A stretch of DNA of 34,650 bases from Magnetococcales bacterium HA3dbin3. GTDB lineage: Bacteria; Pseudomonadota; Magnetococcia; Magnetococcales; DC0425bin3. Where the stretch lies: NCBI GenBank assembly GCA_002753495.1, contig PEAJ01000009.1:1-34650 (forward strand), written 5' to 3'. The notes under the pieces were generated by a model. That model saw nothing but the letters and a program-made list of their open reading frames with translations, had not been told where the DNA came from and did no database searches. The stretch's first letter is position 1, and each line of letters opens with the position of its first letter. A program made the translations under genes and the position numbers. This document shows, in pieces, positions 1 to 34,650 of the stretch.

Positions 1-49
1 GGTACGAGAATAAGAGATGCCGGGGAGATCAAGTTGCCCCCCCCCTGGC

Positions 50-1891
50 TCATTTTTGCCCCCCAACCCCCTTGTTGCGATACAGGCTCCACAGGTCGGA
101 TTCGTCGATTTTGACAAACCGGGCGGCGATCTCGCCCTCGTAAATGGAACGCATGCGCTCTGCCTCGGGGTAGGCAGCAAGGACCTTGGGTTCGAGAAGC
201 AGATCGACATCAACTAACCCCGCGCCCAGCGTTTGGTACGCACCCCGACCGGCGAGCGGTCCCAAACCGCTGGCGGCTCCGGTGTTGAACGGAACCCAAA
301 ACCCCACCTGTTTCGACGGTGGCAGACCCAGGGCAAACGGGAAGGGATTGTCGAGCGTCAACGACCAAACACGCCGTGCGGAGGCGTCAACGTGCTTGCG
401 CAGGAGCTGCAAGGCATCGTTGACAAATACTGCGTTCTTGTAAGGAGTCAAATAAACCGAGTGCCCTTTGGCTTTCTCGGTTCCTTTATTGGAGACGTTG
501 AAGAAGATCTCCTTTTTGACCTCTTCGGGAGTATCCGGTTCATCCTCCCCCCGCGGCAAAGGCAGGGCACGGAAGGCAGGAGAGTCGATGAACTCGTTGT
601 TCTGGGCATGGGCATTGAAATTCTTGACATGCCAGTAGGATGCATAGGTGATACCGAGTATCTCCGGAATGATAAAAATGCGCACGATAAAATAAACGCC
701 CAGGGCGACGGCCAACAGTTGGTGCCAGGCCTGAGATCTCATTTCAGCCGCGGGGAGGGCGAAAAACGCGCGGCGGTGGTGTTCATCGATCAGCAGCACG
801 CCGATGGCGAAGGAGGGAACGTAGCGACCATACATGTCCAGGGTGCCGAGTTTGGCGCTCATCCCCTGGTAGTTGAAGGCCTCGACGAAACAGCCTGTTC
901 CCGCCAGCAACAGGGCAATCCAGAGCAGTTTCAGACGCTGGCCGGACCTGAACCCGACCCCGCCGGCGGCGACAAGAAGCAGGATCACCAGCCAATCCAA
1001 GTTGATCGTCAGCAGTTTCGCAAGATCGGCCAGGGTATTGCCGAGGGTACCAGCGGCATCGACAAACCCTGCCCGCGACATCGCGCGCACATCGAGGAGA
1101 AAATGGTCAAGCCGGATGCCGGTGAGCAGCCAGGCCCCCCCCCAGGCAAGGACAAAACCGAGGATGACCAGGCGCGGATCCGGCTTCGGGGCATCGCGAA
1201 ACGTCAGCCGCGCCACGAGCAGAAATCCGAAACCGGCCAGAAAGTAGCTCACCTTGTTCAACATCAACAAGGCAAGCAAAAACCCGAGCGGGAAGGAAGC
1301 AACAAACCGCCCGGCCGGGGCAACACCCGAACGCGGCGTCAGGGTCACCTGCACCATGAGCAGCCCAAGGAGAACCCAGCCAAATTTGTTGTACTGCGTG
1401 CTGTAGGAGACCATCTTGAAATAGGAGGCCCCCTGGTGCGTCACCCCGAGAGCGGCAAGAATCAGCACCAGGACGAACAGAAACGTCCCTGGTGCCGACA
1501 AGCGTCGGCTGCCGATGATCCAACCCCAAACACCCCCCGTCGCGGCCACGAACAGCGCCACCAGAGGCAGGGCACGCACATCATCGTGTACAAGACGCAT
1601 CGCCAGGGCGGTCAGCACGGCGTGCAGGTTGTGGACCTGGAGAAAATCGGTATGCGGAACCAGGCCGTTACGCAGCTGCCAACCGGCTGAGAGCAGGTAG
1701 AAAGTGTCCCTGGTGCTGTGTGCCTGATGAATCGGACCGGTGATCCACGTCATCACACCCAGGAGCAAACCAGCAACCAGGGCGAGCGCCAGGGCCAACC
1801 GACAGGCTCCCGGGGAGTCGCCGTACCAGGCGGCGAGCAGACGCAACACCCGATCAGGCCGCGCAACCGGTTGGTTGGTCGTGGGCGTCAC
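50..1891 (-). CDS. Polytopic membrane protein, GT-C glycosyltransferase-like
   Basis: This 613-residue protein has a short cytoplasmic N-terminus, about ten hydrophobic helices spread over residues 30-410, and a soluble C-terminal domain of roughly 200 residues. After the first helix comes a loop with Asp62 and an HTDF motif (residues 80-83). This resembles the first extracytoplasmic loop of GT-C enzymes of the PMT/ArnT type, which take sugars from polyprenyl-phosphate carriers. The start is a GTG preceded by GGAGGCGAG, a strong ribosome binding site. It is the last gene of a five-gene minus-strand operon whose first gene is a GT2 enzyme that could load a polyprenyl carrier. Fold and transferase role are inferred from topology and the acidic loop. 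A flippase or polymerase of similar topology is possible, and no substrate can be named. Confidence 0.6.
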   Translation of the reverse strand: MTPTTNQPVARPDRVLRLLAAWYGDSPGACRLALALALVAGLLLGVMTWITGPIHQAHSTRDTFYLLSAGWQLRNGLVPHTDFLQVHNLHAVLTALAMRLVHDDVRALPLVALFVAATGGVWGWIIGSRRLSAPGTFLFVLVLILAALGVTHQGASYFKMVSYSTQYNKFGWVLLGLLMVQVTLTPRSGVAPAGRFVASFPLGFLLALLMLNKVSYFLAGFGFLLVARLTFRDAPKPDPRLVILGFVLAWGGAWLLTGIRLDHFLLDVRAMSRAGFVDAAGTLGNTLADLAKLLTINLDWLVILLLVAAGGVGFRSGQRLKLLWIALLLAGTGCFVEAFNYQGMSAKLGTLDMYGRYVPSFAIGVLLIDEHHRRAFFALPAAEMRSQAWHQLLAVALGVYFIVRIFIIPEILGITYASYWHVKNFNAHAQNNEFIDSPAFRALPLPRGEDEPDTPEEVKKEIFFNVSNKGTEKAKGHSVYLTPYKNAVFVNDALQLLRKHVDASARRVWSLTLDNPFPFALGLPPSKQVGFWVPFNTGAASGLGPLAGRGAYQTLGAGLVDVDLLLEPKVLAAYPEAERMRSIYEGEIAARFVKIDESDLWSLYRNKGVGGQK

Positions 1892-1956
1892 CTCGCCTCC
1901 AAGATGAAGAAAACCGTTATCGCTAACAGGTCAGACACCCCCTCGAGCAGGACCAT
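1888..1956 (-). CDS. Possible 22-codon hydrophobic ORF coupled to the membrane protein
   Basis: Between the cobalamin radical SAM gene and the membrane protein gene lies an ATG-started ORF of 22 codons. Its translation begins MVLLEGVSDLLAITVFF and ends LEAR. Its TGA stop overlaps the GTG start of the membrane protein (GTGA). The peptide is mostly hydrophobic and could form one membrane helix. The ribosome binding site is weak (GGCAAG). It may be a translational coupler or leader, a small membrane protein, or chance. No family is recognised. Confidence 0.3.
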   Translation of the reverse strand: MVLLEGVSDLLAITVFFILEAR

Positions 1957-1967
1957 CTTGCCGATTC

Positions 1968-3581
1968 TCACCCAATCTCCCGTGCCGGTGATGCTCCCTG
2001 GTGCGGCATCTCACCAGTCGCCTGCCGCAAAAGGGCATCGGCTTGGCTGCTGCCGACTTTAAACCGCTTGCGCCAATAATTCGGGCTGACCGGATCAAAA
2101 CGTTTGCGGAACCACCAGCCGTAATTGAGGGCATAAGCGCGGGCATCACGATCGCGAAATACCATGGAGAGATCAAACAGCCGCAGGATGAAATCGAACG
2201 GGATGACGTAAAAGATGACATAGGCCCGGGAGTGATAAAACGCCCGGCGCAGCCACACCGGCATGAAGCTCATGGAGCGAAAAAGCAGTTTGTAGGCCTG
2301 GAACATGCGGCGACGCCTGCGTTCCATCGGCGAGCCCTCATCCATGTAGTTGCCATGCAACCCTTCATCGATGTCACGATTTTCTTCCTCCTTGAGGATC
2401 CCCGCCGCCACCGCCTGATCGATGATCCGCGTGCGCGGCAGGTAGGAGAGCATGAACGGCGAGATGCGATAAAGATAGCGCAGATTGGCAAACATCGCCG
2501 CCGCGCGTTGCAACTCCGCCTCGGTCTGTCCGGGCAGGCCGAGAATGTAATCCAGGGAGTAGTGAATGCCGACCCTCTCCATGATCTGGATGGCGCGATC
2601 GATCTGGGCGTTGGTTTCGTGCCGGTTGAGGACTTCGTTGCGTACGGTCGGGTCGTAGGATTCAAGCCCCATTTGCACCCCGAAGCAACCGGCGTCGCGC
2701 AGGGCGATGCAGAGATCTTCGCGAATGAGCAGGGGGTGACTGAAAATACGAAACGGCAGGCCGATCTCTCGCGGGTAGCGGGAGCAAAATTCCAGCACCC
2801 ACGACGGCGTGTAGGAGAAAACGGCGTTGCGAAAATCCACCCACTTGAAATTGTACCGATCCTTGTTGAGGCGCAGCTCCTGCAGGACGGAGTCGACGCT
2901 GCGCTCGCGAACCTTTTTGAAACCGGGCACATCCCGTTCCAGGTCGGAGACCGTAGAAACCGAACAGTAGGTGCAGTTGTAGGGGCAGCCGCGATTGGTC
3001 ACCGCCAGATAGTAGTTGCGGATCGGGATCACTGGGGCGTAAAGCTCCTTGTCCGGCAAGGGCATGGCGTCGAGGTCGGCGATCACCGGTCGGCGCGGAT
3101 TTTTGATGATGGTACCTGCCTTGTCCTTGAACCAAAGGCCGGGGATGGTCGTATCCCACACTCCCTCGTCCAGGCGGCGCAGAAGGTCAGCCATCGCCAG
3201 TTCGCCCTCGTTGAGGCAGACCGCATCCACCGGCGGCTTGGCGATGATGACATCCGGACAGGTGATGGCATGATAACCACCAAAAATGATCGGGACATCG
3301 AGCAACGCCTTGACCTCCGCTGCCCGGCGGATGCCCCAACGATAGTTGATGGCCATCACCGAAAAGGCCACCACCTCCGGGCGCGAGGCGACTATCTGGT
3401 GCAACAGGTTGGAACCTTGATCGAAGAGTCGGGCGAGCCAGGGAATGCACAGGTAGTTCTTGTCGTCGAACAGGGATTGCTCATAGGCGAGCGCAACCTC
3501 GTGCCCCTCGGCCTTGAGGTAGGCGGAGATGTATTCGACCGACGGATTTTCCCACCCCATGGTGACGAAGGTGATACGCAT
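1968..3581 (-). CDS. Cobalamin-binding radical SAM enzyme (B12-rSAM)
   Basis: This 537-residue protein has an N-terminal Rossmann-like cobalamin-binding domain (residues about 1-140, including IIFGGYHA near 98-105). It is followed by a radical SAM barrel with the cluster motif CPYNCTYC (Cys199, Cys203, Cys206) and a C-terminal basic, aromatic-rich tail. The order matches class B radical SAM methylases and the BchE/HpnP group, which use methylcobalamin or SAM chemistry on unactivated carbons. The ATG at 3581 is chosen because the domain begins there (MRITFVTMGW). The frame stays open upstream to a TTG at 3662, so 27 more residues are possible. Genes for a methyltransferase and a second radical SAM enzyme lie just upstream in the same operon, suggesting successive modification of one lipid or glycan. 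The substrate is unknown; HpnP-like hopanoid methylation is possible but not supported by the neighbours. Confidence 0.85.
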   Translation of the reverse strand: MRITFVTMGWENPSVEYISAYLKAEGHEVALAYEQSLFDDKNYLCIPWLARLFDQGSNLLHQIVASRPEVVAFSVMAINYRWGIRRAAEVKALLDVPIIFGGYHAITCPDVIIAKPPVDAVCLNEGELAMADLLRRLDEGVWDTTIPGLWFKDKAGTIIKNPRRPVIADLDAMPLPDKELYAPVIPIRNYYLAVTNRGCPYNCTYCSVSTVSDLERDVPGFKKVRERSVDSVLQELRLNKDRYNFKWVDFRNAVFSYTPSWVLEFCSRYPREIGLPFRIFSHPLLIREDLCIALRDAGCFGVQMGLESYDPTVRNEVLNRHETNAQIDRAIQIMERVGIHYSLDYILGLPGQTEAELQRAAAMFANLRYLYRISPFMLSYLPRTRIIDQAVAAGILKEEENRDIDEGLHGNYMDEGSPMERRRRRMFQAYKLLFRSMSFMPVWLRRAFYHSRAYVIFYVIPFDFILRLFDLSMVFRDRDARAYALNYGWWFRKRFDPVSPNYWRKRFKVGSSQADALLRQATGEMPHQGASPAREIG

Positions 3582-3665
3582 GGTCCCGACCCCGATATCA
3601 AAGTTCCTGGAAGACCAGGCGATTGTTCCGTTTTTCCAATCCGTTGCCCATGCATCCGGCAAGGG

Positions 3666-4433
3666 TCACGATGCCGGCGGGCGCCGGGCAAGGCCGTAGA
3701 GCGACACCCCCCAGGGCCAACTACCACCGCGGCGAATCCACTTAAGCTCCAGGGCGGCGAACCCGGCGAGGATGCGCTCGACCCAAGCCGGCGGCGGCTT
3801 CTGGAAATCGCTTTCGGCATCGTTCCGGCTGACTGTGGGTGATCCGAGCACTTTGCGCAGGAAAAACACCGCCGGAAAAATGAAAAACGACCAATACGAG
3901 GCCCTCTCGATCGAAAAACCGGCCGCCTCCAGCATGCGCACAAATGCACGTTGACGGTAGCGGCGCAGGTGATCGAAGGCGAGATCGTGTTCGGAAAAGA
4001 GCGACTGGAAGCAGGGAACGTTGAACAACAGGTGTCCCCCCGGGCGCAAGATCCGCCGCGCCTCGCGCATGGCGCCGGCATCATCGGGCAGATGCTCGAA
4101 AATGTCGAAGGCAACCACCAGATCGAAACTCGCATCGGCAAAGGGGAGGCGTTGGGCATCGCCGGCGACCATCAGTCGGACACCGCGCCGGCGGCAGTGG
4201 GCAGTGGCAATCGGGGAAAGATCGAGACCGACGTAGGTACCGTAAGGGGCACAAGTCGGGTGGTTGCCGCCCAGGGCACTGCCGAGGTCGAGGATCCGCG
4301 GCACGTCCAACGCCGCTTTGTGCGCAGTCGGGTAGAGGTCGGCAAGCGTTGTCACCAGAAAGCGGCGTCGCGCCTCGTACCACCAAAAGTCGGCTTCCTG
4401 GTGCACCATGCAGTCAAATTCGCTCGCTTTCAA
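3666..4433 (-). CDS. Class I SAM-dependent methyltransferase
   Basis: This protein has about 255 residues with a class I methyltransferase fold. Motif I is ILDLGSALGGN (residues 47-57), followed by the acidic strand end GLDLSP and the motif FDLVVAFDIFEHL typical of the UbiE/type 11 group. A hydrophobic stretch near residues 180-195 (FFIFPAVFF) may touch the membrane. The chosen start is a TTG overlapping the upstream stop as TTGA, with GGAGGG six bases ahead; an ATG at 4409 is the alternative. The tight overlap with the radical SAM/SPASM gene implies translational coupling. It probably methylates an intermediate of the same envelope glycan or lipid pathway. The substrate cannot be read from the sequence. 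Confidence 0.8.
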   Translation of the reverse strand: MKASEFDCMVHQEADFWWYEARRRFLVTTLADLYPTAHKAALDVPRILDLGSALGGNHPTCAPYGTYVGLDLSPIATAHCRRRGVRLMVAGDAQRLPFADASFDLVVAFDIFEHLPDDAGAMREARRILRPGGHLLFNVPCFQSLFSEHDLAFDHLRRYRQRAFVRMLEAAGFSIERASYWSFFIFPAVFFLRKVLGSPTVSRNDAESDFQKPPPAWVERILAGFAALELKWIRRGGSWPWGVSLYGLARRPPAS

Positions 4434-5449
4434 GCCGGGCCCTCCGACAACGGGGGGGATTGCAACGGCTCTCGGCTGGAAAACTCTTCCTTGTAGCGCG
4501 GACAATCCACCATCTTCTGGCGATAAAGGGGATGCAGGCGCATGCGGTCCCAAATCGCCTTGAGGGGCTCCTGTTTGAGGTTGCCGGCGATATCATGCAC
4601 CAGATCGCAGGGGGTCACCTCGCCGTAGGCGGTGATGTAAATCTTCTCCACCCCGGCCGGGCAGCCCGATCGCCCACGAAAATTGTACATGTTGTGGTGG
4701 CGCGCGCGCGGATGGCGCAAAAGCTCGGCCAGGGCATCGTTGCGTTCCTGGCAGGTCATCATTTTTTCCGCCTGCCCCGACCATCCCCCCACGGCCGCGG
4801 AGTCGCAGATAAGCAAAAAGGCATCCTCGCGTTCACACAATGCCAGCAAATCGTACATCTTCCGCTTGTTGCTGGAGGTTTCGGTGGAGAGCACGGTCGA
4901 AAAGCAGAGGTTGAGACCGACCTCATGCGCCCAGCGGCCGGCCCGAATGACCTTGTCGTAGCATCCGGGGACACCGCGCAACCGGTCGTGTTCGGCGGCG
5001 TCAGCGGCGTCAAGGCTGATTTGGATGGTATTGAGACCAGCCGCCTTCATGTCGGCCATTTTTTGGCGCGTCAAAAGCAGGGCGTTGGTCACCAGGGAAA
5101 CGACGACCCGCCGCGGCTGACAGGCGCGAATGACATCAAGCAGATCCTTGCGCAGGGTGGGTTCGCCGCCGGTCAGGTTGACATGAATGATGCCCAGTTC
5201 AATCGCCTGGGCGATGAGGTCGCCAATCTCGGTGACGGTCAAGTACGCATGGTCGTCATTTTCCATGTTGGCGGAGTAGCACTTGTGGCACTTGGCCTGG
5301 CAACGATAGGTAAGGGCCAGCTCCAGGGAGCGCAGGGTGTCCTGACGCAGGATCAGGGAACGAAAGTAGCCGCTGGCCACCCGTTCGAGAACCGCCGGCT
5401 TGCTGATGAAAGGCAGGTGGCGGGCGGCCTTGACGACGCGATCAATCAT
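4430..5449 (-). CDS. Radical SAM enzyme with SPASM-like C-terminal cysteines
   Basis: This is a 339-residue radical SAM enzyme. The cluster motif is CQAKCHKC (Cys50, Cys54, Cys57), and the SAM-binding GGEP motif is NLTGGEPTL (residues 91-99). C-terminal cysteines at 233, 263 (SGCPAG), 281 (TPCDL) and 316 (DCPRY) suggest an auxiliary iron-sulfur cluster of the SPASM/twitch type. The ATG at 5449 begins MIDRVVKAAR and overlaps the end of the glycosyltransferase gene by 8 bases. SPASM enzymes modify peptides, sugars or anaerobic maturases. In this operon a sugar or lipid substrate is more likely than a peptide, because no precursor peptide is evident apart from the tiny ORF at 1888. The family is certain; the function is unknown. 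Confidence 0.85.
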   Translation of the reverse strand: MIDRVVKAARHLPFISKPAVLERVASGYFRSLILRQDTLRSLELALTYRCQAKCHKCYSANMENDDHAYLTVTEIGDLIAQAIELGIIHVNLTGGEPTLRKDLLDVIRACQPRRVVVSLVTNALLLTRQKMADMKAAGLNTIQISLDAADAAEHDRLRGVPGCYDKVIRAGRWAHEVGLNLCFSTVLSTETSSNKRKMYDLLALCEREDAFLLICDSAAVGGWSGQAEKMMTCQERNDALAELLRHPRARHHNMYNFRGRSGCPAGVEKIYITAYGEVTPCDLVHDIAGNLKQEPLKAIWDRMRLHPLYRQKMVDCPRYKEEFSSREPLQSPPLSEGPA

Positions 5450-6524
5450 GAGGCAAATCCTGGGGGGACGACGGCCGATGGTGGATGGAAGGCTCCGTGG
5501 CAACGGGGTCTGAACCGGCAACGGCAGGAGGGGATCGCCCCCCGGCAGCGGGGCGGCGGTGAATGGCCGCCACCAGGTAGTAGGGACGACCACGCACCTC
5601 GTCGTAGATCCGGCCAATGTACTCCCCGAGAATGCCGGTGAAGGTAATTTGGAACGAGGCGATGGTCAACATCAGGATGACGGCCATGGCGCTGCCGGGA
5701 ACGTTGTAGAAAATCCAAAAACCGGTGCCGGTGATTCTGACAAAAAGGATAATCACGCTGAGCAGGGCAAAGATCAGCGTCAAACCAAAGCCAATTACGG
5801 TAAAAAGCCGGATCGGCACCAGCGAGAAGGAAAACAGGGCATTCAAGCCGTCGCTGAGCAGTTTCTTCAGGGTCTGGCGCGGACGGCCGTGGGCGCGCTG
5901 CGGGCGATGGTACTTGATGCTGGCCTGGCGGTAACCAAGAAAAGAGCGCAGCATCGGGTAGCTTTTGTTGCGTTCCCGCAAGGCACGCAGGTGTTGGGCG
6001 GCATTGTGGTCGAGAAGGGAGAACATCCCCGCCTGTTCGACCAGCTCAACGCTGGAGGTGGCGCGAACGAGGCGGTAGTAGACCAGGGTCAAAAAATGGC
6101 GCAGCCGCCCCTGCACCCGGCTCTCCTTGACCGTGAACACCACCGGGTACCCCTCGCGCCATTTGGCCAGCAGTTCCGGGATGAGTTCCGGGGGATCTTC
6201 CAGATCGCCGTCCATGAGGATGAGCAGGTCGCCGTGCGCATGATCAAGACCGGCGTTGAAGGCGTTCTGATGGCCCCAGTTGCGCGTCAGTTCCAAAACG
6301 ACGATGCGCGAATCCTCCGCCTGCCGGGCAAGAAGCCGCGCCAGGGTGGCATCGCTGCTGCCGTCATCGACGAAGAGAAACTCGAAACCATACGCCAAGC
6401 TGTCCGCCACCGCCTGCAAGCGGTTGACCAGGAGGTCAACGCTCTCCTCCTCGTTCAGCAGGGGGATGATGACGCTGACACTCTCAACTTTGTTTTCCGC
6501 ACGGGGCGGCAAGGCTGCGGACAT
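5442..6524 (-). CDS. GT2 glycosyltransferase, polyprenyl-phosphate sugar transferase type
   Basis: This 360-residue protein has a GT-A/GT2 catalytic domain at residues 14-230: VSVIIPLLNEEES, the nucleotide-binding DDGSSD (53-58) and the metal-binding DGD (105-107). It is followed by two membrane helices (about 238-263 and 277-300) and the usual EYIGRIYDEVRGRP motif. This is the architecture of ArnC/GtrB/DPM1-like enzymes, which transfer a sugar from a nucleotide donor to polyprenyl phosphate on the cytoplasmic face. The last 40 residues are Pro/Ser/Arg-rich and less conserved-looking. It is the first gene of the minus-strand operon and would supply the activated sugar for the GT-C-like protein at the operon end. 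The ATG at 6524 has only a weak ribosome binding site. Confidence 0.88.
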   Translation of the reverse strand: MSAALPPRAENKVESVSVIIPLLNEEESVDLLVNRLQAVADSLAYGFEFLFVDDGSSDATLARLLARQAEDSRIVVLELTRNWGHQNAFNAGLDHAHGDLLILMDGDLEDPPELIPELLAKWREGYPVVFTVKESRVQGRLRHFLTLVYYRLVRATSSVELVEQAGMFSLLDHNAAQHLRALRERNKSYPMLRSFLGYRQASIKYHRPQRAHGRPRQTLKKLLSDGLNALFSFSLVPIRLFTVIGFGLTLIFALLSVIILFVRITGTGFWIFYNVPGSAMAVILMLTIASFQITFTGILGEYIGRIYDEVRGRPYYLVAAIHRRPAAGGRSPPAVAGSDPVATEPSIHHRPSSPQDLPHD

Positions 6525-6702
6525 GGCTGGTCCCGTTTCACCTAAGGATACTTCCCGCGCCGGAGCGCCTCTCCACCCGCACGAGACCCAGCGGCCGATT
6601 CTACGTCATTTGCGATGACGCGTGAAGCCCCATTCCCGCCGACACCAGCATTCACCCCGCCGGTCGCGGCAGGAAAACATCAACTCCACGCCCGGTGACC
6701 GA

Positions 6703-7569
6703 CTACGCAGCGCTCTCCCCCTCCTGCAACGCTGCAAGAAGCTTGATCTCCTCCGGCCAGAGGGTTTCGTCGATCGTCTCCAGGACCAGCGGGATCCCCT
6801 CCAGACGCGGGTCGCGCATGATCAGGCGAAATGGTTCCAGGCCAAGAAGACCGCGCCCCAGGTTTTCGTGGCGATCAACACGGCTGTTGAGCCCCTTCTT
6901 GGCATCGTTGAGGTGCATCCCCTTGAGGTAGGAAAAACCGATGATTTGATCAAAGGTGGCCATGGTGGCGGCGTAGGTTTCAGGCGTGCGCAGGTCGTAA
7001 CCGGCGGCAAAGGCATGACAAGTATCGAGGCAGACGCCGACGCGACGACGATCCTCGACATGATCGATGATCGCGGCAATTTGGGCAAAGTCGTGGCCAA
7101 GGTTGCTCCCCTGGCCGGCGGTGTTTTCGATCACCGCCACGACACCGGTGGTTTGTTCCAGGGCGCGGTTGATCCCTTCGGCGATCCACTCCAGGGATCG
7201 CTCCACCGGTGCCAGCTTCAGGTGGCTCCCAGGGTGAAAATTAAGGCAGGTCAGGCCAAGCTGCTCACAACGTTGCATCTCATCGATGAAGGCGGCCAGG
7301 GATTTTTCCCGTGCCTGCGGGTCGGGATGCCCGAGATTGATCAGGTAGCCATCGTGCGGCAAAACTTGCGCCGGTTGAAAGCCACAGGCGACGAGGTTGT
7401 CCCGAAAAATCTTGATTTCTCCTTCGCTTAAAGGTTTGGCCTGCCACTGGCGTTGATTTTTCGTAAACATGGCAAACGCCGTCGCGCCGATGGCCTGGGC
7501 GTTGATCGGGGCCTGTCCCACCCCACCGGCAATGCTGACATGAGCGCCGATCCACTTGCGCATGGTCAT
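6703..7569 (-). CDS. nfo: Endonuclease IV (AP endonuclease, deoxyribonuclease IV)
   Basis: This is a 288-residue TIM-barrel AP endonuclease, close to the usual length of about 285. It cuts DNA 5' of abasic sites in base excision repair. All nine expected metal ligands of the trinuclear zinc site appear in order: His72, His112 (FHPGSH), Glu148 (IENTAGQG), Asp182 and His185 ([15 protein letters not shown]), His219, Asp232 and His234 (VDRHENLG), and Glu264 (LVLETID). The start ATG overlaps the stop of the upstream histidine kinase gene (ATGA), so it is translationally coupled to a signalling operon. That is an unusual setting for a housekeeping repair enzyme; a second ATG lies two codons in. Confidence 0.96.
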
Positions 7570-9851
7570 TTCTCTCCCCCGGGAAGGGTAAAATGGAAGG
7601 TGGCCCCCTGACCGACAACGGCATCAACCCAAATACGTCCGCCGTGCCGGTTGATAATCCGCTGTACCGTGGCCAGGCCGATACCGATCCCCTCAAAATC
7701 ACGGGAGCGGTGCAACCTCTGGAAGGGTTGAAACAGCTTGGAAACCTGGGCCATGTCAAAACCGACGCCGTTGTCGCGGATCGAGTAGATGATCTCCCGT
7801 CCTTCATGGCGGAAGGCCAGTTCGATCATCGCCCGCGGGCTGCGGCTGGTATATTTCCAGGCATTATTGAGCAAATTTTCCAACGCCGTCCGGATCAGGC
7901 GCAGATCGCCAAACACCCGCATGCCGGGCATGACGCGCCAGGTAACCGGCCGCTGCGGCGTGGTGCGGCCAAGCTGGGTCAGAACCTCCTCGGCCAGCGC
8001 GGAGAGGTCGATGCCCTGGCGCAAAAGTTCGCCCTGCGTGGCCCGCGAAAGACGCAAAAGGCCATCGATGAGGGCGTTCATCTCCCCGCAACCCTGGTGC
8101 AGGTTGTCCAGGTACTCCTTGCCATCGGCGTCGAGCCGGTCACCGTACTCCTCAAGGAGGATGTCGCTGAAGCCGCTGATCGAACGCAGCGGCGCCCGCA
8201 GGTCGTGCGAGACGGTATAGGCAAAGGATTCCAGTTCCTTGTTGGCCAGCTCCAGGGCCGATGTGCGTTCGCGGATGCGGCGTTCCAGTTCCAGGTTCAT
8301 CGTGCGAATCTCCTTTTCGGCGCTCTTGCGCAGGGAGATGTCACGCATGATTCCAGAGAAGAACTCCACCTCACCGTGCGCCCCGCGATGGGCGACAATC
8401 ACCTGGGAGACTGGAACCTCATGACCGGCATTGTCGAGCAGGGCAGTCTCCCCGGTCCAGACACCTTGGTTGCGCGCCGTCGGCAACCCTTGCGCCCGCA
8501 CCGATTCCCACGCCCAACCGGCGTGAAGGTCGGCGAGGGTCTTGTCGGCGATAAAGTCGTTGCCGGGCGGCCAGCGCAGCATGTGCCGCCCGGCCCGATT
8601 GAGGTAGACCAACCCCAGATCCGGACCGACCATGCACACCAGGTCGCTCGTCGACTCCAGAATGGCCACCAGACGATCCCTCTCCGCCCCGGTGCGCGCG
8701 CGATCGATGATGCTGGCCAGGGTGTTGGCAACATGCGTCAGGAAAATCTCCTCTTCCCGGTCATGGCGGTGACCGGGGCGCAGGTACAGATTGAGGACAC
8801 CCAACGCCTCGCCCTGATGCAGGATGGGAACACAGTAGTGCCCATGCTCGGACATGCCCTCGTAGCAGGTACCGTGGCGGTGGTCCAAAAGGTCGGAAAA
8901 GACGATCTGCCGGGTCTTGGCCGCCAGACCGCAAAGACACTCCCCCTGTCGAATGCGCGCGCATCTGCGCAGCGGGCCATCGGAAAAATTTTTATGAACT
9001 ACGAGGACATACTCCCCGTTTTTGCGGTCAACCAAAAAGATGCCGCCCTGTGCCGCAAGCGACAACCAGGGTACGGAGAGAATCAGCTCCAGGGCCTGCT
9101 GCAATTGCTCAAGCAACGTCAGCGGTTCCAGGGCAATGTGCAGCAACCGACCAATAATCACCGTCGATTCGTGGATATGCTCCTTCGTTTTCTCGACAGC
9201 CTGGCGTTCACTGATCTCCTTTTCCAGCTCGGTATTTTTCCGGTTCAAAACCGCGTTGGCCTCGTTCAAGGCCACGGTTCTCTCCCGGACCCGTTGCTCG
9301 AGGAGTTCATTCGACGAGGCGAGATACTGGATGCGGCGCAGGTCGCGATAGCCGCGCAGACCGGTCACGATTGTCGAAAGAAGCTGATGCGCCTTCAGGT
9401 CCGATTTGTCGATATAGCCGTTGATATCGTACTGCAATACCACATCCCGCTCCGGGGCCATGGCCGACCGGCCGGTGCGCAGGATGATACGCACGAACGT
9501 ATTTTTCATCTCCTCGCGGACAAAACGCACCACCTCCAATCCGGCCACGTCCGATTCCATGACCACATCGAGGAGGAGGATGGCGGCATCCGGGTGTTCG
9601 CCGAGCAGTTGTCGGGCCTCCGCCCCGGAGTATCCGCTCAACAGGCGCAACGGCAGGCCATCGAAGACCAGATCGGCGATGATGCTGCGCGTCAGCTTGT
9701 GCATCGCGATATCGTCATCGATGACAATCACCTTCCACGGTGGAGGTTCCAAACCGTTGGTGATCAGGGCCGCGGACGAGGTTTCAGTCGGTCGGGGGCC
9801 TGTCACCTCGTCAGACAGGGAGCCATTCCGGTCGAGGAGAAAATCAGACAT
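7566..9851 (-). CDS. Hybrid sensor: receiver-coiled coil-GAF-PAS-histidine kinase
   Basis: This is a 761-residue cytoplasmic signalling protein without membrane helices. An N-terminal receiver (residues 40-165) has the acidic triad DDD at 45-47, phosphoacceptor Asp95, Thr126 and Lys149. Its [19 protein letters not shown] stretch is typical of receivers that precede DUF3369. A coiled coil (175-225) leads to a GAF domain (235-390) with Cys297, Cys305, Cys307 and an HGHYC motif ending at Cys340, then a PAS domain (395-510). The kinase follows: SHDLRAP with His549, an N-box ([12 protein letters not shown]), DNGVGFD and GIGIGLA. ATG 9851 is chosen because AGGA lies about 9 bases upstream. It overlaps by 8 bases the stop of the shifted CheW reading frame. 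The receiver is N-terminal, so the protein probably takes phosphate from another kinase and passes a signal on; no partner regulator is nearby. Confidence 0.9.
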
Positions 9852-10125
9852 CGCCATGTTCCTGTTCAGACGCTTTGTCACCCGGCCGAGGCACAACACC
9901 AGGCTCCCCTTCGTCACCGGCAAAGATATCCGCCAGGGCCATGAGCGCCAGGCGCAGGTCCGGGTCCGGGTCCGCGGGCGCGGCAAGCGGTATCGCCGCC
10001 GTCATCGGCACGGCCGTGGGGGGGGAGCGACGTGGTGAATCGGGAATGCTGTCGGACGCGACCGAACCAGCAGGTTCGGAAAGAGACGACTCAGCCGCGA
10101 TTACTTCCTGGAGCCGGGTTGCGGA
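9844..10125 (-). other. Open frame continuing the CheW-like gene past an A10 run (frameshift extension)
   Basis: In the -1 frame relative to the CheW-like gene, a 93-codon open frame runs from just after the A10 run (T10 on the plus strand, 10126-10135) to a TGA at 9844-9846. That TGA overlaps the start codon of the histidine kinase (ATGTCTGA). The frame has no stop and ends with sensible codons and an acidic, Ala/Asp/Pro-rich composition (for example LRLALMALADIFAGDEGEPG). This matches the preceding tail in style. Reading it requires one extra A or a -1 shift on A AAA AAA. The ordinary-frame stop at 10101-10103 leaves about 250 bases with no gene otherwise. Confidence 0.6.
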
Positions 10126-12245
10126 TTTTTTTTTTCCGGAAGGGTCGCCGCGGTACTCTCCAGCGTGTCGGATTCGTCAGCCAACGGCACCGATTCTTTC
10201 GCGCGCGCATCCGAGGCAACGGCTTCGGAAACTTCCGCCACGTTGGCGTCATCGGCCGGTACCGTCAACTCTGCCGCCGCATCCGGGTCTGGGGTGGTGA
10301 TTTCGGGGTCATTGTCGAAACCAAAGTCCAACGGCACGTCTTCTTGAGGGCTCATCAGACTGACGCCGTCGGAAAAGAGCAGGTTGCCAGCAAGTGCAGA
10401 GAGCCCGAGATCCCTGGGGACCACCACCAGCTCTTCCGGCTCTGTTCCAACCCCGGCGCTGCTGGCCTCTTCCCTCGGCTCCTGGGGGATGACCTCTTCG
10501 CTTACTGCACTCTCACCCCCTTGTTCCCCAACGTTCTCCCAACCACCCTCAAGAGGAGGGTCAAGTGGAGGGGACGCCTCTTCCGACTCCACGTTCTCTT
10601 CCCGGCTCGACCACGCCGCCCCGGGGTGATGTCTGGCAGGCAGGGCGTATGCCTTGCTTCCCGCGGCAAAGAGGGTCTCGCCCAGGTTCAGGGCGACCCC
10701 AGAAGCCAACCCACCGGTCAGGTCGCCCAACGTGGCCCCAAAATCAACCTCTTCGTCATTCCAAGACCCAGAGTTCCCGACCAATTCACGGGCCAATGGG
10801 TCTGGCGTCATCGACGGGGAGAGACAGGCAGCGACCTGATTTCGGGAGTTGCCGTCCAGATCCGTGTGTCTCACGATGGCCGGCTCGGCCGGGGTGTCCC
10901 AGGCAGCATCAAGCCGGGTCTCAGAGCCGGTCGTCGTCGTTGACTCCGCCGGAGTGTCCCAGGCAGCATCAAGCCGGGTCTCGGCGCCGGTCGTCGTCGT
11001 TGACTCCGCCGGAGTGTCCCAGGCAGCATCAAGCCGGGTCTCGGAGCTGGTCGTCGTCGTTGACTCCGCCGGAGTGTCCCAGGCAGCATCAAGCCGGGTC
11101 TCGGAGCTGGTCGTCGTCGTTGACTCCGCCGGAGCATCCCAGGCAGCATCAAGCCGGGTCTCAGAGCCGGTCGTCGTCGTTGACTCCGCCGGAGCATCCC
11201 AGGCAGCATCAAGTTGGGTCTCAGAGCCGGTCGCCGTCATTGACTCCGCCGGAACATCCCAGGCAGCATCAAGTTGGGTCTCAGAGCCGGTCGCCGTCAA
11301 CTCCGCCGGAGCATCCCAGGCAGCACCATCGGGCTGGGGCTCGGCGCCAGTCGCCGTCGACTCCGCCGGAGCATCCCAGGCAGCACCATCGGGCTGGGGC
11401 TCGGCGCCAGTCGCCATCAACTCCGCCGAGGTGTCCGCGACCTCCTGCCCGGCGGCGCGCGGCTGATCGATGCCATCGCCTGCCTCAGACTCGGACAGGT
11501 CGAGCGACTCCTCAACCAGAACCGCTTCGGGCGGTGGCACGGGCTCCGCCGCCAACCGGAGCGCGGCCGCTGGCGACGCACAATCGTCCGCCACTTCCCC
11601 CGCGGCCGATTTGCTGGCCACACCCCTTGCACCCCCCCTCCCCCGACCAGACACCGACGCAGTCGATGCCCTGGCCACGGCCGGGCGGGCGGAGGGAGAA
11701 AAAGGCAACGCCCCTGCCCCCTCTTCCGGCAACAGCAGATCGTGCTCCTCCAGCCGGGAGGAATTGGCCTGCTCCACGACCGGAGGCGCATTCTCTTCCG
11801 GGGTCGTCTCCTCCGGGGCAAAGGTAAACAGGGCACGGGTATCCAGGATCATGATGAACTTGTCACCCTGACGCCCCATGGAACGAATGAAGCCAGAACC
11901 GGGACTTTGATTGGCACGCGGTGGCGGCAAAAGCGCCTGCGGGGGCATGTCCATCACCTCATCCACCCCGTCCACCACCGCGCCGAAAAAGCGCCCCCCC
12001 CTGCGCCAGGGCAGGTCGAGGATGATGATTGCGCTGTCGCGGCTTGGTTCGATGGGGGAGCGATCCAGGCGCTGGCGCAAATCGACGACCGGCACCACCA
12101 CCCCACGCAACCGGATAACCCCCTTGACGAAGGCATCAACCCGAGGAATCGCCGTAAGGGGCATGTACTCAAGCACCTCCTGCACCTCATCGATATCGAC
12201 GCCGAAGGTCTCCCCGTCCAGTTTGAAAGTCAGCAGTTTCATCAT
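10101..12245 (-). CDS. CheW-like protein with long repeat-containing acidic tail
   Basis: The protein has 714 residues as read, or about 800 if the A10 frameshift is used. Residues 1-145 form a CheW domain: KLLTFKLDGETFGVDIDEV, then GVIRLRGVVVPVVDL, and a FIRSMGRQGDKFIMILD segment near the end. The rest is a low-complexity acidic, Ala/Pro/Glu-rich tail. Residues 277-456 are nine tandem 20-residue units of the type SETRLDAAWDTPAESTTTTG. Canonical CheW is about 150-170 residues and bridges receptors to CheA; here no CheA or receptor gene is adjacent. The start ATG overlaps the stop of the coiled-coil gene (ATGA). Downstream, the alternative frame overlaps the hybrid kinase gene. The tail may be a scaffold or an interaction platform; this is inference. 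Confidence 0.85.
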   Translation of the reverse strand: MMKLLTFKLDGETFGVDIDEVQEVLEYMPLTAIPRVDAFVKGVIRLRGVVVPVVDLRQRLDRSPIEPSRDSAIIILDLPWRRGGRFFGAVVDGVDEVMDMPPQALLPPPRANQSPGSGFIRSMGRQGDKFIMILDTRALFTFAPEETTPEENAPPVVEQANSSRLEEHDLLLPEEGAGALPFSPSARPAVARASTASVSGRGRGGARGVASKSAAGEVADDCASPAAALRLAAEPVPPPEAVLVEESLDLSESEAGDGIDQPRAAGQEVADTSAELMATGAEPQPDGAAWDAPAESTATGAEPQPDGAAWDAPAELTATGSETQLDAAWDVPAESMTATGSETQLDAAWDAPAESTTTTGSETRLDAAWDAPAESTTTTSSETRLDAAWDTPAESTTTTSSETRLDAAWDTPAESTTTTGAETRLDAAWDTPAESTTTTGSETRLDAAWDTPAEPAIVRHTDLDGNSRNQVAACLSPSMTPDPLARELVGNSGSWNDEEVDFGATLGDLTGGLASGVALNLGETLFAAGSKAYALPARHHPGAAWSSREENVESEEASPPLDPPLEGGWENVGEQGGESAVSEEVIPQEPREEASSAGVGTEPEELVVVPRDLGLSALAGNLLFSDGVSLMSPQEDVPLDFGFDNDPEITTPDPDAAAELTVPADDANVAEVSEAVASDARAKESVPLADESDTLESTAATLPEKKNPQPGSRK
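10878..11417 (-). repeat. Nine tandem 60-bp repeats inside the CheW-like gene
   Basis: Nine in-frame 20-codon units lie here. The six from 10921 to 11280 fall in almost perfect 60-base register (each contains tgactccgccgg on the plus strand). The units nearest the 5' end of the gene (11300-11417) are more divergent and carry PQPDGAAWD in place of RLDAAWD. Nucleotide identity is highest in the middle units, which suggests recent expansion by slippage or unequal exchange and predicts variation in copy number between strains. Confidence 0.95.
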
Positions 12246-12574
12246 CGCATGAACATGGAAAGAATAAACAAAAATGAAAATACCACGATGGTGATCACCG
12301 TGCCGAAATGTCCCTCGCTTTTGACGCTGTCGAGACGTTTCTCGACCTTGGCCAACTGCTGGCGAACCTTCTCCTGCTCCTCCCGCATCGCCAAAACCGT
12401 CTCTTGCAACTTTGCCAGCTGCTCGACCCTCTTTTGCGCCTCCTCCATGTTTTCGGGGGCACCAAAGGCGTCCAGACGCTCCCTCTGCTTGTCCACCTCC
12501 TCCTGAAGCACTGCAAACCTGGCTTCAAAGTCCTTCAGGAACTTGACGAGAATGGCATTTTTACCTTCTTCCAT
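12242..12574 (-). CDS. Small coiled-coil protein with C-terminal membrane anchor
   Basis: This 110-residue protein is a long charged coiled coil over residues 10-90, rich in Glu, Lys, Gln and Leu heptads (for example EEAQKRVEQLAKLQETVLAM). It ends in one membrane helix of about 20 residues (TVITIVVFSFLFILSMFM), giving a tail-anchored topology. The start ATG follows GGCGGAG at good spacing. Its stop overlaps the start of the CheW-like gene, so it heads the operon of coiled coil, CheW-like, hybrid kinase and nfo. It could tether the CheW-like scaffold to the membrane in place of a chemoreceptor; this is inferred from the coupling. No named family is recognised. Confidence 0.8.
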   Translation of the reverse strand: MEEGKNAILVKFLKDFEARFAVLQEEVDKQRERLDAFGAPENMEEAQKRVEQLAKLQETVLAMREEQEKVRQQLAKVEKRLDSVKSEGHFGTVITIVVFSFLFILSMFMR

Positions 12575-12801
12575 GCGGCTCCGCCTTATTGGTCTGACTC
12601 ATTCCGATTCGCCGTGCAGCTTCCCGACCGGATGACGCAGGGTGCATACCGCCATTGTCGCACGACGCCTGCATACCCCATCTCCAGCACCCACACCGGC
12701 CCCCGCTGGCGATTATGACACACTCCCCCGGGTTAAGGAATCGGTGCCCCCACCAACAGCAAAAAAGGACCGCGGGAAGACCAACTCCACAAAAAGCCAA
12801 G

Positions 12802-12834
12802 ACACCCGATCATGGTCACCACGAATCAGGGTGT
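12802..12834 (-). terminator. Probable rho-independent terminator after the lipoprotein gene
   Basis: Read on the minus strand, ACACCC pairs with GGGTGT and the stem is extended by a bulged GAT/ATC. It is followed by CTTGGC and a run of five T (AAAAA at 12791-12795 on the plus strand). The stem overlaps the stop codon of the lipoprotein gene. The loop is large (about 14 bases), so strength is uncertain. Confidence 0.4.
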
Positions 12835-13029
12835 TACGCGTTCCCGGCTTTTTTTTGTCTCGTTGGGGACGGGCCGCTCGCCATCGTCAGGGTTTTGTGG
12901 TGGCATCCACTCCCTGCCCTTGACCGCTTTGACGTCCGGGTTTTCCCCCTGGAGAAGGGAGTGCTCCCAGCTCCTTTGGCAACCGACCAACATAAAAAAC
13001 GCCAAAAACAGAACTATTTTGCCATTCAC
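12826..13029 (-). CDS. Small predicted lipoprotein
   Basis: This 67-residue protein starts at a GTG preceded by GGGAGG at about 9 bases, a strong ribosome binding site. The N-terminus is a lipoprotein signal: Lys4, a hydrophobic run (IVLFLAFFML) and the lipobox LVGC with Cys17 as the lipidated residue. The mature part is about 50 residues, polar and Pro/Asp/Glu-rich, with no recognised domain. The frame is open further upstream, but that part lacks a good start. It follows the PilZ gene on the same strand after about 200 bases. Function unknown. Confidence 0.6.
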   Translation of the reverse strand: MNGKIVLFLAFFMLVGCQRSWEHSLLQGENPDVKAVKGREWMPPQNPDDGERPVPNETKKSRERVTP

Positions 13030-13232
13030 GATTGGATCCTCCCGGGGTAACACGCGCGCGCCCTCGGCGCGATCATAACCGATCCACGTCAAGCCGCCCA
13101 GTCCTGTACCGATTGTCGGACCACTCTTCGGCCCGGCGTCGATCAACGCGGCGCGAAGCGCAACCGGAAGACCACCCAGCCCGATGCGAAATCGGCAACC
13201 GGGGTTCAATCCCAATCGAACCGATGCGCCGG

Positions 13233-13538
13233 CTACTGCACCTTGAGTACCCTGGGCGCGGGGTAGTGTCGCTGGATCTTGACGCCGATGCCATCCTTGC
13301 CATGGTGAAGGATCGTGGCGGGGAGGTCGGTGGAACGACCGTAGAACACCTCCACCTCGATGCGGCACTCCTCGCCGGGGGTTGTTGTGATGTCATCCTG
13401 ATCGGGAACGAACAGATAGCCCCCCATGCCGATGTCCTTGACGGTGCCACCGATGCGCCGACCGTCGGGGAAAATCAGCGCGGCGGGTTCGTTGGTGGCG
13501 AGTCGCTCAAATTGGCGCTTTTCATCGGATTTGCTCAT
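13233..13538 (-). CDS. PilZ-domain protein with altered second motif
   Basis: This is a single-domain PilZ protein of 101 residues. The ATG at 13538 (MSKSDEKRQFERL) has GGAG about 8 bases upstream. The c-di-GMP-binding RxxxR motif is present as Arg8-QFE-Arg12. The second motif, usually (D/N)xSxxG, reads DIGMGG (35-40) with Gly in place of Ser. Length and core strands (ALIFPDGRRIGGTVKDIG, then IEVEVFYG and IGVKIQRH) fit the family. With two diguanylate cyclases in the window it may be a c-di-GMP effector, though the changed Ser may weaken binding. It lies downstream of the thiolase gene on the same strand, with about 135 bases between. Confidence 0.85.
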   Translation of the reverse strand: MSKSDEKRQFERLATNEPAALIFPDGRRIGGTVKDIGMGGYLFVPDQDDITTTPGEECRIEVEVFYGRSTDLPATILHHGKDGIGVKIQRHYPAPRVLKVQ

Positions 13539-13673
13539 GACACGCTCCGGCGGACGACACATCACGCAAGGGGACGGAATGAAAACGCCGGCCCTGCCCA
13601 CGAAAGGGCGGGCAGGGCCGGCGGACGAAAACCGACCAGGAAGAATCAAAGGCCTGGCAGGGCCAAAACGCGC

Positions 13674-14855
13674 TTACAGGACCTCGATGAGCGTCGCCGC
13701 GCCCATACCGCCACCGACGCAGAGGGTGGCCAAGCCCTTCTTGAGCTTCCGCCGCTGCATTTCGTAGATCAGGCTGACGATGATGCGCGCGCCGGAGGAG
13801 CCCACCGGGTGCCCGAGGGCAACGCCGCCGCCGTTGACGTTGACGATATCCGGGTTCAGCCCCAGATCCTTGTTGACGGCGCAGGCCTGAGCGGCGAAGG
13901 CTTCGTTCGCCTCGATCAGCTCCAGATCCCCGACCTTCCAACCGGCCTTGGCCAGAACCTTGCGCGTGGCGAAGATTGGGCCAGCGCCCATGATGGAAGG
14001 ATCAAGACCGGCGGTGGCGTAGGCGACAACGCGCGCCATCGGCTTCAGACCGAGTTCCTTGGCCTTGCTCGCCGAGCAGAGCATCACGCCCGAGGCGCCA
14101 TCGTTGATGCCCGAGGCATTGCCGGCAGTCACGGTACCATCCTTGACGAAGGCCGGGCGCAAACCGGTGAGGGCGTCCAGGGTCACCCCGAGGCGAATAA
14201 ACTCGTCCTTGTCGAAGACGATGGGATCCTTCTTCTTGCGCGGGATCACGACCGGGATGATTTCGTCCTTGAAGCGACCGGCTTTCTGGGCGGCCTCGGC
14301 GCGCTGTTGGGAGCGCAAGGCAAAGGCATCCTGCTCCTCGCGGGTGATGCTCCACTGTTTGGCGACGTTTTCCGCTGTGACACCCATGGGGTAGTTGCCG
14401 AAAACGTCGGTCAGTGCATCGCGAAAGAGCGAATCCTTCATCGTCCAATCGCCCATCTTGACCCCCTCGCGATTGCCACCGAGGGTGTGGGGGGCACGGG
14501 TCATACTCTCCTGGCCACCGGCAATGATGATGCTGGCATCACCGAGACGAATGGCTTGGGTACCCAGGTGGATGGCGGTCATGCCACTGGCGCAGAGGCG
14601 GTTCACCGTGAACGCCGGCACTTCGACCGGAATCCCGGCGGCTATGGCGGCCTGGCGCGCGGTGTTGGGCCCACAGTCGGCGGTGAGGATCTGACCGATG
14701 ATCACCTCATCGACCTGATTGGGTTTCACACCGCTGCGCTCAAGCAATCCCTTGATCACGGTGGTGCCCAGCTCGTGGGCCGGAACGGCGGCCAGGCTGC
14801 CCATGAAATTGCCGATGGCGGTGCGACCCGCGGCGACGATGACGACTTCTTCCAT
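13674..14855 (-). CDS. Acetyl-CoA acetyltransferase (thiolase, PhaA/AtoB type)
   Basis: This is a thiolase of about 393 residues, the usual family length, which condenses two acetyl-CoA to acetoacetyl-CoA or does the reverse. Catalytic residues are in place: Cys88 in NRLCASG, His349 in GVALGHPVGSSGARI and Cys379 in LCVGGGMG. The start is one of two adjacent ATGs (14858 or 14855); GGGAG lies 7 bases before 14855. No PhaB, PhaC or beta-oxidation gene is adjacent, so a polyhydroxybutyrate or fatty-acid role cannot be settled from context. A perfect 14-bp palindrome lies 28 bases upstream of the start. Confidence 0.93.
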   Translation of the reverse strand: MEEVVIVAAGRTAIGNFMGSLAAVPAHELGTTVIKGLLERSGVKPNQVDEVIIGQILTADCGPNTARQAAIAAGIPVEVPAFTVNRLCASGMTAIHLGTQAIRLGDASIIIAGGQESMTRAPHTLGGNREGVKMGDWTMKDSLFRDALTDVFGNYPMGVTAENVAKQWSITREEQDAFALRSQQRAEAAQKAGRFKDEIIPVVIPRKKKDPIVFDKDEFIRLGVTLDALTGLRPAFVKDGTVTAGNASGINDGASGVMLCSASKAKELGLKPMARVVAYATAGLDPSIMGAGPIFATRKVLAKAGWKVGDLELIEANEAFAAQACAVNKDLGLNPDIVNVNGGGVALGHPVGSSGARIIVSLIYEMQRRKLKKGLATLCVGGGMGAATLIEVL

Positions 14856-14882
14856 CATGAATCTCCCACTCTCTTTGTGAAG

Positions 14883-14896
14883 TTGTTGCGCAACAA
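14883..14896. promoter_or_regulatory. Perfect 14-bp palindrome upstream of thiolase gene
   Basis: TTGTTGCGCAACAA is its own reverse complement and sits 28 bases upstream of the thiolase start, where a repressor would block initiation or leader clearance. Its TGC/GCA half-sites resemble operators described for PhaR-type repressors of polyhydroxybutyrate genes. That assignment is inference, and no regulator gene is adjacent. Confidence 0.45.
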
Positions 14897-15555
14897 AAAA
14901 CAGCGAACACCCGCCACGGTCGGCGGACCCGCCTTGCGGGCGCGCGCGCGGCGCATCCTCCGTGATGAGGCCTTGCTGCCATGCTGCACGCATGGGCCAC
15001 GGCGACTGTCTCCTGTCAGCTGGCGGATTATGTATTGTCTCGGTTCACTTGTCCAACCTCTGTGTGTAGTTTCGAGCAAAATTGCCCCCTTTGGTCGTCT
15101 TGCGGGCGGCAAGGTTGCGAACCACCATTTTTCCGAATCCCTCCTCCACTTGCAGGAGAGGTGTCGTCGGTTGGCCCCACACCGGTGACGGGAGGTATCG
15201 TTCCAGGAGGCCACTGGCGCGCCGGCCACCTTGAGCCTCCTTTGGCAGCATCCGAACGCGCCACATCCGCCATGCGGGATGTTTTTTTGCGGTCAACATA
15301 TTTGGGTCGGCAAACCGACCAGGGCACCGGAGACGATCGCCGCGGCGGCGGATCGAAAATCTTCGCACGCGCGCAGGCCGAGGCGCGCCAGATCGAGCAT
15401 CGCCCCTCTCCTCCCCCCAACTCCGGAGGAGGGGTCGGACCTTCGCATGCGCACAGGCCCGGGCGGTGTTGCGCGGAAGTGTCTCCCCGCTTACCTGCCC
15501 GCTCCCCAAGAAGGCCGTTGACCCATCCGGAAAGCCATCCGTTACCGCTTGATCC
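14897..15555. other. Gene-free stretch with short C-rich/G-rich palindromes
   Basis: No ORF here looks coding on either strand; translations are Pro/Arg/Ser-rich and lack good starts. Two hairpin-forming elements of one style are visible: 15139-15160 (CTCCT, 8-base loop, AGGAG) and 15402-15434 (CCCCTCTCC and GGAGGAGGGG arms). A stem of 6 bp (ACATCC/GGATGT, from 15263) followed by seven T on the plus strand looks like a terminator, but no plus-strand gene precedes it. The thiolase promoter should lie near the left end. Confidence 0.5.
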
Positions 15556-16197
15556 CTACTCGAACTCGATGATCACCTGCCGAACCACACCGCAAATTTT
15601 CACGTGGCGTCCAGCGAGGCTGAGGACGGGATAGCGTGGATTGATCGGGTTGAGGAACTTGTTGCCACCGTCGATAATCATCTGCTTGAAGGTGGCTTCT
15701 TTCTCGTCGTCCAGGCAGGCCACCACCAGGGATTTGTTGGCCGCACCGCGTTCGGGGTCGACGACGATGATGGCCCCTTCGGGTATTTTGGGTTCCATGC
15801 TGTCGCCGACCACGCGCAAGGCGAAGGCGGTACGCCCCAGCTTGCGGGTGGTATTGATCCAGTTGTCGATGTTGCCCGAGGCGTTGCGATCATGCACAAT
15901 GGCATCCCAGCGGCCTGCCTGTTCCCAGGAGAGGAGCGGGACGCGTGTGAGCGGGGTGGGGCCGCTGGCCAAGTTCTCAACGACACTTTCCAGGACGTTG
16001 TTGCCGAATTGCAGCCACTCCGGTGTGACGCCAAGGACCTCGGCCACGCGCAAGATATTCCGTTTGGCAATCCCGGTGCGGCCGGCCTCCCACTGAATGA
16101 CCGACTGGGGGCGGACGTCGACGCGACGCGCCAGCTCTGATTTGTTCAGCCCGGCCTTCCTGCGAGCCCAGGCCAATCTCTGTTGCAGTGTATCCAT
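15556..16197 (-). CDS. HTH-S24 peptidase repressor (CI/LexA-like)
   Basis: This 213-residue repressor has an N-terminal XRE helix-turn-helix (residues 6-65, LNKSELARRVDVRPQSVIQW) and a C-terminal LexA/CI-type autoprotease. The catalytic pair is Ser133 (VVGDSMEP) and Lys171 (EATFKQ). A likely self-cleavage bond is Ala94-Gly95 in WEQAGRW. Such proteins are inactivated by RecA-driven self-cleavage after DNA damage, or act as phage-type repressors. No phage structural, integrase or excisionase gene is nearby, so it may be a prophage remnant or a domesticated stress regulator. It faces a markedly AT-rich region with several dyads, suggesting autoregulation. Confidence 0.88.
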   Translation of the reverse strand: MDTLQQRLAWARRKAGLNKSELARRVDVRPQSVIQWEAGRTGIAKRNILRVAEVLGVTPEWLQFGNNVLESVVENLASGPTPLTRVPLLSWEQAGRWDAIVHDRNASGNIDNWINTTRKLGRTAFALRVVGDSMEPKIPEGAIIVVDPERGAANKSLVVACLDDEKEATFKQMIIDGGNKFLNPINPRYPVLSLAGRHVKICGVVRQVIIEFE

Positions 16198-16842
16198 GCC
16201 TTAAAGTGTATCCGAAGCTTTCGGTTAAGACCAACAAATTTTTTTCTTGGCGCAATGAAAGTAATCAAAAAGCGGGCCCGGAATTGAAGACTAAAAACGT
16301 TTTTATGTAAGCATACGCTGCATATATGCACACAAAATAATCACGCTCCCTCCTGTCTTGTATTGATGATGATTAATTATTAGGCATGCCTGTTTGTGGG
16401 TCGGTGGGATGGCAGGTAATCTCATGGCAACACCATGAAATAGAACATGAATTCATTCGGAAGAAAATTGTAAGTATAAAATACTTTGTAAGAAAAGATT
16501 TGGTTCTGCCAGCCCACACGCCTCACCTCCGATCTCGGCAGACCGGACCAACGAAAGTTTCAACAATACATCATGATATTACATTGATTCTCATTCAGCC
16601 CACCCGACCGCGACAAAATCCCGCAAAATCAGGCCGCGGAACTGTCCAATCGGACGATTCAACCGTTCCCAAAACGTCCATCCCCCGATATCATGGCCCG
16701 GTAAACGAAAGCTGGGGCAGTGAATCAGCCGGCTCCCGGGGAAACGGTGAATCAACTCCGAAACCGACCCCGGACAGGCCCGCGGCACCCCCCAACCAAC
16801 ATCGGCAAAACACACCCAGGCCAAGGCGGCAAAGGAGCGGAC
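16198..16842. promoter_or_regulatory. AT-rich divergent regulatory region with dyads
   Basis: The stretch lies between the S24 repressor gene (minus) and the coiled-coil repeat gene (plus). Its first 400 bases are far more AT-rich than the rest of the window. Visible dyads are CCGAA-gct-TTCGG at 16212-16224 (15 bases from the repressor start), a perfect 14-bp palindrome TAAAAACGTTTTTA at 16292-16305 and a perfect 12-bp palindrome TGCATATATGCA at 16319-16330. These are candidate operators. A plus-strand ORF from 16386 spans part of the region, but its translation is not protein-like. Confidence 0.5.
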
Positions 16843-17250
16843 ATGGGCAAAAGAGACGCCAAAAACAGCGATGCCAACGCAGAAGTCAAAAAAGAGGGGA
16901 AAAAGGATACCGATCCGGTCAAGGATCTTGGCAAGCGGTTGAAAAAATTTGAACAAAGTGTCGATGAGAGCATCCGCCAACTCTCGGAACGCAACGAGGC
17001 CCTCTACCGAAAGTTGACCGAAAGCATCTCGCAACTGGTCGATCGCAATGCTGCCCTCAACCGCAAGGTCTCCGAGCAGCTTGACCAACTCTCCCAACGC
17101 AACGGCGCCCTCGCCAAAAAAATCACCAGCGGGCTGGAACAGGTCTCCGAACGCAACGCCGCCCTGAGCCGCAAGGTGGCCGAGGAGGTCAGGCAACTCT
17201 CCGAGAGAAATGACGCACTGCGCCGCAAGCTCGCGAAAAAGAAGAAATAA
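16843..17250 (+). CDS. Small protein of five 18-residue coiled-coil repeats
   Basis: This is a 135-residue hydrophilic protein. The ATG is preceded by AAAGGAG at 6 bases. The first 40 residues are Lys/Asp/Glu-rich. Residues about 46-135 are five consecutive 18-residue units built on the pattern Q-L-S-E-R-N-x-A-L-x-R-K-(L/V/I), for example QLSERNEALYRKLTES and QVSERNAALSRKVAEE. The protein ends in a poly-Lys tail. Eighteen residues equals one 11-residue plus one 7-residue coiled-coil period. There is no signal peptide or membrane helix. The basic tail could bind nucleic acid or polyanions. No family is recognised. It diverges from the S24 repressor gene and may be under its control. Confidence 0.8.
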   Translation: MGKRDAKNSDANAEVKKEGKKDTDPVKDLGKRLKKFEQSVDESIRQLSERNEALYRKLTESISQLVDRNAALNRKVSEQLDQLSQRNGALAKKITSGLEQVSERNAALSRKVAEEVRQLSERNDALRRKLAKKKK

Positions 17251-17759
17251 TTTAATCGGGTCGCAGTTCCCTGCCCGGGCAAGGGCGGGCAACCCTCTCC
17301 CAGGGTGTTCCTGCCCGTGTCTGGGGAAATGCTGCCTGGCCCCGCCGGAGATCAGGTCCGGCGTCGGGGGTACGCCTTGCCGTAACGCCCGCCCGGGGCA
17401 TCGGTCGTCGCCGTTTGGTGGTTTCGCGCCCCGACCACCCCCTGGACGTCCGTTCGGAAACCACCCCCCTGCCCAGGAACGGCAAAAACCTCCGCCCTCC
17501 CCTCCAGCGCCCGTCGCAGGCCGTGCCGGCATCCGTCTCCCCCCATGAGTTCGCGCGCGTGCGGCCGGGCTGAAAAATTCGCGTTGAATTTTATCAGCCC
17601 ATGACCCACGATTGGCCGCCGTGCCGCCTCCGTCGAACAAACCTGGACGGCGGAAAAGGCCTTTCTCCACCCCCAACCGATCAAGTCAAGGAGCAACCTC
17701 GCCGGCCAGGACAACGCCGGCGGCGTCTCCCCTCTCCCGCTCCCGGTAAACGACTTAAA
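17251..17759. other. Gene-free stretch upstream of the binding-protein gene
   Basis: No convincing ORF lies here. The sequence after 17260 is GC-rich, with short palindromes such as TGCCCGGGCA but no clear terminator T-run. A promoter for the plus-strand binding protein and diguanylate cyclase pair should lie toward the right end, but no good -35/-10 pair stands out. Confidence 0.4.
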
Positions 17760-18809
17760 ATGCAAGGATATTTTACACTCTCCTCCACGCTGACGCTGCT
17801 TCTGCCCTTCCTGGCCTGGTTGGGGGTCATGATACCGCCACACTCCCACGCCGAGACCCCCGCGCCGGAGATGACGCTGAGCCTGGTCGGCCCTGGCAAC
17901 CTCTCTTTCCTCCCGTTCGACCTGATTCCCCGCATCGGCGCTGACCGCGCGGAAGGGACAACGATCAGGCTCAAACACACCGACGGCGGTACCGCCGCGC
18001 TCGACCAACTCCTCTCCCGCAATAGTGATTTCGCCGCTGTCGGTTTGACCGCCCTCATGATGGCCGCAAAAGCCGGCGCCCCACCCCCGGCGATCGCCAT
18101 TGCCCCGGTGGCGGATATCCCCTTGTTCGTGCTCATTGTGCGTCAGGCGCTGCGCGACCAGATCAAGGGGGTGGCTGATCTGCGCGGTCGCACCATCGGC
18201 GTGCCATCGCGTTCGGCCAACATCAGGACCGCGGCCGAACAGCTTGTCGTCTCTCTCCTGCGCGCCCATGGCCTGGAGACGGAGGATGCGCGCATCATTC
18301 CCATCGGGCAGGGGCGCAAGGGACGCGCCATCCTGCTCGAAAACGGCGAGATCGACGCGATCATGGCCGAAGAGCCCTTCGCCTCGGCCATGATCGCCTC
18401 CGGCGTCGCCTTCTCCCTGGTCTCCCTGGCCGACGAAGCCCCCGCCAGTACCATTCCGGGCAGTCGCTTTCTGCACGTAACCCTGGCAACCCGACCAGAC
18501 ACCATCGCCGGGGAGCCGACCAAAATCGAACGCATGGTCAGGATTCTGCGCCGATCCTTGACCTGGATCGCCACACACACACCGGAGGAGATTGTCGCCC
18601 ATCTGCCGATCCCCACACCGGATGAACAGAATCTGTTCATGCTCTGCCTGCGCCAATACCCACGCATGTTCAGTCGGAACGCACTATTCGATGCACACCA
18701 GCTCCGTGAAACCGAGCGATTCTTCCGCCACGCCAATCCGGAAAGGGCCCCGATCCAGGCCGATGGTCTGATCGATCCACGTTGGACAGCTGGGCGTGTT
18801 TCCCATTAG
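17760..18809 (+). CDS. Periplasmic solute-binding protein, NMT1/SsuA-like
   Basis: This 349-residue protein has a signal peptide over residues 1-31 (hydrophobic TLTLLLPFLAWLGVM, cleavage after HSHA). The remainder resembles ABC-transporter binding proteins of the NMT1/THI5/SsuA group. It includes a ligand-domain segment GVADLRGRTIGVPSRSA and the later ILLENGEIDAIMAEEPFAS, both standard positions in that fold. No permease or ATPase gene is present. Instead the next gene, only 2 bases downstream, encodes a membrane diguanylate cyclase with a periplasmic domain. The likely role is therefore ligand reception for signalling, not transport. The ribosome binding site is poor (no purine-rich run before the ATG). 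Confidence 0.85.
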   Translation: MQGYFTLSSTLTLLLPFLAWLGVMIPPHSHAETPAPEMTLSLVGPGNLSFLPFDLIPRIGADRAEGTTIRLKHTDGGTAALDQLLSRNSDFAAVGLTALMMAAKAGAPPPAIAIAPVADIPLFVLIVRQALRDQIKGVADLRGRTIGVPSRSANIRTAAEQLVVSLLRAHGLETEDARIIPIGQGRKGRAILLENGEIDAIMAEEPFASAMIASGVAFSLVSLADEAPASTIPGSRFLHVTLATRPDTIAGEPTKIERMVRILRRSLTWIATHTPEEIVAHLPIPTPDEQNLFMLCLRQYPRMFSRNALFDAHQLRETERFFRHANPERAPIQADGLIDPRWTAGRVSH

Positions 18810-18811
18810 CC

Positions 18812-21256
18812 ATGGCCAACCGCAACGTCATACTGCTCAGGCAACTCTCCCTCCGCGTCCTGACCGTGCTGGTTGCGACCGTCGTCGCTGCCGGCCTGTT
18901 TGTGTTCGCCCTGCAACATGTCGCCCTGGAAAAATCCATCCAGACCTCGCTGCTCTCCCTGCAACGGCACTATCAGGAAAAAGCCCACCGTCTGGATCAG
19001 GTGTGGCAGGGAGAGGCCATGCGTCTGCACGCCCGCCTCGAGGCAAAAAACCTGTTCTCCGGACCAGACAAGGGCTTAGATCCCCTGCGCGCAAGCCTGC
19101 GTCTGGAGGATCGCGACACCTTCCCGATCATCACGGTCCAGGGAGCGGACCAAAAGACCATCTTCCAGCTCGCCAATGCAGAACAGGTTCCGGATCATTT
19201 CGTTGCCGAAGGACCCTCGGGCTGGACCCTGGACAAGGAGGGCAAGTCCCTTTTCCGATGGTTCCGATACCCGCTTTGGCTGGGGGCACGCGGAAAAGGA
19301 CACCTGGTGCTCTTCGTTCCGATGGACAATGCCCTGCTCTTTCACAGCGCCATCCCGCCAACCAACCTTTTTCTGATCTACCACGGAAGCGTCGTCGCCT
19401 CCTCCCTGGGGCGTCGTGATCTTCCGGAACTCACCCCCAGCAACCGGCACGAATGGCACGATGGCTCGCGCTACGATCAGATCACCATGCCCTGGGGCGA
19501 CGCCGGAGAGCAGGGACCGCGCCTCCTGATACGTCACCGAAGCGCGCCCCTCTTCTCCGCCCAGGAGATCTTCGGCATGGGCTCCCTGGTCCTGATTGGC
19601 ATTGCCCTTCTCTTTTGGCACACCCTGGGATCGTGGGGCGTACGGCTTGCCCATCGCATTGCCGTTCTTGGCAAAATCTCCAGGGAGTTTTCGGATTGTT
19701 ACGATATTTCACCAGCCATGCGTCACGACTTGGGTCAGGTGCGCGCGGGTGCGCATGACGAAATCAGCGATGTCGCCGATGCCATGCAGCATCTCGTCGA
19801 AACCGTGGTGCATCATCACCAGGAGTTGGCCAATCGCGCCCGGGAGTTGCGCGAAAGCGAGGAGAGCTCCCGCGCCCTGACCCAGTCCCTGCGCGATATC
19901 GTGCTGGTCTTCGATGCCGGGGGCATTGTCCGCTTTTGCAACCACGTCGGCATCGCCGCCTTCGGTCTGATGCAGGGGGAGCTGATCGGGCGCCCCGTGG
20001 CGACCCTCCTGTCCGTCAGCAAGGGGGTCCGCTCCGGCAGCCGGGAACGACAGATCCATTTCCCAAACGACGCGGAAGGGCTGGCCGGTTCGGGAACGTT
20101 CGAGGGCACTGCCCGGCGCGCCGACACCACCGAGTTTCCAGTGGAGATCTCCCTCTCCCACTGGGTGCGACACGACATCCGCTACTTCACCGCCGTGGTG
20201 CGCGACATCTCCGAACACAAGCTGCTCGAGGCCCGCGATCTGCGCGCCTACGTCAACCGCGTCGCCATCAGCGCCCTGTTGGAGATTGGCATTGAATCCC
20301 TCCCCTTGCATCGCAAGCTGGAGGTCGCCCTGGAGATTATCCTTACCGTGCCCTGGCTGGCCGTACAATACAAAGGCTCGATTTTTCTGGCCATCGACAA
20401 CGATGGACTCGACATGGTAGTGCAGCGGGGATTGCCCCCGCACATCCAGCAAGGGTGTCGTCGTCTCGCCCTCGGTCATTGCATGTGTGGCCGAGCAGCA
20501 CAGAGCAAAAAGGTCGAGTTCTCCTCACAGGTGGATGCGCGCCACGATGGCCACGATACCGGCGATCCCCCGCATGGCCACTACTGTGTCCCCATCCTTT
20601 CCCGGGAAAAGCTCCTCGGAGTGCTCAACCTCTATGTCGATCACGGCCACTGCTACGATCCCGAAGAGGATGCCTTCCTCGTCACCATCGCCACCACCCT
20701 GGCCGGCCTGATCGAGCGCGGCATGGCGGAAGAGCGGGTGCAGTTCATGGCCAACCACGACCTGCTGACCGGTCTGCCCAACCGCATGCTCCTGCGCGAG
20801 CTGCTGGAACGCGAAATCCGCCACGCCGCCCGCTACCAGAAGAAGCTGGCAACCGGTTTCGTCGACCTCGACCACTTCAAGGTCGTCAACGACACCCTTG
20901 GCCATGAGGCGGGAGATGAACTGCTCAAGGCCGTGGCGGCAAAAATCCGCGAGCAGTTGCGTGATTCCGATACCCTGGCGCGGTTGGGCGGCGATGAGTT
21001 TGTCTTGATCCTTCCCGCGGTCAACGACCTCGACGGTGTTCTGCTGGTGGCCAACAAGGTGATCCAGGCCCTGGGTCAACCTTTCATCATCGCCGGCCAG
21101 CCGTGCCACATCGGCGCGAGCATCGGCATCAGCCTCTATCCCGAGCATGGACAGGGCGTCGATGCCCTGCTGCTCAAGGCCGATCGAGCCATGTATGCCG
21201 TCAAGAAGAGCGGACGCAACCACGTCGTCGTCTACGACGCCGCCCTCGACCCTTGA
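18812..21256 (+). CDS. Membrane diguanylate cyclase: periplasmic sensor-HAMP-PAS-GAF-GGDEF
   Basis: This 814-residue protein has membrane helix 1 at residues 13-35, an extracytoplasmic sensor at about 36-250, helix 2 at 253-272, a HAMP-like linker (273-340), PAS (350-470), GAF (485-640) and GGDEF (645-814). The catalytic motif GGDEF is intact (726-730), and an inhibitory RxxD site (RDSD, 717-720) lies five residues ahead. It should therefore make c-di-GMP with product inhibition. No EAL domain follows. The GAF domain carries Cys549, Cys557, Cys559, ARHDG and an HGHYC motif ending at Cys592. ATG 18812 follows the TAG of the binding-protein gene by 2 bases, so the two are co-translated and probably form one sensory unit. 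Confidence 0.92.
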   Translation: MANRNVILLRQLSLRVLTVLVATVVAAGLFVFALQHVALEKSIQTSLLSLQRHYQEKAHRLDQVWQGEAMRLHARLEAKNLFSGPDKGLDPLRASLRLEDRDTFPIITVQGADQKTIFQLANAEQVPDHFVAEGPSGWTLDKEGKSLFRWFRYPLWLGARGKGHLVLFVPMDNALLFHSAIPPTNLFLIYHGSVVASSLGRRDLPELTPSNRHEWHDGSRYDQITMPWGDAGEQGPRLLIRHRSAPLFSAQEIFGMGSLVLIGIALLFWHTLGSWGVRLAHRIAVLGKISREFSDCYDISPAMRHDLGQVRAGAHDEISDVADAMQHLVETVVHHHQELANRARELRESEESSRALTQSLRDIVLVFDAGGIVRFCNHVGIAAFGLMQGELIGRPVATLLSVSKGVRSGSRERQIHFPNDAEGLAGSGTFEGTARRADTTEFPVEISLSHWVRHDIRYFTAVVRDISEHKLLEARDLRAYVNRVAISALLEIGIESLPLHRKLEVALEIILTVPWLAVQYKGSIFLAIDNDGLDMVVQRGLPPHIQQGCRRLALGHCMCGRAAQSKKVEFSSQVDARHDGHDTGDPPHGHYCVPILSREKLLGVLNLYVDHGHCYDPEEDAFLVTIATTLAGLIERGMAEERVQFMANHDLLTGLPNRMLLRELLEREIRHAARYQKKLATGFVDLDHFKVVNDTLGHEAGDELLKAVAAKIREQLRDSDTLARLGGDEFVLILPAVNDLDGVLLVANKVIQALGQPFIIAGQPCHIGASIGISLYPEHGQGVDALLLKADRAMYAVKKSGRNHVVVYDAALDP

Positions 21257-21711
21257 CGCTGCCACGCCGTTCCTCCACGGATCGAAGAGCCCCCCCCTTC
21301 CGCTCCGCCGCCACATCCTCGGATCAACGTCGATCCGGGGATGAATCGAATTGATTCCAATTCCAGATCAAGATGGCAACGAGGCGGCAACGCGTGAGCG
21401 ACAAGACAGTACGTTTTTGGTACGGCGAGGAGCGAACAAGGCAGCCAGCGAAGTTGCCGCTTGATATGGAATTGGAATAAGGTGGGCCGGATTGTGTCTT
21501 CCATACATTCTGTCATACTTCATCACACTCCGTTATTTCATTTTATATTTCAAACTGTTCTGAAAATGTAACACGATGTCGATTTCGCTTGCTTATGGTT
21601 TTTGTTTTTGAGCATATTAACGAAGTCTGTGAAGCGGGGTGGGGGGAGAGCCCGAAGTTCCGGAAGGGCGACCAGGACAGGGAATGTCATCGCAGCGGGG
21701 GTGCACGGGAA
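21257..21711. other. Intergenic region between the two cyclase genes, holding repeat copy A
   Basis: No gene is seen. A dyad CGGATC-aacgtc-GATCCG at 21320-21337 lacks a T-run, so it is not a clear terminator. The 125-bp inverted-repeat element occupies 21354-21478. The following 110 bases (21480-21590) are AT-rich and may hold the promoter of the second cyclase gene. Confidence 0.5.
21354..21478 (+). mobile_element. MITE-like repeat, copy A (125 bp)
   Basis: The ends are near-perfect inverted repeats. The left end reads ATTCCAATTCCAGATCAAG and the right end, reverse-complemented, ATTCCAATTCCATATCAAG. After a two-base mismatch both arms continue with GGCAAC, giving arms of about 27 bases. The whole unit could fold into one long hairpin. 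It has no ORF. A second copy in opposite orientation lies at 31553-31678. By eye the copies differ at about 14 positions plus one single-base indel, mostly transitions. This fits a non-autonomous element mobilised by a transposase elsewhere, or a REP-like repeat. Confidence 0.75.
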
Positions 21712-23661
21712 ATGCGCGACCGACCAGGCGGTCTCTCTTGGCGAAGGTTGGGGCTGGATGTCAGGGTCGGTCTGGTAACGGTGGGTCTGTTTGCGGCGAT
21801 CTCGGCAACCCACGTGTTTGTGTGGGAGTCGCCGGCATCGTTTCCGGTCCTGTTTCTGGCGCTGCTTCTCACCTTCCGCCACATGGTTTGGCGGCCGATC
21901 CGCTCCCTTGAGGCGCAGGTTACCGCCCTCGGCGAGGGGGATCTCTCCCGACCTGTCTCCCTGGGTGGCGACGATGCCCTCGGTCGTCTGGCCAGGTCGA
22001 TCGATCGCATGCGCGTCCGGCTCATGGAGTCGCATGCCGTTCTCTCCGAGCGCAACGAAAGCCTGGAGAAACTTCTGCAAACCCTGGAAAGCCGTGTCCA
22101 GGATCGCACGCAGGCCCTGGCCGACAGCTATGCCCTCCTCGAACAGGAGCTGGCCCGTCGCCGTGATGCCGACAACAAACTCCGGGAAACGTTGCATCAG
22201 ACCGACCTGATTCTGGCCACGGTCGGCGAGGGAATCTTTGGTGTCAACCGGGAGGGGGCGATCACCTTCGCCAACGCCGCGGCGGCGCGGATGGTCGGCT
22301 GGAGTGTCGGCGAACTTCTGGGGCAAAAAAGCCATCCCCTGCTCCACCATACGCGACAGGATGGCACCCCCTATCCGGAGAGCGACTGTCGGGTGTGTCT
22401 CTCCATCTCCGAGAAGATACCCCGGAAGGCCAGCAATGAGGTGTTCTGGCGCCGGGATGGTTCACGTTTCCCCGTGGAGTATACAAGTTCGCCCATTTTC
22501 GATAGCGAGGAGGTCAGGGGCGCCGTCGTCGTTTTCCACGATGTCACCGAACGCAAGGCCGAAGAGGCGCGTGAGATGCGCAGCCAGATCTCACGTATCG
22601 CCATCAGCGCCCTGCTCGAAACTGGCCTGGAAAACCTGACCCTCGAACGCCAGCTTGAGGTGGCCCTGGATATCATCCTCTCCGTTTCCTGGCTCTCGAT
22701 CATCGCCAAGGGGTCCATTGCCCTGCTTGATCCGGATGCGGGGGAGCTGGTCATGACCGCGCAGCGCAACCTCTCCGAACCCCTTCTGCACGCCTGCGCA
22801 CGGATTCCGATCGGATACTGCCTCTGTGGACGTGCCGCCCAGGAGCGCCAGATCATCTTCGCCAACCAGATCGATGATCGCCACGACATCACCTTCGATG
22901 GCATCAAACCGCATGGCCACTACTGCATACCCATTCTCTCCCGCGGGCGTCTGCTTGGCGTTCTCAACCTCTACATTCCGCAGGGGCATCCGCGCAATCC
23001 GGAAGAGGATGCCTTCATGGCCACGATTGCCAACACGCTGGCCGGCATCATCGAGCGGCGACAGATCGAGGCCCAGCTCCGCGACGCCGAGGAGAAACTG
23101 CGGCAAAAAGCCCATCATGACACCCTGACCGGCCTTCCCAACCGGCTGCTTTTCCAGGAGCTGTTGCAACGCTCCCTGGCACAGGTTCGACGAGAGGGAA
23201 AATCCCTGGCCGTTCTCTTCATGGACCTGGATCGTTTCAAGGAGGTCAACGACACGCTCGGTCACGAGGCGGGCGATCAGCTGCTGATTGAGGTGGCCAA
23301 GCGCATCTGCGCCTGCCTGCGTGAAGAGGATACCGTCGCCCGCCTGGGTGGAGACGAATTCACCCTCATTTTGCAGGAGCCGTCACGGCGGGAGGATATC
23401 GTCCGTGTCGTGCAGAGGATCATAGAACAGGTGCGCAAGCCCTTTGTGCTCAAGGGTCGGGAGTGTCATGTCGGGGCGAGCGTCGGCATCTCCCTTCACC
23501 CCGAGCACGGCCGCGACCCCGTGACCCTGCTGAAAAAAGCCGACCAGGCGATGTATCAAACCAAGAATCGCGGCCGCAACGGCTACACCTTTTATACCCC
23601 TGACGCCGTCGAGGGCGACCCTTCCACCCCATCACCCTCCTCAACTCTGGACCGTACGTGA
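21712..23661 (+). CDS. Membrane diguanylate cyclase: HAMP-PAS-GAF-GGDEF
   Basis: This 649-residue protein starts at ATG 21712 (MRDRPGGLSW), with GGGA just upstream. Two closely spaced membrane helices (residues 18-37 and 43-58) leave almost no periplasmic loop. Then come a HAMP-like segment (60-112), a coiled coil (105-160), PAS (163-282, containing DGTPYPESDC), GAF (295-450) and GGDEF (465-640). GGDEF is intact (546-550), and RxxD is REED (537-540). The GAF domain matches the upstream cyclase closely, with Cys362, Cys370, Cys372, DDRHD and HGHYC ending at Cys405. It is a likely paralogue of the upstream gene that kept the cytoplasmic half but lost the periplasmic sensor, so it should read a membrane or cytoplasmic signal. 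Confidence 0.92.
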   Translation: MRDRPGGLSWRRLGLDVRVGLVTVGLFAAISATHVFVWESPASFPVLFLALLLTFRHMVWRPIRSLEAQVTALGEGDLSRPVSLGGDDALGRLARSIDRMRVRLMESHAVLSERNESLEKLLQTLESRVQDRTQALADSYALLEQELARRRDADNKLRETLHQTDLILATVGEGIFGVNREGAITFANAAAARMVGWSVGELLGQKSHPLLHHTRQDGTPYPESDCRVCLSISEKIPRKASNEVFWRRDGSRFPVEYTSSPIFDSEEVRGAVVVFHDVTERKAEEAREMRSQISRIAISALLETGLENLTLERQLEVALDIILSVSWLSIIAKGSIALLDPDAGELVMTAQRNLSEPLLHACARIPIGYCLCGRAAQERQIIFANQIDDRHDITFDGIKPHGHYCIPILSRGRLLGVLNLYIPQGHPRNPEEDAFMATIANTLAGIIERRQIEAQLRDAEEKLRQKAHHDTLTGLPNRLLFQELLQRSLAQVRREGKSLAVLFMDLDRFKEVNDTLGHEAGDQLLIEVAKRICACLREEDTVARLGGDEFTLILQEPSRREDIVRVVQRIIEQVRKPFVLKGRECHVGASVGISLHPEHGRDPVTLLKKADQAMYQTKNRGRNGYTFYTPDAVEGDPSTPSPSSTLDRT

Positions 23662-23842
23662 TTTGAGTTCCCCCACCCGCCCCTTTCGGGGTAGAGGAAA
23701 CGTTGCCGATGACGACTGACCGGGCTTTCCGCTCTTGTCCTGGCGGCGCGTTTCACGGTATTTTCCCCGCTTGGGTCGTTTGCCCCCGCACGGCGGGCGA
23801 TGGCCGATCGAGGGATACACGTCGTTTTCCAATTGAGCTGGC

Positions 23843-25087
23843 ATGACCACAAGCGCCGTCTTCTTTACCCAGGCCCTGTTGGTGATTGGGGTGCCCTATG
23901 TGGCGTGGCGGATTCCGGGTGTGCGTGGCATGGTGCCTCTGGTGGTGTTGCAGATCCTGTTCGGGATCACGCTCGGGCCTTCTGTTCTCGGCAAGCTGGC
24001 ACCTGATTTCTGGTCGCTTCTGTTTTCCGATAGCTCCCTGCAAAGCCTGACCGGACCTGCCTGGCTGGCTATTGTTCTCTTTACCTTCCTGACTGGGCTG
24101 CATCTGGATCCGGCCGAACTGCGATCGCTGGGTCAGCGTTTTGCCATCGTCAGCAGCCTGAGTTTCCTCATACCAAGCGTCGTCGGCGCCTTGGCGGGGG
24201 CGTTCATTGCCCGGCACTTCCCGGAGAGCGTAGGTGCCAACGCAACCCCGCTGCATTTTGCCATCGCCATCGGTCTGAGCAGCGGTGTGACGGCCCTGCC
24301 GGTTCTGGGGGCGATTCTTCGCGAAACCGGATTGCGGGAACTTCGCCTCGGCCGCATCACCCTTGGCGTGGCGGCCGCCAACGATGCCATCCTTTGGGCA
24401 ATTCTGGCCGTATTTCTGGCCGGCATCAGCAGAAGCGGGGAGGGCGGCGGGGGATCGTTTTGGCTCCCCCTGGCCGTCGTCCCTTACCTTGCCTTCATGG
24501 TCATGGTGGTCGGACCCTTTCTGCGACGCATCCTGGTGCAGGAGAGCACTCTGGGGGATGCCGGCTTGATCACCGTCTGCATCTCTGTCTTCGGTTCCGC
24601 CCTGGCAACGGAGTGGATCGGGTTGCATGTCGCCCTTGGCGGATTCATGGCCGGCGTGGTTGTCCCGCGCGACCACAAACAAACCTTGATCGACCGTCTG
24701 GAGCCCCTCACCGTCGTCGTCCTGCTGCCATTTTTTTTCACTCTGACCGGGATGCGCACGTCGTTTGACGTTACCTCGGACCATCTGGCAACCATCACCC
24801 TGATCGTCACCCTGGTCAGCGCCACGGGCAAGTTTGCCGGAACCACCTTCCCCGCCCGTTGGACCGGCGAGGGGTGGACCGAATCGATCAAGCTCGGCAT
24901 CCTCATGCAGACCAAGGGCATGATGGAGGTCCTGATCCTGACCATCTTCCGCGATACCGGCGTGATCTCCGACTCCTGCTTTTCGGCAATGATGTTCATG
25001 GCGATCATCACCACCCTGCTGACCATGCCCATGCTCCGGGGCGTCATGCGCCTGACGTCAGGGGGAATCGCGCCGCGTCGGCCATGA
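23843..25087 (+). CDS. Cation:proton antiporter (CPA family, Kef/NhaP-like membrane domain)
   Basis: This is a 414-residue protein of about 12 membrane helices. It has the Na+/H+ exchanger signature LFTFLTGLHLDP (residues 80-90) and an Asn-Asp pair (Asn180-Asp181 in AAANDAILWA) at the ion-binding site. ND at this place is typical of electroneutral exchangers. No TrkA-N/RCK regulatory domain is attached, unlike KefB/KefC. It should exchange Na+ or K+ for protons across the inner membrane, for pH or ion homeostasis. The ATG at 23843 has a weak ribosome binding site. It stands alone, convergent with the HNH nuclease gene. Confidence 0.88.
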   Translation: MTTSAVFFTQALLVIGVPYVAWRIPGVRGMVPLVVLQILFGITLGPSVLGKLAPDFWSLLFSDSSLQSLTGPAWLAIVLFTFLTGLHLDPAELRSLGQRFAIVSSLSFLIPSVVGALAGAFIARHFPESVGANATPLHFAIAIGLSSGVTALPVLGAILRETGLRELRLGRITLGVAAANDAILWAILAVFLAGISRSGEGGGGSFWLPLAVVPYLAFMVMVVGPFLRRILVQESTLGDAGLITVCISVFGSALATEWIGLHVALGGFMAGVVVPRDHKQTLIDRLEPLTVVVLLPFFFTLTGMRTSFDVTSDHLATITLIVTLVSATGKFAGTTFPARWTGEGWTESIKLGILMQTKGMMEVLILTIFRDTGVISDSCFSAMMFMAIITTLLTMPMLRGVMRLTSGGIAPRRP

Positions 25088-25160
25088 TCCGGACCGGGGC
25101 CATGTCAACGCGGAGCCAAAAAATTGCCCGTGTAACAAACGCCCAGGTTGAGGGCCAGAG

Positions 25161-25457
25161 TCAGGTTGGCGTGATCGCCGCCAAATAGGCCTTCCAGGCT
25201 TCCGCCGGCAAATTTTGTTTCTTTTCGTTGCAAGTCCGGCAAGCGGGGACACAATTGCCGCGCGTGGAACGTCCACCGCGAATCAGCGGCTGAACATGAT
25301 CCATGGTCAAGGCATCGGGAGGGGTGCGTTGACCGCAATAGGCACACTTGCCCTCGCCGATGCGATTTTTCCACCACTGGGAACGTTTGAGCATCTTGGC
25401 CTTGCGCCGTTCGCTGGCCATCTGCTCGGCATCGGCGGGAATCAAGAGGTGATCCAT
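25161..25457 (-). CDS. HNH endonuclease family protein
   Basis: This is a compact HNH protein of 98 residues. A zinc-knuckle pair CAYC (Cys38, Cys41) and CRTC (Cys73, Cys76) flanks the nuclease core DHVQPLIRGGRSTRGN, with Asp53-His54 and Asn68 at catalytic positions. ATG 25457 has GGAGG 8 bases upstream and overlaps nothing; the ThiO-like gene stops 2 bases before it. Stand-alone HNH proteins of this size occur in bacterial housekeeping regions and in phage, with roles that are mostly unassigned. Transcription with ThiO-like and ArgA-like genes gives no obvious clue. Confidence 0.88.
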   Translation of the reverse strand: MDHLLIPADAEQMASERRKAKMLKRSQWWKNRIGEGKCAYCGQRTPPDALTMDHVQPLIRGGRSTRGNCVPACRTCNEKKQNLPAEAWKAYLAAITPT

Positions 25458-25459
25458 GG

Positions 25460-26554
25460 TCAACCTCCGGCGCGAAACGGCGACAGATCAAACGTTGGCT
25501 GACCACCATCGACAAGCGTCGCAATCACCTCGGCGGTGATCGGTGTCAACAGGATACCGTTGCGATAGTGGCCGGTTGCGTAGTAGAGCCCCTGTACCGC
25601 GGCACTCCCGAGCAGGGGCATGCCATCGGCGGTGGCGGGGCGCAGGCCGGACCAGGTATCGAGGATACGCGCCTCCGCGAGCCCCGGAATCATCGCCAGG
25701 GCCATGCTGGTGATGCGCTGCATGCCGGCGAGGGTGACCGCCTTGTCGAAGCCGCGGTCTTCCAGGGTGGAGCCCATGAGGACACGACCATCGGCGCGCG
25801 GCACGATGTATCCCTTGTACCCGTAGACGACATGCCGAAACAGGGGTGGGCGCGTTTCGACCTGCACAATCTGGCCAGCCATTGGTTTGACAGTTGTCCG
25901 CAACGCCGGCACCCCGGCGAGGTGTGTGCTCCAGGCCCCGCCGGCAACCACCACCTGCGTGGCGGGGATGCGTTCGCCATCGCCGTGAATGGCCACTACC
26001 CGCCCGTATTCGAGTTCCAGGCCACGCACACGCACCCCGCTCCGAAACACCCCGCCCAGGCGCGCGACCACCGCCGCCAACGCCCGCGACAACGCCACCG
26101 GGTCGACCTGATGATCGTCAGGGTAGTAGTTGGCGCCGACAATCCGCGGAGCCAGGGCCGGCTCCAGGGTACGGGCCGCATCCCGGTCCAGGATCTCAAC
26201 CCGCAACCCCTGATCGAGCATCCACTGGGCGCGACCAACGGCCAGACGCCCCTCGCCCGGATCAAGCGCCACCTCCAGAACTCCCGAATCCTCATAACCT
26301 ACGGAAATACCAGAAATTGACTCAATCTCGGCGGCAAAATCGCGAAATCGACGCCGGCTGGCCAGACAAAGATCGAGAAACGGCCCGCGCCCGGAGACCT
26401 CGGACTGGGCGCCGAGAATCCCGGCCGCCGCCGCCGAGGATTCAGCCCCCGGCAGGGATTTTTCCAACAAGGTGACGTGATGACCGGCCTGCAACAAGCG
26501 CATGGCACAGGCGCAGCCAATTACCCCTGCCCCAATGATCCACACAGACTCCAC
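25460..26554 (-). CDS. thiO: Glycine oxidase-like FAD enzyme (ThiO family)
   Basis: This is a 364-residue D-amino-acid oxidase/DAO-fold flavoprotein. The N-terminus is the dinucleotide-binding motif IIGAGVIGCACA (residues 5-16) ending with acidic Glu31. Later segments ATQVVVAGGAWS, GYIVPRADGRVLMGSTLED and the C-terminal TWSGLRPATADGMPLLG and GHYRNGILLTP are hallmarks of ThiO, which oxidises glycine to the iminoacetate used for the thiazole of thiamine. The start is a GTG at 26554 with GGGAGGAGG upstream. No other thi gene is adjacent, so a different amine substrate is possible. It follows the ArgA-like gene by about 60 bases. Confidence 0.88.
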   Translation of the reverse strand: MESVWIIGAGVIGCACAMRLLQAGHHVTLLEKSLPGAESSAAAAGILGAQSEVSGRGPFLDLCLASRRRFRDFAAEIESISGISVGYEDSGVLEVALDPGEGRLAVGRAQWMLDQGLRVEILDRDAARTLEPALAPRIVGANYYPDDHQVDPVALSRALAAVVARLGGVFRSGVRVRGLELEYGRVVAIHGDGERIPATQVVVAGGAWSTHLAGVPALRTTVKPMAGQIVQVETRPPLFRHVVYGYKGYIVPRADGRVLMGSTLEDRGFDKAVTLAGMQRITSMALAMIPGLAEARILDTWSGLRPATADGMPLLGSAAVQGLYYATGHYRNGILLTPITAEVIATLVDGGQPTFDLSPFRAGG

Positions 26555-26612
26555 GCGCACCTCCTCCCATCCATATCCAATCAACCCCACCCTGACCGCA
26601 TTCGAATACCCA

Positions 26613-27692
26613 TCACGTGCCCAGATCCAGTCGCACGGCAATCACATCCGCCTTGCGACGCGCATCATACCCCTGCCACTTGGTTGACGGCACCCGTTCA
26701 TGCGCAACAGGCTGGAAACCATTGCGACAAAAAAAATCCACCACGCCCGGACGTCGGGTGCATGCGAAGAGAAAACGCAGACCAAGTCGCCGCGCATCAC
26801 GCCGGGCGCGCGCGACCAATTGCACCCCAACCCCCTCCCCCTTGAAGCGGGTCATGGCGTACAGGGAGACAATCTCGCCTGCCTTGGCCTCCTGATAGGG
26901 TTCGTGCAGCAATCCACACACCCCGGCCAGATGATCCCCGCCGATGAAGGCGCCGTAGCCGCTGAACAGGATGTCGGCAAGTTCGGCATCGGTGCGCCGC
27001 AACAGATACCCCTCCCGCTCACCGCGACGAATCACCGCCTCAACTCGGGGAAAATCATTAAGCACCAGCGGACGCACGCGGCAGTAGTGCCGCCAAGAGA
27101 AGAAGGTACCACTCCCCTGATAAGTGAAAAGCTCCTGGTCAACTTCCGCCAATCGGCAAAGGCTCACCTCGGCGACCCCACCGAGCAAAAGCGCACGAAT
27201 CCAGCCCAGAATGGTGTGTTGATCCGCCGCCAGACGCGCGAGAAAGCGATGGTTGACATAGCTCATCACCCGTCCCTGCTGATCGAGCATCCCCCCCGCC
27301 TGATGCGGCAAAACCAGACGCGAAACCCGAAAGCGCGTCGTCAATGCCACCACCTGCCGCCAGAACGGATCACCCCCGTCCGCTCCGATGCCGGTCAGGA
27401 TCACCGATTCCTCTCCCCGACACAGGGCGCGCAGGCCATAGGCGAGGTCGCGACGGCCCGAGCGATCGGCAACCTCGACCGGCAGCAATTCGGCAAGACC
27501 GGCGATGATCTCCGGGGTCTCCTGGTACACCACCCAGGCACGTGCACCCGCCAAGCGCAACTCGCCGAGAACACGCCGAAACCGATCCATCGCCATCGGT
27601 TCAGCTCCGCTCTCGGCAGACAACACGAAGGTCAGGGTTGTTCCATGGAAGGCGGAGAGAAAGAACGACCTCTCCGTGAATTCATCGCTCAT
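26613..27692 (-). CDS. ArgA-like N-acetylglutamate synthase (degenerate kinase-fold domain plus GNAT)
   Basis: This 359-residue protein consists of two parts. Residues about 12-205 resemble a shortened amino-acid-kinase domain as in ArgA: FHGTTLTFVLS, GVAEVSLCRL, and the linker ELFTYQGSGTFFS, which matches the conserved LFT-DG-GT motif of that family. Residues 210-359 are a GNAT acetyltransferase with IVSLYAMTRFKGEGVGVQLV as the acetyl-CoA loop, and FFCRNGFQPV followed by STKWQGYD near the end, as in N-acetylglutamate synthases. ArgA makes N-acetylglutamate, the first step of arginine synthesis. At 359 residues it is shorter than the usual roughly 440, and no arg genes are adjacent. The ATG lies about 20 bases after the cold-shock gene terminator and lacks an obvious ribosome binding site. 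Confidence 0.7.
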   Translation of the reverse strand: MSDEFTERSFFLSAFHGTTLTFVLSAESGAEPMAMDRFRRVLGELRLAGARAWVVYQETPEIIAGLAELLPVEVADRSGRRDLAYGLRALCRGEESVILTGIGADGGDPFWRQVVALTTRFRVSRLVLPHQAGGMLDQQGRVMSYVNHRFLARLAADQHTILGWIRALLLGGVAEVSLCRLAEVDQELFTYQGSGTFFSWRHYCRVRPLVLNDFPRVEAVIRRGEREGYLLRRTDAELADILFSGYGAFIGGDHLAGVCGLLHEPYQEAKAGEIVSLYAMTRFKGEGVGVQLVARARRDARRLGLRFLFACTRRPGVVDFFCRNGFQPVAHERVPSTKWQGYDARRKADVIAVRLDLGT

Positions 27693-27711
27693 GGTGGTGG
27701 GGCCAAAAAGA

Positions 27712-27742
27712 AAAAACCCGAATCTGGTCGGTTCGGGTTTTT
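27712..27742 (-). terminator. Rho-independent terminator of the cold-shock gene
   Basis: A perfect 11-bp stem (AAAAACCCGAA paired with TTCGGGTTTTT) encloses a 9-base loop. On the minus strand it ends in a T-run extended by further T residues. It lies 33 bases past the cold-shock stop codon. The A/T-flanked stem could also work on the plus strand. Confidence 0.88.
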
Positions 27743-27774
27743 GGGTCCTGCGCCGAGGTAAAAAGCCTGGCGAC

Positions 27775-27993
27775 TCAATCGGCGGCCGGGTTGACGTTGG
27801 AAGCCTGCAAGCCCTTCAGACCGCGGACCACCTCGAAACTGACCCGCTGCCCCTCGTCCAAACTCCGGAAGCCACTGGCCTGAATCGCCGAGAAGTGGAC
27901 AAACACATCCTCGCCACCCTCATCCGGCGCGATGAAACCAAACCCCTTGGCATTATTGAACCATTTCACCGTACCCCGAACCACTTGCGACAT
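27775..27993 (-). CDS. Cold-shock protein (CspA family)
   Basis: This is a 72-residue single cold-shock domain that binds single-stranded RNA or DNA. RNP1 is KGFGFI (residues 16-21) and RNP2 is VFVHFS (30-35), after the usual GTVKWFN start. The ATG at 27993 is preceded by GGGGAGTTATAAGG. The gene is monocistronic: it has its own terminator and a gene-free leader of up to about 340 bases before the pilin terminator, consistent with the long regulatory leaders of this family. Confidence 0.95.
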
Positions 27994-28333
27994 CCTTATA
28001 ACTCCCCGGAAACACATTGACAAAAAACCGGCATGAGGGAGCGCGCGAGCACGTCCGCAGCGGCCAAAGATCCCCGGTCCAGCCGGCAAAGCCTGGAGGA
28101 TAGGCAGGAAGGTTCCATAAGGCAAGAAAAAAAGCAACAGCAACCAGCGGCTTCTTCACTTTCCTTAACATTCGCGCAAGGCGATGCCGCCCTCTCCCGC
28201 ACCAGGATCGGCGGGGATTCTCGACACCGTGGCGCACGGGCTTGGCGGCATTTCCGTCATGCCGCCCGCCTCTGCTCGTATCGGAGACGATCTCTCCCCC
28301 ACTGGTCCGCACGGAACCCGAACCCAAAAAAGA
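27994..28333. promoter_or_regulatory. Long leader/promoter region of the cold-shock gene
   Basis: No convincing gene lies here. The stretch must hold the promoter and 5' leader of the cold-shock gene. Cold-shock genes often carry long structured leaders, but no cold-box sequence could be assigned by eye. A 72-codon ORF on the minus strand starting at 28171 has a signal-peptide-like start but no ribosome binding site, and it runs into the cold-shock gene. Confidence 0.4.
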
Positions 28334-28357
28334 AGACGGCCCCCGAGGGGGCCGTCT
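28334..28357 (-). terminator. Strong rho-independent terminator of the pilin gene
   Basis: A 10-bp GC-rich stem (AGACGGCCCC paired with GGGGCCGTCT) has a 4-base loop. On the minus strand it is followed by TCTTCTTTTTTGGG. It lies about 35 bases after the pilin stop codon. Confidence 0.92.
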
Positions 28358-28390
28358 CCAAACTCACCAGACTGCTGCCAAGCGAAAGAT

Positions 28391-29119
28391 TTACTGGTTC
28401 ATCTTCCAGGTGGCGGTCAGGTTCTGCTCGGCCGACTCTTCGCCCGCGTTCGTGGCGGTGTTGCTCGCGGTACCACCGACACCAGCCGTCCAGTCAGCGC
28501 TGCCACGGAAGTAGCCGGCGTTGTACTCCACGACGCCATCGATCATGGAGTCGGTGGTGGAGCCCAGCTTCGGCGTCACGTTCTCGAGGAGCATCATGTT
28601 GCCGACCAGGCCGTTACCATTGGCGGCGGTGGCGGTGTAGACGAAGGAGACGCGCAGGAGGTGGGGAACGCCAGACTGGTCGAGGTAGCGATAGAGGGTA
28701 CCGCTGGTGGCATTCTTGTTCTGACCGCCCGTGGTAGTACCGCCGGAATCCTGAGCGCCGCGGCCGTTACCCTGGGGGATCTTGATGCCAAACTTGACCA
28801 TCTGGTTGACCAGGGAGGAACCGCTCATGTAGGCGGTGAAGCCGGTGACGGAGTCACCGTTGGACTGGCCACCACCGACCTGGCCGGTCGGGGCATCGAA
28901 GCTGTCACCGACGACGACGCCGGTCCGCTCGTAGTACTGATTGTAGGCCTGGGCCCACTGACCAACGAACTTGTTGGCAATCTTCCGATACTCGGCATTG
29001 CGCTGGAGGTCCTTACCGACGGCCACGGCCCCAACGATCAGGGCGATGATCGCCAACACGATGGCCAATTCCACCAAGGAAAAGCCATGCTCTTTCTGGG
29101 TCTTGATTTTGTTGGACAT
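28391..29119 (-). CDS. Type IV pilin-like protein
   Basis: This 242-residue precursor has a class III signal: a short basic leader ending KEHG, then mature FSLVELAIVLAIIALIVGAV. This gives peptidase cleavage between Gly12 and Phe13, and Glu at mature position 5 (Glu17). The hydrophobic N-terminal helix would span the membrane and pack in the fibre. The rest is Gly/Ser/Thr/Asn-rich and typical of a secreted pilin head, with no disulfide-loop cysteines. It is larger than most major pilins (about 150), so a minor pilin or T2SS-type pseudopilin is possible. It has its own promoter and terminator and is transcribed away from two accessory genes. Confidence 0.9.
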   Translation of the reverse strand: MSNKIKTQKEHGFSLVELAIVLAIIALIVGAVAVGKDLQRNAEYRKIANKFVGQWAQAYNQYYERTGVVVGDSFDAPTGQVGGGQSNGDSVTGFTAYMSGSSLVNQMVKFGIKIPQGNGRGAQDSGGTTTGGQNKNATSGTLYRYLDQSGVPHLLRVSFVYTATAANGNGLVGNMMLLENVTPKLGSTTDSMIDGVVEYNAGYFRGSADWTAGVGGTASNTATNAGEESAEQNLTATWKMNQ

Positions 29120-29377
29120 TGTTCTCGTCTCTCCTCTTCTCTTTTGTGTTTTGGATTCCTCAGAACTTCCGACTCAAGCCACCCGCACAGCACCGGCGGT
29201 GTGCCACCCACGCACGGCGCACCGGCTGACTCCGACCTCGCATTTCAGACCGCCTCGCCAAACCTCCGCCGCAAACCGGTCCTGCTTAACGTTTCGCGCC
29301 CGCCCTTGGGTGCAAGCTGAAACCATAACGAACCGTGACAAACCATAACCGACGCACCTGCGCCGTCTTGGGGCCAG

Positions 29378-29405
29378 ATTATAGAGGATCCCGGCACCGA
29401 TGCAA
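29378..29405 (-). promoter_or_regulatory. Sigma-70-type promoter for the pilin gene
   Basis: On the minus strand, TTGCAT is separated by 16 bases from a perfect TATAAT. It sits about 250 bases upstream of the pilin ATG, so the transcript would carry a long leader. Confidence 0.65.
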
Positions 29406-29555
29406 GCACTTTTTCGCTGGAGGGCCACGACCCGGGCAACGATCGGCGCGAAAACAAGCACATTTCGGACCACTTCCAATCGCTCGCTGTTTGAAGCGCA
29501 TCCCTCGGCTGCACCGCGCGCGCCAACCGGAGATTCCAAGGTTTCGGAAACAAGC

Positions 29556-29571
29556 TGGCACCAGATTTGCT
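29556..29571 (+). promoter_or_regulatory. Sigma-54-type promoter element
   Basis: TGGCACCAGATTTGCT matches the -24/-12 consensus TGGCAC-N5-TTGC(A/T), with the essential GG and GC at correct spacing. It points toward the PilO-like and GspB-like genes, whose first start codon is about 325 bases downstream. Sigma-54 control of pilus genes is well known. An activator gene is not in the window. Confidence 0.55.
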
Positions 29572-29894
29572 CGGCCTCCGGGGGACCCGCGACCGCCTGC
29601 CAGCAGTCAAGGGGAACCGGTAACGGCAGCAGAGGACGGAAAAAGAAGAGCTGCCATACCCACCGCATGCCGTGCAACCACGCGATTCAGAGGGGCACCC
29701 CATCGGGGAGTGGATATTTCTTCTGGAAGATGTCTGGTGCGTCGGGTATGATCCGGGCAGGGGTTTGTTGCGTTTCGGGTTGCGTGTGGGCGGACCAGGC
29801 CAGGGGCGCGGGCGGGCCGCTCTGGGTGAAGTTCGGATAAGGTACCAGGGTGTTTGGCTTTAAGCGGTCGTTACGTCGTTCGGAGAAATGAGGC

Positions 29895-30401
29895 ATGATC
29901 AATCGCATAATCCTGCTTATCCTGTCGGTCCTGGGAGGCGTTGCCCTCCCCTACAGCGTTACCCTGGCACTCGGGTCCTACGAGGAGTACCTCGCGTCCC
30001 AGGATAATCTCCGCGCGGCCGTCGAGCGCAAGGTCTCCCTTGAGGGGCTGCGCAACCAGGCCAAGACCTACAAAGCCTTCGCCCAGGAGGTTGACACCTT
30101 CACGGGCGAAGTGAAAAGCAGGGAGATTACCGAGGGGGATTGGGTTCTGTTCAAGGTCGACAACGTCACCAGAGCCCTGGAGGCTAACGATTTTCGCCTG
30201 GTCATCGCCAACGTCATGCACGGCGGCGGCTACTACTTCAGCCCGTCTCACATCGAAATGATCAGCGGTAGCTCGGAGAATTTCATGACCACGCTCAGAG
30301 CCCAAAAGATCGGTGGAAGCGGCGCGAACAAGCCGGGTCCAGGAAGTCACATCATCATGACGATCAAGGGAGAGTACCTGGTTGCAAAGAGGCGTGGTTA
30401 G
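29895..30401 (+). CDS. Single-pass membrane protein, PilO-like
   Basis: This 168-residue protein has a membrane helix at residues 4-27 (IILLILSVLGGVALPYSVTLAL), then a charged helical stretch (30-70) and a small beta-rich periplasmic part. The layout resembles PilO/PilN or GspM alignment-complex proteins, which link the inner-membrane platform to the secretin. Sequence resemblance is weak, so this is inferred from topology and neighbours: a GspB/PilP-like gene follows and a pilin gene diverges. The ATG has GAGG nearby (GAAATGAGGC). Confidence 0.5.
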   Translation: MINRIILLILSVLGGVALPYSVTLALGSYEEYLASQDNLRAAVERKVSLEGLRNQAKTYKAFAQEVDTFTGEVKSREITEGDWVLFKVDNVTRALEANDFRLVIANVMHGGGYYFSPSHIEMISGSSENFMTTLRAQKIGGSGANKPGPGSHIIMTIKGEYLVAKRRG

Positions 30402-30551
30402 GCCTCGGCGCTTATTCGGTTTTCGCCCACACCATCCTTCGTCGCCTCCCAAATAGCCGGGAGCGCGGCGTTGCGAACGGTTGAGTCACGAGCGACAGGT
30501 TGGCCTCTCCTTGGCTCCCCCTTGTCACAAAGTCCAATCGGGAACAAATAA

Positions 30552-31253
30552 ATGAAGAGCAATGCGATCGGTTTGGTTTCGGTTGTTATCCTCGGGGTTT
30601 CTTTGTCCGGGGTTGGGGTGTACCAGGGGTACAAGGTTGCCATCGGGGGTGGTTCGGCCGGCATCGGCAAGGGTGCGCGTGCAATATCCCAGTCCGATGA
30701 CGAAAAAGGAGAAATCAGGATTCCTCCGCTGGATCCCGTGCTCAAGTCCAAGATCGATCAGGTTCGCCCAAAACTGAATCAGCTGCATCACCCGAAGCAG
30801 GTGGTGGCGGGTAACCTCAGCATGCCCCTGATGGGGTTCTCCACACAGGCCCTCGAGCAGTCTGAAAGGATTCTCAGCCAATCCTACGAGGATTACCGGG
30901 AACGCATCATCTCCATGGCTTATGTCTCGGGCGAAAATCGCTTCGCTGTCATCGACGGTCGCCTGTACCGCGAGGGGGACGACTTCGGCGAGAGTGGTGC
31001 CAAAATCAAAACCATCCACCCGGACAAGGTGTTGATCGCTGGTCGTGACGTTCGCCAGTGGCTTGATGTGCATAATCCGGTCATGACCAGCAAAGCCGCC
31101 CCCGTTGTCCAAGCGGCGGCCAAGCCCGCCGCACCCGCTCAAGAGGCCGCCAGCGCCCCCAAGGATAAGCCGAAGGGCGGCGCCATCGAAGAGGGGTTGC
31201 AGGCCCTTAAAGGCTACAGCGACATGATGAAGGCCCTGCAAGGCCAGCAATGA
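30552..31253 (+). CDS. GspB/PilP-like inner-membrane accessory protein
   Basis: This 233-residue protein has an N-terminal membrane helix (residues 5-27) followed by a long linker. Near residues 117-180 is a small beta domain containing FAVIDGRLYREGDDFGESG and IKTIHPDKVLIAGRD. This pattern (IDGR, then EGD, then I-PD-V) is typical of the C-terminal domain of GspB and PilP. That domain contacts the secretin or couples the inner-membrane complex to it. After it come an Ala/Pro-rich linker and a short helix. It follows the PilO-like gene by 150 bases. Together with the pilin they suggest a partial or dispersed type IV pilus or type II secretion system; ATPase, platform and secretin genes are not here. 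Confidence 0.65.
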   Translation: MKSNAIGLVSVVILGVSLSGVGVYQGYKVAIGGGSAGIGKGARAISQSDDEKGEIRIPPLDPVLKSKIDQVRPKLNQLHHPKQVVAGNLSMPLMGFSTQALEQSERILSQSYEDYRERIISMAYVSGENRFAVIDGRLYREGDDFGESGAKIKTIHPDKVLIAGRDVRQWLDVHNPVMTSKAAPVVQAAAKPAAPAQEAASAPKDKPKGGAIEEGLQALKGYSDMMKALQGQQ

Positions 31254-31681
31254 CCCCGGCTCCCGGCTCTGCCGCCCCCCCGACTTCGGGACGGGGCAGT
31301 ATTGGTCGCGCGCGGCGTATGGTGTGAGAGTCGTTTTCTGGCCTTCACCCATTGAGGGCAAGAAGAGCAGTTACCGCGCGGGGGGGAGATTGCCGCTGTT
31401 CGGGGCGGCCGTGTGCCGTCGCCGTGCTCGTTGATTTAGGTGTCCACGGGCCCGCCCGCAAGCATCCTCGGCCGCCGCGTCGTCACCGCCGTCGCCAGCC
31501 AAGCCAAGGCGGGGAGCCCCCGCTGCTCGGCATAGAGCCGGCCATCCGGTCTACTCCAATCCCACATCAAGCGGCAACTTCGTTGGCTGCCTTGTTCGCT
31601 CCTCGTCGTACCAAACACGCACCGTCTCGTCGCTCACGCGTTGTAAGCCTCGTTACCATCTTGATCTGGAATCAGAATTAA
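31254..31681. other. Gene-free stretch with repeat copy B
   Basis: No convincing gene is present. The left 300 bases are very GC-rich and contain only short Arg/Pro-rich frames, including a 60-codon minus-strand frame ending at 31436 that may be a remnant of something larger. The right end holds the second copy of the 125-bp inverted-repeat element, which almost touches the stop codon of the kinase gene. Confidence 0.5.
31553..31678 (-). mobile_element. MITE-like repeat, copy B (126 bp)
   Basis: This is an inverted second copy of the element at 21354-21478. Reverse-complemented it begins ATTCTGATTCCAGATCAAG and ends GATGTGGGATTGGAGT. The inner segment AGCGAACAAGGCAGCCA is identical in both. 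It ends 3 bases from the stop codon of the kinase gene, so it would lie in that gene's 3' untranslated region and may act as its terminator structure. Confidence 0.75.
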
Positions 31682-34650
31682 TCAGTGATCACCCGCCGTT
31701 GCTGGCGTCGCCGTACCCTTTTCTTTGTCGGATGACCCCGCCGCCGCTTTGAGCCATTCGCGCGCCAACTCGCTGCCCTTGAGACGCTGTTCCTGGTTCA
31801 GGGTTTTGCCGATCAATTCCAGGTTACGCAGGGCATCCTTGTCATTCTTGAGGGAGGCCAGGCTGTACCAGGCGAAGGCCCTGACCGGATCCCTGGGTAC
31901 GCCCCGACCCTCTTCATACATCCAACCCAGGCTGTTCTGCGCGCGCACTTCCCCCTGCATGGCCGCCTTCAGGTACCACTGCGCTGCCTGGGCAAGGTTT
32001 TTCTCGACACCACGCCCCTCTTCGTACATCCAGCCCATGCTGTTTTGGGCCGGGGCCAAGCCGTGGTCGGCAGCCTTTTGGTACCAGTAGATGGCCTTGG
32101 CCAAGTTGACGGCCGTCCCCTCACCCTTCTCGTACATGCCACCGAGCTGGTTCTGGGCCTGCGGGTCATCCTTTTCAGCGGCCTTGGTGAACCAGGAGAT
32201 GGCCTCGGGCAAATCCCGGGCAACCCCCATGCCCAACTTCTTCTGGATGGCAAAGCGCGTCTGTGCCTGCACATGCCCTTTTTGCGCGGCAAGATAGTAC
32301 CATTTGGCCGCCGTTTCCGGATCCGGCGACACCCCTTCACCCTTCATGAACTTCTCGCCAAGCAGGTACTGCGCCCGAGCCGACCCTCCCTCCGCGGCCT
32401 TGGTGAACCAGTTCATCGCCTGTACATGGTTAACCGCCACCCCTTCTCCCTTGGCGTAGGCCTCGGCGACTCGAACCTTGGATTCGACATCACCCCTGTT
32501 GGCGGCCTCCTGGAACCAGTGAAAGGCCTCGCCGATGTTGCGCTCCCCGCCCGTGCCACTCCAGAGGCGGTTGGCCAGACGAACCTGGGCATCGGCGATA
32601 CCCGCGGTGGCGGCCTTGCGGTAATAGTGGTTCGCCTTCCCCTGGTCGGCCTGGGTTCCACGGCCATTTTCGAACATGATCCCGGTCTGCAACTGCGCCT
32701 CGGCCAGGTCCTGATCCGCCGCCTTCAGGAAGAGCACAAAGGCATCGCGATCATTTTCGGCGGACCCCTTGTGGCTGACCCCATCCATCGCCACGCGATA
32801 CTGGGCGGCCGGGTGCCCACCCTCCGCTGCCTTCCGAAACCAAACCATGGCCTCGCGCGGATCACCCGCCACGCCGGTACCTTCAAGCAGGGAGAGGGCA
32901 TACTGGTACTGTCCGGCGACAAAACCACCCTCCGCCGATCGTTGAAACCATCGTACCGCCTCCTTGTCGTCTTTCGGGGCACCCACGCCCGAGAGGTAGG
33001 CATTGCCCATGGCGAACTGGGCCTCGGGCCAATTTTTCTCCGCGGCCTTGCGCGTCCATTCCATGCTCGTTGCGGCATTCCTCTCGATGCCGGAGCCGGT
33101 TGCATACATTTTCGCCAGTTGGAACATCGCCTCGGCATCACCGGCGGCGGCGGCAGTCCTGGTTTTCCCCGCCTTGGTGGCGAGCGCCTCCTGTTCGGAG
33201 ACGATGCGCGGTCCATCCCCCTCCCGCGTCATCCCCCAAAACACGGCACCAACACCCAACAGGGAGATGACGGCCAGGGTTCCCAGGACCACGCGCGTGC
33301 GCGCCGGCATTTTGTTCAGGCCAAGCCCCAAAAGGTCGGCCGCCACCTGTTCCCCACCATCCGGCTGGCTAACCCGCACCGTCGTCAGCCAGGTTTGAAT
33401 ATCCTTGGGCCGATCCGTTTCAACCACCTTGAGGGCGAGATCGACCGCCAACAGGAGTGACTCCGAGTAGCGTCCCTTGCCGATTTCCACCGCCGGCACC
33501 ATGGGATCGGGCTGGTTGCGCATGATGGCGCTGCTGCGTTGCGGGGCGCCCACCGGCTTGCGCCCACCGATACAGCGATACATCACGGCACCCATGGCGT
33601 AAATATCCGTCCAGGGTCCCTGGCGGGTGGCATCCTCGAAATACTGCTCCATGGGGGCATAGTTCGGCGTCAACATGGCGGTCATGTGCCCATCCCCGCC
33701 CCCTTCCTCGGTCTTGCGCGCCGACCCGAAATCCAAAAGCACCGGCGTGCCATCCTTGTGACGGATAAAGACATTATCCGGCTTGATGTCCCGGTGGATA
33801 ATCTTTGCCTCATGCAAAACGGTCAAACCCTTCAGGAGGGGAATGACGACGGCAAGAAGTTCCTTCTCATCCAGAATCTTCTTTTTCTTCAGCACCGCGG
33901 ACAAGGACTCGCCGTCCTCGTACTCCATGGCCATGTAGGCGGTGTTGTTCTCCTCGAAGAAGGTTGCCACACGCACAAGGCTCGGATGCTTGAACTTGGC
34001 CAGGGTACGCGCCTCATCCAGGAAGCGGTTGCGCCCCTTGATGAACATCTCCTCATACTGGGCCGACTTTGGCTGAATGGAGTTGTCCGATCGGCGCACG
34101 GCCAATTGCGACGGCAGGAACTCCTTGACCGCGACGTAATTGTCGAGACGGGTATCATGGGCCTTGTAGGTCAGTCCAAAACCACCCTGGCCGAGGACCC
34201 GCTCAATCTTGTACCACATGAGCATGTGGCCGATCGGCAGGGCATCGCCACGATCATGATTGGCCTCTTGGGGTTTCGATTCGCCTTCGGAGCTTTCGCC
34301 GGTGGAGGGAACCGCCACGTCGACGGTGCTCCGACCGCCCCCCTCGGTGACACCAGGCGCGGCCGCCGATCCAACGCCGCCGTTTGGCAAAACCTGCACC
34401 GTCGCGCCATCGTCGGCCGCGCTGGAGGCCTGGACTGTCGTGCCGGTACGGGCGCCTGGCGCAACCCGAACCGTTGCACCGTCAGCATCGCCAGGCAAAA
34501 CACGCACCGTCGCGTCATCGTCGGCCGCGCCGGAGGCCCGAACTGTCGTGCCGGTACGGGCACCTGGCGCAACCCGAACCGTTGCACCGTCAGCATCGCC
34601 AGACAAAACACGCACCGTCGCGTCGTCGTCGGCCGTGCCGGCCCCCCGGA
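31682..34650 (-). CDS. Membrane Ser/Thr protein kinase with Sel1 repeats (5' end beyond window)
   Basis: The frame is open to the right edge, so the N-terminus is missing. In order it has a repeated Thr-rich N-terminal region (34404-34650), a protein kinase domain (about 33400-34215), a membrane helix (33240-33310, VVLGTLAVISLLGVGAVFWG), and about a dozen Sel1-like repeats (31800-33150) of the form A-x-W-Y-x-K-A-A-x-x-G and MYEEGRGV. The kinase has the glycine loop GQGGFGLTY, VAVKEF, HRDIKPDN and LLDFGSAR, so it should be active. The Sel1 array is probably extracytoplasmic and binds a protein or cell-wall ligand. Such kinases often act with FHA proteins or PP2C phosphatases; none is in the window. 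Confidence 0.93.
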   Translation of the reverse strand, partial: RGAGTADDDATVRVLSGDADGATVRVAPGARTGTTVRASGAADDDATVRVLPGDADGATVRVAPGARTGTTVQASSAADDGATVQVLPNGGVGSAAAPGVTEGGGRSTVDVAVPSTGESSEGESKPQEANHDRGDALPIGHMLMWYKIERVLGQGGFGLTYKAHDTRLDNYVAVKEFLPSQLAVRRSDNSIQPKSAQYEEMFIKGRNRFLDEARTLAKFKHPSLVRVATFFEENNTAYMAMEYEDGESLSAVLKKKKILDEKELLAVVIPLLKGLTVLHEAKIIHRDIKPDNVFIRHKDGTPVLLDFGSARKTEEGGGDGHMTAMLTPNYAPMEQYFEDATRQGPWTDIYAMGAVMYRCIGGRKPVGAPQRSSAIMRNQPDPMVPAVEIGKGRYSESLLLAVDLALKVVETDRPKDIQTWLTTVRVSQPDGGEQVAADLLGLGLNKMPARTRVVLGTLAVISLLGVGAVFWGMTREGDGPRIVSEQEALATKAGKTRTAAAAGDAEAMFQLAKMYATGSGIERNAATSMEWTRKAAEKNWPEAQFAMGNAYLSGVGAPKDDKEAVRWFQRSAEGGFVAGQYQYALSLLEGTGVAGDPREAMVWFRKAAEGGHPAAQYRVAMDGVSHKGSAENDRDAFVLFLKAADQDLAEAQLQTGIMFENGRGTQADQGKANHYYRKAATAGIADAQVRLANRLWSGTGGERNIGEAFHWFQEAANRGDVESKVRVAEAYAKGEGVAVNHVQAMNWFTKAAEGGSARAQYLLGEKFMKGEGVSPDPETAAKWYYLAAQKGHVQAQTRFAIQKKLGMGVARDLPEAISWFTKAAEKDDPQAQNQLGGMYEKGEGTAVNLAKAIYWYQKAADHGLAPAQNSMGWMYEEGRGVEKNLAQAAQWYLKAAMQGEVRAQNSLGWMYEEGRGVPRDPVRAFAWYSLASLKNDKDALRNLELIGKTLNQEQRLKGSELAREWLKAAAGSSDKEKGTATPATAGDH
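34404..34650 (-). repeat. 108-bp tandem repeats encoding Thr-Val motifs
   Basis: Two full 108-bp (36-codon) units, 34404-34511 and 34512-34619, and the beginning of a third run to the window edge. Each unit contains three T-V-(R/Q) motifs (ATVRV, ATVRV, GTTVR or GTTVQ) separated by Asp/Gly/Ala-rich spacers. Near-identity of the units at the DNA level indicates recent duplication. Confidence 0.9.

Follow-up and report, generated by a model that had tools for sequence, protein, structure and literature searches.

A putative surface-sugar operon pairing two radical SAM enzymes with a polyprenyl-phosphate glycosyltransferase in a Magnetococcales bacterium

Genes and predicted proteins of the operon

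The DNA under study (the window, i.e. the whole stretch of 34,650 nucleotides, which starts at contig base 1) belongs to a metagenome-assembled genome of a Magnetococcales bacterium (2.9 Mb, 77% complete). ORF calls and Pfam matches outline a run of five genes on the minus strand at positions 50-6524 (table 1), with an endonuclease IV gene 178 nt ahead of the first gene. All five genes proposed in a preliminary description of this DNA are present on that strand, as judged from ORF calls and, for four of them, from Pfam; the overlaps also claimed there are found between the glycosyltransferase (GT2) and SPASM genes (8 nt) and between the SPASM and methyltransferase (MT) genes (4 nt), but not further on, where spacers of 84 nt (MT/B12-type radical SAM, rSAM) and 76 nt (B12-type rSAM/membrane protein) are found. 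The last gene stops 49 nt short of the contig end and, therefore, the operon may run on past it. Elsewhere in the window, a minus-strand gene at 10101-12245 encodes a CheW domain with a long tandem-repeat tail of SETRLDAAWDAPAESTTTT-like units, and another, at 31682-34648 on the same strand and running off the window, encodes a protein kinase domain, ten Sel1 repeats and an N-terminal DATVRV repeat region.

Table 1. Predicted genes of the operon and their positions in the window.
Feature	Position	Strand	Basis
Multi-TM protein, 613 aa, GTG start, putative GT-C	50..1891	-	Hydropathy
B12-binding-type radical SAM enzyme, 537 aa	1968..3581	-	Pfam, AlphaFold, Foldseek
Class I SAM methyltransferase (MT), 255 aa, TTG start	3666..4433	-	Pfam
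SPASM/twitch radical SAM enzyme, 339 aa	4430..5449	-	Pfam, Cys positions
Polyprenyl-phosphate glycosyltransferase GT2 (GtrB/ArnC/PgfS-like), 360 aa	5442..6524	-	Pfam, PDB profile

The GT2 has a strong family-level assignment, made from its sequence, as a polyprenyl-phosphate glycosyltransferase of the GtrB kind: it matches Pfam Glycos_transf_2 (1.6e-26), its closest solved relatives in a profile search of the PDB are GtrB sll0501 (1.3e-98) and ArnC (4.9e-74), and inspection of the C-terminus reveals TM helices and a GEYIGRIYDEVRGRPYYLV tail. It stays under the NCBIfam cut-offs for ArnC (180.9 versus 529 bits) and for PgfS. The MT matches Methyltransf_11 (2.5e-21) and carries an N-terminal FWWYEARR motif; its start codon overlaps the stop of the SPASM gene, and the start position fits the alignment with the Latescibacterota locus described below (L162). 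Profiles run over the fetched loci indicate that GT2 and MT genes of these types often lie side by side, both in other Magnetococcales and outside the order.

The SPASM enzyme (Pfam Radical_SAM 1e-21; SPASM 4.1e-7, above the Pfam cut-off) contains the rSAM motif C50-x3-C54-x2-C57 and, as candidate ligands of an auxiliary cluster, C263-x12-G-x4-C281 plus C316. The full seven-Cys SPASM set is absent, C263, C281 and C316 alone matching the usual one, and this reduced set appears twitch-like. The closest solved relatives in a profile search of the PDB are BlsE (cytosylglucuronate decarboxylase; 3e-17), SkfB, MoaA and PqqE, with which the window's enzyme shares the rSAM motif and part of the SPASM Cys set; it differs from them in falling below every curated NCBIfam SPASM subfamily cut-off among the matches listed, several of which are RiPP maturase families.

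The B12-type enzyme combines a B12-binding domain (2.7e-11) with a Radical_SAM domain (1.2e-18), and contains C199-x3-C203-x2-C206 and a hydrophobic C-terminal segment (455-473); it thus has the domain set and the CxxxCxxC motif expected of a cobalamin-dependent radical SAM methylase, a prediction at the domain level. An alignment-based AlphaFold model (pLDDT 87.9) was matched by Foldseek to TsrM, MgmA, AprD4, CysS, OxsB and TokK in the PDB with E-values of 1e-14 or better. The two domains and the fold are common to all of them, but the window's enzyme is only 12-18% identical to these proteins, and its use of cobalamin is putative; AprD4 itself has the B12-type radical SAM fold without cobalamin. 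The top fold match, TsrM, is a tryptophan methylase, which counts against a sugar substrate, whereas by sequence the closest solved proteins are AprD4 (1.2e-16), TokK and OxsB.

For the membrane protein, hydropathy predicts about eight or more TM helices followed by a soluble C-terminal part; the first loop contains an acidic residue at position 62, and N75, G76, P79, H80 and D82 are invariant in four relatives. It matched no Pfam family and, in a profile search, no PDB relative, and a single-sequence AlphaFold model (pLDDT 39) was too low in confidence for use. The GT-C label, taken only from topology and the loop motif, is plausible. A further glycan cluster of the source genome (L037, C218:1-20000) encodes a 41% identical paralog, together with UDP-sulfoquinovose synthase-like, UDP-GlcNAc dehydratase-type, polyprenyl-P GT-like, deacetylase and flippase-like (LPG_synthase_TM) genes and two rSAM genes, and in another Magnetococcales genome (L128, G023:C163:848-6019) a relative lies between a B12-type rSAM gene and a GT2 gene.

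Recurrence of a four-gene core outside the order

In 60 relatives the best matches to the B12-type enzyme (42%), SPASM enzyme (37%), GT2 (55%) and MT (34%) each lie at a separate location; therefore, the orthologous set is not common within the order and, indeed, it was found in no other Magnetococcales genome searched. One of these bacteria carries a parallel set of distant paralogs in one stretch (L159, G039: MT, SPASM, GT2, B12-type rSAM, TM protein). A scan across phyla with a three-row alignment of the B12-type enzyme, covering one genome for each of 84,980 species, returned at least 23 loci, in which genes were called by a simple script and checked against profile matches, the profiles of all five proteins being run over all fetched loci; a contig scan that used only the SPASM protein yielded no match.

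The locus in Latescibacterota (L162, GC 34%) has GT2, SPASM, MT and B12-type genes in the same order as the window, with identities of 46, 61, 45 and 63%, respectively. Two Omnitrophota loci on contigs of 152 and 96 kb (L164 and L165) contain GT2, B12-type, SPASM, second rSAM, SDR and MT genes; GT2, SPASM, B12-type and MT genes follow one another in an unclassified bacterium (L166, bacterium R3-B46), and GT2, B12-type, MT and SPASM genes in an Oligoflexia locus (L167), the SPASM identity in the latter two being just 30-33%, no better than that of paralogs elsewhere. A 3.4 kb Phycisphaerales contig (L163) carries SPASM and B12-type genes, then a GT2 of another type, with no MT between. The phylum labels of L162, L163 and L167 depend on how short contigs (12, 3.4 and 11 kb, respectively) were binned. 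Because the four-gene core recurs in five loci outside the window's order (L162 and L164-L167), the gene set is beyond chance; every complete core includes the GT2, and GT2 and MT accompany the rSAM pair in six loci, the window counted.

As for the five-gene set that had been proposed, it is the four-gene core that recurs across phyla, whereas the membrane protein is not kept: no sequence similarity was found between the window's protein and those of the other loci (profile search), nor among the latter (BLAST). In L162 and L164 an unrelated multi-TM protein is encoded directly upstream of the GT2 and, thus, the fifth position, predicted to be that of the transferase, seems to vary.

In the tree of the B12-type enzymes the window groups with L162, L163, L164, L165 and L167 in one clade (97/92), and the module label requires 2 changes, as compared with 6.4 after shuffling, where none of 500 shuffles came as low. 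L166 falls outside the group made up of this clade and its sister clade, which implies either two gains of the core or its loss from the sister clade. The eight loci of the latter (L168-L174 and L177), where several contigs are short, have no SPASM or MT profile match nearby, and serve as an internal control. Their B12-type enzyme is in most cases preceded by a small GT2 and is accompanied by Gfo/Idh, acetyltransferase and DegT aminotransferase genes, in hosts that include Geobacter, Desulfarculus, Nitrosomonadaceae, Omnitrophota and others; this is another unnamed sugar-linked B12-type rSAM cluster.

Orthologs of the SPASM enzyme are rare: they occur in 4 of 384 Omnitrophota genomes at E<=1e-75, the two strong ones (about 1e-196) both with the full core, in 1 of 64 Latescibacterota genomes and, among 398 Pseudomonadota, solely in genomes of the window's order. 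Such a patchy distribution suggests that the core has spread by horizontal transfer; it was absent from the plasmids searched (the sole match being PqqE, 28%) and was not found in the viral contigs searched.

These data bear on whether the genes belong together at all. The Magnetococcales are rich in mosaic clusters of SPASM, B12-type rSAM, GT2 and MT paralogs, and the lack of the orthologous set in the other genomes of the order would also be expected if common surface-polysaccharide genes had been loosely packed into a combination without joint function. This explanation is already disfavoured by synteny, and is given very little credence, in the light of the identical order and up to 63% identity in L162, the presence of all four genes in L164-L167, and the rarity of SPASM orthologs, of which both strong Omnitrophota ones carry the full core. 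It is just as improbable that one or both rSAM enzymes modify a peptide or protein, as in RiPP maturation, with the glycosyltransferase genes as unrelated neighbours: ApyD, a RiPP enzyme, is the top NCBIfam match of the B12-type enzyme and several RiPP maturases are matched by the SPASM enzyme, but the ApyD score of 108 bits compares with a cut-off of 750, the inner gaps of the operon (<=84 nt) are too short for a usual precursor gene, and none was found there, and the rSAM pair is accompanied by GT2 and MT in all six loci mentioned above.

A lipid-linked sugar as candidate substrate

The surroundings of the relatives point to sugars. L164 comes straight after rfbF, CDP-glucose 4,6-dehydratase-like, acetolactate-synthase-like and RfbH genes, which resemble those for synthesis of a CDP-3,6-dideoxyhexose and, possibly, of a C-branched (yersiniose-type) sugar. 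In L166, UDP-sugar dehydrogenase and epimerase genes come after the core. The glycan context of the operon is well supported. The link that had been proposed between the rSAM enzymes, the MT and lipid-linked sugar chemistry draws support from the recurrence of the core across phyla, the close relationship between the GT2 and both GtrB and ArnC, and the sugar-nucleotide and glycan genes near relatives, with the restriction that the core comprises four genes rather than five. Within the Magnetococcales, a C-branched dideoxy sugar may be the product of three clusters (L152, L155 and L159) with NeuB-like, acetolactate-synthase-like, RfbG/RfbH-type, GT2, SPASM and B12-type rSAM genes.

Since the core recurs in distant phyla and fits no named pathway, the product of the operon is probably an unusual cell-surface sugar. 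As to how it would be made, we tentatively favour, with slightly less conviction than doubt, a surface-glycan tailoring operon on the three-component (GtrABC-type) plan, in which a sugar is remodelled on polyprenyl phosphate. The GT2, whose family assignment is strong and whose activity is predicted, would charge undecaprenyl phosphate with a sugar on the cytoplasmic side of the membrane; the SPASM enzyme, the MT and the B12-type enzyme would then remodel this sugar, most likely while on the carrier, by radical oxidation, dehydration or decarboxylation, by O- or N-methylation, and by C-methylation or carbon rearrangement, respectively; a flippase encoded elsewhere would turn the donor over, and the multi-TM protein, as a putative GT-C, would move the sugar to an extracytoplasmic acceptor. 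A donor-making core kept across phyla next to a variable transferase position is what would be expected if acceptors differ. In favour of this reading, the rSAM relatives closest by sequence among solved proteins, AprD4 and BlsE, act on sugars, and precedents are offered by the three-component systems and by HpnJ (see below); against it, the resemblance to solved sugar enzymes is both weak and partial, neither a nearby sugar-nucleotide gene nor a flippase gene is found in the window (none of the latter within 50-6524), and GtrA (PF04138) was not found in the 77% complete source genome.

Whether the radical chemistry takes place on the lipid carrier is the main point of dispute. In the principal alternative, the rSAM enzymes and the MT act on a cytosolic nucleotide sugar and the finished product is passed to the carrier by the GT2, so that the glycan outcome is unchanged and no lipid-linked radical chemistry occurs. 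That relatives adjoin CDP- and UDP-sugar genes fits this order of events, as does the fact that the substrates of the sugar-acting AprD4 and BlsE are soluble; it fits less well with the window and L162, where no nucleotide-sugar gene adjoins the operon, with the presence of the GT2 in every complete core and with the hydrophobic C-terminal segment of the B12-type enzyme, and is considered unlikely, albeit a serious competitor. Returning to remodelling on the carrier, its broader form, i.e. a horizontally spread module in which a polyprenyl-phosphate-linked sugar undergoes radical SAM chemistry, with cobalamin-dependent C-methylation or carbon rearrangement as part of it, is regarded as a possibility with marked reserve; if true, it would define a new class of surface sugar, attached by acceptor-specific membrane transferases.

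Few roles are known for radical SAM enzymes in the building of bacterial surface glycans, and in the core, which occurs in several, for the most part uncultured, phyla, two of them are coupled to a polyprenyl-phosphate glycosyltransferase. The core points to sugars that would escape present glycan prediction, and offers a defined set for testing.

Comparison with known systems

The preliminary description had recognized no named pathway with this gene set, and this is borne out by scores well short of the curated NCBIfam cut-offs and by the lack of a hopene cyclase match over the cut-off in the Magnetococcales genomes searched; no paper on the gene set was found in the open-access literature searched.

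In the HpnI-HpnK-HpnJ pathway to hopanoid cyclitol ethers, the B12-type rSAM enzyme HpnJ remodels a sugar borne on a lipid (PMC12583986). Such a pathway shares with the operon a B12-type rSAM enzyme and a glycosyltransferase for attaching a sugar to a lipid, and HpnJ and ladderane-type B12 rSAM enzymes are among the NCBIfam relatives of the window's enzyme; a modification of hopanoids or other membrane lipids, with the sugar on a lipid remaining in the membrane, would be the corresponding explanation. However, the window's enzyme misses both cut-offs (83.7 versus 577.6 bits for HpnJ, 61 versus 360 bits for the ladderane type), the glycosyltransferase is of the GtrB/ArnC type, a SPASM enzyme and an MT are present in addition, and no squalene-hopene cyclase was found in the source genome, nor one over the cut-off in any Magnetococcales genome searched. 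The hopanoid reading is, therefore, rejected on the missed cut-offs and the missing cyclase, and membrane-lipid modification is regarded as quite improbable.

With the Arn pathway of lipid A modification (ArnC/ArnD/ArnT) the operon shares an ArnC-like GT2, but the ArnC cut-off is missed and the other Arn genes are absent from it.

In three-component systems, a sugar is edited on its carrier and the lipid-linked donor is finished by a GT-C (PMC11127046). The operon has in common with them (GtrABC; the pentofuranose/GT136 systems of PMC11127046) a GtrB-kind polyprenyl-phosphate GT2 and a multi-TM protein that varies from locus to locus and, with the pentofuranose systems in particular, sugar-editing enzymes encoded inside the operon. 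It is, thus, built like a three-component system, yet is not classed as a member, because no flippase gene is found in it and the GT-C is putative. What sets it further apart is that it encodes two rSAM enzymes together with an MT; we know of no three-component system equipped with such a set.
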